Shown here one piece after another: positions 1-49,364 of a DNA stretch of 49,364 nucleotides (within the stretch, counting starts at the first letter, position 1; the number at the start of each line of letters is the position of its first letter). The stretch comes from a virus. Where the stretch lies: the IMG/VR virus record IMGVR_UViG_3300030101_001814, positions 1 through 49,364 of that record, one strand, 5' to 3'. A program made the position numbers and the translations under genes. The notes under the pieces were generated by a model. That model searched no databases and was not told the origin of the DNA. It was given only the letters and a program-made list of their open reading frames with translations.

Positions 1-45
1 ACTAGTTACACCTGCTTTTGTTACTACTTTAAATGTATTTGCCAT
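1..45 (-). CDS. N-terminus of a small virion/tail protein (cut by window edge)
   Basis: Fifteen codons are visible, starting MANTFKVVTKAGVTS, with a strong ribosome-binding site (AGGAGG, 5 bases before the ATG). The gene runs off the left edge. Marine phage contigs often carry a short beta-rich protein with this kind of N-terminus near tail-fiber genes. That link rests on memory of the family and cannot be tested from 15 residues. It lies directly downstream of the long tail-fiber gene in the late transcript, so a virion role is likely. Confidence 0.6.
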   Translation of the reverse strand, partial: MANTFKVVTKAGVTS

Positions 46-53
46 CTATCCTC

Positions 54-2255
54 CTATCCTAATGCGATTGCCAAGGCTGTTGGGTCTTCTTGAGAAAATC
101 CTTGTGCCGTCATTAAAGTTACTACTCTTGATAGTGCTGCTTTTTTATTTGTACCACCTGCACCATCATCTACTATAATTAAATCAGATGTTGTTAAATC
201 TGCTCCAATATCTGAACCACCATCAATCTCTAATGCTGTTAAGGCTACTTTACCTGCAGTAGATATTGTAGCTAATTTAGAATCTGCTATTGCTGCACCT
301 GAAGCTATACTTGCGTTGACTACAGCATCGGATGCAAGTTGGTCTGCTCCAACTGCGTCATCTGCAATCTTAGCTTGAGTCACTGCATCATCAACTATAG
401 AAGCAGTTACCACAGCACTAGATGCTAATTGGTCTGCACCGACAGCATCATCAGCTATCATTGATTGTTCTACGGCATCACTTGCAATAGTTAAAGCACC
501 ATTTGAAGCAACTGTAGCATCACCACTTACTTTACTAAATACATAAGTTGGTATTCTAGTCATGGCAGATTTTCTTTCTGTTCCGCCTCCGCCATCATCT
601 ACAATAATTAAATCTGCATCTGCTAAGTCTGCACCTATATCAGTAGCACCATCTATTTCTAATGCACCAATATCAACTTTGCCTGCTGTAGATATAGTAG
701 ATAATTTACTATCGGCGATAGAACCTGCTAACATTCCGTTAGTTACAGTGCCACTGTCACCACTACCAACAAGTGTGCCTGAAGCTACTGGCAATACTAA
801 TACTGCACTACTTCCTGCTGAGTGAGGTTGTGCTTTTAATGTTTGTGCGTGTGCGTTATTTACTTCACAATAAAATTTTATTTGTGATACAGAACCAGAA
901 CCTGAACGCATATCAATATTGCCATCACTAATAATAATTCCGCCTGTAGAACCATTACCATCAACAATAACTGTTCCACTACCATTAGGTAATAAATTAA
1001 TATTGCCATTAGATACTGATACAATGTCATTACCATTAACATCTAAGTCTCCACCTAGTTGTGGTGTAGAATCTTCTGCTACATTTGATATAGCACTTGA
1101 TGTTGCAAGTCCTGCTACAACTGCACTTCTTGTAATTTTCTTTAGTCCGCCACCTGAAGTATCTACTGCTAAGAACACATCATCATTTGCTACTGTAGAT
1201 ATTTCTGATAAAGAACCTACAGCTACAGAATTAAAGTTTGTTCCGTCTGCAATTAAAAGATTACCTGCAGTATTTGTAGCCATAGTAATATCATCGCCTG
1301 ATACTGTTAGGTCTCCTGCAATCGTTACATTTTGACTAGCATCTATTGTTAAAGCAGCAGTGCCACCTGTAGTCATTGTAATAACGTCTGAACCACTAAA
1401 TGCGATAGATGTGTTATCATCTGCATCACCTACGATGCTATCTAATTGAATACTTCCTACATTAGTAATAGCTGAGTCACTAAAATCTAAAGTTCCTGTA
1501 ACATCAAAGTTTCCGTCTACTGTTAAGTTACCTTCGATAGTTGTGTTAGCACCACTTAATGTAATGGCTGCAGTAGGTGTTGAACCTGATTTAATTACTA
1601 ACTCACCACTAGAATTTGTTAAGCTACCAAAAACTGTACCGCCATCTTTAAGTGTAATATCTGCACCATCAGCATCTAAAATAATATCTCCACTAGAATC
1701 TAAAGTAATTGTACTACCATCACTGGTAATAGTATCTAGTGCTAAACTTCCAACATTTGTTATATTAGCATCACCAAAGTCTAATGCACCTGCAACTGTT
1801 AGTGTTCCTGATATATCTACATTACCATTTATATCTACTGTAGTTGCAGCAATCTGTATTTCTGTATCTGCTACTAAATCTAATTGCCCATCTGCAGACG
1901 AATTAATAAATATTGCAGTATCTCTAAACTGTATCTTTTCTGTACTGGCTATAAGGATATCATCTGAAAACTCAAAGTAGTCTTCATCTTCCATCCATTT
2001 TAATGCACCATCATTACTCTCACCATCAAAGGTAATCGTAATATCTGTACCTGCTGTTCCTGCACCAAATGTTAAAGTGTTACCTAATAACTTTGTTACA
2101 GGCCCACCCTCACCTGCAGTTCCATCATGGGTATGTCCTGAACTAGCAGCAAAGGCCGCTAATAATTGGTCAAACTCTGCATTAAAATGAGATGCTTCAA
2201 TAGTTCCACCATCAACGATGGTTGCAGAACTTTGTCTTGTGTAAGTGTCACCCAT
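54..2255 (-). CDS. Long tail fiber with internal repeats
   Basis: A 733-residue protein rich in Gly, Ser, Thr, Asp and Ala, built from beta-helix-like repeats. Residues near 150 to 320 repeat a pattern like DFGDANITNVGSL and DFSDSAITNVGSI. The C-terminal third repeats LIIVDDGxGGTxxK twice and DDAVGADQLAS twice. The N-terminus (TYTRQSSATIVDGGTI) resembles the virion-attachment ends of marine phage fibers. No S74-type chaperone domain is seen at the C-terminus, unlike the fiber at 47406-48395. It would be a trimeric host-recognition fiber. It follows tail tube B by 3 bases. The repeats make recombination and length variation likely. Confidence 0.8.
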   Translation of the reverse strand: MGDTYTRQSSATIVDGGTIEASHFNAEFDQLLAAFAASSGHTHDGTAGEGGPVTKLLGNTLTFGAGTAGTDITITFDGESNDGALKWMEDEDYFEFSDDILIASTEKIQFRDTAIFINSSADGQLDLVADTEIQIAATTVDINGNVDISGTLTVAGALDFGDANITNVGSLALDTITSDGSTITLDSSGDIILDADGADITLKDGGTVFGSLTNSSGELVIKSGSTPTAAITLSGANTTIEGNLTVDGNFDVTGTLDFSDSAITNVGSIQLDSIVGDADDNTSIAFSGSDVITMTTGGTAALTIDASQNVTIAGDLTVSGDDITMATNTAGNLLIADGTNFNSVAVGSLSEISTVANDDVFLAVDTSGGGLKKITRSAVVAGLATSSAISNVAEDSTPQLGGDLDVNGNDIVSVSNGNINLLPNGSGTVIVDGNGSTGGIIISDGNIDMRSGSGSVSQIKFYCEVNNAHAQTLKAQPHSAGSSAVLVLPVASGTLVGSGDSGTVTNGMLAGSIADSKLSTISTAGKVDIGALEIDGATDIGADLADADLIIVDDGGGGTERKSAMTRIPTYVFSKVSGDATVASNGALTIASDAVEQSMIADDAVGADQLASSAVVTASIVDDAVTQAKIADDAVGADQLASDAVVNASIASGAAIADSKLATISTAGKVALTALEIDGGSDIGADLTTSDLIIVDDGAGGTNKKAALSRVVTLMTAQGFSQEDPTALAIALG

Positions 2256-2258
2256 TTA

Positions 2259-3797
2259 TTATCTTCTTCCTCCTGCTGAAAATTCCATTTCAAATCCCTT
2301 TAAAGCTACTGGACTGTTGTTTGTTGCATCTAATATTTTAGCTGCAATCGTAAAGCCACTACCTTCAACTGCTTGTCTAATTAAGTTAGAACCTGTAGAA
2401 CCATAAACTGCTGTTCCGTATGTAGATTCTGCTAAACCATACTGTGCTATATTACCTGTTTGAGATAATGTGTATGGCTCTGGTTGTGGAACTTCATCAT
2501 CACTAAAGTCATACTCTAATAAAAAACTAGATGATAATGTTCCTATTGGATTAATATTCCAAATTACTTTTTGCATATTCTTTCGTATACCGGGGTCTCC
2601 CATTGTCATATCAGGTGACCTGTATATACTACTTATATTTTTAGTTGTACTAGCTTGTGTAAAAACATTTCCTGATTCTTGTTTATATACATAACCATCA
2701 TATCCACCACTAATTATTGTTTCTGAACCTGATATAAATTCAGAGTCAGTGCTAGAGACTTTTAAACCTTTTATATCACCATATTCAAATCCTAGTGAAC
2801 CTGTATTAGGATTAGCTTTGATAACAGATAATAATCCTGCTGATGAATCTTCTGCTTGTGAAGTTCCTGTAGGAAAAAACAATCTGTATTGTGATTTACT
2901 TCTAATAACTACAGAGTTAATATTATGTGTAGTTATATCATTAATTCTTTTTTGTATTTGTTTAGATACAGTTCCTAATTCTGTATCATCAATTCTTTCT
3001 GTAGCAGCAATAGTTCTTAATCCGTCTGGTGCTAAGAATATAACATCACCGCCTAATTCCTGTATGCTTCTACCATCTGTACATCCTATGTTTCTTGTAA
3101 TAGGAGTAACGGCAAAATTAGCAGATGAACTTCCTGTTAATTTAAATATCTTATCTCTTCCAAAAATAATTAAACTATCACGGAAAGCTCGTAGTCCTAC
3201 AATCTCTGCATCAACTTTAATTGTACCACCACCATTACCAGTTGTAAAATCGTTAGTAAGGTTTGGTCCCATAAAACTAATTTGTTGTTTATTACTAGAA
3301 TCTCCTGCAAAAAATATATGATTTTTAAATATTTCTACAAACTTAAAATTAGCAGTGCCACTTGCATTAACAACACTAGTGCTAAAAGAACTGTTTAGTA
3401 TTTGTGGATTAGATGTTCCTGTAGTAATAACAATCTTATCTGTGCCATCAAAGTTAAATAATCTGTGTTCGTAATTCTGTGTTGGTGTACCTAAACCTGT
3501 AATAGTAGATGTCCAACTTCCTGAACCTGAACTACCTCTATGTATACTTCCGCCTCTACCTGCTAATACAACATCATTAAAGATAGCAGTAAAAACAACT
3601 CTTTCACTAGATGCAGATACTTGAGGAACTATGTTAGAATTAAATTTTGTAGTTCCTAATATCTTTTTATAACCACCTTCAATGTCTGGCTCAAAGTTTT
3701 GTAGTTGTAATGCCTCACCCGGAGACATAGAGAACACATCTTTATTTAAGATTAATCCTCCACCTAAACTAACAACTGAAGGTTGTATTTGTGCCAT
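2259..3797 (-). CDS. Tail tubular protein B-like (tail nozzle)
   Basis: A 512-residue protein starting MAQIQPSVVSLGGG, followed by SPGEALQLQNFEPD and GGYKKILG. This opening is typical of podovirus tail nozzle proteins, which bind below tail tube A and start by listing pairs of virion positions and values. The body is beta-rich with repeated short strands, which fits a propeller-like hub. It is shorter than T7 gp12 (about 790 residues) but near the size of marine podovirus homologs. It lies 1 base downstream of the tail tube A gene, the usual order. Motif and synteny assignment only. Confidence 0.72.
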   Translation of the reverse strand: MAQIQPSVVSLGGGLILNKDVFSMSPGEALQLQNFEPDIEGGYKKILGTTKFNSNIVPQVSASSERVVFTAIFNDVVLAGRGGSIHRGSSGSGSWTSTITGLGTPTQNYEHRLFNFDGTDKIVITTGTSNPQILNSSFSTSVVNASGTANFKFVEIFKNHIFFAGDSSNKQQISFMGPNLTNDFTTGNGGGTIKVDAEIVGLRAFRDSLIIFGRDKIFKLTGSSSANFAVTPITRNIGCTDGRSIQELGGDVIFLAPDGLRTIAATERIDDTELGTVSKQIQKRINDITTHNINSVVIRSKSQYRLFFPTGTSQAEDSSAGLLSVIKANPNTGSLGFEYGDIKGLKVSSTDSEFISGSETIISGGYDGYVYKQESGNVFTQASTTKNISSIYRSPDMTMGDPGIRKNMQKVIWNINPIGTLSSSFLLEYDFSDDEVPQPEPYTLSQTGNIAQYGLAESTYGTAVYGSTGSNLIRQAVEGSGFTIAAKILDATNNSPVALKGFEMEFSAGGRR

Positions 3798-3798
3798 T

Positions 3799-4923
3799 CT
3801 ATGTAAAAGTTAAAACAGAAGTGTTGCTTGTTGTTCTAGATGTCGTATTTAGATTTACTCTAGTATCTTTCATATAATCTTGTTTATTTAACATCTCTGT
3901 TCTAATTCTTTGTACTCCTCTTTCATATTCTGCATTTGCAATGTTTGCCATAGGCACATCATTTCTTAATTTATATAAATAATATTTTGCCCTATTAACA
4001 ACTACGTCTGCATATCTATCTGGTAAATCTAAAGTATCTGTAGCTGCAGATAACTCTGTATGTGTTTTAAAATATTCATACTCTACTGTATAAAAATCTC
4101 CGTCAGGTATAGGGGATAATCCAAAACTTAAATGGTCTTGTGTTCTGTATACAAATAAAGGTTTACCATATTGTGAATCATCAGTTACTTCATCCTTAGT
4201 ATATAGTCCTTGTAAGTATGCGTCATAACTTAAATATGCTAAATGTAAAGGAATTTCATCTTGTGCTACTCTAATAAAATCTATATCTAAATTATCAGAT
4301 GATGAGTTTGCTAATCCTACAAATACAGAACTTGTAGTAGGTGTAAAGTTAGTTGATAATATTTTACCATTACCTGTATCAGTTACAGTTATAGTATCTG
4401 ATAATACTTGTGTACCACCAGAAGATGTTCCTATTTTTAATGTAATAGAACTACCACTAGAACTTGGGTCCATAACCCTAACACTTAATCTATGTTTTTT
4501 ATTTGCTACAGTAGAAATAGATTGTGTTACTTCTGCAGCATTTAATCGTAGTCTACCATTACCTGTAGAGTTATAAGCAGGACTACCACTAACAGTTGTC
4601 CAACTAGTTATGTTTGATGTAAATTCACCATTAGTAATTCTTTCTGTTGGTTTAATTCTAAAACTATCAAAGTCTGCTTTTCTAAATGCAGCAGGAAAAG
4701 TATATTCTTGTTGTCCTGAAAAAGTAGCTTGTGTTCCGTTTGTGTGTAACCAAGGCCATTCTATTTCAGCCATATATAATTCATTAACTGCTTTATTAAT
4801 AAAATTTTTAGCAGAAGTTTGAACACCTCTACTTGAAGTAAAGTTAGAACTTGTTAGTTCTACTTCATTCAATTCATTAAGTGCTAAATTAGTTAATGTT
4901 AAATATGTTTTTGTTCCTGCCAT
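3799..4923 (-). CDS. Tail tubular protein A-like with inserted jelly-roll domain
   Basis: A 374-residue protein. The N-terminus (LTNLALNELNEVEL, then INKAVNELY and WPWLHTNGTQ) and the C-terminus (DDSQYGKPLFVYRTQD, LDLPDRYADVVVNRAKYYLYK) match the gp11-like tail tube fold that forms a ring under the portal. Residues about 96 to 220 look like an insertion: NGEFTSNITSWTTVSGSP opens and DNLDIDFIRV closes a beta sandwich like family 4/9 carbohydrate-binding modules. T7 gp11 is about 196 residues, so the extra length matches this insertion. It may help in glycan binding on the host surface. The start at 4923 overlaps the upstream small secreted protein by 25 bases. Confidence 0.75.
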   Translation of the reverse strand: MAGTKTYLTLTNLALNELNEVELTSSNFTSSRGVQTSAKNFINKAVNELYMAEIEWPWLHTNGTQATFSGQQEYTFPAAFRKADFDSFRIKPTERITNGEFTSNITSWTTVSGSPAYNSTGNGRLRLNAAEVTQSISTVANKKHRLSVRVMDPSSSGSSITLKIGTSSGGTQVLSDTITVTDTGNGKILSTNFTPTTSSVFVGLANSSSDNLDIDFIRVAQDEIPLHLAYLSYDAYLQGLYTKDEVTDDSQYGKPLFVYRTQDHLSFGLSPIPDGDFYTVEYEYFKTHTELSAATDTLDLPDRYADVVVNRAKYYLYKLRNDVPMANIANAEYERGVQRIRTEMLNKQDYMKDTRVNLNTTSRTTSNTSVLTFT

Positions 4924-5165
4924 TTGCTATCCTGTTTTGCTTGGTTAATTGCATTTATTTCTTCTTGTGTCATACAAACCATCATGCTTGAGTGTATGGT
5001 CTCTACGGGAAACTGGTTTTCTATAGATTCTTTTAATTCTGATTTTTTTGTTTTTAAAAATAAGTCACAAGTTTCTATTTCTGTAAAATCTATAAATCTA
5101 TATGTAAAAAGTTTTGGAGATACTTCTCCATGTAATAATATAATTAATACTAAAAAAAATTTCAT
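4899..5165 (-). CDS. Small secreted protein, unknown function
   Basis: An 88-residue protein with an N-terminal hydrophobic stretch (MKFFLVLIILLHG) that reads as a signal peptide, followed by a charged region with two cysteines (ETCDLF and MVCMTQEE). It resembles in layout the 71-residue secreted protein at 45074-45289. It starts just after a terminator-like hairpin and has no clear ribosome-binding site, so expression may be low or may depend on readthrough. Its last 25 bases overlap the start of tail tube A. Possible roles include lysis or superinfection exclusion, but the sequence does not show which. Confidence 0.6.
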   Translation of the reverse strand: MKFFLVLIILLHGEVSPKLFTYRFIDFTEIETCDLFLKTKKSELKESIENQFPVETIHSSMMVCMTQEEINAINQAKQDSKWQEQKHI

Positions 5166-5198
5166 TTAAATTAAAGAGAGGGGCCTAAACCCCTCCCT
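5166..5198 (-). terminator. Hairpin terminator after the capsid genes
   Basis: On the minus strand, a GAGGGG/CCCCTC stem extended by two more pairs around one mismatch, with a 6-base loop, is followed by the T-rich TTTAATTT. It sits right after the head-protein reading frame (which ends at 5209) and before the secreted protein. Its place just behind the major capsid block suggests partial termination that favours capsid over tail mRNA. Confidence 0.6.
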
Positions 5199-5208
5199 GT
5201 GTGTTCTA

Positions 5209-5316
5209 TTATGCAATAGATACTTTTTGTGCTTCTGAGTCGCCTTCGCCATCGAAATCAGCAAGTACACAGAATACACGGACTTTACAGTCCACTGCAC
5301 CTGTTGCAATTGTTAA
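5209..5316 (-). pseudogene. Out-of-frame C-terminal 35 codons of the head protein
   Basis: Directly after the stop at 5313-5315 the -1 frame continues for 35 codons, including CKVRVFCVLADFDGEGDSEA, to TAA at 5209-5211. The sequence looks like a folded C-terminal strand pair, not random coding. One extra T in the run at 5314-5316 would fuse it to the upstream 84 codons and give a 119-residue protein. The junction (TAC GTT TAA C) has no canonical in-frame slippery heptamer. A one-base deletion, real or from sequencing, is therefore simpler than programmed frameshifting, though the latter is not excluded. Confidence 0.6.
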
Positions 5317-5567
5317 ACGTATCTATCTACGTCTGCTCCATCACCAAGTGCTAATGTTCCAGAGTTACCTGCACCGTCAGCGGTTAGGACATCCATACCT
5401 GCATACAAACATAAAGTGTTTGCAGGTACTTCGATTACTTGTACAACGTCACCTGATGCGTTAGTAAAAGAAGAAAAGTCTACAACTTGTGTGACCATTC
5501 TTACAGGCTTACCCACTGGTAGACTAGCTGCAGAAGACGTATTATTTGTTACTGTTAAAGTTGCCAT
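5313..5567 (-). CDS. Head decoration-like protein, N-terminal part (frame-broken)
   Basis: An 84-residue frame with a strong ribosome-binding site (AGGAGG, 8 bases before the ATG), directly after the major capsid gene. It contains a beta-rich start (MATLTVTNNTSSAASLPVG) and ends at GDGADVDRYV followed by TAA. The position downstream of the capsid gene and the small beta-rich composition suggest a head decoration or capsid-associated protein. The stop looks premature, because the next 35 codons in the -1 frame read like the natural C-terminus (see 5209-5316). Function is inferred from position. Confidence 0.62.
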   Translation of the reverse strand: MATLTVTNNTSSAASLPVGKPVRMVTQVVDFSSFTNASGDVVQVIEVPANTLCLYAGMDVLTADGAGNSGTLALGDGADVDRYV

Positions 5568-5582
5568 TTAATTATCCTCCTA

Positions 5583-6500
5583 TTAGTCTATTAAAATGTG
5601 TGATAGAACTAAAGCATTGTTTCTTAATACTTTTCTACCAAACACGTGTAAACCTCTAACTACATCTGAGAAAGATTCAGGATGTCTAATTACCTCAATC
5701 TTTGCAATGTGATTAGCTGTGCATGTAGATGACATATGACCACCTAATACTTTAAAGAAGTTCGAAGTTGAACTTGCTGCAAAGTTATTTGTCATATATA
5801 CATCCATGTTCATAATCTTACCGTCAATAACTTTACCATTTCTTAATGGTGCTGCATTACCGGTTGTATCACTCATTAGTTTAGAGTTAGCTTGACCTAG
5901 TTGCTCTACAAACTCAGGACCTGCTAAGAACCATCTGTTCTCCTCAGGTACATCGGCTGCATTAAGCAGTCTGTTATGTTTTGAGATTGTGTCTACTGGG
6001 TCTACTTCACTTGAACCGAAACCAACATCTTGGTCTTGGCCAGAGCCTGAGTCTGCTCCTAATAAGTGGTCAGGTGAAGATGAACTTACACCTGCTACCA
6101 TTGCTGCGATTACGTTTTTGTCGTACTCATTCTTGAGTGCATAAGCACCAGAAGAAGTTGCAATAGATTCAAAGTTAACATGTGAGTGTCTTTCCTCAAT
6201 GTCATCAACTTTAAATGAAAATGCGTTTGCTTGGTCGACAACAAGTTGGATTTGGTCATCAACGATATCTTGTGTGTCAACGACTGCTCCTCTTGAATAC
6301 GCACTAACAGTAATGATAGGTTCTTTGATTATATTAACTGTGTCACCAAAGTTTTCAATTTCACCTGCATAGTCAGTATTAGTAATTGCTTCTATTACTG
6401 ATGCAGTTCTGAAAAACTTCTGGACTTTTTGGGAATAAATAATCGGACTAAAGTTTCCATTAGCCAGATTACTGTGACCCGAAGTGCTTGAAAAAGCCAT
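5583..6500 (-). CDS. Major capsid protein
   Basis: A 305-residue protein, opening MAFSSTSGHSNLANGNFSP, then FRTASVIEAITNTDY and FGDTVNIIKEP, a pattern typical of capsid proteins of marine podoviruses with the HK97 fold. The middle has VVDQANAFSFKVDDIEER and KNEYDKNVIAAM. It lies immediately downstream of the scaffold-like gene and upstream of the small head protein, the standard order. The ribosome-binding site (AGGAGA, 8 bases before the ATG) is strong. There is no separate strong promoter in the 48-base gap before it. Confidence 0.85.
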   Translation of the reverse strand: MAFSSTSGHSNLANGNFSPIIYSQKVQKFFRTASVIEAITNTDYAGEIENFGDTVNIIKEPIITVSAYSRGAVVDTQDIVDDQIQLVVDQANAFSFKVDDIEERHSHVNFESIATSSGAYALKNEYDKNVIAAMVAGVSSSSPDHLLGADSGSGQDQDVGFGSSEVDPVDTISKHNRLLNAADVPEENRWFLAGPEFVEQLGQANSKLMSDTTGNAAPLRNGKVIDGKIMNMDVYMTNNFAASSTSNFFKVLGGHMSSTCTANHIAKIEVIRHPESFSDVVRGLHVFGRKVLRNNALVLSHILID

Positions 6501-6548
6501 ATTATCGTTCTCCTATTATTAAGTTTAAAATTGATATGAGTTAACTAT

Positions 6549-7394
6549 TTATACGATTCTACCTTCTCTGTGAGCCTTATCAATTTCGTCTTCAAACTTA
6601 GCATACTCTTCTGGCTTCATTTTTTTAATAGCATCCCATGTCCATTTCTTTTTTTCAGATGGTGTTTCAGATACTTTAGTTTTAGAAACTGCTTTTGCTG
6701 CTTCTTTCTTTGCATCGTAATTTACCTTCTTATTAGAAAGTCCTCTGTCATACTTGTACAAATCTATTGCACGTGCTGCAGATTTTGGATTATCGGTGTT
6801 ATCATAAAGCCAAGATTGAACTGTACTATCTTGTACAGAAGCCCAGTCATGGAAATCAGAACTTTCTCTAATCTCTTTAAAGTCTGGATGCTTCTTTGCA
6901 AGTTCTACTTCTGCTCTATCTCTAGCTAACGAAGTTTGTTGTTTTTTAATTTTCAACAATTCTTCTTCCATTTCTTGTTTAGCTTTCATAGAAGCTTCTG
7001 TAGATAATTGCATTACAGAATCATACATATCAGGATAGTCTTTTCGCCATTCTTCAAGTTCTTCTTTAGATTTAAAGATTGGTTTAGAGGCTACCGCTTC
7101 TTTTTCTTTTCTAAGTTTTAAAACTTCATCTTTGTGCTTAGATATAGTTTCATCGTAATGCCTTTTTAAGTCGTCATATCGCTTCTTAAATACGGCATCT
7201 TCTACTCCTACAGGGTGGTCCTCTTTAGGTTTCGTCTCGTCAGATTCTTCCTTAGATTCTTCAGTAGCTGTTGTTTCGATTTCCTTGTCCATCAAATTCC
7301 TATTAGGGTGTTTGTATGGAGTCGGTTTTGCGACATCTTCTGTTGCTTCGGAATTTTCTTCTACAACAGGAGTTTCTTTATTGTCTTGTTCCAT
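6549..7394 (-). CDS. Capsid scaffolding (assembly) protein
   Basis: A 281-residue, highly charged protein (Lys, Glu, Asp) with long helical stretches. The first 75 residues are acidic and look disordered. Residues about 80 to 160 form coiled coil (repeated K and E, for example KLRKEKEAVASKP and MKAKQEMEEELLKIKK). The C-terminus has EKKKWTWDAIKKMKPEEYAKF. It lies between portal-associated genes and the major capsid gene, where scaffold genes sit in podoviruses. It would guide procapsid assembly and then leave. The ribosome-binding site (GGAG) is clear. Confidence 0.78.
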   Translation of the reverse strand: MEQDNKETPVVEENSEATEDVAKPTPYKHPNRNLMDKEIETTATEESKEESDETKPKEDHPVGVEDAVFKKRYDDLKRHYDETISKHKDEVLKLRKEKEAVASKPIFKSKEELEEWRKDYPDMYDSVMQLSTEASMKAKQEMEEELLKIKKQQTSLARDRAEVELAKKHPDFKEIRESSDFHDWASVQDSTVQSWLYDNTDNPKSAARAIDLYKYDRGLSNKKVNYDAKKEAAKAVSKTKVSETPSEKKKWTWDAIKKMKPEEYAKFEDEIDKAHREGRIV

Positions 7395-7448
7395 TTATTC
7401 TCCTTCGGGGTGCTGTTGGATTCAGGTCGCCCCCTATATGCAGGGCCT

Positions 7449-7775
7449 CTATTGAGAGGGTGGCTGCGTCATCATACCCTGTCCTTGCGTAGGTGCAGGG
7501 CTTTCTCCTTGCGGTGAAACTGGTTGTGGGCTTGGTATTTTTTGTTCCATAATCATACCAAACTCAGGTCCAAAAACTTTGGACATAAAATCTCTAAATT
7601 GAGGTACGTTTAATTGTGTAATTAATTGCATCTCTTGGTCATTTAAATTTTCTAAATTATTTTCTACTCTGTCTCCAATTACTTCGACAAGTCTAGTTTG
7701 AACATTAGGTGTTTCAGGAACAGGAGTTGTTTGAACATCTGCACCCATCATACCTTGTCTCATTTCTTCTTCCAT
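7449..7775 (-). CDS. Small virion-associated protein, unknown
   Basis: A 108-residue acidic protein. The N-terminus is Met/Glu-rich, the centre (RLVEVIGDRVENNLENLNDQ, then LITQLNVPQF) is helical, and the last 30 residues are Pro/Gln/Gly-rich and probably disordered. It overlaps the upstream 516-residue gene by 16 bases. Its place between portal and scaffold suggests a head-assembly role. I do not recognise a defined family. Confidence 0.65.
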   Translation of the reverse strand: MEEEMRQGMMGADVQTTPVPETPNVQTRLVEVIGDRVENNLENLNDQEMQLITQLNVPQFRDFMSKVFGPEFGMIMEQKIPSPQPVSPQGESPAPTQGQGMMTQPPSQ

Positions 7776-9310
7776 GTTTTAATTCCTCCTGTTATATAAC
7801 ATAATGGTTCTAATATAGTTCTGTATGTTCTACCTAATATATTTACTTTGTTATACTTTTGTTTTCTAATATCTATTGTTCTATGTATAGCAATATGTTC
7901 TAATACTTTTTTAACAATATTATTTGTAAAACCTTTTTGTTTTGCATATTTAACTAATGGTAAAAATAAAGTGTGATAACCCACTTCATGTTCTTTAGTT
8001 AATTTTTTAGCATATGACAACCATATTTTATTTCTAAATGAACCAAAGCCATAAGATTCATTCATCATCGTACAAACTATTTTACCTTTAGGGCTTTTGT
8101 TAGCACTACTACCAGTTGTTCCTTTTGCTGCTTGTCTATCTGCTTCAGTAATATTTTCCTTTAATAAATCATCTAAATCACTTTCTATTTTGTCTCTTTC
8201 TTGTTTTAATTGTTGTTGTGATTTTTGTTTACCAAATCTTTCTTTAAATTCTCTAGCTTCTTTACTAGTATCTTTAGTTTGCCCCATTAAAGAAGGTCTA
8301 GTTGTAACTGTTGTTAATTCTAAATTATCTTTTTTCTTTTGTGCATTTTCTACAGCTTGTCTATTTTTTTCTATTTGTTCTGGTGTTAATTTTGTAGGGC
8401 TTGTAACTCCAAATGTATTAACAGATATAGGACCAACAATCATAGGTGTATTATTTGGACCCATAATAATATTACCCGGACCTCCTCTTGATTTATCTGT
8501 TTTTTGTGTACTAGCTAAATTACCTCGCAAAGATTGGTCTGTTTGTATTTGTCCAAAATTATACTTTCCTTGCTCATTCATTTTAACATCAAACGTGCCG
8601 TCTTTATTTTGTGTTATGTTTATTCCATCTGTAGATAAATCTGTAAATGTTCCAAATTCTTTTAATCTATCGTCTGCAGGGCCTTTTATTAATAGTTGGT
8701 CAATTAATTTTCCAACAAATCCAAACTTAGATAATATAGTAGAATTATCTATTTTAATTGTTATTTCTTCTCCATATTTTGTATGAAGGTTTTGGTCTAT
8801 AGCACTTTGTGCAATATTGTCTAGTGCTTTTGCTGTTGAACCTATATTTCTTGGAGGATTACTTGGTCCTGTTTGTCTATCACTTTTTTGTTTTTCTATT
8901 GGTACACATCTTTGTAATTGTGGGTCAAATTTAAATCCGGGAGGACAGGGGTCAAATGCAGGTTGGTCTGGTTGTGTAGGTTGCTCTGGTTCTACAGGTC
9001 TACCTATTGGTGGAGTAGGTGTTTCTACAATACCTTCACCCGCTTTTGGAAATTGTGTTTCATCAAACTGTGGAAGCATTGGTGCTTCTATTTGTTTTAG
9101 TTGTCTTGCAAAACCCTCTTCTTCTGAACCATATTGTATAACTGCATCAGGTCCTATATACTTCTGACCTTGCATTGTCATAATACCATCAGTAGCAGAA
9201 TTATACACTTCTTGTTTTGTATCTACTGTAGGGGTTTTAGCACTAAAAGGAAACATAATTCCTTGTGCTTCTTGTTCTAATTTTTTTTGTAAATCAGATA
9301 GTGCTGACAT
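7760..9310 (-). CDS. Virion protein with conserved marine-phage C-terminal domain
   Basis: A 516-residue protein in three parts. Residues 1 to about 90 are a charged N-terminus. A Pro/Gln-rich linker then includes a short cysteine segment (FDPCPPGFKFDPQLQRCVP). After a long polar middle, a compact C-terminal domain of about 105 residues follows: KIVCTMMNESYGFGSFRNK, then KEHEVGYHTLFLPLVK, then VLEHIAIHRTIDIRK. I recall this C-terminal domain on the ends of several marine phage structural proteins, with no known function. The start at 9310 follows the stop of the overprinted gene (TAAATG). It may act in head maturation or as an ejected protein. This is inference. Confidence 0.68.
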   Translation of the reverse strand: MSALSDLQKKLEQEAQGIMFPFSAKTPTVDTKQEVYNSATDGIMTMQGQKYIGPDAVIQYGSEEEGFARQLKQIEAPMLPQFDETQFPKAGEGIVETPTPPIGRPVEPEQPTQPDQPAFDPCPPGFKFDPQLQRCVPIEKQKSDRQTGPSNPPRNIGSTAKALDNIAQSAIDQNLHTKYGEEITIKIDNSTILSKFGFVGKLIDQLLIKGPADDRLKEFGTFTDLSTDGINITQNKDGTFDVKMNEQGKYNFGQIQTDQSLRGNLASTQKTDKSRGGPGNIIMGPNNTPMIVGPISVNTFGVTSPTKLTPEQIEKNRQAVENAQKKKDNLELTTVTTRPSLMGQTKDTSKEAREFKERFGKQKSQQQLKQERDKIESDLDDLLKENITEADRQAAKGTTGSSANKSPKGKIVCTMMNESYGFGSFRNKIWLSYAKKLTKEHEVGYHTLFLPLVKYAKQKGFTNNIVKKVLEHIAIHRTIDIRKQKYNKVNILGRTYRTILEPLCYITGGIKTWKKK

Positions 9311-9505
9311 TTATTTAAGCTGCTCCTTGAGGTTCATTATCTGGTGCAGTAAAGCCGCCTTCCCCTGCAACTTGTGGAGTTCCGACTCCGATGTTGCTAC
9401 CTCCAGAGCCTTGTGTGTCTGCGACATTTGCTCCTGCAGGTACTCCACCAGTAGGTCCCATGCCACCTTGTTGTGGGTTATTGCCTTGAGTTTGTTGATT
9501 TCCAT
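9311..9505 (-). CDS. Coiled-coil protein overprinted in the 3' end of the portal gene
   Basis: A 64-residue protein encoded almost wholly inside the portal gene, in another frame. The start is supported by a strong ribosome-binding site (GGGAG, 6 bases before the ATG). The stop (TAA) is joined directly to the ATG of the next gene. The sequence is a regular helix rich in Leu, Glu, Gln and Ala (WDLLVEYLQEQMSQTHKALE and SELHKLQGKAALLHQ). It resembles short phage helical proteins with a pattern of work-unit length, one Trp and an ALE-type heptad near portal genes. In the same stretch the portal C-terminus is low-complexity Gly/Gln/Pro, as expected when the other frame carries the constraint. Confidence 0.72.
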   Translation of the reverse strand: MEINKLKAITHNKVAWDLLVEYLQEQMSQTHKALEVATSESELHKLQGKAALLHQIMNLKEQLK

Positions 9506-11444
9506 TTACTTCTCCCATGAGTTTCATAAATATTGCTGCTTGTTCTGGGTCATTAACAACTTGGTCAGGGTCTACATCTAACGACTTTGCAATTTCTTTA
9601 ATAATACTATGCCATTTTACAAAAGGTGCTAAGAACTGATTTGATGCCACTTGCATAAATGTCATTAATCTTTGTGACCTTACTTCCTTCATCATTAAAG
9701 AAGATGTACCTCTTGCTTTAATATCTAAGTCACCTTGTATTTCAGGTATATCTTTATTAAACTGCATGTTCCAATGAAAGAAAGATTCACCTAATGGCTT
9801 TAATAAATAATCATCAATATTTTTAATAACTGTTTTAATATTTAAAGCAGCCGCACCCATTAACATTGACATACCGGAAGCTGTTCTTGTAGTAGATTGT
9901 ATTCCTGTTTGTCCGTGTGAATAAGAAGGTATACCTGTTGATTCATCTGCTAATTGTCTAAACCTATCAAACATCTGCATATTTTCAGGTGCAGTATTTG
10001 GGAATCTTAATCCATGTATAGCTTGTCCTGTTTGACCACTTTGTCTTCTAAAAATTTTTCCCGGAAAAATAGTCATGTCTTGACCGGGTACTAACATAGT
10101 TTCATCTACGTCAAATACTAAATTTCCTGCTAGTGCTAAATTATCAATAGCCATTCTTGCATGACCATTCATAATTGTTTGTGCATCATCCATATTTTCT
10201 GGAATACCTACTCCGAAGAATTGATATGGATTAATCTCGTAAGGACAAACCATAAAAGGATTTCTTGCAGGTGTAAATGGATTTAATACTAATCGTATTA
10301 TTTGTCCATTTGAAATCCAAGCATTAATTTGAACTTCATCTAAGTCATCAGATATTTCATCAGGCATTTCGATACCTGCTTCTTCTACTAAGGCTTTATC
10401 CATTGTGCCCCAGTATTCTAAGACTTCAAATCTATTTTTGTTAAACTCTTCTTGATTCTCTCTATCAAACAATGCAGTTTCATAACTTCTTGTTTCATAA
10501 TTAGGACCACCTTCTAATAAATCATTAATGGCAGATTTTCTAAAAAAAGGTCTATTAACTAAATCTCTAATTTGTGTTCTAGTAAAGATGTGCCTTTGAA
10601 TAACATAGTCTGCATCTTCTATTTGAACAGCATCAGGGTCAGGATATAAATCCCAACAACTAACTGCTTCTATTCTTGGTACTAACTTACTAATAGGTTT
10701 ATATTCTCTTTCACCCTCATCATTTAATACCCACTTATGTTCTGGTTGTTCGTAGTTAAAAGGCCCTTTAAGAATACCTGTGCCTAACAAACACATTTCA
10801 AATAAAACATGTCTCATCACAGATATTGCATGTGATTCCTCTAATTGGTCATGGATTAGAGTTTCCATGTTTTTAGCTGCCTCGTTAGCAGGTTCTACTT
10901 GAGGCATAGTTTTTAAATCAGGAGCAGGTCCCTCATCAAAACCACCTTTTGCATACTTGTCTTTTAGTCCATTAAATATTTCATCAGCAGTAGCTCCCGG
11001 TGATATTTCTCTTCCATCACCTTCAAAACCATAGATGTCTTCCATACGAGCATCTTGCTGTTTTAAATTATCAGGTTTTATGTGTGCGTACTTAGCTATT
11101 CCTAGTGGGTCACTAGTAGGTTGTATTCCAATAGGAAATTTTCCTTGTGAAAATAAAACTTCTATTAGTTGACCATAAGAAGCTAATACTTTTGTTTTAG
11201 TTACCTTGACAAATACTTTAGACTTTTCAGAATCACGAAAAGCCATATCAGAACCATAGATACCTCTATAGTTTCTATAGGACCTTAACCATCGCTTTTC
11301 ATCGTAAAGACGTGCTTGTTCTGATTCTTTTAATCTAGACTCGATAAGACTACCAAGATTACTATAAGAATCATCTTTATCTTCTGATAAGGATGTTACC
11401 CCATCAGTTTCAGATGTCAAGCCACTTATGTTGCTGTGTGGCAT
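9315..11444 (-). CDS. Portal protein (head-tail connector)
   Basis: A 709-residue protein with portal features: SRLKESEQARLYDEKRWLRS near residue 33, KVFVKVTKTKVLASYGQLIE near residue 85, PRIEAVSCWDLYPDPDA in the middle, then the ENMDDAQTIMNGHARMAID and TASGMSMLMGAAALNIKTV helices. It forms the dodecameric ring through which DNA enters. The last 60 residues are Gly/Gln/Pro-rich and overlap the 64-codon gene in another frame. It lies downstream of the terminase genes as usual. The size is close to portals of marine podoviruses and larger than that of T7 (about 536 residues). Confidence 0.85.
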   Translation of the reverse strand: MPHSNISGLTSETDGVTSLSEDKDDSYSNLGSLIESRLKESEQARLYDEKRWLRSYRNYRGIYGSDMAFRDSEKSKVFVKVTKTKVLASYGQLIEVLFSQGKFPIGIQPTSDPLGIAKYAHIKPDNLKQQDARMEDIYGFEGDGREISPGATADEIFNGLKDKYAKGGFDEGPAPDLKTMPQVEPANEAAKNMETLIHDQLEESHAISVMRHVLFEMCLLGTGILKGPFNYEQPEHKWVLNDEGEREYKPISKLVPRIEAVSCWDLYPDPDAVQIEDADYVIQRHIFTRTQIRDLVNRPFFRKSAINDLLEGGPNYETRSYETALFDRENQEEFNKNRFEVLEYWGTMDKALVEEAGIEMPDEISDDLDEVQINAWISNGQIIRLVLNPFTPARNPFMVCPYEINPYQFFGVGIPENMDDAQTIMNGHARMAIDNLALAGNLVFDVDETMLVPGQDMTIFPGKIFRRQSGQTGQAIHGLRFPNTAPENMQMFDRFRQLADESTGIPSYSHGQTGIQSTTRTASGMSMLMGAAALNIKTVIKNIDDYLLKPLGESFFHWNMQFNKDIPEIQGDLDIKARGTSSLMMKEVRSQRLMTFMQVASNQFLAPFVKWHSIIKEIAKSLDVDPDQVVNDPEQAAIFMKLMGEVNGNQQTQGNNPQQGGMGPTGGVPAGANVADTQGSGGSNIGVGTPQVAGEGGFTAPDNEPQGAA

Positions 11445-11453
11445 TTATACCTC

Positions 11454-11678
11454 TTAGTAATCTCTTTCGTCAGCTAGTGAAAATACTTTTCCGTCTACCA
11501 TATTTTTCTTTTCTTTTGGAAAATCTACATTGCCTTCTGCATAAGCATCAGCAGGTAATGGTGCACCGCCCTTAACTACTAATGTAGAAGGTCCTTTTGC
11601 ATCACCTTGTTTTGCAGTTTCGTTTCCATACATGTTTTCAGGTAATTCACCCTGTACATATTTTTTCATGATTGCCAT
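11454..11678 (-). CDS. Small acidic protein next to the portal, unknown
   Basis: A 74-residue protein, Gly/Ala/Lys-rich, containing YVQGELPENMYGNETAKQ and a central low-complexity linker, ending KVFSLADERDY. It has a modest ribosome-binding site (AGGAG, 9 bases before the ATG) and lies between the HExxH gene and the portal. Probably disordered and virion-associated. No family recognised. Confidence 0.6.
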   Translation of the reverse strand: MAIMKKYVQGELPENMYGNETAKQGDAKGPSTLVVKGGAPLPADAYAEGNVDFPKEKKNMVDGKVFSLADERDY

Positions 11679-11679
11679 T

Positions 11680-12000
11680 TTATTTTTCTCCTTTTAGTTG
11701 TTTCTGTATGTAAGGTAATAACCAAGGATTGTCTACACATACAGTCGTTAGTCCATTCGCAAGAGTATTGCAAATTTTTTCTTCTTCTTTATCATCTAAT
11801 TCTATTCCCCATTGATACACAATTGCATGTAATATTTCATGTATAAATGTATTCGCATGAGATATAGAATCTTCTGTAGAGGATAAAGCTATCATTCCAT
11901 CTGATGCAAGAAACTGTCCGTTTATTTCATTACACTTAGATACTATGGAATCTAAATTTTTTACTTTATAATTTTTATATCCTATTTTAATATCTTTCAT
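11680..12000 (-). CDS. HExxH zinc metallopeptidase-like protein
   Basis: A 106-residue protein with a clear zinc-metallopeptidase motif, HEILH at residues 54 to 58 (context NTFIHEILHAIVYQWG). The ordering of a beta hairpin (GQFLASDGMIALS) before the motif helix is like the minimal metallopeptidase fold of SprT- or ImmA-type proteins. A third zinc ligand could be the EE pair near residue 72 (DDKEEEKICN). Possible roles are maturation cleavage of capsid or scaffold, or attack on a host protein. The context among morphogenesis genes favours the first. It overlaps the upstream gene by 4 bases (ATGA). Confidence 0.7.
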   Translation of the reverse strand: MKDIKIGYKNYKVKNLDSIVSKCNEINGQFLASDGMIALSSTEDSISHANTFIHEILHAIVYQWGIELDDKEEEKICNTLANGLTTVCVDNPWLLPYIQKQLKGEK

Positions 12001-12323
12001 TTTAAATTAAACTCTAAACCTATAACAACACCTACGTTTCCTGTAACTTCATATGCAGGTGCAATAAAGAAATTATCTTTTTTAAATCTTAACATGGGTG
12101 CTATAGATGCTCCCGTATAACCTGTAACTAAACCATATTCTATTTCTAAATCTTTATAGTCATATGTTTTACCTACGTAAGAACTTAGGTTATATTCACT
12201 ATTGTAATATACTCCTAGTATAGTGTTATCTAGTGTACAGCGAGCATGAGGATGTATAGAGTTATAATCACTATCTAATCCTACATGTATCGATAAAGCA
12301 ACAAGTAAAGATAAACAACTCAA
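11997..12323 (-). CDS. Putative exported beta-barrel-like protein
   Basis: A 108-residue protein with a hydrophobic N-terminus (SCLSLLVALSIHVGL) that could be a signal sequence. A region of alternating residues follows: LEIEYGLVTGYTG, APMLRFKKDNFFIAPAYEV, then VGVVIGLEFNLK at the end. Alternation ending in a short aromatic strand resembles small outer-membrane barrels or phage surface proteins. Proteins with this C-terminal half occur in marine phages, with no known function. It overlaps terL by 4 bases (ATGA), so it is translated with the packaging genes. Low certainty on location. Confidence 0.55.
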   Translation of the reverse strand: MSCLSLLVALSIHVGLDSDYNSIHPHARCTLDNTILGVYYNSEYNLSSYVGKTYDYKDLEIEYGLVTGYTGASIAPMLRFKKDNFFIAPAYEVTGNVGVVIGLEFNLK

Positions 12324-13948
12324 TATCCGAACACACTATCTGCGGGTTTTGCTCGTTTAGGTTCGTTTACTTTATCTATAAAATCTTGTCTAATAGGATG
12401 TATTGGTCTACTCATACAACCATATCGTAATGCATCATAAGCATGGTCTTCTGCATGAGTGTCTACATCTTCCGGATTGTTTTTATCTGTCGGTAACATC
12501 GGTAGTGTTCTAATTAAATTAACACAGTTATCTAAAATAAATAAAGAAGGATATCCTGTTTCTTCATCCGGTCTTAATCTTTTATGTATTTCTAATTTAC
12601 CTGCTATTCTACTTCGAGGACTTCTATCAGAAGGTCTCCAACGACATCCTTCTAGTATCATTGTTTCTGCAATACTAGGTCCTATGTCACCTCGTCTTGC
12701 CCAAGTAGAACTATCTAATACTCCGTATCGAATATACTCACCTTCTTCTGCATCTAATACTTTTCTAGCAAACATATCTGCAGTAACCTTTTGTGTATAC
12801 AGTTCTCTGTAAACGAATAGATTATTATCAAAGTCAACAGCTATCCATAAACAACATGCCGGTGAACTATATCCCCAGTCACATGCTCTGAACTTCATCC
12901 AGTTTCTTGGAATATCAAAAGGTTTAATAACATGTATATCTTTACTAAACTCTGGAAAAGATGAATCTTCAAATGCTTCCCAGTTACCATCTAAGAATTG
13001 TTTTCTTTGTACTTCAGGTAACGATGCCAACATAGCATAATAATCATCAGTCTGCATAAGATAAGGATTATCTTCTAGTTTAGCCGGAATAAATCTTCTA
13101 GATATTTTTTTAATACCTGTTGGTGTTTTAATATCTATATCAAACTTTGTATTAGGTACGGCAGGGTCAACAAACATATTCTTTACCCATAGTGAACCTA
13201 CATTTCCCGGATTACCTGTTGCTCTCATATAAACAGGAATCTCTGGGTCTACACTTCGTAAAGAGGACCGAAGAAAATTATATATATCTTCGGTAGGATA
13301 TTGCGGTAGTTCATCTATTCCAATCCAAGTATATGATTGTCCTTGGTAACGTAAAGCATCAGTTAAGTTTTCCGCATATCCAAACTCGATTCTAGCACCA
13401 GAAGGAAACTTCCATTCTTTTTCTTGTTCCCTCCATTTAGCACCGGGATAAGCTTTCGGATATAATTGTTGTGAGTGATTTATTAAATCTCTCAACTCAG
13501 GCATTGTGCGTCTAATTAATAATGCTCTGTGTTTTTGTTTATCACAATAACGAAGTGGGTCAACCAACATTGCGTATGATTTACCTCCACCTCTTGCTCC
13601 TCCGTAAAATACTTCTCTTTCGGATGCTGCTAGAAATTCTGTTTGTGGTCCCTCATTGGGTTCAAAGATAATATCTCTATCTTTAATAGCTTCTCTAATA
13701 TTAGGAGTTGTTTCTTCAATCTTATCTTTTTCAATAAGTTGTTCTTTCCCTTCTAATACATTATCAATCTTTTTTAATTTACTTTTGGTAGACCAATAGT
13801 TAGCTTGAGCTTTTTCTAACTGTTCTTTTTTTTCACGTAATAAATCTTGAGCAGACTTACGTGCTTTTTTTTCTTTAATAGTTAAAGGAGTATTTAAATC
13901 TTTTACTCTTCTTCTACCAGATTTTTTTGGTTTAGGTTCGTTTACCAA
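12320..13948 (-). CDS. terL: Terminase large subunit (TerL)
   Basis: A 542-residue packaging motor. Residues 1 to 90 are a basic extension. The ATPase has Walker A GGARGGGKS at 116 to 124 and a Walker B-like WIGIDE ending in D212-E213. The C-terminal nuclease has its first catalytic Asp in RACDWGY (D357), and DHAYDALRYG near the end fits the last metal-binding Asp. It cuts and pumps genome DNA into the procapsid through the portal, with TerS recognising DNA. It overlaps its neighbours on both sides. The long charged N-terminal extension is unusual but can be explained as linkage to the small subunit. The family is certain; subtype (headful or site-specific) is not. Confidence 0.93.
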   Translation of the reverse strand: MVNEPKPKKSGRRRVKDLNTPLTIKEKKARKSAQDLLREKKEQLEKAQANYWSTKSKLKKIDNVLEGKEQLIEKDKIEETTPNIREAIKDRDIIFEPNEGPQTEFLAASEREVFYGGARGGGKSYAMLVDPLRYCDKQKHRALLIRRTMPELRDLINHSQQLYPKAYPGAKWREQEKEWKFPSGARIEFGYAENLTDALRYQGQSYTWIGIDELPQYPTEDIYNFLRSSLRSVDPEIPVYMRATGNPGNVGSLWVKNMFVDPAVPNTKFDIDIKTPTGIKKISRRFIPAKLEDNPYLMQTDDYYAMLASLPEVQRKQFLDGNWEAFEDSSFPEFSKDIHVIKPFDIPRNWMKFRACDWGYSSPACCLWIAVDFDNNLFVYRELYTQKVTADMFARKVLDAEEGEYIRYGVLDSSTWARRGDIGPSIAETMILEGCRWRPSDRSPRSRIAGKLEIHKRLRPDEETGYPSLFILDNCVNLIRTLPMLPTDKNNPEDVDTHAEDHAYDALRYGCMSRPIHPIRQDFIDKVNEPKRAKPADSVFGY

Positions 13949-14199
13949 CCTTTATGTATTACCCTTTTTAGCACTTCTCTTAATCCCATACCTGTCAGCT
14001 TTCTACCTGTATGATGTGATAACCATTCTGCAGTTTCTCTGTAAGAACAATTATTCTCTATAAACTTTTTTGCTTTTTTAATTAACTCCATATGTTCTTC
14101 GTTTTGTATTAGAAAGTCAGGGTCTTCTTCTGATACTTCGTAACCATAAGGAATTACTCTTGCGTTTTTTCTTCTAGCTATTTTAATTTTTTCAGTCAT
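13942..14199 (-). CDS. Small HTH-like protein between terS and terL
   Basis: An 85-residue protein if it starts at 14199, where ATG overlaps the TerS stop (ATGACTGA); a start at 14229 would add ten residues and has no better ribosome-binding site. It contains RRKNARVIPYGYEVSEED and a helical part (KKFIENNCSYRETAEWLSHH, then TGRKLTGMGLREVLKR) that looks like the DNA-binding half of resolvase-type recombinases. Homologs sit beside terminase genes in marine phages. It may help DNA recognition for packaging. Function inferred from fold pattern and position. Confidence 0.65.
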   Translation of the reverse strand: MTEKIKIARRKNARVIPYGYEVSEEDPDFLIQNEEHMELIKKAKKFIENNCSYRETAEWLSHHTGRKLTGMGLREVLKRVIHKGW

Positions 14200-14575
14200 T
14201 GTTTTTAGGTGGTAATATAAAAACTCCATGTTGAACTTTAGCTGTAATATCTAATTTTTCTTTTTTAGATAATCCTACTCTGTCTAAAATTTGTTTGGCT
14301 GCTTCCATTCTAATATTAGCACCGGGTAAACTTCCATCTTCATCTAAAGCATTAATCATACCCATACTTGCTCTAGGGGCAAAAGCAGCTAACTGTTCTT
14401 CTGCTCTTGTAATAATTTCTTCTTTTAATGCACGTAGTGGTTGATGATAGTCTGCATATCCTGCAATATCACCGGCCACTCTAGGATTACCTTTTGCCTC
14501 TCCGAACAAAGCAGTTAAAAATGTTTCTTGCTTTTCTGTTAAAGCTAATTCTTTTTTATTTTCAGGAACTAACAT
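14192..14575 (-). CDS. Terminase small subunit-like protein (TerS)
   Basis: A 127-residue protein with LTEKQETFLTALFGEAKGNP, then VAGDIAGYADYHQP, the spaced N-terminal helix-turn-helix typical of TerS (the T-x-K-Q-x-x-F start and AG-Y in the recognition helix). The middle is helical (EEIITRAEEQLAAFAPRA) and suited to ring oligomers. The C-terminus has DRVGLSKKEKLDITAKVQ, also common in TerS. It lies two genes upstream of terL. It overlaps the upstream FmdB-like gene by 14 bases. Confidence 0.78.
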   Translation of the reverse strand: MLVPENKKELALTEKQETFLTALFGEAKGNPRVAGDIAGYADYHQPLRALKEEIITRAEEQLAAFAPRASMGMINALDEDGSLPGANIRMEAAKQILDRVGLSKKEKLDITAKVQHGVFILPPKNND

Positions 14576-14858
14576 TGCGAACTTTTTGTAGATGTCTTTC
14601 TGTTCTTTCTTTTAACCACTCAGGAGATTTTCTTATTCCGACTTGTTCTTCTATTTGTCGTTCTCTCATCCCTTGACGAGCAGCACTTATCATTTGGTCT
14701 CGGCCTTTATGTTCTGCTCTTTCGATAAAAGAAAGTCTGGGTGCAGTTATCACCATCTCTACGTTTGAATTAGCAAGTGGCTTGGTTCTATCATTATACG
14801 ATAGATACTCATCCCAGACTTTACCCGTCTTCTTATTTCTATAAGAATATATTGGCAC
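14562..14858 (-). CDS. FmdB-like small protein (cysteine-free)
   Basis: A 98-residue protein starting MPIYSYRNKKTGKVWDEYLS. The MPxYxYRxxxTG opening is that of FmdB-type putative zinc-ribbon proteins, but the CxxC pairs are missing, so it cannot bind zinc the same way. The rest is helical and basic (RDQMISAARQGMRERQIEEQ). Such cysteine-free versions sit near terminase genes in marine phages, including T4-like cyanophages. The start codon touches the stop of hsp20 (position 14858 is shared). Function unknown. Confidence 0.65.
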   Translation of the reverse strand: MPIYSYRNKKTGKVWDEYLSYNDRTKPLANSNVEMVITAPRLSFIERAEHKGRDQMISAARQGMRERQIEEQVGIRKSPEWLKERTERHLQKVRNVSS

Positions 14859-15262
14859 TATTTTATTTTAATTGACCTTGGTTTTTTTTCTTCTGGTAAT
14901 TCTTGTTTTAATGTAATTGTAAGAATACCATTTTTCATAGTTGCATCTGTAGGCTCTGTATATTCTGCTAGTGAAAAAGTTTTAAAAAACTTTTTAGTAG
15001 ATATACCTTTGTACAGATATTCATCTTCGTCTGATTCCATTTCACCTTTTACAGTTAATGTATTGTCTTTAACATTGATGTCAATACTATCTTTTGTAAA
15101 ACCGGCTAGTGCAAAATCTATTTGCCACTCTCCATCATTTAGTTTTTTAATGTTGTAGTGTGGAAATCCTTTGGCATCAGTATTACTTACAATATCTAAT
15201 GTATCAAAGAATCTATCAAACCCTACTGTGTAGGGCATGTATTTATCTAGTGTAAAAGTCAT
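14858..15262 (-). CDS. Hsp20 family small heat shock protein
   Basis: A 134-residue protein with a full alpha-crystallin domain: YNIKKLNDGEWQIDFALAGF, then DSIDINVKDNTLTVKG, then STKKFFKTFSLAEY and GILTITLKQELPEEKKPR. The C-terminus ends IKIK, the I-x-I anchor motif of the family. It acts as a holding chaperone for unfolding proteins. Phage Hsp20 genes are known from T4-like cyanophages; here it stands next to terminase genes, so it probably assists virion assembly or protects them. It has a strong ribosome-binding site (GGAGGT) and an upstream hairpin at about 15290-15312. Confidence 0.9.
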   Translation of the reverse strand: MTFTLDKYMPYTVGFDRFFDTLDIVSNTDAKGFPHYNIKKLNDGEWQIDFALAGFTKDSIDINVKDNTLTVKGEMESDEDEYLYKGISTKKFFKTFSLAEYTEPTDATMKNGILTITLKQELPEEKKPRSIKIK

Positions 15263-15392
15263 GTTATACCTCCTTGCTTTAAGCTAGATATCAACGACCC
15301 CGAAGGCATCGTTAAACTTTTAATCTTTTTTAAACTTTATTTGTGTAACTGTTTCTTCGTCTTTATTTGCTTTGAAGACGTTACCACTTAAT

Positions 15393-15731
15393 TTAACTTC
15401 TGGCTCCCTTAACCACTCGTTGGCTTTTAGGAGGGCTTTTCTTCGAACCGCTTTTACCTGCCCATAAAACTTTGTTTGCCCAGTATGCAGCACTTGTCGG
15501 ACCTTTTGCGATATTTTTTCCATGCCTTGCTTTAAAAGACTTCCTAGCTTCTGGGGAATAGTTGTGGCCCATAGAAGCATCACCGAAGCGAATAAGTCGG
15601 GGCTTCCCACCCTCGAGTATACCGACCTTACCTTTCTTACCACCCTCAGTGGTCCTGACTGCAGAATTAAATCTTTTAAGCCCATGTTTTTTAAGAAAGT
15701 TTTTTCTTTTTTGAGTTTCGCTTAGTGCCAT
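15393..15731 (-). CDS. Small basic protein of unknown function (SAAYWANK type)
   Basis: A 112-residue basic protein. The centre and C-terminal half carry RLIRFGDASMGHNYSPEARK, then KARHGKNIAKGPTSAAYWAN, followed by a Lys/Ser-rich tail. I recall this combination as a recurring small protein of marine phages and some large viruses, without known function. It overlaps the 40-residue upstream gene by 41 bases. A second open frame covers the same bases (15320-15685) and is rejected as a shadow, apart from a possible short tail at 15320-15392. Confidence 0.7.
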   Translation of the reverse strand: MALSETQKRKNFLKKHGLKRFNSAVRTTEGGKKGKVGILEGGKPRLIRFGDASMGHNYSPEARKSFKARHGKNIAKGPTSAAYWANKVLWAGKSGSKKSPPKSQRVVKGARS

Positions 15732-15813
15732 TTTTTTTTGGTTTTAATTTTCCTACAGCAATCATCACTACTGTTTTATCTTTTGGTTTTCTTGTTTTAG
15801 TTCCGTATGCCAT
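15691..15813 (-). CDS. Tiny Lys-rich protein, unknown
   Basis: Forty residues, starting MAYGTKTRKPKDKTVVMIAVGKL and ending in a run of Lys, Arg and Ser. GAGG lies 5 bases before the ATG. It is the basic gene just upstream of the 112-residue protein and overlaps it by 41 bases in another frame. Sequence is too short for a family call; composition fits nucleic-acid contact. Confidence 0.55.
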   Translation of the reverse strand: MAYGTKTRKPKDKTVVMIAVGKLKPKKNGTKRNSKKKKLS

Positions 15814-15815
15814 TA

Positions 15816-16109
15816 TTACCTCGTATAAGTATCTAATTTTTTATTTTTTTTATTTTGAGGACTTCTAGGATTTTTTTCTTTATACCCTACATATCCAGTT
15901 ACTGCAGTTGCTCCTACAGCACCTCCTCCATAAATTTTTTTAAATTGTTTTTTTGCAAGTTTTACTTCTTCATCTACACCTGATTTTTTTCTTAAATTTT
16001 TATATGTTTTAGAATCTATTGCTTTATCAACAGCATCTCTTCCATATTTTTTTATGGCTTTTTTTATACTATTAGTTAGAAGAAATTTTGCTATTGTTAC
16101 TACTGACAC
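15816..16109 (-). CDS. Basic protein with a glycine-rich hydrophobic segment
   Basis: Ninety-seven residues with a GTG start at 16109 that overlaps the previous stop (TAGTG). It is Lys-rich (AKKYGRDAVDKAIDSKTYKN-type helix in the first half), has a hydrophobic glycine-rich patch near residues 64 to 80 (GGGAVGATAVTGYVGY), and a basic Asn/Lys tail. This could be one membrane-inserting helix with positive flanks or a packaged peptide. No family recognised. Confidence 0.6.
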   Translation of the reverse strand: MSVVTIAKFLLTNSIKKAIKKYGRDAVDKAIDSKTYKNLRKKSGVDEEVKLAKKQFKKIYGGGAVGATAVTGYVGYKEKNPRSPQNKKNKKLDTYTR

Positions 16110-16276
16110 TAGGCTTTTTTCTTTTTTCCTTTCATAGTAGCTCCTGCAATTCTATCTGCTTGAGTAGCTGCAGGATTATTATCTATCCCTGCCTTTACAG
16201 ACAGCATACCAAAATTGGTAGTCCGATTGTTTCGATTATCGGACTTACCATTAAATTTTATATTTTTAGGATTCAT
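16109..16276 (-). CDS. Small Asn/Lys-rich protein, unknown
   Basis: Fifty-five residues, starting MNPKNIKFNGKSDNRNNRTT, with FGMLSVKAGIDNNPAATQAD in the centre and a KGKKKKA end. The ATG overlaps the previous stop by 4 bases (ATGA). The central motif recurs in marine phages in my recollection, without a function. Part of a coupled chain of small genes. Confidence 0.55.
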   Translation of the reverse strand: MNPKNIKFNGKSDNRNNRTTNFGMLSVKAGIDNNPAATQADRIAGATMKGKKKKA

Positions 16277-16374
16277 TTAACCATCCATCCTATAGCTACA
16301 ATAGCTACAACAATAATGGCAATCTTAGCATTTCTGTTAAGACCATTCCATTTACTCCATACTTTATCAATCAT
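16273..16374 (-). CDS. 33-residue single-pass membrane peptide
   Basis: MIDKVWSKWNGLNRNAKIAI starts the peptide, and the rest is a single hydrophobic helix (residues about 18 to 31) ending WMVK. The ATG overlaps the previous stop (TAATG), and the ribosome-binding site (AGGAGG) lies inside the previous gene. The positive N-terminus and hydrophobic C-terminus suggest an inner-membrane anchor. A holin-like or envelope role is possible but not shown. Confidence 0.55.
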   Translation of the reverse strand: MIDKVWSKWNGLNRNAKIAIIVVAIVAIGWMVK

Positions 16375-16622
16375 TATGATACCCTCCTGTATGCTCTAGT
16401 TTTTTTTGCAATGCCTTTCGGTTGCTTCACAAACTGTTTGCCCTTTCTTGTTCCTTCTCGCTTTGCTTTTGTCGTGGCCGCATATTCTGCAGATGTCAGG
16501 CTCTTGATGGCTTTCTCTGGTAGATACCTTTCTCCGGTCTTTGAAGAGGGTTTCCCAGACTTGGTTCGCCACTTTTGTTTTGTCCAAGATTTAAGACTTC
16601 TTTGAGATTTTGCTAGTGCCAT
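16374..16622 (-). CDS. Small basic protein, C-terminal part of a DUF5872-like family
   Basis: An 82-residue protein, mostly Lys/Arg/Ser/Thr. Sequence order: SLKSWTKQKWRTKSGKPSS, then GERYLPEKAIKSLTSAEYAA, then RKGKQFVKQPKGIAKKT. These blocks match, from memory, the C-terminal half of DUF5872-type proteins known from phages and giant algal viruses. The N-terminal half of that family (GGKxGxPGQWSARKAQ) appears as a separate gene at 19331-19507. It may bind DNA or RNA. Family recall should be tested by profile search. Confidence 0.65.
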   Translation of the reverse strand: MALAKSQRSLKSWTKQKWRTKSGKPSSKTGERYLPEKAIKSLTSAEYAATTKAKREGTRKGKQFVKQPKGIAKKTRAYRRVS

Positions 16623-16890
16623 GTTTTTTCTTTAATTGTATTTTTGCTCTTTTTGCTATTGCTGCTTGTTGTGGTTTGCCACCAAATCTACTTCGTTGTT
16701 CCATAACTGTAAGTATTTGAACTTTTCTAGCATATGGTTTATTAATTTTTTTAACTTTACGTGCAGTATTTTTTGCATCTTGAACTGATGCATATTTAAT
16801 TCTAACAGTGTCCCTAGGATTTTCATCTGTATATAATCTTCTACCAGAACCCTTAGGTTTTTTACCCGTTCCTTTTTTTGGGTCCGCCAT
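16591..16890 (-). CDS. Small basic protein (GSGRRLYTDENP type)
   Basis: A 99-residue, very basic protein with KPKGSGRRLYTDENPRDTVR near the start, a short strand-helix core (IKYASVQDAKNTARKVKK), and a Lys-rich tail. The GSGRRLYTDENPxDTV block recurs in marine phages and cyanophages as I recall, always hypothetical. It overlaps the next gene by 32 bases and the previous 44-residue gene by 29 bases. Confidence 0.62.
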   Translation of the reverse strand: MADPKKGTGKKPKGSGRRLYTDENPRDTVRIKYASVQDAKNTARKVKKINKPYARKVQILTVMEQRSRFGGKPQQAAIAKRAKIQLKKKHGTSKISKKS

Positions 16891-16996
16891 TTTTTAATGC
16901 TGCTTTTAAAAGTTTTCTTTGTGCAGTGTGGGCCTTAACGGCTTTACCTAATCCTGCCGCTACTTTTCTTACGTTTGCTTTTGCTTTTGGTTTCAT
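16862..16996 (-). CDS. 44-residue Lys/Ala-rich helical protein
   Basis: MKPKAKANVRKVAAGLGKAV opens a Lys/Ala helix with almost no acidic residues, ending PKKRNG. The ribosome-binding site is GGAG, 6 bases before the ATG. The composition resembles histone-tail-like or nucleoid-binding peptides, hence possible DNA condensation or packaging use. No family recognised. Confidence 0.55.
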   Translation of the reverse strand: MKPKAKANVRKVAAGLGKAVKAHTAQRKLLKAALKNGGPKKRNG

Positions 16997-17005
16997 TTTA
17001 TTCTC

Positions 17006-17398
17006 CTAAAATTTAAGACTAAGTCCTACTTTTACTTTATCTTTGTCTGCAGATAATTCTGTTTGTAAATCTTTTGTAAATGCTTTAGATAAGTTTAAAC
17101 TAGCATTGCCATCTTTATTAACTGTAAAAGAACCTTTATATGTTTCACCACCTAATTTTAAACCTATTTTATTTGTACTTAATAACATATTATTACTAAA
17201 AGGTATCTTGTTTATTTTAGATTCTATTTTTTCTTTTATAGAACTTACGACAGGTGTATTTAAAACAACACTACCCAATGCAGCAGTAGCTGCTTTTTGG
17301 GAAGATTTAATTGCTTGTTTTTTTTGATTCGGTGCATCTGATATTTTTTTTAGTTCATCATACACTTTCACATTATTAGAATATTTTTTTTCTGACAT
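17006..17398 (-). CDS. Basic protein with N-terminal helices and beta C-terminus, unknown
   Basis: A 130-residue protein. The first half is Lys-rich helix (KISDAPNQKKQAIKSSQKAA). The second half is strand-like, ending ADKDKVKVGLSLKF, and looks like a small outer-membrane-type or surface barrel segment. The ATG at 17398 overlaps the previous stop (TAATG). I do not recognise it. It may be a virion-internal protein. Confidence 0.6.
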   Translation of the reverse strand: MSEKKYSNNVKVYDELKKISDAPNQKKQAIKSSQKAATAALGSVVLNTPVVSSIKEKIESKINKIPFSNNMLLSTNKIGLKLGGETYKGSFTVNKDGNASLNLSKAFTKDLQTELSADKDKVKVGLSLKF

Positions 17399-17538
17399 TA
17401 TCTACCTTGGTTTCTATATTTTTTATAGCTTCTTCGTTTATGTTTATTCATTGATGACATTTTAGTTTTACCATTTCCTATACTAGTTCTTTTAGGAATA
17501 TGGATAATCCCTGTACTTTCTGTTGGTCGTTTAGCCAT
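17398..17538 (-). CDS. 46-residue Lys/Arg-rich protein
   Basis: Starts MAKRPTESTGIIHIPKR, continues TSIGNGKTKMSSMNKHKRRS and ends in a basic tail. It has no acidic residues except one Glu. The block IGNGKTKMSSMNKHKRRSYK recurs in marine phages as I recall. Overlaps the transferase-like gene by 8 bases and the next gene by TAATG. Possibly a nucleic-acid-binding peptide. Confidence 0.55.
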   Translation of the reverse strand: MAKRPTESTGIIHIPKRTSIGNGKTKMSSMNKHKRRSYKKYRNQGR

Positions 17539-18295
17539 CTATTGTAAAATATGTTCTTTGATATTTATTTAAATCTTGTAATGTATTTATTTCTGTATCG
17601 TGTTCGCAAAGTTTCTTGTACAAAGTTTTATTATCTATCCAACTCTTACCATTCCAAAATTCAAAACCTTTAAATCTAGATTTATAAACATTTGATTTTT
17701 CATATCCATATGATAAATAATATTTCTTGCATTTGTTTTTGATGGCCCAATCTATTTCGTATAAGGTTGCATAGGTTCCGATACCGAGTCTAGGGTTTTC
17801 ATAATCCCATCCAAACTGTCCTGTTAAAACATGTTTGCTATTATAAACTTTTAATTCTGTAAAAGCTACCGGTTTATCTTTGTAACAATAGATAAAATAT
17901 TTCCAATCAAGGTAGTCTTGTCTTTCAAATACTTCACTTTCTTCTTCAAAGTTCTTTTCATAAAACTTCTTATGTTTAATATATTTTTTATAAATACTGG
18001 AAATAATAGTGAAAAGTGCATCATCTAATTTATCGTATATCCTTACTGTAATGTTTTCTTTGCGTAGTGTCTTCTTTTGTTTTTTACTAAATGTAAACTT
18101 GTTAAGTTGTATTCTGGTATTTCTTGCATTAATCCAAGTTAGTTGTCTTAGTGGTGTGTAGTACCAAGACAATGGAATCCATCCATTCTCAAAAGCAAAG
18201 CAATATTCTTTTTCTTCAAAGTGTGCTAGTGCTAAAGAGTAAACTAAATCATAGTTTGTTAGTTTACCCGTAATGTGGTCGAAGAATATCTTCAC
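17531..18295 (-). CDS. Aminoacyl-tRNA-protein transferase-like (Ate1/Bpt type)
   Basis: A 254-residue protein resembling the GNAT-fold C-terminal domain of arginyl/leucyl-tRNA-protein transferases. Diagnostic regions are TFSKKQKKTLRKENITVRI (residues 68 to 86, like the SRSQRRxLR block), KPVAFTELKVYNS (141 to 153), LGIGTYATLYEIDWAIKNK (170 to 188), and YLSYGYEKSNVYKSRFKGFE (193 to 212), which matches the YLGYW...K..YK..F.P.E pattern of Bpt. Such enzymes attach an amino acid to protein N-termini and mark them for degradation by Clp-type proteases. The N-terminal Cys cluster of bacterial Bpt is absent. It overlaps its partner gene at 18292 by 4 bases. Confidence 0.72.
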   Translation of the reverse strand: MKIFFDHITGKLTNYDLVYSLALAHFEEKEYCFAFENGWIPLSWYYTPLRQLTWINARNTRIQLNKFTFSKKQKKTLRKENITVRIYDKLDDALFTIISSIYKKYIKHKKFYEKNFEEESEVFERQDYLDWKYFIYCYKDKPVAFTELKVYNSKHVLTGQFGWDYENPRLGIGTYATLYEIDWAIKNKCKKYYLSYGYEKSNVYKSRFKGFEFWNGKSWIDNKTLYKKLCEHDTEINTLQDLNKYQRTYFTIDG

Positions 18296-18930
18296 TCAGG
18301 ACGTTCAAACTGAGTCATGTATGAATCATCAGTTGTCGTATCTTCCTCTCTTGTATTTTCTACTGTGTAAAAGTTTTGGTCTATCTTATATCCGGGGTTT
18401 TTTGTTAGTCTTTCTTCCATAAAAGCATCGTCATACCAGATAGTTCTGTTATTAGGGTAGGCAAAGAAGTTGCCATCATCCATTCTAAACATGTGAGCAC
18501 ATTTATGTTCAGGGTCTTCACTAAAGTTTGTGTCTAACATCCCTGCTTTGTTTTCCCATGCCCAGTCTATAGTAAACATGTATGTGCCTTTTCTTTTGAC
18601 ACCTTTGTAATCTACAAGTTCTGCTCTACAGTTCGCTAATCTATTCCTTCTTTGGACATCTACGTAGGGTGAAAAGCAATCCCAATACTGATGGATGTTT
18701 AAATCATGCTTGGGTGCGTTCTTCTTCCAACAAAATGCATGAATAGGTCTACGTGTCCAGTTTACCCCATTGGGTAATAGACACTCAAATAGCAATGCTC
18801 TTCTTTCTAAGCTATTAACTGTGTGTACATCAGCAAATGTAAACTCACCATGCCCTTTTTCGTGGTCATATAGGTATTCATTCCTGATATATGCACTAAA
18901 AGGTGGTAAATTATGGTTTAGATATGCCAA
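18292..18930 (-). CDS. Conserved marine-phage protein, partner of the transferase-like gene
   Basis: A 212-residue protein with a TTG start at 18930 that directly follows the previous stop (TAA TTG); no in-frame ATG lies near. Marks: HNLPPFSAYIRNEYLYDHEK, then ERRALLFECLLPNGVNWTRR, then HKCAHMFRMDDGNFFAYPNN. The acidic and Thr-rich last 25 residues are probably disordered. I recall this protein from cyanophages and other marine phages, always hypothetical. The ATGA overlap with the transferase-like gene implies coupled expression and perhaps a shared task. Weak ribosome-binding site. Confidence 0.65.
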   Translation of the reverse strand: MAYLNHNLPPFSAYIRNEYLYDHEKGHGEFTFADVHTVNSLERRALLFECLLPNGVNWTRRPIHAFCWKKNAPKHDLNIHQYWDCFSPYVDVQRRNRLANCRAELVDYKGVKRKGTYMFTIDWAWENKAGMLDTNFSEDPEHKCAHMFRMDDGNFFAYPNNRTIWYDDAFMEERLTKNPGYKIDQNFYTVENTREEDTTTDDSYMTQFERPE

Positions 18931-19053
18931 TTATTTGTTTTTCTTTGCTTTACTAGGTAACAATCCTTTGTTGACTGCTCTTGCTCGTTCAGAAAACCCT
19001 AGTTTTTTCTTTTCTTTAATCTTTTTTTTGATAGTCTGTATCTTAGCTACCAT
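18931..19053 (-). CDS. 40-residue Lys-rich peptide
   Basis: MVAKIQTIKKKIKEKKKLGF opens it and the end is SKAKKNK; half of the residues are Lys or Arg. The stop is followed directly by the TTG start of the 212-residue gene. No strong ribosome-binding site. It fits the composition of the basic protein block and is a real but uncertain gene. Confidence 0.5.
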   Translation of the reverse strand: MVAKIQTIKKKIKEKKKLGFSERARAVNKGLLPSKAKKNK

Positions 19054-19055
19054 TA

Positions 19056-19331
19056 TTAATCTTTTTTCTTTCCACCACTTTTGTGAAGTGCTCTATTTTT
19101 CTTAGCTACAAATTCATCAAATGTTGGATAATTAAGAACAGCCATATTGTTTTCTTTAAATGCTTTTTTCATTTCAGCTACATTAGGTCTATTGGATTTC
19201 CACATATTATAAAGCTTTTCTCTACGTTCTAACATCTTTTTTGTTTTAAATTTATTAGATGGTATAGAACTTTTAGTCTTCATTCCTGTAACTTTATTAT
19301 ATTCTGTTCTTTTAGTTTTTGTTTTTGGCAT
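19056..19331 (-). CDS. Small basic protein, unknown
   Basis: Ninety-one residues, Lys/Arg-rich (KTKMLERREKLYN-like centre). It contains NRPNVAEMKKAFKENNMAVL and PTFDEFVAKKNRALHKSG. The start overlaps the stop of the 58-residue gene (TAATG). No family recognised. Near the front of the late operon, so expressed early in the late phase. Confidence 0.6.
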   Translation of the reverse strand: MPKTKTKRTEYNKVTGMKTKSSIPSNKFKTKKMLERREKLYNMWKSNRPNVAEMKKAFKENNMAVLNYPTFDEFVAKKNRALHKSGGKKKD

Positions 19332-19507
19332 TATTTATACCCTCCACCGGCTTTTTTATAAGCCGAGGCTAACATCTGTGCCTTTCTCGCACTCCATTGT
19401 CCCGGTCTACCGCCTTTTCCACCAGACTTAATACGACTAAAGAGTCGTTTACGCATGGTAGGTTTGGTATAGTTACCGGCTTTGTTTACTGTTGACTTTG
19501 ATTTCAT
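19331..19507 (-). CDS. 58-residue basic protein, N-terminal part of a DUF5872-like family
   Basis: First gene of the late transcript. MKSKSTVNKAGNYTKPTMRK opens it, then GGKGGRPGQWSARKAQMLAS and a YKKAGGGYK end. The GGKxGxPGQWSARKAQ-AYKKxGGGYK pattern is, from memory, the N-terminal half of DUF5872-type proteins. The C-terminal half is a separate gene at 16374-16622. A six-codon reading frame (ATG to TAA, 19511-19531) precedes it and could be a leader. No good ribosome-binding site for the 58-residue gene itself. Confidence 0.65.
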   Translation of the reverse strand: MKSKSTVNKAGNYTKPTMRKRLFSRIKSGGKGGRPGQWSARKAQMLASAYKKAGGGYK

Positions 19508-19593
19508 TTATTTTGATAGGCTATTCATCGTGATGCCCTAATATGTGTATGTCTGTGAGTGTGGCCTATTGATTTTTACAGCCTATACCTACT

Positions 19594-19621
19594 ATTATAC
19601 CGGCCTACAGAACTTTGTCAA
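19594..19621 (-). promoter_or_regulatory. Late promoter (minus strand) with shared core
   Basis: Minus strand TTGACA at 19616-19621 and TATAAT at 19594-19599, a 16-base spacer. The spacer and downstream edge carry CTGTAGGCCGG and AGTAGGTATA. The same 27 bases (19584-19610) recur at 25384-25410. It points toward the structural genes, starting about 85 bases before the first late gene. A host sigma-70-type promoter with an extra shared motif. Confidence 0.75.
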
Positions 19622-20305
19622 GTCTTTTTTTAATTATTTTTATGATATATGTGTATATTTACAATATGTTACATTTATTTAGTTAATAGATGCAGATTGT
19701 TATTGACAAAATGCTGTGGACTGGTACAATATATAGTGTAGGGGCCGGGGGTCCTATACCTGTAGAATCCATATTTTGTATATTGTAGAAGATATGCTAT
19801 ATGTGGAAGATGTACTTTCAAACCTTATCCTGATTTTTTAGCTTATCCACGTATATATATACACCACGCACCCCCCCTGCCACATGCATACCCCTATGCC
19901 TATTGGCTAAATACATACAGTAATAATATATTACAGATATAATCAATATATATGTTCGTATTCTGTTCACTATATACAGAAATAATAAAATATTACTTTC
20001 ACAATCTGAGAATAAAGCTATAGACCTGTGACAACTATTATCCACACTTTCAAAAACATATACCCCCCCAATCCTGTTTCATATATTGCCTTATGTTCTA
20101 TATACAGAATATCAAACAAAGTTCTTCATATAGAACTGCATATATTGGTCCAGACTGTGCTGACTGTGGAAAATATAATGGTTGTGGATAACTTTACAGA
20201 TTATGCAACAATCGTGTATTAGCTAAGTATATCACCATTTTATGTGCGACACCCTAACGCAGTTAAACCTATTGCATTTGAGAATAGATATACTATTTTT
20301 ATCTC
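19622..20305. other. Non-coding region: candidate replication origin and early leader
   Basis: About 680 bases without a believable gene. It contains DnaA-box-like sites: TTATCCACG (19843-19851), TTATCCACA (20038-20046) and its reverse complement TGTGGATAA (20183-20191), plus TGTGGAAAA (20165-20173). Two C7 tracts (19871-19877 and 20063-20069) sit 20 and 17 bases past the first two boxes. Long A/T stretches and dyads such as GTTCTTCATATAGAAC near 20120 are present. This pattern suggests a host DnaA-assisted replication start. The two open frames here (19818-20045 and 20028-20222) have no ribosome-binding sites and are rejected. Confidence 0.55.
19703..19730 (+). promoter_or_regulatory. Early promoter (plus strand)
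   Basis: TTGACA at 19703-19708, TACAAT at 19725-19730, spacer of 16 bases. The stretch CTGTGGACTGGTACAATA is related to the minus-strand core CTGTAGGCCGGTATAATA at 19.6 kb, so the two form a divergent pair 80 bases apart. The first plus-strand gene starts 575 bases later, giving a long untranslated leader if this is the only start. Confidence 0.65.
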
Positions 20306-20584
20306 ATGACTAAAAAAACAATTATTAAAAAAATACCAAGTATGAACATATTGTCATTTTGGTTTGCTGATAGTGAAGAAGAAACACCAAATTTCTATTA
20401 CACTATTGATGTAAAAACTGTTCATGTAGACACATATCTTGGAAAAGAAAATGTTTATAAAATTAACAAGGTGGATTTTACATCTGGTGATTTTGAACAT
20501 ATGGAAACAATAAAGGAATTAAGAACAGATTCTATAAAACCTACCATTGACAAAATTATCAGAAAGTATAAAAATATAAATTAG
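20306..20584 (+). CDS. First early protein, unknown
   Basis: A 92-residue protein with a Lys-rich N-terminus (MTKKTIIKKIPSMN), FWFADSEEETPNFYYTIDV in the middle and KINKVDFTSGDFEHMETIKE later. It is a small single-domain protein of mixed strands. It heads the early block and could be a host-takeover protein, judged only by position and size. No clear ribosome-binding site; a TATACT sits 11 bases before the ATG. Confidence 0.65.
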   Translation: MTKKTIIKKIPSMNILSFWFADSEEETPNFYYTIDVKTVHVDTYLGKENVYKINKVDFTSGDFEHMETIKELRTDSIKPTIDKIIRKYKNIN

Positions 20585-20590
20585 ATATAT

Positions 20591-20618
20591 AGATAAGCTC
20601 TTTTAATAGGGTTTATCT
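20591..20618 (+). other. RNA hairpin between early genes (first copy)
   Basis: AGATAAGCTCT and AGGGTTTATCT pair over 11 positions with two G-U wobbles around loop TTTAAT. It follows the first early gene by 6 bases and no T-run follows, so it does not look like a terminator. A related hairpin lies at 20861-20886. Likely an RNase or stability site on the early mRNA. Confidence 0.5.
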
Positions 20619-20653
20619 CTATACCTAAAGTATAGAAGAAAGAGAATAATAAC

Positions 20654-20848
20654 ATGACTACAATTATAATAAAAACAGATGAAGAACTGACAGAAGCAAT
20701 CAAAAAATATGGCATTAGATTAAACCCAATTAGGGTTGGCGGTGTAAGGATTGTTGATGAAAGACCAAACAACAACAAGGACCAAGAACTAGAACGACAC
20801 ATTGACGCAGTCGAAGAAGAAAGGATTGACGAAACAGGTCAATTATAA
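20654..20848 (+). CDS. Small early protein, unknown
   Basis: Sixty-four residues: MTTIIIKTDEELTEAIKKYG, then NPIRVGGVRIVDERPNN and an acidic tail. The compact start looks like a strand-helix unit. A ribosome-binding site (GAAAGAG) lies before the start. Unknown function. Flanked by two homologous hairpins. Confidence 0.6.
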   Translation: MTTIIIKTDEELTEAIKKYGIRLNPIRVGGVRIVDERPNNNKDQELERHIDAVEEERIDETGQL

Positions 20849-20860
20849 TATAAATCTAGA

Positions 20861-20886
20861 CAATAGCCCTTTAAATAGGGTTATTG
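20861..20886 (+). other. RNA hairpin between early genes (second copy)
   Basis: CAATAGCCCT and AGGGTTATTG pair over 10 positions around loop TTAAAT, and CTAG/CTAG outside extends the stem after one mismatch. It shares the AGGGTT arm and the AT-rich loop with the hairpin at 20591-20618, while the base pairs differ and still match. That is compensatory change, a sign of selection on RNA structure. Confidence 0.5.
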
Positions 20887-20921
20887 CCTAGGGTTATAAA
20901 CTAGGGAAAGGACAAAATAAA

Positions 20922-21107
20922 ATGACTGATACAAAAAAAACATATCAATTTTGCGTTCCATGTTCATATTACTATGAGATTGAAGCAAACACCGAAGAAG
21001 AAGCAAGACAAATATTAATTGAGAAAGGTGGAATTGATATTGACGGTGATTTATTAATTGAAGCCGATGACTATAAAAAAGCCGATTGTATAGGTGAAAT
21101 GAAATAA
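20922..21107 (+). CDS. Small early protein (beta strand plus EAR helix)
   Basis: Sixty-one residues: TYQFCVPCSYYYEIEANTEE, then EARQILIEKGGIDIDGD. A CxxC pair (CVPC) sits in the first strand. The strand followed by a Thr-Glu-Glu-Glu-Ala helix start is a common small phage fold, also seen in the 67-residue protein at 25763-25966. It is preceded by a ribosome-binding site (GGGAAAGGA). Function unknown. Confidence 0.62.
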   Translation: MTDTKKTYQFCVPCSYYYEIEANTEEEARQILIEKGGIDIDGDLLIEADDYKKADCIGEMK

Positions 21108-21115
21108 ATTAATTT

Positions 21116-21142
21116 AAAAGGGGGGCTAGATGTCCCCTTTTT
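21116..21142 (+). terminator. Rho-independent terminator after first early genes
   Basis: AAAAGGGG and CCCCTTTT pair perfectly around a 10-base loop, with one further T. It follows the third early gene by 8 bases, so it would end the first early transcript. Confidence 0.75.
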
Positions 21143-21145
21143 AAC

Positions 21146-21174
21146 TTGATTTATCAAGTAGAAAGGGTTATAAT
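21146..21174 (+). promoter_or_regulatory. Promoter, possibly giving a leaderless mRNA
   Basis: TTGATT at 21146-21151 and TATAAT at 21169-21174 with a 17-base spacer. The ATG of the next gene begins 7 bases after the end of the -10 box, where transcription would start. It comes 3 bases after the terminator. Overlaps the dyad CTTGATTTATCAAG, a possible operator. Confidence 0.5.
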
Positions 21175-21180
21175 TATATT

Positions 21181-21363
21181 ATGGCTAAAATTAGAAGTAA
21201 ACATAGTGATTTATTAAACTATTTTATATATGATGATAAAGAACTATCAAAAGAATATGTTAGAAAATCTAAGAAGTTTTTAAAAAGTATTAAAAACAAC
21301 AAAGTAATAATTGACATATTCAAAGAAGTAAATAATATATCAGATACAAGAAAGGATATATAG
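21181..21363 (+). CDS. Small Lys-rich early protein, unknown
   Basis: Sixty residues, mostly helix (KSKKFLKSIKNNKVIIDIFK). Predicted from an ATG with no ribosome-binding site directly before it. The TATAAT 6 bases upstream suggests leaderless translation. Its stop overlaps the GTG start of the following membrane peptide (TAGTG). Confidence 0.55.
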   Translation: MAKIRSKHSDLLNYFIYDDKELSKEYVRKSKKFLKSIKNNKVIIDIFKEVNNISDTRKDI

Positions 21364-21443
21364 TGGATATTGATTTTATTATATTGACATCATTATTATT
21401 ATTATATATAATACTAAGAGCATTAAAAAGTTATTTAGATTAA
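21363..21443 (+). CDS. 26-residue membrane peptide (GTG start)
   Basis: DIDFIILTSLLLLYIILRAL is almost entirely one hydrophobic helix, with a positive C-terminus (KSYLD end). Start GTG overlaps the previous stop, with GAAAGG 8 bases before it. Probably inserted in the inner membrane. The coding DNA also hosts a perfect promoter at 21384-21412, so part of the composition could reflect that. Confidence 0.45.
   Translation: MDIDFIILTSLLLLYIILRALKSYLD
21384..21412 (+). promoter_or_regulatory. Consensus sigma-70-type promoter
   Basis: TTGACA at 21384-21389, TATAAT at 21407-21412 and a 17-base spacer, a full match to the consensus. It lies 50 bases before the GP88-like gene. It falls inside a short membrane-peptide frame of T/A-rich codons, so chance cannot be excluded, but a full match is rare. 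Confidence 0.6.
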
Positions 21444-21461
21444 TAGAAAGGATAATTAAAA

Positions 21462-22169
21462 ATGCAACAATTACCATATACAAAGGCTAAAAAACTATTA
21501 AACATTGATAACAATGCAAAAACAGTCAAGGGACAAAAAGACGGTTATATGACTGCTATTTTATACCTTGCCCCCAGTAATCAATCTGGATTTAATACTT
21601 GCCCTATGGCTAGTGAGGGGTGTAAAAAAGCCTGTTTATATACTGCCGGACATGGAGCATTTAACAATGTACAACAAGGACGTATCAATAAAACAAGGTG
21701 GTTTATACAAGAACGTACAACCTTTATGGACCAATTAAAAAAAGAGATAACTAATCATATCAAAAATGCAACCAAAAAAGGTTTTATACCTTGTATTCGT
21801 TTAAATGGTACTAGTGATATATCATGGGAAACGACAGGAATATTTGAACAGTTCCCACAAGTACAGTTTTATGATTATACCAAGATATACAAAAGAGCAT
21901 TAAAATTTGTTAATGGTCAATATCCTAGTAATTATCATTTAACTTATTCACTAAATGAGGATAACTACAAGGAAGCATTTGACATATTGTTAAAGGGTGG
22001 GAACATATCCGCAGTATTTAGAAATGAATTACCGGAAACATACAAGGGTTATAGGGTTATTAATGCTGATGAAACGGACCTAAGATTCACAGATGATAAC
22101 AATATAATAGCCGGACTAATGGCAAAAGGCAAGGCAAAAAAAGATTATTCCGGTTTTGTGCTTGACTAA
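21462..22169 (+). CDS. GP88-like cysteine protein
   Basis: A 235-residue protein of the phage GP88/DUF7227-like kind. Landmarks: YMTAILYLAPSNQSGFNTCP, the cysteines C47, C54 and C58 (C-x6-C-x3-C, context CPMASEGCKKACLYTAG), then RLNGTSDISWE at residues 113 to 123 and a C-terminal ADETDLRFTDD. The cysteine spacing could hold a metal centre, but the chemistry of this family is unknown. Ribosome-binding site GAAAGGAT. It is the largest protein of the first early block and possibly acts on host nucleic acid or metabolism. Confidence 0.7.
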   Translation: MQQLPYTKAKKLLNIDNNAKTVKGQKDGYMTAILYLAPSNQSGFNTCPMASEGCKKACLYTAGHGAFNNVQQGRINKTRWFIQERTTFMDQLKKEITNHIKNATKKGFIPCIRLNGTSDISWETTGIFEQFPQVQFYDYTKIYKRALKFVNGQYPSNYHLTYSLNEDNYKEAFDILLKGGNISAVFRNELPETYKGYRVINADETDLRFTDDNNIIAGLMAKGKAKKDYSGFVLD

Positions 22170-22211
22170 TCACTATAATATGTTATTATTAAATAATAGA
22201 AAGGACTAACA

Positions 22212-22538
22212 ATGAAACTTAAAGACATATTAAAAATACAATCAATAGTAGAGGGTAGGGCTACACCATACGATATATTAGAGAGTGGCTATACATACTA
22301 TTCAAAGAGTAAAGATGAGTATATAGATTTATTAGATTTACATATTACTCATTTTATAAGAATCTTTTTGAAACAAGTAGAGGAACAGAATAAAATACTA
22401 CATAGATTTAATAAAGAAAGTATAGAAGAAATGCAATATACATTAAATCAAATGTATGAAGATTTGCAAACATTAAAAAAAGATAATGGATTAGATGATT
22501 TATTATCAGAAACAGAAAGGAAAAAAATAAATGGATAG
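22212..22538 (+). CDS. Small early helical protein, unknown
   Basis: A 108-residue, mostly helical protein: [20 protein letters not shown], then [20 protein letters not shown]. It has a strong ribosome-binding site, AGAAAGGACTAACAATG, that recurs before other genes. Overlaps the next gene by 8 bases. No family recognised. Confidence 0.62.
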
Positions 22539-22707
22539 TTTTGAAGCAATGGGAATATGTGAGGGGTTTATTGAGTGTGATGATGAATCAAAAATAATTG
22601 AAGCATGGCAACACCTAATTGACACCGGTATGGCATGGACCTTACAAGGTAGTTTTGGTCGCATGGCAAGACAATTAATTGATGAGGGGTTATGCCATGA
22701 CAGTTAG
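22531..22707 (+). CDS. Small conserved phage protein (DUF7417-like)
   Basis: Fifty-eight residues: [20 protein letters not shown], then [20 protein letters not shown] and [13 protein letters not shown] at the end. The block WQxLIDTGxAWxLQGxFGRxA is a widely shared small phage protein as I recall it, with no known role. Start is the ATG with GAAAGG 8 bases before it. Confidence 0.68.
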
Positions 22708-22870
22708 ACAATTAATAATAGAATTACTTTTATCTAAAAATGAATTAAAACTAGATGATGAAATAAAATTTTATTACTTAAAAAATAATGAATTAATAGG
22801 TTGTGCGTTAGAATCTATCCATTATCAAGACCAAAATGAATTTACAATACAAGACTTGGATGAAGTATAA
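22697..22870 (+). CDS. Small early protein, unknown
   Basis: Fifty-seven residues if it starts at 22697, preceded by GAGGGG; the longer reading from 22679 lacks a site. Contains [20 protein letters not shown] and [20 protein letters not shown]. Mixed strands and helices. The QLIxxLLxxxNxxx pattern is shared by many small phage proteins. Confidence 0.6.
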
Positions 22871-22971
22871 TGAGTAGAAATACAAAAGAGTATCTAGTCA
22901 TTGGTGGATTTATGATAATACCGATAATTTATACAACACTAATATTATTATATTGGAAGTGTGATTGGTGA
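22870..22971 (+). CDS. 33-residue membrane peptide
   Basis: [20 protein letters not shown] opens a single hydrophobic helix, ending YWKCDW. Start overlaps the previous stop (TAATG). Positive at the N-terminus, hydrophobic in the rest. Probably inner membrane. Confidence 0.5.
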   Translation: MSRNTKEYLVIGGFMIIPIIYTTLILLYWKCDW

Positions 22972-22975
22972 TAAA

Positions 22976-23131
22976 ATGAACATAGCACATTTTAAAGATG
23001 ATGTATTTAAATTATTTGATATGTATAAATTTAATTTAAATGAATTACCAAGACATGAAAGGATAAGAGTTCATAATATTTTAAATGAATTATATTATGG
23101 ATTGTTAAAAACTAAGTATGAAAAAACCTAG
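22976..23131 (+). CDS. 51-residue early protein, unknown
   Basis: MNIAHFKDDVFKLFDMYKFN opens it; the end is LLKTKYEKT. Helical and charged. No strong ribosome-binding site, and the start is 4 bases after the previous stop, so coupled re-initiation is likely. A promoter follows at 23155. Confidence 0.5.
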   Translation: MNIAHFKDDVFKLFDMYKFNLNELPRHERIRVHNILNELYYGLLKTKYEKT

Positions 23132-23154
23132 TAAAATCAAGGGTTTATTTACAC

Positions 23155-23182
23155 TTGACAAACTATTTATATATGATACAAT
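23155..23182 (+). promoter_or_regulatory. Early/middle promoter
   Basis: TTGACA at 23155-23160, TACAAT at 23177-23182, 16-base spacer. The next gene starts 22 bases downstream with a good ribosome-binding site. TACAAT is also the -10 box at 19725 and 31151. Confidence 0.65.
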
Positions 23183-23204
23183 AGAAGTATAGAAAGGACT
23201 AACA

Positions 23205-23417
23205 ATGAAATATAATTATTTTTGGGTTGAAGGTTATTGGGATGATGACCCTAGAAAAAACGTTAGTGATTACAGAATTTCTACTGACCCATGGGACGGC
23301 AAGTTTGATTCAGATGATGAACAAATTTTTTATTATCTTGATAAGGATGATAAAATAAACGTGGGTGAAGTTTTAACAGACGGATTTACAATAACAAAAA
23401 TACATGGAAAGGACTAA
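23205..23417 (+). CDS. Small acidic protein, unknown
   Basis: Seventy residues, acidic: NYFWVEGYWDDDPRKNVSDY, then DSDDEQIFYYLDKDDKINVG. A single small domain with aromatic residues. Ribosome-binding site AGAAAGGACTAACAATG, nearly identical to that before 22212. Unknown function. Confidence 0.62.
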   Translation: MKYNYFWVEGYWDDDPRKNVSDYRISTDPWDGKFDSDDEQIFYYLDKDDKINVGEVLTDGFTITKIHGKD

Positions 23418-23421
23418 CACA

Positions 23422-23592
23422 ATGGAAGATATAAAATGGTTAAAGATAGATGAAAAACTTTATGAATTATTAGTAGAGTATTTTAATCTTAATTTATTAG
23501 AACAAGAAGAACTTAAAAAATATTATGGTTTTAGAAATGATGTTATGGATTTATTTAATGATGTAGAAAGGAACGACAATGACAACAGATGA
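23422..23592 (+). CDS. Small early protein, unknown
   Basis: Fifty-six residues, chosen from the ATG at 23422 because GGAAAGGACTAACACAATG puts a ribosome-binding site there; an upstream ATG at 23404 is closer to the previous frame. WLKIDEKLYELLVEYFNLNL, acidic and helical. Overlaps the next gene by 14 bases. Confidence 0.55.
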   Translation: MEDIKWLKIDEKLYELLVEYFNLNLLEQEELKKYYGFRNDVMDLFNDVERNDNDNR

Positions 23593-23767
23593 ACGAGCAT
23601 ACTATATAACCGATAGGATATTTTGGATAATGGTAGAGAATACACATCCAAGCAATCTAGGTGATTACATAGAGCCGGACCCAAACAATCCGGAAGGAAC
23701 AAGGAACACAGAGAGAGGACAAGAATTGTTTGAAGAACTAAAAGAATTTGTGAGGAATACAATATGA
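23579..23767 (+). CDS. Small early protein, unknown
   Basis: Sixty-two residues: TTDERAYYITDRIFWIMVEN and an acidic, Asn/Pro-rich middle, ending ELKEFVRNTI. Ribosome-binding site AGAAAGGA. It overlaps the following gene by ATGA. No family recognised. Confidence 0.6.
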   Translation: MTTDERAYYITDRIFWIMVENTHPSNLGDYIEPDPNNPEGTRNTERGQELFEELKEFVRNTI

Positions 23768-23940
23768 GTTGTATACATAACGAAGTAATAAAAGAAAGAA
23801 TAATGGAAGAAGTTGAGGACATGTCATTACATGAGTTTCAAGAACTTTTAGATAAGCATAACTATAGTGGATTAAATGACCACATAGATGTAGGCATAAA
23901 AGATATGATTGAAATACTATTTGAAGAAAGGGCAGAATAA
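23764..23940 (+). CDS. 58-residue acidic helical protein, unknown
   Basis: MSCIHNEVIKERIMEEVEDM, then HEFQELLDKHNYSGLNDHID and an acidic end. Overlaps both neighbours (ATGA before, TAATG after). Acidic and helical, so a protein-binding role is possible. Confidence 0.58.
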   Translation: MSCIHNEVIKERIMEEVEDMSLHEFQELLDKHNYSGLNDHIDVGIKDMIEILFEERAE

Positions 23941-24143
23941 TGATTGACAAACTACAAACAATACGATATACTTTAAGAGATACTGAAAAATATTTAGTGG
24001 GTGTAATAAAATATGATTGGATGAAGACACATCCACATTTTGAATACAACCAAAAACAAGTATTGGCAGATATTATTAAAGTTTTAGTTGACAAACAAAA
24101 AGAATTAGGTAAACTAATTAATGAACTAAAAGGGAGTAAATAA
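23940..24143 (+). CDS. Small helical protein, unknown
   Basis: Sixty-seven residues: MIDKLQTIRYTLRDTEKYLV, then EYNQKQVLADIIKVLVDKQK. A basic helical pair. Start overlaps the previous stop (TAATG). Confidence 0.58.
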   Translation: MIDKLQTIRYTLRDTEKYLVGVIKYDWMKTHPHFEYNQKQVLADIIKVLVDKQKELGKLINELKGSK

Positions 24144-24451
24144 TGGCAACGGCAAATGAACTACAAGAACAATTAAAGAAAGCAAAAAAAGAATTACGAG
24201 AAACAAGAAAAGAAATAGAAGAATTAAAGATTAGAGAAAAATTCTATCAAGAAAGGTTAGATAATTGGGCAGAAAAAAATCAAAAATTAAATCTGAAAAT
24301 ATCAAACATGACGTTTGCTGATGTCACAGAAATGCAAAAAGAAAGAGCAAAATATATAGAAGAATATCAAAAAGATAAAGAAATTACAGAAGCATTTGAG
24401 AAACAGGCTCAAGTAAAGTTAGGTGATTTAGGAACAAACAATAATGAATGA
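24143..24451 (+). CDS. Coiled-coil early protein
   Basis: A 102-residue protein, almost all coiled coil: ELQEQLKKAKKELRETRKEI, then AEKNQKLNLKISNMTFADVT. Overlaps the previous gene by 1 base (TAATG) and the next by 8 bases. Charge pattern fits a protein-bridging or DNA-stabilising helper. Unknown function. Confidence 0.62.
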   Translation: MATANELQEQLKKAKKELRETRKEIEELKIREKFYQERLDNWAEKNQKLNLKISNMTFADVTEMQKERAKYIEEYQKDKEITEAFEKQAQVKLGDLGTNNNE

Positions 24452-24680
24452 TGAAGAACTAATTAAAGTTTTAATTGAATTAGAGAAGAAAGGTTGGGCT
24501 AAAAGAACCGAGTGGGGTGGTTGGGAAATTACCGAGAAGGCAAAAGAAATGATTGAGAAGTATGGAAAGGAGAAAGCAATGGAAATGTTTTCTATAATTG
24601 ATGTCAGCGATGAACAAAAAGATGATGAATTGGAAGTAGAATTTTATCCGGAAGAAACTATTAATAGGACTTTACATTGA
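24444..24680 (+). CDS. Small winged-helix-like protein, unknown
   Basis: Seventy-eight residues: DEELIKVLIELEKKGWAKRT, EWGGWEITEKAKEMIEKYGK. The helix-turn-strand order (LEKKGWAxR...WEITEKAKEMI) resembles a winged-helix DNA-binding domain, so it could be an early transcription regulator. Acidic tail. Followed by a TTG start overlapping its stop (TTGA). Confidence 0.6.
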   Translation: MNDEELIKVLIELEKKGWAKRTEWGGWEITEKAKEMIEKYGKEKAMEMFSIIDVSDEQKDDELEVEFYPEETINRTLH

Positions 24681-24982
24681 GAGATTTTATATATAATAGT
24701 TGGAATGCAGTAATGGACCATAAAAGAAATCCATTAAGACATATACAGGATTTACAAGTAAGACATTTAGTGCTACAGATACTGGCATGGATGTGGTGTA
24801 TTGCATTTTCTTTATATTTTAGTTCCTTTGTAGTGTTTGGTTATACTGCAGTTGCCCACTTCATTTTAATATTAGCAGTAGTGGTGACAGTAGTCACATT
24901 TAAAAAGGCAGAAAACTTTAAACACCATGACGGAACATTAAACTATGAAAAAATACAAGGTAAATATGAAGACATATGGTAA
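24677..24982 (+). CDS. Two-helix membrane protein with TTG start
   Basis: A 101-residue protein. TTG start at 24677 overlaps the previous stop; AGGA lies 8 bases before it. Two hydrophobic segments at about 30 to 50 and 52 to 72 (LQILAWMWCIAFSLYFSSFV then VFGYTAVAHFILILAVVVTV) follow a basic N-terminus (NAVMDHKRNPLRHIQD). That N-terminus is, as I recall, shared with many marine phage proteins. Inner-membrane location is likely; function unknown. Confidence 0.68.
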   Translation: MRDFIYNSWNAVMDHKRNPLRHIQDLQVRHLVLQILAWMWCIAFSLYFSSFVVFGYTAVAHFILILAVVVTVVTFKKAENFKHHDGTLNYEKIQGKYEDIW

Positions 24983-24990
24983 GTTATAAA

Positions 24991-25064
24991 CACCTAGTGA
25001 CAGATTGGCTATGTGGTGGACTGCAAATCCATTTAAAAAGGTTCGATTCCTTTCTAGGTGTCCA
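24991..25064 (+). tRNA. tRNA-Cys (GCA)
   Basis: Acceptor stem CACCTAG/CTAGGTG (24991-24997 and 25054-25060), a short D arm (ACA/TGT), anticodon stem GTGGA/TCCAT around loop CTGCAAA (anticodon GCA), T arm around TTCGATT, discriminator T and an encoded CCA at 25062-25064. The pattern matches bacterial tRNA-Cys. It is the only tRNA gene seen. It sits at the end of the early small-gene block, next to a terminator. Confidence 0.92.
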
Positions 25065-25065
25065 A

Positions 25066-25103
25066 TAAAACATACATGAGGGGTAGTAGATACCCCCTGT
25101 ATG
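25066..25103 (-). terminator. Terminator of the minus-strand mini-operon
   Basis: On the minus strand CATACAGGGGGTAT pairs with the arm ending in CATGTATG, with a short loop, and is followed by TTTTATT. It ends the reading of the 57- and 20-residue genes from 25.37 kb. On the plus strand it may act weakly after the tRNA. Confidence 0.65.
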
Positions 25104-25118
25104 CTTCTTAAAACCGGA

Positions 25119-25181
25119 TTATCTAGGCTTTCTGCTTACGTTATTCGGTTTTATGTTCCCTGCGAATATAGGTTTTCTCAT
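25119..25181 (-). CDS. 20-residue micro-ORF in the mini-operon
   Basis: MRKPIFAGNIKPNNVSRKPR is the whole product, basic and Pro/Asn-rich. A strong ribosome-binding site (GGAGG, 7 bases before ATG) supports translation. It follows the 57-residue gene and precedes the terminator. Function unknown. Confidence 0.45.
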   Translation of the reverse strand: MRKPIFAGNIKPNNVSRKPR

Positions 25182-25196
25182 AACTATACCTCCATT

Positions 25197-25370
25197 TTAT
25201 GCAATTTTTTTAAGTTTTTCTGCTTTAAGTTGTTCAAAAGCCCACCCCCTGTCATTGGGTTTGTATTCGACTTCAACAAATCGTTTGATATTGTCTTCAT
25301 CAATATTATACTTATCAAACATATTAACAAAAAAGTTGACAGATTTTTCAGTAATACCAAAAACATTCAT
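25197..25370 (-). CDS. 57-residue protein on the opposite strand of the early region
   Basis: Read on the minus strand between two plus-strand early blocks: MNVFGITEKSVNFFVNMFDK, then YNIDEDNIKRFVEVEYKPN, then RGWAFEQLKAEKLKKIA. GGAGG lies 7 bases before the ATG. An upstream promoter (25394-25421) shares 27 bases with the late promoter, so it should be expressed with the late genes or by the same regulator. Helical, with a basic end. No family recognised. A candidate regulator or host-takeover protein. Confidence 0.62.
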   Translation of the reverse strand: MNVFGITEKSVNFFVNMFDKYNIDEDNIKRFVEVEYKPNDRGWAFEQLKAEKLKKIA

Positions 25371-25393
25371 AATTTCACCTCCATATACCTACT

Positions 25394-25421
25394 ATTATAC
25401 CGGCCTACAGGGTTTTTACAA
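25394..25421 (-). promoter_or_regulatory. Minus-strand promoter of the mini-operon
   Basis: TTGTAA at 25416-25421 and TATAAT at 25394-25399, 16-base spacer. The core 25384-25410 is identical to 19584-19610 at the late promoter. Only the -35 differs (TTGTAA against TTGACA). Direct-repeat orientation, 5800 bases apart. Confidence 0.7.
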
Positions 25422-25454
25422 GTGTTATTATGACAAAGGAGGTGTGACAATTTA

Positions 25455-25469
25455 GTAATAATTTATTAC
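25455..25469. promoter_or_regulatory. Perfect 15-base dyad, candidate operator
   Basis: GTAATA and TATTAC flank ATT. It lies between the minus-strand promoter at 25394-25421 and the plus-strand promoter at 25490-25518, where a repressor could control both. The sequence shows only the symmetry; binding is inference. Confidence 0.4.
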
Positions 25470-25489
25470 CAATTAGTTTAAAATAGTTC

Positions 25490-25518
25490 TTGACAGTATA
25501 CAATTATTTTGAGATAAT
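25490..25518 (+). promoter_or_regulatory. Plus-strand promoter before the replication genes
   Basis: TTGACA at 25490-25495 and GATAAT at 25513-25518, 17-base spacer. The next gene starts 22 bases downstream with AGAAAGGA. Confidence 0.6.
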
Positions 25519-25539
25519 AAGTTATAGAAAGGAAACATT

Positions 25540-25788
25540 ATGAAAAAAACAGTTAAATGCCCAGAATGTGAAGGCAAAGGCTACATAGAATGGGGTGACA
25601 GATACGATGAAATAGAAGAGTGTCATATCTGTGAGGGCCATGGTGAATGGTTAGAAGACGAAGAAGAAATGGATAAAATCTATCCAGAGATAACAGATGA
25701 AGAAGTTAATGTTATGTATGAAGATTATAGCATAGCAGAAGCTATAAAAGAAAGGATAAGAAATGACAAAGATTATACATATGCCTAA
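25540..25788 (+). CDS. DnaJ-like zinc finger small protein
   Basis: An 82-residue protein with two cysteine pairs, CPECEGKGYIEW and CHICEGHGEW (residues about 7 to 10 and 27 to 30). The CxxCxGxG pattern is that of DnaJ zinc fingers, here without a J domain. The rest is acidic. Overlaps the next gene by 26 bases. Possibly a disulphide or protein-binding helper; the same motif occurs in the DNA polymerase insertion at residues 300 to 328. Confidence 0.72.
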   Translation: MKKTVKCPECEGKGYIEWGDRYDEIEECHICEGHGEWLEDEEEMDKIYPEITDEEVNVMYEDYSIAEAIKERIRNDKDYTYA

Positions 25789-25966
25789 GATGTGGACAGT
25801 CACAGTCAAAGAAACAAGAACTAGAAGGTATTATGTAAGAGCAGAAAATGAAATAGAAGCACAAGAGTTATATTTATTAGAAGGTTTAACTTCTAGTGTT
25901 TATGATACAGACTTTGATAGAGTTATCTTAACTGCAGAACCTACAAAGAAAATGGAAGATGAATAA
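25763..25966 (+). CDS. Small strand-helix protein, unknown
   Basis: A 67-residue protein: MWTVTVKETRTRRYYVRAEN, then EIEAQELYLLEGL. The strand, helix start with EIEAQ pattern resembles the protein at 20922-21107. GAAAGGA before the start. Unknown function. Confidence 0.58.
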   Translation: MTKIIHMPKMWTVTVKETRTRRYYVRAENEIEAQELYLLEGLTSSVYDTDFDRVILTAEPTKKMEDE

Positions 25967-26043
25967 TTTTCTACATTATACCCCACCGGCAGACAATTAT
26001 ATGTTAACATATTTTTTTCAATTTGTCAATAAAAATTTTTTAC

Positions 26044-26071
26044 TTGACATTATTTTTAATTAGTGTATACT
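26044..26071 (+). promoter_or_regulatory. Promoter giving a probable leaderless primase mRNA
   Basis: TTGACA at 26044-26049, TATACT at 26066-26071, spacer of 16 bases. The primase ATG follows at 26079, only 7 bases after the -10 box and with no ribosome-binding site. Transcription would begin at or within a base of the ATG. Confidence 0.6.
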
Positions 26072-26078
26072 TGTAAGT

Positions 26079-26873
26079 ATGGATTATAGATATCAATTAA
26101 ATAAAATTCAAGACCTCAATATAGGACTTGGTCAATCCTATCGAGGTGATTGTGTTTTTTGTTTAAATAGAAATACTTTATCTGTAAGACATGAGAATGG
26201 CAGATTAGTATGGAATTGTTTTCATGCTAACTGTACTGCAAAAGGTATGACAGATTCTGAACTTCGAGCAGAAGACTTGGACAAATTTATAAATCCCTCT
26301 AAAATTGAACCTTCTAAAGAGTTTGTCATACCCAAACATTTTGTGACTGTATTTGGAAATAATAAAGCGAGGGAGTATCTAGAAAGTTTTGGTATTAGTG
26401 ATACCGAAGCAAGACTAATGTATGATGTTAAACAAAATAGATTAGTATTTTTAGTAGAAGATAATGGTATGGTGGTGGGTGCAGTAGGTAGGATGTTACA
26501 TCCTTACTCCAATACTGCACCTAAGTGGTACAAGTATGGTACACCCCCGGTTCCGTTTATTGTTGGAACCAATAAGTATATAGGATTTATAGTTGAGGAT
26601 TGTATTTCAGCATGTAAGGTGGCACTTGCCGGATTTACAGGGATTGCCCTTATGGGTACGAGCATACCCGATAATTTTGTGTCACCTATTGTGGATAGAA
26701 TAGACAGGGCCTTTGTTTGTTTAGACAGGGATGCCACAGAAAAAAGTTTTAAGTTGCGTGATTGTTTATCACATGTTATTCCTACACAGATAAAGATGAT
26801 AGACAAAGATTTGAAATGGTTAAGTGTAGAAGAATTAAAAGAATGGGGAAATAAAATATGCGAGACTTTATAG
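26079..26873 (+). CDS. DNA primase (zinc finger and TOPRIM)
   Basis: A 264-residue protein. Zinc-binding residues C25, C28 (CVFC) and C47, C52 (CFHANC) form the N-terminal finger. The TOPRIM domain follows, with IVEDCISA (E173, D174) and VCLDRDAT (D216, D218). It makes RNA primers for the phage fork. In T7 primase and helicase are one protein; here they are separate genes, with the helicase at 27866-29116. The start is supported by the finger position and the next Met lying after it. Confidence 0.85.
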   Translation: MDYRYQLNKIQDLNIGLGQSYRGDCVFCLNRNTLSVRHENGRLVWNCFHANCTAKGMTDSELRAEDLDKFINPSKIEPSKEFVIPKHFVTVFGNNKAREYLESFGISDTEARLMYDVKQNRLVFLVEDNGMVVGAVGRMLHPYSNTAPKWYKYGTPPVPFIVGTNKYIGFIVEDCISACKVALAGFTGIALMGTSIPDNFVSPIVDRIDRAFVCLDRDATEKSFKLRDCLSHVIPTQIKMIDKDLKWLSVEELKEWGNKICETL

Positions 26874-26950
26874 CATTGATGATGTCAATTATGATTGTAT
26901 TAGTATTCTTAGTTTATTTAGTATCAAACTTACCACAGATTAATTACTAA
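26858..26950 (+). CDS. 30-residue membrane peptide
   Basis: MRDFIALMMSIMIVLVFLVY opens one hydrophobic helix, ending PQINY. GGGGAAA lies before the start. It overlaps both the primase end and the next start (TAATG). Probably inner membrane; role unknown. Confidence 0.5.
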   Translation: MRDFIALMMSIMIVLVFLVYLVSNLPQINY

Positions 26951-27459
26951 TGCAACAACAAATACTTTATCATTTTATGTATCAGTCAGAGCCTAGAAAA
27001 CGAGGTGGTATGAAGGGTCGATTTAAAAAATCGGAATCTTCTAAAAAGTTTTGGGCCAAGAACAAAGATAATTATTCTGATAAAGAAAGTGCTAGACCTA
27101 CAAAGAATGAAGTTATGGGACTTAGAAGTAATGTTAGGTTAATAAATAAACTTAACACCATACACGAAACGATAGATTCTAAACCTTATGTCATGCCTAT
27201 TTACAGGAATGGTTTTATTAGTATAGAATCTTTTATACCAAGAAATAGTAATAGACAAAAGTATAGAGTATTAATACCGGATGAAGTATCTAAGAAGTGG
27301 GGATATAGGGGCAAGTATTCTAGACACATAAAAGAAAGGGATAAAATATTTGATTCAAAATATTCAGCAGAAAAACATGCCCGAACATTAGAACAAGAAC
27401 ACATCGAGCATGTTAAACAACAATACGAAGAATACTTTAAGACAAACAAATATACATAG
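26950..27459 (+). CDS. Basic early protein, unknown
   Basis: A 169-residue protein with a basic first half (SEPRKRGGMKGRFKKSESSK) and a second half with KYRVLIPDEVSKKWGYRGKY and a Glu/Lys-rich helical end. Located between primase and helicase, so DNA-related use is likely. The FKKSESSKKFWAKNK region would suit nucleic acid contact. I do not recognise a family. Confidence 0.6.
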   Translation: MQQQILYHFMYQSEPRKRGGMKGRFKKSESSKKFWAKNKDNYSDKESARPTKNEVMGLRSNVRLINKLNTIHETIDSKPYVMPIYRNGFISIESFIPRNSNRQKYRVLIPDEVSKKWGYRGKYSRHIKERDKIFDSKYSAEKHARTLEQEHIEHVKQQYEEYFKTNKYT

Positions 27460-27470
27460 AAAGGGATAAT

Positions 27471-27662
27471 ATGTTTGGAAAAAAGCACTTAATGACAGTC
27501 ACAGTAGAGATACCTTATGAGGTAGAAGTAGCAGATAATGTATCTGATATTGATGAAACCTGTAGAAAAAAAGTTTCAGAATCTTTTCAAAAAGAATTTG
27601 GAATTTCACTTGACATTGAAAGAATGTATGTTAGAATAGAGGAATATGATTATGTTGATTAG
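27471..27662 (+). CDS. Small strand-rich protein, unknown
   Basis: Sixty-three residues: FGKKHLMTVTVEIPYEVEVA, then DETCRKKVSESFQKEFG. It resembles the other small strand-helix proteins at 20922 and 25763. Ribosome-binding site GAAAGGG. Overlaps the next gene. Confidence 0.58.
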   Translation: MFGKKHLMTVTVEIPYEVEVADNVSDIDETCRKKVSESFQKEFGISLDIERMYVRIEEYDYVD

Positions 27663-27852
27663 AATATTATTATTATTATCTATCAGTTCTTGTACAGTTA
27701 TATTTGACAGGGATAAGAAAGATGATAAAATAATAATAGAAGAATTAGAACCTATCCAAAAAACGAAAGTTAGTTGTGATACAGAAAGTTTGACTGCATT
27801 AGAAGTGAAGAAGTGTGAAATGGAAGCACGACTGTTGGAGTTAAAATATTAG
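27652..27852 (+). CDS. Small lipoprotein-like protein
   Basis: Sixty-six residues from the ATG at 27652 (GAGG 9 bases before; an ATG at 27646 is only 3 bases from it). MLIRILLLLSISSC ends in a lipobox-like SISSC, so the mature protein would be anchored through that Cys, with an acidic periplasmic tail. Could be an o-spanin-like or superinfection-exclusion protein, though it lies in the replication block. Confidence 0.6.
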   Translation: MLIRILLLLSISSCTVIFDRDKKDDKIIIEELEPIQKTKVSCDTESLTALEVKKCEMEARLLELKY

Positions 27853-27865
27853 AAAGTTGGGATGA

Positions 27866-29116
27866 ATGGAAAATGGAAACCTAAGACTATACATATTAAG
27901 AACTTTACTTAATAGAGAAAAGTATGATAAGTTAAAATCAGAAATAGATATATCCATATTTCAGAACGGTGCAAGAGAGATATATAAAACAATAGGATTT
28001 ATTTACAGAGATAATCCTAATGTTAATAAGATAAACTTTAGTGATTTAAAGTTAGCTTATTTCAATACATACTTTCCTAATACGAGTTATGCTTCTCAAA
28101 AAAGTATTCATGAATTAATTGATAGTATAGAAAGACAAGAAGCACCGAGTGATGATGTAGTAGAAACTGCATTGAAGTCTATGTATCGTATCAAAAAAGC
28201 AGATGAACTAGCAAGAATATGTTTAGATATAGCTAACAATCCTAGTAGTAGTAGTCTTAAACAAGTAGAAAAGTTTATGGCTGATGTCGATGAAGACAAT
28301 ACACAGGAAGAAAGTGAAGCCGTGACTAAAGATGTGGATAAGATTGTAGAGGCTTTACAAGAACAGGGGGAGTTCAAATTTAATCTACCCTCATTACAAA
28401 GAGCCACCAATGGTATTGGTCGTGGAAACTTTATGATTATATTTGCAAGACCGGAAACAGGCAAGACTGCTTTTTGGATTAGCCTTGTGGCTTCCCCTCA
28501 TGGTTTTGCATGGCAACAAAAAAAGGTTTCTATATTTGCTAATGAGGAACCGGCTATCAGAACTCAAATGAGATTACTCAATGCTTCCACAGGATTACAA
28601 CGAGGTAATATTCTTAATGGTAGTAGAGAATTAGCAAAACAAAAGTGGTCCTCTATTAGCCCTTACATAGAAAACTTTGATTGTGTGGATAAAACAATAG
28701 ATGATTTAGATGAGTATTGTTCTGTTAATGATGTAGATATTTTAATCATCGACCAATTAGATAAGATAAATGTTAGTGGCAAATACAATGCTACCCACGA
28801 GAAGCTACGAGAAGTATATAGACAGGCTAGAGAATTAGCCAAGCGACATAACATCTTAGTTATTGGAATGTCACAAGCTTCAGCAGAAGCACAAGGTAGG
28901 TCCAGAGTTACATTTAGTGTTATGGAAAATTCTAAGACAGGTAAATCAGCAGAAGCAGATGTTATCTTAGGTATAGGTAAAGAGGATGAAATAGAAAATT
29001 ATTTAGATGATTGTGTTCGATTTGTGACACTATCAAAGAACAAACTAACCGGTGACCATGCTGAGTTTGAGGTAATACTTAGACCCACAATATCACGATA
29101 CGCAGAAAGGATATAG
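27866..29116 (+). CDS. Replicative DNA helicase (DnaB/T7 gp4 type)
   Basis: A 416-residue RecA-fold helicase. N-terminal helices (YILRTLLNREKYDKLKSE) lead to Walker A RPETGKT at residues 195 to 201 and a Walker B-like ILIIDQLDK (D296). Later IGMSQASAEAQGRSRV and SKNKLTGDHAEFEV fit the sensor and arginine-finger region. It unwinds DNA as a hexamer with the separate primase at 26079-26873. The DNA polymerase begins 1 base after the stop. Confidence 0.85.
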   Translation: MENGNLRLYILRTLLNREKYDKLKSEIDISIFQNGAREIYKTIGFIYRDNPNVNKINFSDLKLAYFNTYFPNTSYASQKSIHELIDSIERQEAPSDDVVETALKSMYRIKKADELARICLDIANNPSSSSLKQVEKFMADVDEDNTQEESEAVTKDVDKIVEALQEQGEFKFNLPSLQRATNGIGRGNFMIIFARPETGKTAFWISLVASPHGFAWQQKKVSIFANEEPAIRTQMRLLNASTGLQRGNILNGSRELAKQKWSSISPYIENFDCVDKTIDDLDEYCSVNDVDILIIDQLDKINVSGKYNATHEKLREVYRQARELAKRHNILVIGMSQASAEAQGRSRVTFSVMENSKTGKSAEADVILGIGKEDEIENYLDDCVRFVTLSKNKLTGDHAEFEVILRPTISRYAERI

Positions 29117-31150
29117 ATGATAACAGTATTAGATATAGAAACCACCTTTACAAAAGAGGGTGACCCTTCACCATTTAATCCCGATAATAGATTAGTGAGT
29201 GTAGGTATCAATGATGAATACTATTTCTTTTATCACAACGACCCTATCAAAAAAGACTTGACAGAAAGCAGAAAAGCAATACAAGATATACTAGATAAAT
29301 CAGAATTAGTTATTGGCCACAATTTAAAATTTGATATGTCATGGTTATATCAATGCGGATTTACTTATCAAGGTAAACTATACGATACAATGTTAGGGGA
29401 ATATATTATCAATAGAGGTGAGAAGAAATCAGTGTCACTAAAAGAATCTTGTAAACGTAGAGGTATCAGTTTAAAATCAGATATCCTAGCTACCTACATG
29501 AATGAAGGATATGGTATCGAAGAAATACCTATGGACAAATTAGAAGAGTATGGTAAACAAGATGTTAAGATAACAAGAGAATTATATAATGCTCAAGTCG
29601 AAGCATTTAATAATCATGCTAATGCTAATCTGATTCCCACAAGAAACTTGATGAATGATTTTCTACAAGTATTAATTGATATGGAAATGAACGGCAATCA
29701 TGTGGACCTAGAAAAATTAGATGTGGTAGAAAAAGAACTAAACGAAGAATACTACAAACTAAAAAATAAAATAGATAGAATTGTCAGTCAAATGATGGGT
29801 GATACTAAAATAAATCTATCATCAACAGAAGATTTATCTAAGGTTATTTATTCTAGAAAGGTACAGGATAAAAAACAATGGGCAGAATTATTTAACATAG
29901 GTATAGACAAAAGAACCAAAAGACCTAAACGTAGACCTCGTATGACTGATAGAGAATTCCAACACAATGTAGATAAGTATACTGATACTGTATACAAAAC
30001 AATGGCCACACAATGTAAAACTTGTAATGGTGTAGGATTAGTTAGACATACAAAGGTAGACGGAACACCTTTTAAGAACATGTCAAAGTGTTCACCTTGT
30101 AAAGGTGAGGGTATGATATTCTTAGAAACAGAAGCCAAGGCAGGATTTGGTTGGTCTCCTAGAACAATTCATGACGCATCACAGGGTGGATTTAAAACAG
30201 ATAAAGACACACTAAATAAAATATCTGTGTTTGCAGAAGGCACACTAAAAGAATTTGTAGATAGTATCATGAGATATAGTGCAGTAGAAACTTATCTCAA
30301 TACATTTGTTACCGGTATCAAAGACAATACAAGAGAAGACGGAATACTTCACCCCTCTTTTAATCAGCATATAACTACCACAGGAAGACTATCTAGTTCT
30401 AAACCTAACTTCCAAAACATGCCGAGAGGTGATAAGTTTCCTATTAAAAAAGCTATTACATCTAGATTTTACAAAGGTAAGATTATAGAAGTAGACTTTG
30501 CACAGTTAGAATTTAGAACTGCCGTATTCCTAGCCCAAGATAAACAAGGCATGGAAGACATTGCCAATGGTGTAGATGTTCATCAATACACTGCTAATAT
30601 TATCGGATGTTCTAGGCAAGACGCAAAGGCTCATACATTTAAACCTTTATATGGTGGGATGATGGGTAAGAAAAAAGAAAAAGAATATTATCAAAAGTTT
30701 TTAGAGAAGTATGAGAATATTGCAGAGTGGCATAAGAAGTTAGAAGACACTGCAATAAAATCTAAGATAGTAAGACTACCGAGTGGTCGAGAATATTACT
30801 TCCCTAATATCTATAGAAGAAAAGACGGTAGTAGTACCCAATCTACTGCAGTTAAAAATTATCCTGTTCAAGGTTTTGCCACGGCAGATATAGTTCCTAT
30901 AGCCTGTATAAACGTATGGAATCTATTGAAAAAAAACAATATGAAAACATTACTGATTAATACAGTACATGATTCCGTGATACTAGATGTTCATCCGGAA
31001 GAATACTCACAAGTCCTTGACTGTTTAAACCAAGGGTTTTCCGGTATAAAAGAATCACTAAAAGAAAGATTTGATTGTGATTTAAATGTACCTTTAGACT
31101 TTGAAATAAAAAGTGGTTCGAATTGGCTTGACTTATCCACAGACTTGTGA
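29117..31150 (+). CDS. Family A DNA polymerase with DnaJ-like zinc insertion
   Basis: A 677-residue polymerase. The exonuclease has DIET (D6, E8) and HNLKFD (68 to 73). The polymerase has motif A DFAQLEFR (D460), motif B RQDAKAHTFKPLYGG and motif C HDS (H618, D619). Between them, C300, C303 and C325, C328 lie in CKTCNGVG and CSPCKGEG, DnaJ-type CxxCxGxG repeats. A partial DnaJ domain in this place is the reported hallmark of phage HMO-2011 polymerase. Replicates the genome with helicase, primase and the nucleases downstream. Confidence 0.92.
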   Translation: MITVLDIETTFTKEGDPSPFNPDNRLVSVGINDEYYFFYHNDPIKKDLTESRKAIQDILDKSELVIGHNLKFDMSWLYQCGFTYQGKLYDTMLGEYIINRGEKKSVSLKESCKRRGISLKSDILATYMNEGYGIEEIPMDKLEEYGKQDVKITRELYNAQVEAFNNHANANLIPTRNLMNDFLQVLIDMEMNGNHVDLEKLDVVEKELNEEYYKLKNKIDRIVSQMMGDTKINLSSTEDLSKVIYSRKVQDKKQWAELFNIGIDKRTKRPKRRPRMTDREFQHNVDKYTDTVYKTMATQCKTCNGVGLVRHTKVDGTPFKNMSKCSPCKGEGMIFLETEAKAGFGWSPRTIHDASQGGFKTDKDTLNKISVFAEGTLKEFVDSIMRYSAVETYLNTFVTGIKDNTREDGILHPSFNQHITTTGRLSSSKPNFQNMPRGDKFPIKKAITSRFYKGKIIEVDFAQLEFRTAVFLAQDKQGMEDIANGVDVHQYTANIIGCSRQDAKAHTFKPLYGGMMGKKKEKEYYQKFLEKYENIAEWHKKLEDTAIKSKIVRLPSGREYYFPNIYRRKDGSSTQSTAVKNYPVQGFATADIVPIACINVWNLLKKNNMKTLLINTVHDSVILDVHPEEYSQVLDCLNQGFSGIKESLKERFDCDLNVPLDFEIKSGSNWLDLSTDL

Positions 31151-31156
31151 TACAAT
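31128..31156 (+). promoter_or_regulatory. Promoter inside the end of the polymerase gene
   Basis: TTGACT at 31128-31133 and TACAAT at 31151-31156, 17-base spacer. A DnaA-box-like TTATCCACA (31133-31141) overlaps the -35. The next gene starts 25 bases downstream. Confidence 0.55.
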
Positions 31157-31180
31157 ATACTTATAAAAGGAGGCATTATT

Positions 31181-32002
31181 ATGTCAAACGAACTAAGTAA
31201 TCTAGACAGTTTATCTAATGATAAGATAATGGCTATGGTCGGACAGGATGCCGACATGGGTGGTTCATCTTTAGCTAGATTGTCTATTAACTATGAAGCC
31301 GAGGATAGTGATGGCAATGCTATCAAACGAGGTTTGTACAAAGTAGAAGGTACAGACAAAGGCACAGTGTATGCAGAGAAAGTTTCTTTTAGACCTTTCT
31401 TAAATACATTTCAGTACAAGAAATATGATGAAGAGAATGAGGATAACAATTCTAAATCAGTTATGTTTAGAAGTTGGTCCGATTCAAAAATAGATACCAA
31501 AGGAACGGAATCATGTGGAAGTGTACCCAAAGCAGAACGAGAAAATCTAGACCCTGTTGCTAAGATAGAACAGGATAAGATTACTTGCTATCGAAATGTG
31601 TTTGGTGTTGTGTCCGTCAAAGGTAAGTCTTCAAAAGGTGAAGAAATTATCTTGACAAACGAACCTGTATTGTATAGAGTACGAGGTGTAAACTTTATGC
31701 CCATAGGCAATATGCTTCAAAGCTTATCTAAACGTAATAAGATAATGTACAATACTGTTCTAGATTTTAATGGAACAGAAAAGCATACAAAAGGAAGTGT
31801 GACATACTTTGTTGCTAAGATAAAAGATAGTAATCAAGATGTCAAGTTTTCTGATTCAGATAAAGAAACACTAAAAGGTTTCTTAGAATATGTGGAGGCA
31901 GAGAATAGCTATGTAAAAGAAGAACATAACAAAGCTAAGAAAGGTCACACTACAGAACAAGATGTGTTAGATGATGAAATCATGGACGAAATAACCTCTT
32001 GA
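31181..32002 (+). CDS. Probable single-stranded DNA-binding protein
   Basis: A 273-residue protein with strand-rich body (SLARLSINYEAEDSDGNAIK, then RPFLNTFQYKKYDEENEDNN) and an acidic C-terminal tail ending DDEIMDEITS, as in ssDNA-binding proteins such as T7 gp2.5, where that tail contacts the polymerase. It lies between the polymerase and exonuclease, as does gp2.5-like protein in other podoviruses. The sequence family is shared with marine phages in my recollection, but the function is inferred. Strong ribosome-binding site (AAGGAGG). Confidence 0.65.
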   Translation: MSNELSNLDSLSNDKIMAMVGQDADMGGSSLARLSINYEAEDSDGNAIKRGLYKVEGTDKGTVYAEKVSFRPFLNTFQYKKYDEENEDNNSKSVMFRSWSDSKIDTKGTESCGSVPKAERENLDPVAKIEQDKITCYRNVFGVVSVKGKSSKGEEIILTNEPVLYRVRGVNFMPIGNMLQSLSKRNKIMYNTVLDFNGTEKHTKGSVTYFVAKIKDSNQDVKFSDSDKETLKGFLEYVEAENSYVKEEHNKAKKGHTTEQDVLDDEIMDEITS

Positions 32003-32901
32003 CTTTCTTAGAAGAAGTAAAATCTTTATTGTCACAGGCCCAACGTAAGCCTGTGGCAATACCTAAAGAAGTATTAAAAGAGTTTCTTAAAGACTGCAAA
32101 CAAGCAGTAGAAAAACAATTTACTCAAAAGAGGGAATCTGAGTTTAGAATTAGAATGTCTAGTATTGGCAAACCACTATGTCAATTACAAATGGAAAAGA
32201 AATATTCCGGTGGCAATGCGATAGTATCTTATGAAAATTATAATAATAAATTAAAGTTTTTATTTGGTGATATCTTAGAAGCGATTGTGGTAATGTTATT
32301 AAGAACTACCAAAGCTAATATACAAGGTGTACAAAAGAATGTCAAATACAAAACAAAATGGTTTGACATGAAAGGCACATACGATATTATTATTGATGAT
32401 AAAGTATACGACATTAAATCAGCTTCACCTTTTGCCTTTGATAAAAAGTTTGGTGAGAGTGGTGGAGGATTTGAGAAGGTTGCTAAAGATGATGTGTTTG
32501 GATATCTAACTCAAGGGTATTTATATTCCGAAGCAACAAAGAAACCTTTTGGTGGTTGGATAGTTATTAATAAAGCTACCGGTGAAATATTATTGAGTGA
32601 ACCGCCACAAGATGATTCTCAGTATAGAAAAGAAGCTATTCAAAAAGCTTTAGATAATACAAAAGCACTAATGGAAGACAAACCTTTTGAAAAATGCTTT
32701 GATATTGAAGAAGAAATGTTTTACAAAAAACCTACAGGCAACAAAATATTAGGAACTGTATGTTCATATTGTCAGTATAAACAGAAGTGTTGGGGTGAAG
32801 ATATACAATACCTACCACAACAACAATCAAAAGCATCCAATCCTAAGTTTGCTTGGTATGTAGAAATAAATAATCCAAAGGAGGTTATGCATGAAGCATA
32901 A
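31999..32901 (+). CDS. RecB/Cas4-type nuclease with Fe-S cysteines
   Basis: A 300-residue PD-(D/E)xK nuclease. TTG start overlapping the previous stop (TTGA). Metal-binding residues: D129 (KGTYDI), D138 and K140 (YDIKSAS), and Q172/Y176 (LTQGYLY). One cysteine early (C61, GKPLCQLQ) and three late (C255, C258, C264, VCSYCQYKQKC) match the 4Fe-4S arrangement of Cas4 and AddB nucleases. Acts as a 5'-3' or 3'-5' exonuclease in recombination or host DNA degradation. Well supported, specific polarity unknown. Confidence 0.85.
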   Translation: MTFLEEVKSLLSQAQRKPVAIPKEVLKEFLKDCKQAVEKQFTQKRESEFRIRMSSIGKPLCQLQMEKKYSGGNAIVSYENYNNKLKFLFGDILEAIVVMLLRTTKANIQGVQKNVKYKTKWFDMKGTYDIIIDDKVYDIKSASPFAFDKKFGESGGGFEKVAKDDVFGYLTQGYLYSEATKKPFGGWIVINKATGEILLSEPPQDDSQYRKEAIQKALDNTKALMEDKPFEKCFDIEEEMFYKKPTGNKILGTVCSYCQYKQKCWGEDIQYLPQQQSKASNPKFAWYVEINNPKEVMHEA

Positions 32902-33283
32902 TGCAAACTTTAAATATGATTTACAATGGGGTAAACAAGGGGAAACTGTTGTTGCAGAAATACAACAAGGTGAAAAGACTGAAGTAAAGTCTGAAAGAGA
33001 TAAGTGGATTAAGACAGGTAATCACTATTGTGAATATCAAAGTAGGGGAAAAGAAAGTGGGATTGCCAAGACACAGGCTGAATGGTGGACCATTAATTTC
33101 TACAGTAAAGATAAGTTTTGTTTTAATATAACATTAAAGACAAAAGATTTAAAGAATATTATTAAGAATAATACATTTAAAAAAATCCCCGGTGGGGACA
33201 ACAATACTTCGTGGGGACATCTAATCCCTATAAATAAACTAATTGATTATAATAATTATGGGGTGGAAAATGAGAATAGTTAA
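32891..33283 (+). CDS. Resolvase-like PD-(D/E)xK endonuclease
   Basis: A 130-residue protein with an EVK core (E31, V32, K33 in KTEVKSERDKWIKTGN) and preceding acidic residues D10 and E18, in the pattern of T7 endonuclease I-type nucleases. RGKESGIAKTQAEWW later fits the SGI..T.A..W part of that family. It would cut branched DNA such as Holliday junctions before packaging. Overlaps the next gene by 14 bases. Confidence 0.72.
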   Translation: MKHNANFKYDLQWGKQGETVVAEIQQGEKTEVKSERDKWIKTGNHYCEYQSRGKESGIAKTQAEWWTINFYSKDKFCFNITLKTKDLKNIIKNNTFKKIPGGDNNTSWGHLIPINKLIDYNNYGVENENS

Positions 33284-33497
33284 GGACCCTTTTACAGGGG
33301 AACTATTACTGTCTTTAGATAACTTTGAATCAAAGCAAGTAAGGGATAAAGGATATGTAAAAATATCCAATCATAGCAGTTTTTTTGGCTCTTTAAGATT
33401 ATTGTATGAGGATTTATCTACAATAATTACAGAAGAGTTAAGAAATATACAATTAAAAAAGGAGAAAAAAGAACATGAAAAATTACTTAATAAGTAG
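33270..33497 (+). CDS. Small early protein, unknown
   Basis: A 75-residue protein. The start at 33270 is chosen because GGGGTGG precedes it and the longer reading is only a hydrophobic extension with no site. RIVKDPFTGELLLSLDNFES, then LSTIITEELRNIQLKKEKKE. Mixed strand and helix. Unknown function. Confidence 0.55.
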   Translation: MRIVKDPFTGELLLSLDNFESKQVRDKGYVKISNHSSFFGSLRLLYEDLSTIITEELRNIQLKKEKKEHEKLLNK

Positions 33498-33633
33498 TGA
33501 GTTGCTACAGAATGTAATTAAATATATGTTTACTAGACCTTATGGTGAAGTACATACTTTAATAACAGGATTAGCACAGCTAAAGGAAACATCCAATGAA
33601 TCTGGACAAAAACAAGAAACAAAGAAAGTTTGA
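33475..33633 (+). CDS. Small phage protein, unknown (LLQ...RPYGEV type)
   Basis: Fifty-two residues: MKNYLISSELLQNVIKYMFT, then RPYGEVHTLITGLAQLKETS. The LLQ..I.Y..TRPY.EV...I.GL pattern is common to small proteins in many phages, with no known role. AAGGAG lies before the start. Overlaps the previous and next genes in different frames. Confidence 0.6.
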   Translation: MKNYLISSELLQNVIKYMFTRPYGEVHTLITGLAQLKETSNESGQKQETKKV

Positions 33634-33856
33634 TTATGTCGCTAACTTACTTAACTACTCCGTCAATCTCAATCGAGATAGTGACATACAATTAGACTAC
33701 AACTTTATACAACCACAACAATTTAAATTTATAATGGACAGGGAGTTCCCCGAGTATCAGTATACTAATAACCTCTGTTCATTAATTAATTATTCAAGAC
33801 ATGAAATGGATGAACTTAATAAGAAGTTAACTAGGTTTGTTAACGGATTGTATTAG
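33596..33856 (+). CDS. Last plus-strand protein, unknown
   Basis: Eighty-six residues: FDYVANLLNYSVNLNRDSDI, then QFKFIMDREFPEYQYTNNLC. It runs into the convergent endolysin gene, overlapping it tail to tail by 17 bases (33840-33856). No terminator is visible between the two transcripts. No family recognised. Confidence 0.6.
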   Translation: MNLDKNKKQRKFDYVANLLNYSVNLNRDSDIQLDYNFIQPQQFKFIMDREFPEYQYTNNLCSLINYSRHEMDELNKKLTRFVNGLY

Positions 33857-34409
33857 ATTTTAATTTATTTATAGATTCTATATATTTTAAAGTTCTTTCT
33901 TTTAATCCTGCCATACCTTCTTCAGGCTCATATATTTTAGTTTTTCCCATTTCTGGAGCAGACGGGTCTGTGTATATTAAATTATTTATAGCCCTATCGT
34001 AATCTGAATTTACCATGGCATCAAAAAACATTGGAAATTTATTAGGAGCATCTAACCAAAAAGTAGTTTTTATTAATATTTTTTTTACATCATCTGATAT
34101 ATCTTTATTATCATAATCGTTTTTTATTTTATCTTCTACTATTTTTTGTTTTTCTAAAACATCATTATAAAGAACCTTATCTAATTGTTTTTTAGGATAT
34201 ATTTTTCCTGTTTGATATTTAGATTCATACTCATCTTTTGTTACTAAGTGTCCTGTCCCTATAGTAGGATATCCGCCAGAAGGTAATTGTCCATTTTCAT
34301 CTATTGGGGTTCCTTTATTTACAATTTTTCCTGTTTTGTCATCATAAATAGAACCCCTATAACCTTCCTCAGAATCACTAGATAATTCTTTTACTACTTC
34401 TTCTAGCAT
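33840..34409 (-). CDS. Endolysin (phage lysozyme, GH24-like)
   Basis: A 189-residue lysozyme. Start chosen at 34409, where ATG overlaps the holin stop (TAATG); the longer open frame to 34661 only covers the holin in another frame. E15 (SDSEEG), then IYDD and YPTIGTGHLVT give the Glu...Asp...Thr pattern of T4-type lysozymes, with a 20-residue insertion between. It cuts peptidoglycan after holin action. No signal peptide. Convergent overlap with the plus-strand gene. Confidence 0.8.
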   Translation of the reverse strand: MLEEVVKELSSDSEEGYRGSIYDDKTGKIVNKGTPIDENGQLPSGGYPTIGTGHLVTKDEYESKYQTGKIYPKKQLDKVLYNDVLEKQKIVEDKIKNDYDNKDISDDVKKILIKTTFWLDAPNKFPMFFDAMVNSDYDRAINNLIYTDPSAPEMGKTKIYEPEEGMAGLKERTLKYIESINKLKSNTIR

Positions 34410-34843
34410 TACTTCTTCACCAAGCTTCCACCAAAGTATAGTCCCACAATAGCAGACATTAGATGTGTATCTAGTGGTGTTATCACTAAACCTAAGAACT
34501 CTTTGTCCATCAATACTTCTTTCTTCTCTATCAAGAATAAGAATCCTTGAGTAAATTCTGTCCATGTCAATATCACTGGAGTATCGAATAGAACCGGCAC
34601 TAACTTGGGCCATGCTATAATAAAAAAAACTGCAGTCAGTGCAATAATTCTTCTGGTCCACTGGAAACCTTTGTTGTCATATGTTCTTGCTTTCTCTACA
34701 AAAGACATTTGAGTTTCTGCTCTTGCTAATAACATCTTTTGTTCTTCTTGTTTTGCTTTAATACTCTGGCCCCATATGGACATAAATCCACCTAGTAAGC
34801 TAGAGCCTAGCATTGTAATCATTTCTACTGGTAATCCACCCAT
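34409..34843 (-). CDS. Holin-like membrane protein
   Basis: A 144-residue protein. A hydrophobic N-terminal segment (VEMITMLGSSLLGGFMSIWG), an amphipathic helix with Lys/Glu/Arg, then a hydrophobic segment (RRIIALTAVFFIIAWPKLVP) and a C-terminal MSAIVGLYFGGSLVKK end. A protein with this layout lies before the lysozyme in many marine phages and is often called holin. Overlap with the endolysin (TAATG) supports joint lysis use. Pore formation not shown. Confidence 0.68.
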   Translation of the reverse strand: MGGLPVEMITMLGSSLLGGFMSIWGQSIKAKQEEQKMLLARAETQMSFVEKARTYDNKGFQWTRRIIALTAVFFIIAWPKLVPVLFDTPVILTWTEFTQGFLFLIEKKEVLMDKEFLGLVITPLDTHLMSAIVGLYFGGSLVKK

Positions 34844-34855
34844 TATTTATCCTCC

Positions 34856-37800
34856 TTAATCATAATCCTTATCAGGTTTTGTTGCCTTATCACCTCTACC
34901 CATAAACTTTGTCATATCAAAATTAAAGGTCATAGCATAAGGGTCTATGCCATCAAATCTACCAACAAACTTTTTTGTTAGTTTATTTATTTTAGCTAAT
35001 ACTTTTCCTACTTGTCTATCATAATCAGCCATACTTATTTGATTTGTGGCTACTTGATTTTTTAATTGATTGAGTTTGCTTTTTTGAACTCTTACTTCTC
35101 TTTCATATTGTAATCTTTGACTCGCACCTAAAGTTCTAATACTTTTATTACTTACTTTAAATCCAAAGGAAGTTAATAAAGCTTCTAACTCTGTCTGTGG
35201 TTCTCTAAATTTAGATATGTCCCCTGCTCTTGCTCTTTCTAATCTTTTTGTAGAATAAGAACCCGGTAAGAAAGGGAAGTTAGGTATTAACTTTTTACCA
35301 AAGCTACCTAGACCTTTTATTGTTTCTTCAAGAGCAGTTCCATCTCCTCTACCAAATTCTTTTTGTTTTCTAAATATATCAAAACCAAGCATGGAAAATA
35401 AAAAGTCACCACCAATACCAAAAGAAGGTTGTAAAGGTTCTGGTAAAAAGGGTACAACATTTTTTCCTTCAAAACTTAATATGTCACCACCCGGATAAAA
35501 TCTACTAATATTTAAATATTTAGATGTTCCGTCTTTTGACTTACCAGATATTCTAATTACTTTTTTAGGCATGAATGGCATATCTAAAATATTACCTGCT
35601 TCATAATCTGGTAGTAATGCTCTTTCTACTTTAGCATCTTCACCACCATATATCTCTTCTAACTTATTTAAACTATATCCTGCCGCTATATACTTAGCAT
35701 ATTTTGTAGGTCTAAGTATTGCTGATTCAGCTAACAGAGGAATTATTCTATAAGTAAAAGATAAGAAAGGTGTAGCTGTATTTCTTAAATGATTAATTAA
35801 AGGTGCATCAATATCATAATCTATAAACTGTCTTCTAGCAAATAAAGCAGCATCCTCTGCAGAATCACCTAACTTCATTCTATGCATAAAAGCATTTAAT
35901 CTAAACACATGGTCTTCTATTCTATACCAATCTTCTAATTTACTTGTAATAGAATTATTTCTAACTTTACTATAAATCTTATCAGATATGTCTACTGCAC
36001 TATCCCATTCATCAGCATTAGCTTTTGATTTATAGATACCTGCTAATTCACCTTCTTTAAAATTTCTAATTTCTTTATTAACAAAATCTGCATCAAATAC
36101 ACCATGTTTAATTGCTAGTAAAACTATTTCAGAACGATGTCCTTCTTTACCATGAGTTCTTAATGCTCTAAATGCTTTAGGTAAGGTTCGCCACGGAACA
36201 TCTGCTAAATCACTTAATACTAAATTACCAAACACATTATTAACATGCACCGTTGGATTCCACGCAGTCTTAGAAACTTTCCATAAACTATTTAACTTTT
36301 TATATTTTGCATAAACTGCATTAGAAGATTTTTCTTGATATCTTCTTGTACCCATGATGTCTTTCCAAACATTTTCAGGAACATACTTACCCGCCAATGC
36401 TCCATATCTTTTAGATACAGTACCTGCTATTTTATTTTCAGGTATCTTTCTATATCTTTGAGGTAAAGCTAACATTTGTTTTGCTGTCCTACCACCTGCT
36501 TCTTCTGCAAATTGTGCTGCAACATCTGAGTAAAACTGATACTTTGCTACAGTTTGAGCCATTAAGATACCTGTATATTCCATAGAAATTGCTGCGTCTT
36601 CTATTTCACCTTTGGCTAGTCTTTGTTCTTTTGTTAGTTGCCAACGGATAGGAATCATTGCATCTCTTTTTAATAATTTCTTTTGAAGTATTTTTCCTTT
36701 TTTACCTAATCTTTCATCTGTTACTGTGGGTTTCTGTCTTTTAGTAACTTGATATAATTGCCCACCTATTTCTTCAAAGTCACCTAGTAATTCCCAACCC
36801 TTATGACCCGGTTCTACTATATCATTAACAGTTGGTTTTTGATTTTTGTAAGTTCTAAACCAATCTGCTACTGTCACTTCATGTAATGTACCTCTAGGCT
36901 TTAAATCATCACCAATCTTTTTTAATTCAATAGGTATATCTTCTTCTTCACCTTTATATAATCTTCCTAAATATCTATCTCTATTTTTTTTAAAAGTTTG
37001 AGGTGCTAACAATCCTAAATCTACATACAATTGTCCTGTATCTGTTATTAAGTTTCTGGCCATCTTACTTAATTCTTTTAATTCTTTTGGGGCTACATTG
37101 GTTTTAACATCACCTTCTAACATATTATATAAAATCTTTCTTTCATCTTTAGTAAGCTTTTGCATCTGTTTCGCAATACGGACAAAAGCAGATGCTATAT
37201 CATTTTTAGTACCATCATATTTTTGTAGTAATTTTTTATAATCTTTTGTTAAACCGTACTTATCTATTATTCCTCTTCCTAATATTTCTGCTAAAGACTC
37301 TGTTACTTCTACAGGTTCATCAGTGTCTTTACCATAAACTCTTTTTACTTTTTTCTTTTTTAATACAGTAACACCAAGATAACCTGCGGCTGCACCTAAA
37401 AATGCTCTACCAAATCTAGAACTTAAAGGAGCATTAATATCAAAGATTGGTGCTTCAGCATCAGCATTAAATCCAACTAATCCACCGGCAATGGCTGTCC
37501 CTCCTTCTCCTGTGGTTGCTACTTTTAAAAACCTTTTACCATAATTTTCTTCATAACCTTTTAATATTTTGTTAATAAAGTTATGAGGTTTTGCAGATAA
37601 CTCACCTTGTTTAGGAGCATCTAAAACTTTTTTTGTTTTTGGAAAAGGTACTCTTGTATCTCTTCCTCTAAATATATCCACTAGTGTATCAAATACAGAT
37701 TTAGGTTCTTTACCAATTTCTCCTTCTGGCCTTACACCTAAAGTTCTTTCACCCTCTGCATATATTTTACCTTCACTTAAATCTTCTTCAATAGCTTTAC

Positions 37801-38539
37801 CTTTTACTTGTACTGTGGTTCCGCCTCTTTCGATAGTTTCTGCCGGAGTTAAGTTTGCTCTTTTAAATCCTACAGGAGTTATTTCACCTTTACCAGTAAT
37901 CATAACACCTAAATTTCTTAAACCTCCGATTGCAGGAGCAACTATACCGCCACCTACAGCACCCACTAAAAGTTGTTTACCTCTAGTATCTATAATAGAT
38001 TCCTCATCTACATATCCTGTAGCACCTGCTATAGCTCCTGATACCACTCCATATTTACCCATTGTATATAAATTCCTAGCTTTACCAAAAGGTATCAACC
38101 ATCCTGCAGGGTCTAGTAATGCACCACCAAAATATGCTAAAGTAACTAATCCACCATCTTCACCACGCATTAATTGATTAAGTTTTTGTTGCTCTGCTTT
38201 CATTTCTTCTTTATCTCTACCTGCCATTTGTTTTACACCTCTAAAGGTATCGGCAAGTCCTAACTTAAAAGCATAAGCATATTTATTGTTAACCTCTGGA
38301 GGACTAGAGGGTTCCATGTCGTTAACAAAATTATCTTTAAATGTGGGGTTTTGGGAAGTTTTATCTGTGACTGTAATCTGATTAAGTTCTTCTCTCAAAG
38401 AATCTAATCTAGATTTAGGTTCTGATGTGATTACAGTAATGCCTGTCGATGCAGGAACATCACTTTGTTGAGATAGAGAAGGTTGTTCTTTTTCTATGCC
38501 TAATTCTTCTCGTAAGGCATTAAGTCTTTCTTGACCCAT
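34856..38539 (-). CDS. Very large internal virion (ejection) protein
   Basis: A 1227-residue protein. The N-terminus (GQERLNALREELGIEKEQPS) is disordered and charged. Residues about 110 to 190 are hydrophobic, with Gly-rich segments (GAIAGATGYVDEESIID, then GAVGGGIVAPAIGGLRN). The long central part is helical, with LRNTATPFLSFTYRIIPLLA near residue 930. The size, placement next to tail and internal genes, and mixed membrane segments match ejected core proteins such as T7 gp15/gp16, though no sequence identity is claimed. It would help DNA cross the envelope. Confidence 0.68.
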   Translation of the reverse strand: MGQERLNALREELGIEKEQPSLSQQSDVPASTGITVITSEPKSRLDSLREELNQITVTDKTSQNPTFKDNFVNDMEPSSPPEVNNKYAYAFKLGLADTFRGVKQMAGRDKEEMKAEQQKLNQLMRGEDGGLVTLAYFGGALLDPAGWLIPFGKARNLYTMGKYGVVSGAIAGATGYVDEESIIDTRGKQLLVGAVGGGIVAPAIGGLRNLGVMITGKGEITPVGFKRANLTPAETIERGGTTVQVKGKAIEEDLSEGKIYAEGERTLGVRPEGEIGKEPKSVFDTLVDIFRGRDTRVPFPKTKKVLDAPKQGELSAKPHNFINKILKGYEENYGKRFLKVATTGEGGTAIAGGLVGFNADAEAPIFDINAPLSSRFGRAFLGAAAGYLGVTVLKKKKVKRVYGKDTDEPVEVTESLAEILGRGIIDKYGLTKDYKKLLQKYDGTKNDIASAFVRIAKQMQKLTKDERKILYNMLEGDVKTNVAPKELKELSKMARNLITDTGQLYVDLGLLAPQTFKKNRDRYLGRLYKGEEEDIPIELKKIGDDLKPRGTLHEVTVADWFRTYKNQKPTVNDIVEPGHKGWELLGDFEEIGGQLYQVTKRQKPTVTDERLGKKGKILQKKLLKRDAMIPIRWQLTKEQRLAKGEIEDAAISMEYTGILMAQTVAKYQFYSDVAAQFAEEAGGRTAKQMLALPQRYRKIPENKIAGTVSKRYGALAGKYVPENVWKDIMGTRRYQEKSSNAVYAKYKKLNSLWKVSKTAWNPTVHVNNVFGNLVLSDLADVPWRTLPKAFRALRTHGKEGHRSEIVLLAIKHGVFDADFVNKEIRNFKEGELAGIYKSKANADEWDSAVDISDKIYSKVRNNSITSKLEDWYRIEDHVFRLNAFMHRMKLGDSAEDAALFARRQFIDYDIDAPLINHLRNTATPFLSFTYRIIPLLAESAILRPTKYAKYIAAGYSLNKLEEIYGGEDAKVERALLPDYEAGNILDMPFMPKKVIRISGKSKDGTSKYLNISRFYPGGDILSFEGKNVVPFLPEPLQPSFGIGGDFLFSMLGFDIFRKQKEFGRGDGTALEETIKGLGSFGKKLIPNFPFLPGSYSTKRLERARAGDISKFREPQTELEALLTSFGFKVSNKSIRTLGASQRLQYEREVRVQKSKLNQLKNQVATNQISMADYDRQVGKVLAKINKLTKKFVGRFDGIDPYAMTFNFDMTKFMGRGDKATKPDKDYD

Positions 38540-38541
38540 GT

Positions 38542-39858
38542 TTACTTTTTACCTTTTAAAAATGGTGGGGTTTTTGTTTCTGTTTTTGTTACTTGTGGAA
38601 ATTGTGTATAACCATACATTTGTAAAATTTCTATGGCCCTATTTCTATCAACATTATTTTTATCCATAACTTGTTTGATGAAATCCTCTGTTACTTGTAC
38701 TTTACTATTAGCATCTTTTTGTTCAGGAGATACATAATCTTCTGTAACTGATTTTGCACGTGACCCTGCTCCTTCTATTTTAGTTCCGGGTATATCCTCT
38801 GTAGGTTGTGTTGTAGTTGTAGTAGTTTCTGTTTCAGGTTCTGGCTCCTCATCTATCTTTTGAGTGGTAAAATCATCTAACTCTTTTTGAAACATATCTG
38901 CTTTAGATGTTAATCCTCTTTCTCTAAGTTCATCTATAACACTTTGCATTGATAATGGTTTATTTTGTATTTTAGCTTCATTAAACAATTGTGTTAATTC
39001 TACATCAATAGGTGAACCTTCTATTGCTGTGGTCATAAAAGAAAATTCATAATTTTGATTATTTAATGCTTCTATAACATTTCCTATAGCTTGGTCTAAA
39101 CCTTTATTAAAACCATTTTCGACACTTGTTTGTGCTAGATTATCTATATTTGCAACAGTTGACTCTTGGCCTTTAGCGATTGTGTATACTTGATTACCAT
39201 CATTATCTAGCACCGGTAATTTAGTATTAGGGTCTACTTTTGCAATCTTTAAAGTATTATTATAATAGTCTATATTTGAAGATATTTTTTCTTGTCCTAT
39301 AAACGTATCAGTTCCCATACCCGGACCCGCAGCTTGAACAGAAGGTAAAGTTTGTGTTTGTAAAGTACCTGATTCTGCTTGTATTTCTTTCATTCCTCTT
39401 TCTTCTAAGTCTCTTGTAAATAAAGTAGAGGTTCCTTTAAACAATCCTACTTGGTCCTGTAAGTTTTGATTTAATTCATTTTCTTTTAACTTTAATTTTT
39501 CTGTTCTTTGTGCTACAAAGTCTGAATCTGAATCTTGATATTTATCTAACTCTGCCCTTACTGTGTTTGCATTTTGATTTAAAAACAAATTCAATTTATC
39601 AGGATTTCCTTGTGCAAAACTATTTAACTTACCAACATAATCGGCTCCCACAAGTGTTGAAAGTTGATTAAATGTATTTATATTTTCTTTTTCTTCATCA
39701 AAATATTCATTATACTTTGTTTGTATATCATTTTTTGTATTAACTGCTCTTTCTCGATACTCATCAATTCTATCTCTCATAGTTTGTCTTTTCTCTTGAT
39801 ATCTTCCGGCAGCACCAATGGCTATTTGTCTAAAAGTTCTTGAACTTAATAATCCCAT
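38542..39858 (-). CDS. Internal virion protein, helical
   Basis: A 438-residue protein, strongly helical and charged: SSRTFRQIAIGAAGRYQEKR, then DIQTKYNEYFDEEKENINTF, and later a Glu/Thr-rich linker. It lies between the 1227-residue protein and other small virion proteins, 2 bases from its neighbour. It fits a core or ejection role, but I do not recognise it. Confidence 0.62.
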   Translation of the reverse strand: MGLLSSRTFRQIAIGAAGRYQEKRQTMRDRIDEYRERAVNTKNDIQTKYNEYFDEEKENINTFNQLSTLVGADYVGKLNSFAQGNPDKLNLFLNQNANTVRAELDKYQDSDSDFVAQRTEKLKLKENELNQNLQDQVGLFKGTSTLFTRDLEERGMKEIQAESGTLQTQTLPSVQAAGPGMGTDTFIGQEKISSNIDYYNNTLKIAKVDPNTKLPVLDNDGNQVYTIAKGQESTVANIDNLAQTSVENGFNKGLDQAIGNVIEALNNQNYEFSFMTTAIEGSPIDVELTQLFNEAKIQNKPLSMQSVIDELRERGLTSKADMFQKELDDFTTQKIDEEPEPETETTTTTTQPTEDIPGTKIEGAGSRAKSVTEDYVSPEQKDANSKVQVTEDFIKQVMDKNNVDRNRAIEILQMYGYTQFPQVTKTETKTPPFLKGKK

Positions 39859-40340
39859 TACTTATCCTCCTTCTTAGGTTTACCCATTAAACCTGTATCA
39901 GGTGTATCTTCTTTTACTTCTTTCTTTTTATCTACTTCTTTAGGAGTAGTTTTTATTACTGTTTTAATTAATTCTTTTGTATCATCTTGTTTTGGTACAT
40001 TAATATTTATTTTTTCTACACCTGCGTTTTTGCCAATAGCCACTATCATTTTTGCAACAATAGGTGTTAACAATAATCCCACATCAGGTGTAAATTTACC
40101 TTCTACAAATCCTGCAAACACAATTACTTTAGTTATTTCTTCTACAGTTAACCCTGCATCTAATAACACTACAACTTTTTCCATAGTTTCTTTTTTGTGT
40201 AAACCTTCCCATACTTGCATAGATGCATCTTCTACTGTAGCATATTGTGGTGCGTGTTCCCATGGATAATTTCTAGGTGTATCTGTTAATGACTGACCCG
40301 GTACTGGTGCGTCAAATGGATTTGTTTCTCTTGCTGCCAT
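39858..40340 (-). CDS. Conserved virion protein (NPFDAPVPGQ type)
   Basis: A 160-residue protein. The opening MAARETNPFDAPVPGQSLTD and YPWEHAPQ, then HKKETMEKVVVLLDAGLTVE, are, as I recall, shared by virion proteins of marine T4-like and podophages. The C-terminal third is Lys/Glu/Asp-rich and probably disordered. Overlaps its neighbour by 1 base. Function unknown. Confidence 0.65.
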   Translation of the reverse strand: MAARETNPFDAPVPGQSLTDTPRNYPWEHAPQYATVEDASMQVWEGLHKKETMEKVVVLLDAGLTVEEITKVIVFAGFVEGKFTPDVGLLLTPIVAKMIVAIGKNAGVEKININVPKQDDTKELIKTVIKTTPKEVDKKKEVKEDTPDTGLMGKPKKEDK

Positions 40341-40341
40341 A

Positions 40342-40596
40342 TTATCCTCTCATATATTCTTTTAAAAGATTATCCCAAAACTGTCTTGTACTTGCATAAT
40401 CTATTTGTTGTATTCCTTGTATTTGACCCGGAGCAGCCATTTCTTCTTGAGTTAAATCTATATCATACCTTCTAGTTTTTACATCAGAATAAATATCTAA
40501 CAAAGACTTTTGTTCTCTTTGTTGTCCACCATCAGAGCCTCCACCTAAAAAACTTTTAGCTGTACCTACTAAATTTAATACTGTTCCTATATCCAT
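40342..40596 (-). CDS. Small virion-associated protein, unknown
   Basis: Eighty-four residues: DIGTVLNLVGTAKSFLGGGS, then LLDIYSDVKTRRYDIDLTQE and a Gln/Ile tail. Gly-rich centre. The start directly follows the large coiled-coil gene's stop. No family recognised. Confidence 0.55.
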   Translation of the reverse strand: MDIGTVLNLVGTAKSFLGGGSDGGQQREQKSLLDIYSDVKTRRYDIDLTQEEMAAPGQIQGIQQIDYASTRQFWDNLLKEYMRG

Positions 40597-42299
40597 TAAT
40601 TATCTCCTGTTAATATTGATTCAAATATATCTAAACCTATACTACCTAAGAAAGTATTAAACTGTGCTTTACTTTCTTCATCATATAAAGCCATTGTTGT
40701 TTCTCTATCTAATGCAGCCATAGCAACATTGTGTTGTCTATTTTTATTATTTTCAGATGCTGTGTTTACCCACGATGCTTCATCTCTCCACTGTTGCCAT
40801 AATGATGATAGTGCAAAGTTAGATATCTGTAATAAGTTTTGTGCATCCGTTTGATTAGCGGCATTGATAGCTGCAGTATTTGCAGTGTTAACTTGTCTTC
40901 TCCACAATACGTTTGATTGGTCGATTACTCTTTGATTTTCTACATTGAATCTTTGTCTTTGGTCTTGTAGCTGAGTATTAAATTGATTAATAGCTGCTTC
41001 TCTTTGTGCATCTGCTTCATCTACTGCTATTTGATTTTGTGCATTTTGTGCAGATATTTTATTTTGTTCTGCTACTGCATATTGATTCATTGCATCTGTT
41101 CTTTGAGCATTAGCTGTTCTAACAGAAGTATTTAAATTAGAAAAGAATTGGTCAGTCTGTGCTTGACTCTGAGAATTAAACTGCGATGCTGCATTTGTTG
41201 CAGCTTGGTCTGAGAATAAAGATTGTTGTCTTATTTGTAAATTAGCTAAACTTGTTTGTTGATTATTATTTAAGTTTGCCATATCCATTTGTAGATAAGC
41301 ATTAGCATTTGTTAGTGCAGCTTGTTGTCTATTATTTAAGTTTGCAAATATTGCATCTTTATATGTAGCTGCGTCTTGTTGTGCAATCGGGATAGAAGCT
41401 GATATAATCCCTTGTGCTAAAGCTTCTGCTGCAATACTAGAAGCACCTAGTCCTCTTTGTTGCATTGCTGAGTCTACTAATCTTTTGGCCCCTTGTGCAA
41501 ATGCAGGTAAAGCTGTGCCTTGATTGACTGCATCTGTAATTGATTGTGATATGTTAGCTAGTTGTCCTTGCACAGTGGCTTCTGGTGGTAGCGAAGTTAA
41601 ATCCTCTTGTGCTGCTACCATTGGTTGTGTTACTGTACCTTGTGCTGCTGTAGCTTGTGGAAGTTGTCCGGCTGTAGTTGTTGCAGTATAATCATAAGTA
41701 TTAGCTGTAGGAACTGATGCCTGTGTAACTTGTGATGCACTAGGAACTGCTGCACCCTGTACCATAGGAGCAGTCGTGGCTGCAGGAGTAGCTGCTGCTA
41801 CTGTTCCTTGAAGTCCGGGTGTTGTTTGTAATTGATTAGGTACTACGGATTGTAGTGCGAGATTAGGTAGAACGGCTCCACCTTGAGGGAGTGTAGGTTG
41901 TCTAACTGCAGCACCAACTTGTGCCTGTGCAAATTGTGATGGGTCAGTTAGTGTAGGTTGAGGTGTAGGAAGATTCATACCAGGTTGTTCTATTTGTATT
42001 TCAGGAATACCAAAATTAGGAGGGCTACCTATGGGGACCTGATATCTAACTCCTTCTGATGTATATCTATATTCATTACCATCTCGAGGTTCAACTGCCG
42101 TATATATACCTCCGGGAAATGCAGGATTAAAACCTACTTTTCCTGAGGGATTATCGGGATTATATTGTGCTTTAAAATCTTGAAAATTCATTTCTCCGGG
42201 AAGAATCATTTTACCCATGAATCCTGAATCTCTTGTTTTTTTGGCTTCCCTTTTAGCCATTTCATATGCTTCTTCTAATGTTGGAATTGCTAGTGCCAT
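40596..42299 (-). CDS. Large Ala/Gln/Asn-rich coiled-coil virion protein
   Basis: A 567-residue protein. Residues 1 to 100 are a folded polar start (ALAIPTLEEAYEMAKREAKK). Residues about 130 to 250 are Thr/Pro/Ala/Gln-rich repeats. Residues 270 to 520 form long coiled coil rich in Gln, Asn and Ala (QAALTNANAYLQMDMANLNN). The end has TFLGSIGLDIFESI. This composition is typical of internal or ejected proteins in marine podoviruses. Overlaps its neighbours by 1 base on both sides. Confidence 0.65.
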   Translation of the reverse strand: MALAIPTLEEAYEMAKREAKKTRDSGFMGKMILPGEMNFQDFKAQYNPDNPSGKVGFNPAFPGGIYTAVEPRDGNEYRYTSEGVRYQVPIGSPPNFGIPEIQIEQPGMNLPTPQPTLTDPSQFAQAQVGAAVRQPTLPQGGAVLPNLALQSVVPNQLQTTPGLQGTVAAATPAATTAPMVQGAAVPSASQVTQASVPTANTYDYTATTTAGQLPQATAAQGTVTQPMVAAQEDLTSLPPEATVQGQLANISQSITDAVNQGTALPAFAQGAKRLVDSAMQQRGLGASSIAAEALAQGIISASIPIAQQDAATYKDAIFANLNNRQQAALTNANAYLQMDMANLNNNQQTSLANLQIRQQSLFSDQAATNAASQFNSQSQAQTDQFFSNLNTSVRTANAQRTDAMNQYAVAEQNKISAQNAQNQIAVDEADAQREAAINQFNTQLQDQRQRFNVENQRVIDQSNVLWRRQVNTANTAAINAANQTDAQNLLQISNFALSSLWQQWRDEASWVNTASENNKNRQHNVAMAALDRETTMALYDEESKAQFNTFLGSIGLDIFESILTGDN

Positions 42300-42499
42300 T
42301 AATTGTTACTCCCTTTAATTAAATATGCTTCCATCCATACTATTTTTTCTTTTATAATAGCTATATCTTGTTGCATTTGTGCGACTGCATCTGCTTTCTT
42401 TTCTACAGCCTCTAATCTTTCAGACCACATACCCCATGTCATAGCAAGACTTGCTATTAACACTAAATAGGGTAGTATTGTTTTTATTTCTATTTTCAT
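42299..42499 (-). CDS. Small membrane-anchored coiled-coil protein
   Basis: Sixty-six residues. A hydrophobic start (IKTILPYLVLIASLAMTWGM) is followed by a coiled coil (WSERLEAVEKKADAVAQMQQ). Bitopic, with the C-terminus outside. Similar in layout to the proteins at 42499 and 45279; could be an inner-membrane spanin-like part. Confidence 0.58.
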   Translation of the reverse strand: MKIEIKTILPYLVLIASLAMTWGMWSERLEAVEKKADAVAQMQQDIAIIKEKIVWMEAYLIKGSNN

Positions 42500-42981
42500 T
42501 ATTTCATACCTGCTAGTGGATTAGCTAAAGTTTTCTGTATAGTATCTGCTACCTTTTCTTCTAACTCAGCCATGTCTTCTTCAATCTCTTTGACAAGTTC
42601 TTTTATTTCTCTTTCGTTAGTTCTAGAGTCTTCTTTAACTCTGGTCTCGACATCTTCTACGATAGTCTCAATTCTGCGGACATCCCCTTTAAGGTCGTTC
42701 TTCAATTCTTTTGCAACATCAGCCACTAGGTTTACTTCATCTAATATCATTGTTAGTTCACCTTGTAGCATAGTTACTTCTTGTTGTATTAGTTCTATTC
42801 TTTTATCATAGTCAGAAAGGTCAGGGCTTACAAAAGAATTAATCTTTTTTTCCATTGTGATGTATCGCTGATACACTTCAAAACCTCCCCATAGGCCACC
42901 AATAAGTGTACCTATAAGAGGTAGAATAAGTAGTAGCTTTGAGCCACCTACCTTAATCCCTTTATATTCGATTTCTGCCAT
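42499..42981 (-). CDS. Membrane-anchored coiled-coil protein
   Basis: A 160-residue protein with a single hydrophobic segment (KLLLILPLIGTLIGGLWGGF) near the N-terminus and a long Glu/Lys/Asp coiled coil after it (DYDKRIELIQQEVTMLQGEL, then DVETRVKEDSRTNEREIKEL). End TLANPLAGMK. An i-spanin-like or tail-length layout. Overlaps its neighbour by 1 base. Confidence 0.6.
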   Translation of the reverse strand: MAEIEYKGIKVGGSKLLLILPLIGTLIGGLWGGFEVYQRYITMEKKINSFVSPDLSDYDKRIELIQQEVTMLQGELTMILDEVNLVADVAKELKNDLKGDVRRIETIVEDVETRVKEDSRTNEREIKELVKEIEEDMAELEEKVADTIQKTLANPLAGMK

Positions 42982-42988
42982 TTATCTC

Positions 42989-44479
42989 CTATCTATTATA
43001 TTGACTATCTACTATCTGATTAAATGTATTATCACTATCTATTGTCATAAAATAGTTAGCGATATTATTATCTGATATTGTTGTGTCAGGTAATTCTACA
43101 TCTGTAAAGAAACCTTGTATTTCAGATAACTGTGTATCTACAAAAAAACTTTTACTATTTGCTAATACCTGCATAACTATCAAAGTTTTTATTTGATTGT
43201 TTACTTCGTATCTACCTTTGTCACCCATCTTCTTAACAATCTTTGTAGCAGCTTTTTGTTTTTGTTCCTGCTTTACCTCTTGCTTAGGTTCTTCAGTAGG
43301 TTCTTGTTCTTCTTCCTGTTGTACAGTTTCTTGCTCATCACTACTCTCATCTTCCATAGGGGATTCTTCAGTAGCTTCGCTATCGGATTCTGTTTCATTT
43401 GGTTCACTATCAGTGCTATTTTCCATATCAGGTTCTTCGTTTGCAGCTTCCTGTATATCCATAGTCGGCTCTTCTGTTTCAGGTTCAACATTAATTTCTA
43501 CCTCTGTCATTTCTACTTCCATATCAAAATCTACTTCTAATTCTACTTCGACAGTTTCGTAAGAAAAGTCTTCTACAGTTTCATTAACAGGTTCTAAAGT
43601 AAAAATAGGAGCATCTTGTATAGGTTCATTAAACTCAAAAATAGTTTCTACTACATCTATTATTTCTGTAGATACATCTGTATTTAATGCTACAAACATT
43701 TCTACTGTAGTTATTTCTTGAGTAACTATTGTATTGACAACATTATATAATACGTTTATACTAACATCATCAAACAGTGGACCTATTGCAAGATTAATAT
43801 CTCTTCCACCAACTTCTACAATTAATCTATTTAAGCTTCCTGCAAAATCAAAGTTACCGGAATATTGTTGATATCCACTAGTAACACCTGTTTCAGATAA
43901 TATATCTGTACCACTAAAAACGGAAGTATTGCCATTACTGCCTGTAATGTGCATGTAGATTCTATCTTGCGAATCTTGTTTATCTACACTTATAGTATAC
44001 TTTACTTGACCACCTTTGTCAATAGTTAAATCACTTATATCTATTGTTTGTATAAAGGTTGTGCCCATTCCTGTGACACCCATTGTAGAGGTGCTATTAC
44101 CACTACCTGTAATTTGTGCACATTTATCTGTGCCTAGTCCATAACAGGAGGAACCACTGGGCATACTTGCAGGTCCTTGTCCTCCCCAATCTGTGTCCAT
44201 ATCCCCTTCTTTTGAAGATAACACATATCCGTTATTTCCATCCAGTATGTCCCCTGAATCTTCATTAGTAATGGTGGTAGTAGTAACATCAGTAGTAGTG
44301 GTAATAATAGTGGTAATACCTGTTCCATCTTGCTCGGTTTCTTCCGTGATGGACTCAACGATTACTTCCTCAGTCCCCGGAGTACATAAACCTATTGTGG
44401 TATTTGTACAATCAGCTTTTAAACTAGAGTAACAAAAGCAAAGCCAAACCACCAAGAGTAATTCCTTTAATCTGGTCAT
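42989..44479 (-). CDS. Secreted acidic protein with jelly-roll-like domain
   Basis: A 496-residue protein. Signal peptide (KELLLVVWLCFCYSSLKA) followed by a Thr-rich linker, then a beta domain near residues 80 to 240 (DTDWGGQGPASMPSGSSCYG, later DFAGSLNRLIVEVGGRDINL), then a very acidic Glu/Thr/Ser tail (residues about 290 to 410) and a C-terminal domain. Marine phages carry similar exported proteins with SGSSCYGLGTDKCA. The beta domain resembles carbohydrate-binding jelly rolls. Location outside the cytoplasm is likely; a role in lysis or surface change is inference. Confidence 0.62.
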   Translation of the reverse strand: MTRLKELLLVVWLCFCYSSLKADCTNTTIGLCTPGTEEVIVESITEETEQDGTGITTIITTTTDVTTTTITNEDSGDILDGNNGYVLSSKEGDMDTDWGGQGPASMPSGSSCYGLGTDKCAQITGSGNSTSTMGVTGMGTTFIQTIDISDLTIDKGGQVKYTISVDKQDSQDRIYMHITGSNGNTSVFSGTDILSETGVTSGYQQYSGNFDFAGSLNRLIVEVGGRDINLAIGPLFDDVSINVLYNVVNTIVTQEITTVEMFVALNTDVSTEIIDVVETIFEFNEPIQDAPIFTLEPVNETVEDFSYETVEVELEVDFDMEVEMTEVEINVEPETEEPTMDIQEAANEEPDMENSTDSEPNETESDSEATEESPMEDESSDEQETVQQEEEQEPTEEPKQEVKQEQKQKAATKIVKKMGDKGRYEVNNQIKTLIVMQVLANSKSFFVDTQLSEIQGFFTDVELPDTTISDNNIANYFMTIDSDNTFNQIVDSQYNR

Positions 44480-45074
44480 TTCTTTCTTTGTGTACTCCTT
44501 GATTTAATTCATTAAGCAATGCTTGTTTTTCTTGTTCAATCTTTTTTTGTTCTTCTTTTTCTGTCTTATAAAGTTCTTGTGCGACTCTTTCTTGTTCTGC
44601 TTCTACTTGTTCTATAGATAAAAATACTTTACTACCGGCAGGAACTAAATGCCTATTCTCTTGCCACCCCTTCTTTGCGTCTTCACCTATGGCCCCCATA
44701 AACGGGCAATAAGTCGCAGACATCCACATTGCGTCAAAAATACGATAGTCTGCACATAAGGTACTGACCGCAGCCACACGCATATTCATGGAGTAAAGTG
44801 ACCTTGCTAATTTAATCATTTCACAATTTGCGTCTTTAATAGTTACTCCCGAACTAATACCTAATACTTGGGTTTGAATTGCTCCCGAATAGGCACTGGT
44901 ACATACGTCACTGTTATTTACCACCACGGATGGACTATTTGCTGTAGGTGGTGTGTTATTTGTAACTACAGTTGATGACACAGTATTTGTATCTGCTGCA
45001 AAAATTTTTTGAGATAACCCTGCACCTAAAACTGATAGATAGATAAAAACTAAAAACCATAATTTATTTAACAT
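44424..45074 (-). CDS. Exported protein with conserved cysteines
   Basis: A 216-residue protein. Signal peptide (KLWFLVFIYLSVLGAGLSQK), then a conserved cysteine domain (SVVVNNSDVCTSAYSGAIQT, and ARSLYSMNMRVAAVSTLCAD, AMWMSATYCPFMGAIGEDAK), a coiled coil (EQEKQALLNELNQ) and a hydrophobic end (GLALLLLL). It is, by memory, a conserved marine phage protein of unknown function. Membrane-anchored at both ends. Overlaps the 42989 gene by 56 bases. Confidence 0.65.
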   Translation of the reverse strand: MLNKLWFLVFIYLSVLGAGLSQKIFAADTNTVSSTVVTNNTPPTANSPSVVVNNSDVCTSAYSGAIQTQVLGISSGVTIKDANCEMIKLARSLYSMNMRVAAVSTLCADYRIFDAMWMSATYCPFMGAIGEDAKKGWQENRHLVPAGSKVFLSIEQVEAEQERVAQELYKTEKEEQKKIEQEKQALLNELNQGVHKERNDQIKGITLGGLALLLLL

Positions 45075-45289
45075 TAATTAACCTTACTCATAGACCTAAT
45101 AAATTCTATACCTTCTATAGTTTCTATTTGTGCTTCAACTTTAGCACAAGATATTTGTACTGTATCTGACATATTTCTTTTCATTATTCTTTTTTTTTCA
45201 AGACAATCTTTAATACCATCTGTTACAGTATGCTCAATCATAGTACCTTGTGAAAATAATAATAAAGCTATAATTATTTTAGTTATCAT
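45074..45289 (-). CDS. Small secreted protein, unknown
   Basis: Seventy-one residues. MITKIIIALLLFSQG is a signal-like start, then DGIKDCLEKKRIMKRNMSDT and a single CAK cysteine. Layout like the 88-residue protein at 4899-5165. Overlaps the next gene by 11 bases. Confidence 0.58.
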   Translation of the reverse strand: MITKIIIALLLFSQGTMIEHTVTDGIKDCLEKKRIMKRNMSDTVQISCAKVEAQIETIEGIEFIRSMSKVN

Positions 45290-45641
45290 TTTTATTTTCC
45301 CTTACCTTATCTTTTAATTCTTCAACATCATCTTGTAATTTTAAAACTTGGTCTTTTAAAAAATTAATATTAACTGTATTAGACATCATAGATTCCATTT
45401 CTTTTTGAATACCATCTAACTGTTCTGCCATAAATTCAATCAACATAAACTGTTCTTGGTCTAAAGGAACTTGGTCTGCTTGTTTAACTAAATCAGCTTC
45501 AAATAAAGTTGCTCTAGTTTCTATATTATTTAATCTTTCAATTACTCCAAAGTATGCCCACACACCAACTGCTGTAGCTGCAAGTATGCTAAGAAGATTT
45601 CTCATAGGCATACTAATAGCTGTATTGTCTGATATTTTCAA
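45279..45641 (-). CDS. Conserved membrane-anchored coiled-coil protein
   Basis: A 120-residue protein: SMPMRNLLSILAATAVGVWA gives one membrane helix, followed by ERLNNIETRATLFEADLVKQ and DQEQFMLIEFMAEQLDGIQK coiled coil. This opening (MKISDNTAISMPMRNL) recurs in many marine phages as I recall. It could work with the secreted proteins beside it across the envelope. Function unknown. Confidence 0.65.
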   Translation of the reverse strand: MKISDNTAISMPMRNLLSILAATAVGVWAYFGVIERLNNIETRATLFEADLVKQADQVPLDQEQFMLIEFMAEQLDGIQKEMESMMSNTVNINFLKDQVLKLQDDVEELKDKVRENKNDN

Positions 45642-45986
45642 TTATTGAATCCTTAATGGTTTCATCTTACGAATCATTGCTTTATTTTTTTCTTTCTTTC
45701 TTTTCTCAAACATATCTGCAGCAGTCATTCTACCTGCAGTTGGTTGAGCAGATACATCTGTTCTTCTATTACCTGCCATAGGTTTAGATGTTTGTTTTGC
45801 TTCTACCATTGGACCACGAATGGGTTTCATACGTTTTTTCATAGGTGCAGTAGTTTTAGTTACTGTTCTAGGTTTTTCTGGTGCAGGTTGAGGCTTTGTA
45901 AGCTGTTTAAGTTTAGCTTGTTTGATTGCCTCTTCCTGCTGTTTTTTCTTTGGTAGTCTTTGTGTTTTGGGTTTCTCGCTAATCAT
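45642..45986 (-). CDS. Basic Lys/Pro-rich protein, unknown
   Basis: A 114-residue protein, start MISEKPKTQRLPKKKQQEEA, with repeated Lys/Pro/Thr and GRMTAADMFEKRKKEKNKAM at the end. The start is set at 45986, where ATG overlaps the stop of the 12-residue micro-ORF (TAATG); a longer upstream reading covers the micro-ORF in another frame. Basic, low-complexity. Confidence 0.58.
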   Translation of the reverse strand: MISEKPKTQRLPKKKQQEEAIKQAKLKQLTKPQPAPEKPRTVTKTTAPMKKRMKPIRGPMVEAKQTSKPMAGNRRTDVSAQPTAGRMTAADMFEKRKKEKNKAMIRKMKPLRIQ

Positions 45987-46024
45987 TAGCAACCACCGCA
46001 ACCACCGCCACAATATTCACACAT
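45986..46024 (-). CDS. 12-residue four-cysteine micro-ORF
   Basis: MCEYCGGGCGGC then TAA. AGGAGG lies 8 bases before the ATG, and the stop overlaps the next start (TAATG), both signs of real translation. The two pairs CEYC and CGGC could hold a metal ion. A shared pattern with other tiny phage peptides starting MCEYC is from memory. Alternatively it is only a coupling leader for the basic gene. Confidence 0.5.
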   Translation of the reverse strand: MCEYCGGGCGGC

Positions 46025-46036
46025 GTTGTTGTCCTC

Positions 46037-46405
46037 CTAAGGTGTTAATAAATCCCATTGTTGTTTTTCTTCATTCCATGCCCACTTTTTTGAATCATCT
46101 TCTGGATAACTGATTGGAGATACCCAAATATTATTTTCATCTAATACCCAACTTGGATAAGGTTGCTCACCTATAAATATATCTTTTTCAACATCATATG
46201 TTGCACCTACACTAGGCATTTTACCTCTAAAATTATTATTATAAGATGCCTGTTTCCAATTTGTATTATTACCAAAAAGTGATTTACAAAAAGCTATGCC
46301 TAATGATTCTTGTTCTTTTCCATCACTATCTGTGATTACATCATTTTTTACAACTATAACTCTTAATACTACATTATTGTTATCTAACTCTGCAAAATGT
46401 GCCAT
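46037..46405 (-). CDS. Conserved marine-phage tail-associated protein
   Basis: A 122-residue protein: HFAELDNNNVVLRVIVVKND, then ESLGIAFCKSLFGNNTNWKQ, then RGKMPSVGATYDVEKDIFIG and KKWAWNEEKQQWDLLTP. I recall it as very common among cyanophages and other marine phages next to tail genes; no function. Overlaps the glycine-rich gene by 1 base. Confidence 0.7.
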   Translation of the reverse strand: MAHFAELDNNNVVLRVIVVKNDVITDSDGKEQESLGIAFCKSLFGNNTNWKQASYNNNFRGKMPSVGATYDVEKDIFIGEQPYPSWVLDENNIWVSPISYPEDDSKKWAWNEEKQQWDLLTP

Positions 46406-47406
46406 TATGTTGTATATGTCCCTGAACCTGTAAATTTTATAATTGTATTAGAGCCTGATGTTGTAACTGTAGGTGAGCCTGTTGTTGTGCTTGAATAGTT
46501 TGCAGTTGGTACTGATAGAATTACAACACCTGAACCTCCTGTTCCCGGTATTCCTCTGTCACCTTCATTTCTTCTATTTCTTGAACCACCACCGCCACCG
46601 CCAGTGTTAGCATCTCCATTAATAGAATCTCCTAAAGTTTCTTCATCATCTTTTTTACCATTACCTCCGCCACCTGAACCGCCAAGTCCACCAGTTGAAG
46701 CTGAAACATTTGAGTCACCTGCACCACCTCCACCACCTGCTAGAGTTAAATTTGAGCCTGTGATTGTATGTGTTGTTCCTGCACCTCCTGCTCCACCTGC
46801 ACTAGAAGTAGCATTTCCTCCGTCAGCAGACGCACCGCCTCCACCTCCTTCAGAACCATCACTTTGTGTTCTTCCAACACCTCCGTCACCACCTTGACTT
46901 CCAGAGCCGGCAGAACCTAGTCCGAATTTACCGCCTCCACCGCCACAACCTCCGTTGTTACCATTACCGTTTCCACCGTTTGAACCGCCACCACCACCAC
47001 CAAGGGCAGTTGTAGCACTAGTTAAAGTTGTGTTAGAGCCAGAGGCACCATTACTTCCTCCTGAAGCAGCACCTGAACCTCCTGCACCAATAGATATTGT
47101 TAATTGTTGTGGAGAACTTGCACCTCCCATAGATGAGGCACTTCCAGAACCTGTTACAGTTCCACCTGCACCGCCTCCACCTGCTAACCAATTACCACCT
47201 TCGGCTCCACCTGCAACCAAAAGATATGTAATAGTATAATCGGACCAAGATGATTTGTTCTGAAGATTAGACATTGATATAGCACCAGAGGAAACATCTG
47301 CTAATGTCCTGACGGCTGTAGCTCCCATGTTAATTTGTGCACTTGAACTATTTCCTAGTTCTGTATTGACATCTGATAAACTTATTTGACCAGAGGGGGT
47401 AGGCAT
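46405..47406 (-). CDS. Glycine-rich tail fiber or adhesin
   Basis: A 333-residue protein. The first 55 residues resemble a small head domain (SGQISLSDVNTELGNSSSAQ). Most of the rest is Gly/Ser/Ala/Asn-rich (SGGGGGAGDSNVSASTGGLG), the collagen-free type of glycine-rich adhesin in marine phages. The end is ANYSSTTTGSPTVTTSGSN. It would form an extended fiber on the virion surface. Overlaps the next gene by 1 base. Confidence 0.68.
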   Translation of the reverse strand: MPTPSGQISLSDVNTELGNSSSAQINMGATAVRTLADVSSGAISMSNLQNKSSWSDYTITYLLVAGGAEGGNWLAGGGGAGGTVTGSGSASSMGGASSPQQLTISIGAGGSGAASGGSNGASGSNTTLTSATTALGGGGGGSNGGNGNGNNGGCGGGGGKFGLGSAGSGSQGGDGGVGRTQSDGSEGGGGGASADGGNATSSAGGAGGAGTTHTITGSNLTLAGGGGGAGDSNVSASTGGLGGSGGGGNGKKDDEETLGDSINGDANTGGGGGGSRNRRNEGDRGIPGTGGSGVVILSVPTANYSSTTTGSPTVTTSGSNTIIKFTGSGTYTT

Positions 47407-48395
47407 TATCTATCCTTTTTAAGTTCGTTTACTTGTTCTTGTAAATCCTTAACACATTCAATTAACAAGCTACAAATTCTTTCATAACGAACTGCTTTTG
47501 TTCCATCGTCTCGTGTACCTACTAATTCAGGTAAAACTTTTTCTACTTGTTGAGCAATTACACCCACTTCTTTTTCTTCCCCTAAGTGGTCGTATTTATC
47601 TTGTGCCTCTTGTGTCCAATTATAATATACACCATTTAATTCCATAACTTTATCTATAGGATTAGGGATATTTTCAATATTTGTTTTTAAAGTTTTATCA
47701 GAAGTATAGAACGCTGTAATATCACCTGTTGCTGTTAATGCACCTGTGACTGCAACACCACCAGATGTGGTTTCAAATTTAGTTACATTGTTATGAAATA
47801 ATCTTACTGTTCCATCTTCAGCACCAAACATTATATTTTCATCACCTGCTGAGTTCATAACTTTAAAATCATCTGCGAGAATATTTATATTTCCTGTTCC
47901 GCCATCTTTAATAATAGAGTTACTTCCATCATGGTAAATCTCTAGGTCATTTCCTGTACCAAATCTTGCTTTAACATTGTCATTGAAATCAACTGAACCG
48001 TTTTTAATACTAAACTGGTCAGTGCCACCTACTTTTACATCTATTTGGTCATCTGTATCTGCTGTGATACTTGTGTCACCATCAACATCTAAGATTAACT
48101 CTGCACCATTGATATCTGTATTCATTGGTCCACCCACTGCACCAGATATTTCTACAATAAAGATTGATGCTCCGCTAGCAGGTGCTGTAGTAAATGTAAT
48201 CTGTGTTCCGCCTGTAGCTAGTGTGTAGTCTGTTCCGGGTTTTTGTATAACACCATCATGAGATACTAGTAATTGTGCTGCTGCACCTACCTGTGTTCCT
48301 AAACTAAATGTTGTGTTAGAACCATTGTAAGTATTACCACTTGTGTCTAAGACACTAAAGGTTCCATTTTTAATTGATTGTCCTATGTATGCCAT
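47406..48395 (-). CDS. Tail fiber with S74-type chaperone domain
   Basis: A 329-residue protein. The N-terminal 170 residues are short-stranded fiber (GNTYNGSNTTFSLGTQVGAA, then DINGAELILDVDGDTSITAD). The C-terminal part has DKTLKTNIENIPNPIDKVME and EKEVGVIAQQVEKVLPELVG, the intramolecular chaperone/S74 peptidase domain that trims itself after trimer folding. The Ser/Lys pair lies around ADDFYTSDKTLKTNI. It ends in coiled coil (CVKDLQEQVNELKKDR). Confidence 0.8.
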   Translation of the reverse strand: MAYIGQSIKNGTFSVLDTSGNTYNGSNTTFSLGTQVGAAAQLLVSHDGVIQKPGTDYTLATGGTQITFTTAPASGASIFIVEISGAVGGPMNTDINGAELILDVDGDTSITADTDDQIDVKVGGTDQFSIKNGSVDFNDNVKARFGTGNDLEIYHDGSNSIIKDGGTGNINILADDFKVMNSAGDENIMFGAEDGTVRLFHNNVTKFETTSGGVAVTGALTATGDITAFYTSDKTLKTNIENIPNPIDKVMELNGVYYNWTQEAQDKYDHLGEEKEVGVIAQQVEKVLPELVGTRDDGTKAVRYERICSLLIECVKDLQEQVNELKKDR

Positions 48396-48397
48396 AC

Positions 48398-48733
48398 TTA
48401 CTCCTTGGTATATTTATCCTTTACTGCTTTTATAGTTTTTGCAAAATCACCATTTGTAGTAACTGTACCTGCTACAATATCTTTATATAACAAATCAAAT
48501 TGTTCTGCTAATTTTGGGTACTCTGCTCTACGCTTAGATTTATAGCTGTCATTTTCTAAATCCCATGCGTCTTGTAACGCTTTCAATCCATTTGTACAAT
48601 CTGCCTCTGTTGGCTTAGAGCCACCATCATGAACTATAAGATTTGCATATATTTTATTTTTTGAATCAGACCAACCAAACCATTGTCCTGTTCTTACTGT
48701 TACTAAATAATCTTCTATATGTGTTGGTCTCAT
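48398..48733 (-). CDS. XkdW-like fiber-assembly protein
   Basis: A 111-residue protein. KSKRRAEYPKLAEQFDLLYK and AKTIKAVKDKYTKE at the end match the XkdW-type pattern (AEYPKLxEQ-DLLYxD...IKAVKxK) of phage fiber proteins. The first half (EDYLVTVRTGQWFGWSDSKN) has no motif. The partial gene at 49295 has the same end, so it is a repeated cassette. Lies just upstream of the S74 fiber. Confidence 0.68.
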   Translation of the reverse strand: MRPTHIEDYLVTVRTGQWFGWSDSKNKIYANLIVHDGGSKPTEADCTNGLKALQDAWDLENDSYKSKRRAEYPKLAEQFDLLYKDIVAGTVTTNGDFAKTIKAVKDKYTKE

Positions 48734-48734
48734 T

Positions 48735-49286
48735 CTATGTATCTCCTAATCTTGTAAATGTAAAATATGTAGCATTATAACCTGAATTACCTAATACTAG
48801 TACATTAGCTGTACTTGCAAGAAAATCAAATTTGCATTTATGAGTAGATGTATTTGTGACATCAAAAAGACATTGACCAAATGTATTTCCTTCTGGGCTA
48901 CCACTAGAAATACCTTGAACATTAAGAGAAGATTGTGTTCTAGTAGTGTAAGTAGAATTATCTGTGGTTGTTCTAATAAATCCCTCAAAATAAGCAAAAT
49001 CAGCATCATCATAAGCAAAGAAATTTGCTGTTATTAAATAAATTCCTGTACTTGGAAAAGTAAATATCCCACTGCTCTGTGACATCCCCGAGCCAAGAAC
49101 ACCATAACCTGTAGAATCATCTCTTTCTAAATTTGATTCTATAGTTCTAAGACTTGTTCCTGCTGTAGTGGTAAATTGTGTAGTTAGTCTCCATGTGTCA
49201 GACATTGTTATTCCGACACCAGATGTTTTTGCAGAGGTCACTGCATCATCTGATATACCACCTGTTGCTATCTGTGTCTTACTCAT
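48735..49286 (-). CDS. Tail-fiber tip with C1q-like jelly roll
   Basis: A 183-residue protein. The N-terminus (IATGGISDDAVTSAKTSGVG) is the marine fiber attachment end, and FPSTGIYLITANFFAYDDAD, then KCKFDFLASTANVLVLGNSG give a C1q/TNF-like sandwich. It would be the head of a fiber that binds host surface. 1 base from its neighbour. Confidence 0.7.
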   Translation of the reverse strand: MSKTQIATGGISDDAVTSAKTSGVGITMSDTWRLTTQFTTTAGTSLRTIESNLERDDSTGYGVLGSGMSQSSGIFTFPSTGIYLITANFFAYDDADFAYFEGFIRTTTDNSTYTTRTQSSLNVQGISSGSPEGNTFGQCLFDVTNTSTHKCKFDFLASTANVLVLGNSGYNATYFTFTRLGDT

Positions 49287-49294
49287 CTATCCTC

Positions 49295-49364
49295 CTATGT
49301 CTTACTGTGTTTATCCTTCACAGCTTTTATTGTTGCTTTCCATCCATCTATTCCGTTATGATAC
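49295..49364 (-). CDS. C-terminus of a second XkdW-like protein (cut by window edge)
   Basis: Twenty-two residues are visible, YHNGIDGWKATIKAVKDK then HSKT and TAG. The end is nearly the same as that of 48398-48733 (TIKAVKDKYTKE). The gene starts beyond the right edge. Shows that the fiber cassette is repeated. Confidence 0.65.
   Translation of the reverse strand, partial: YHNGIDGWKATIKAVKDKHSKT

Follow-up and report, generated by a model that had tools for sequence, protein, structure and literature searches.

Phage morons, as defined in PMC2147016, are single genes equipped with a promoter and a terminator of their own, and the CII-dependent promoters pI, pE and paQ of phage lambda illustrate how a single phage signal serves several promoters, including an antisense one that lies inside operons of the phage itself (PMC2327240). 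The HMO-2011-type phages, which include the SAR11-infecting HTVC033P, are among the most abundant in the sea; the paper on this group does not mention promoters (PMC9038755), and in the literature on pelagiphage promoters or antisense late promoters we found nothing directly on point.

The DNA analyzed here, referred to as the window, is a virus record of 49,364 bases, and its gene content identifies it as an HMO-2011-type phage. Its DNA polymerase is 55% identical to that of Pelagibacter phage HTVC033P and 38 to 42% identical to those of the remaining HMO-2011-type phages, with the top 12 matches all in the group; the helicase, exonuclease, portal, terminase and further structural genes, together with the gene order, likewise point to it. 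As is typical of the group, early and structural genes lie on opposite strands, with the early genes on the plus strand (about 20.3 to 33.9 kb); the structural and lysis genes occupy the minus strand in two parts, one extending from 19.5 kb back to the window start and the other from the window end back to 33.8 kb. With HTVC033P, the window shares the genome plan, the replication genes, the terminase, the portal and the first late gene. In the relative G004, a single side of this late promoter carries both late-gene parts, and the promoter at 19594-19621 is therefore predicted to head the entire late operon. No phage RNA polymerase gene was seen among the genes checked for these phages, in a search run without a positive control. 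A 22-bp start-site stretch (ATAGAAAGGACTAACAATGAAA) is identical at two early genes (22196-22217 and 23189-23210), and early genes of relatives carry related sequences. The late leader RNA (19480-19583) has complementary ends (TAGGCT...AGCCTA) and a GGCCACACTC block kept across clades and is possibly a structured 5' UTR; in an Rfam search, tRNA alone reached the threshold and this leader had no match.

Within the early region, the initial annotation had described a self-contained minus-strand unit, here placed at 25066-25437, consisting of a promoter, a 57-codon gene (gp57), a 20-codon open reading frame (ORF) and a hairpin, and every named element was found (Table 1). It had also noted 27 bases common to the antisense and late promoters and a 15-base dyad between the antisense promoter (P-) and the plus-strand promoter of the replication genes (P+). 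Both are borne out: CTGTAGGCCGGTATAATAGTAGGTATA is exact at 25384-25410 and 19584-19610, on the minus strand at both sites, and the dyad GTAATAATTTATTAC occupies 25455-25469. The 27-bp sequence has exactly two copies, with zero expected by chance, and no exact repeat in the window is longer. While the -10 of P- is perfect, its -35 (TTGTAA, 25421-25416) is weak. An upstream element (about TTTGCNANAATAACACTWGTA, 25417-25437) also precedes gp57 in several other clades, a wider conservation than that of the core, and is an additional part of the antisense unit, beyond those listed previously.

Table 1. Predicted features of the antisense unit and of related sites in the window
Feature	Position	Strand	Description
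3' hairpin	25067..25107	-	-20.9 kcal/mol, z -5.1 versus shuffles; U-run short
20-codon ORF MRKPIFAGNIKPNNVSRKPR	25119..25181	-	RBS GGAGGTATAGTTATG
gp57	25197..25370	-	57 codons, MNVFGITEKSVNFFVNMFDKYNIDEDNIKRFVEVEYKPNDRGWAFEQLKAEKLKKIA, RBS GGAGGTGAAATTATG; predicted three-helix protein, no recognised family
27-bp promoter core	25384..25410	-	Half of spacer, -10 TATAAT 25399-25394, discriminator, start region; exact two-copy repeat
Upstream element TTTGTCATAATAACACTTGTA	25417..25437	-	Overlaps weak -35 TTGTAA; one good copy in window
Dyad GTAATAATTTATTAC	25455..25469		Between divergent P- and P+
Divergent early promoter P+	25490..25518	+	TTGACA-17-GATAAT, extended -10; from consensus scan; predicted to drive replication gene block; kept in four relatives
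Late operon promoter	19584..19621	-	Core 19584-19610, -35 TTGACA 19621-19616; perfect TTGACA-16-TATAAT; heads structural genes
Dyad, second copy	19920..19934		Main control region
Dyad, third copy, one mismatch	19982..19996		62 bp from second copy
Convergent early gene, probable small winged-helix regulator	24444..24680	+	From profile matches and structure model
Recombination-type exonuclease	31999-32901		Gene of window

The principal new finding concerns co-variation: from genome to genome, the 27-bp core of the predicted antisense promoter changes in step with the core of the late promoter. The sample is small, comprising the four genomes that carry the core and hold both sites (the window, G004, G025 and L114/G035). 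Within the same genome, antisense and late cores differ at 0, 1, 2 and 2 of 27 positions, and in mismatched pairings between genomes at 1 to 7. The true pairing has the smallest sum over 27 bp among the 24 possible (5; the next is 7) and is tied for smallest over the 11-bp spacer part. G004 retains the same site pair with T changed to A at one position in both cores, and in G025 the spacer sequence ATCCTT replaces GGCCGG in both promoters; the matched stretch has an identical 3' boundary in these two genomes and the window. In L114/G035, the antisense core (GTAAGCCTG...) was read first, a second copy was predicted, and it was then found at the late promoter, 5.9 kb from the antisense core and with the late leader directly after it. 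G004 and G025 are sisters in most of their genes and in their flanks: identity is about 94% both in the late leader and directly upstream of P-, and the structural proteins are mostly 93 to 100% identical. Even so, 7 and 4 bp separate their cores, and those of G004 match the more distant window instead. The two promoters have thus changed together against the background of their own genomes.

In its autonomy the gp57 unit resembles a moron: it has a predicted promoter and terminator of its own, lies between phage operons on the opposite strand and is absent from the named relatives. It differs from one in that its promoter core and dyad are common to the main control region of the phage and change together with it. 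Like the lambda CII set, it involves separate promoters with a shared recognition sequence, here the 27-bp core that co-varies in four genomes; here, however, the partner is a late structural promoter, a protein is encoded, a hairpin stands before the convergent genes and no CII-like protein was identified. Antisense silencing of the paQ type, in which the transcript reaches a regulator gene and reduces its expression, is not what we find, as the predicted hairpin precedes the convergent genes and the tRNA. The unit is therefore somewhat moron-like in its autonomy and somewhat lambda-CII-like in having one signal for separate promoters, by analogy and with no claim to membership of either class.

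Relatives of gp57 were found in 33 viral contigs of IMG/VR (successive searches yielded 11, 24 and 33). The intact copies have 53 to 58 codons, nearly all with the RBS GGAGGTGAAATT and nearly all followed by the same 3' hairpin; 17 residues are invariant in an alignment of 17 sequences, and in the loci read, gp57 is convergent with early genes. The initial annotation had made its reading depend on conservation of the 57-residue frame in relatives, and the frame proved to be conserved in more than 30 contigs. Judged by comparison among relatives, the 57-codon gene is real, with a codon-level signal that is modest (dN/dS versus the window copy of 0.37 to 0.95, third positions not the most variable). 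The plus-strand ORFs 25101-25433 and 25153-25455 were rejected as genes and are taken as shadows of gp57; the three plus-strand frames are all stopped in some relatives at least. Both genes of the unit are indeed shorter than 60 codons, but the expectation that standard annotation would miss both was too strong: gene callers of the Prodigal type take genes as short as about 30 codons, so that one of 57 codons would not necessarily escape them. In a 60-codon listing, gp57 would be masked by a competing 60-codon ORF in a different frame (25184-25366).

Searches with gp57 gave no significant, consistent match in Pfam, PHROGs or PDB, nor by fold, and no match in isolate phage records or among 84,980 bacterial and archaeal genomes. 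HTVC033P and HMO-2011 differ from the window in that tblastn detected no gp57 homologue in either. While isolates thus lack a match, more than 30 contigs have gp57 at the same place, and the phages bearing it are uncultured phages of the ocean, probably with SAR11 as host. The structure model of gp57 has three helices at moderate confidence (pLDDT 72), and the protein is near neutral (pI 6.2). A remote relative (MMNLTDSAKNHFLNFFSILFKN...EYGNDWQWAYTEYL) occurs in another marine phage type (L088, 6221-6409, minus strand; also L091-L109), with an hhalign probability of 95 in a direct pairwise comparison; in that phage type, the left arm of the hairpin lies about 250 bp away.

The 20-codon ORF recurs in G025/G026 only, where 18 of 20 residues are identical and four of the six base changes are silent; it is absent from G004, L024 and other gp57 relatives, and the hits in L064 and L065 were dismissed as fortuitous, the surrounding sequence being unrelated. 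Translation of the ORF is probable in its two lineages, but it is not a core part of the antisense unit. The sequence of the 3' hairpin is almost unchanged in relatives of all main clades; it is probably a terminator and possibly works in both directions. A tRNA-Cys gene (24991-25064) adjoins the hairpin, and L024 and L114 have its sequence at the equivalent place. A single copy of the left arm of the hairpin (TTTTAAGANGCATACAGGGGGTA) is present in each of the unrelated marine phages L071, L073, L074, L077, L078, L082 and L087, where it follows a gene for a lysozyme or for a holin-like protein; the arm is found in no GTDB genome. Since the arm (TTTTAAGNNGCATACAGGGGG) is common to unrelated phages, it was suspected to be a T7-like phage promoter, an idea rejected because each genome has a single copy and a search run without a positive control turned up no gene for an RNA polymerase; a host attachment site was likewise rejected, with no match in the genome contigs searched.

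The dyad pattern GTAATA-NNN-TATTAC has three sites in the window versus 0.375 expected, and both sites other than that at 25455 fall in the main non-coding control region. All three dyads recur in G025 with the 62-bp spacing kept, plus one more one-mismatch site. In the five relatives with the late-type core, the dyad stands 99 to 100 nt upstream of gp57, whereas it is absent in 12 relatives without the core. Because its arms are constant while its centre varies, the dyad at 25455-25469 is probably an operator; measured from the predicted starts, its centre falls at about -63 relative to P+ and about -75 relative to P-. Since the late core and the dyad of the main control region recur at the junction 25384-25518 in unchanged order, this junction would amount to a second, compact region for early/late control. 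In the L007 clade, the divergent plus promoter on the upstream side of gp57 has a different palindrome (TATGTTNNAACATA) over its -10, which suggests that operator types differ between clades. The 660-bp non-coding region at 19640-20300 contains, besides the two extra dyads, four DnaA-box-like words (TTATCCAC/GTGGATAA/GTGGAAAA at 19843, 20038, 20166 and 20184) and is a possible replication origin.

The product of the convergent early gene at 24444-24680 is a probable small winged-helix regulator. Its relative in L007 matches a PHROG transcriptional regulator (E 2.4e-4), its own weak profile matches include many winged-helix proteins, and its model has a helix-strand-strand-helix arrangement with weak MarR-like matches. 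As a reader of the core it is unlikely, being 97% identical in G004 and G025, two phages with differing cores; we infer that it could read the invariant dyad instead.

In the scenario that we favor, with a probability of about 0.6, one factor reads both cores and co-regulates gp57 and the late genes. An autonomous antisense cassette, with gp57 and, in two lineages, the 20-codon ORF, would sit in the divergent junction before the replication genes. A common trans-acting factor would read the core, by repressor release or activation, and turn on the antisense and late promoters together, such that gp57 would be made when the structural and lysis operon is made. The dyad would be the site of a second factor acting on early promoters, with the winged-helix neighbour as its candidate. 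Late in infection, gp57 and divergent transcription from P- would most likely help to damp early and replication transcription, or else act on the host; which of these tasks, early functions or the host, gp57 itself would serve is offered only tentatively.

Several findings count against such co-regulation. The -35 elements of the two promoters differ, so their timing could differ too, and the coupling is seen in four genomes only. In G007, G014 and L116 the antisense promoter has no resemblance to the late one, and gp57 stands under promoters unlike the late promoter in more distant relatives; hence the late coupling is a trait of the lineage of the window and not of gp57 in general. Because near-identical gp57 proteins sit under different promoters (L024 versus L112), gp57 does not depend on late control. 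A 77-bp repeat upstream of gp57 in G007 adjoins a run of N and was set aside as a probable assembly artefact. The earlier proposal of an early/late switch or a host-takeover module under late control is therefore retained in part: the tie to the late promoter stands, as the pair is conserved and co-varying and the only further sites of the dyad are in the main control region, while a role as switch or takeover module is at most putative, since gp57 has no recognisable function and distant relatives keep it under promoters that are not late-like.

It is possible, if somewhat doubtful, that gp57 is instead an independent accessory gene of the moron type (for example, for superinfection exclusion or counter-defence) that moves as a unit with its promoter and terminator, that its late-like promoter in this lineage is incidental and that it has no role in a switch. 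The self-contained unit on the opposite strand, the isolates without a match (HTVC033P among them), the several promoter types in front of gp57, and the occurrence of a remote relative and of the hairpin left arm in other phage types are all consistent with this. Nevertheless, such an accessory gene leaves the joint change of the cores and the co-occurrence of dyad and core unexplained, and as the kind of location that gp57 occupies in these phages never changes, mobility is not obvious.

Gene conversion or repeated copying, rather than a shared factor, could also keep the cores alike, as they are two direct repeats in one molecule of a phage that has a recombination-type exonuclease and, in G004, mosaic blocks. 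We consider this unlikely: recombination would have little to work on in 27 bp, the stretch that matches stops at GGTATA in every case while the flanks stay different, and direct repeats would risk the loss of 5.8 kb of early genes. With gene conversion as its rival, a shared binding factor would be the best account of the joint core change.

The factor that reads the core might be gp57 itself, an autoregulated late regulator whose specificity shifts with the core. In gp57, as in few other genes, G004 resembles the window (79%) more than its sister G025 (67%), a pattern also seen in both cores, and the three-helix model of gp57 is in keeping with such a function. However, the core adjoins gp57, so that one recombination tract explains the antisense side; the near-identical proteins of L024 and L112 have different promoters; and a near-neutral protein with no DNA-binding family match is not suggestive of a reader. 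We thus regard this role as quite unlikely, and it is a distinctly improbable extension of it that gp57 founds a family of very small phage promoter-specificity factors, autoregulating and controlling the late operon, with its own gp57/core specificity class per lineage. That the unit matters for an antisense or regulatory RNA and not for a protein is very improbable, for all its antisense position, the strongly conserved DNA around promoter and hairpin and the weak third-position signal, since the hairpin would end the transcript before any early gene and intact relatives retain the 53- to 58-codon frame with its RBS and the 17 invariant residues.

Sequence co-variation alone thus points to a two-promoter late regulon, to an early operator common to two control regions and to a conserved small protein linked with them. 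For the HMO-2011-type phages, these results give concrete sites at which the timing of early versus late genes may be set.
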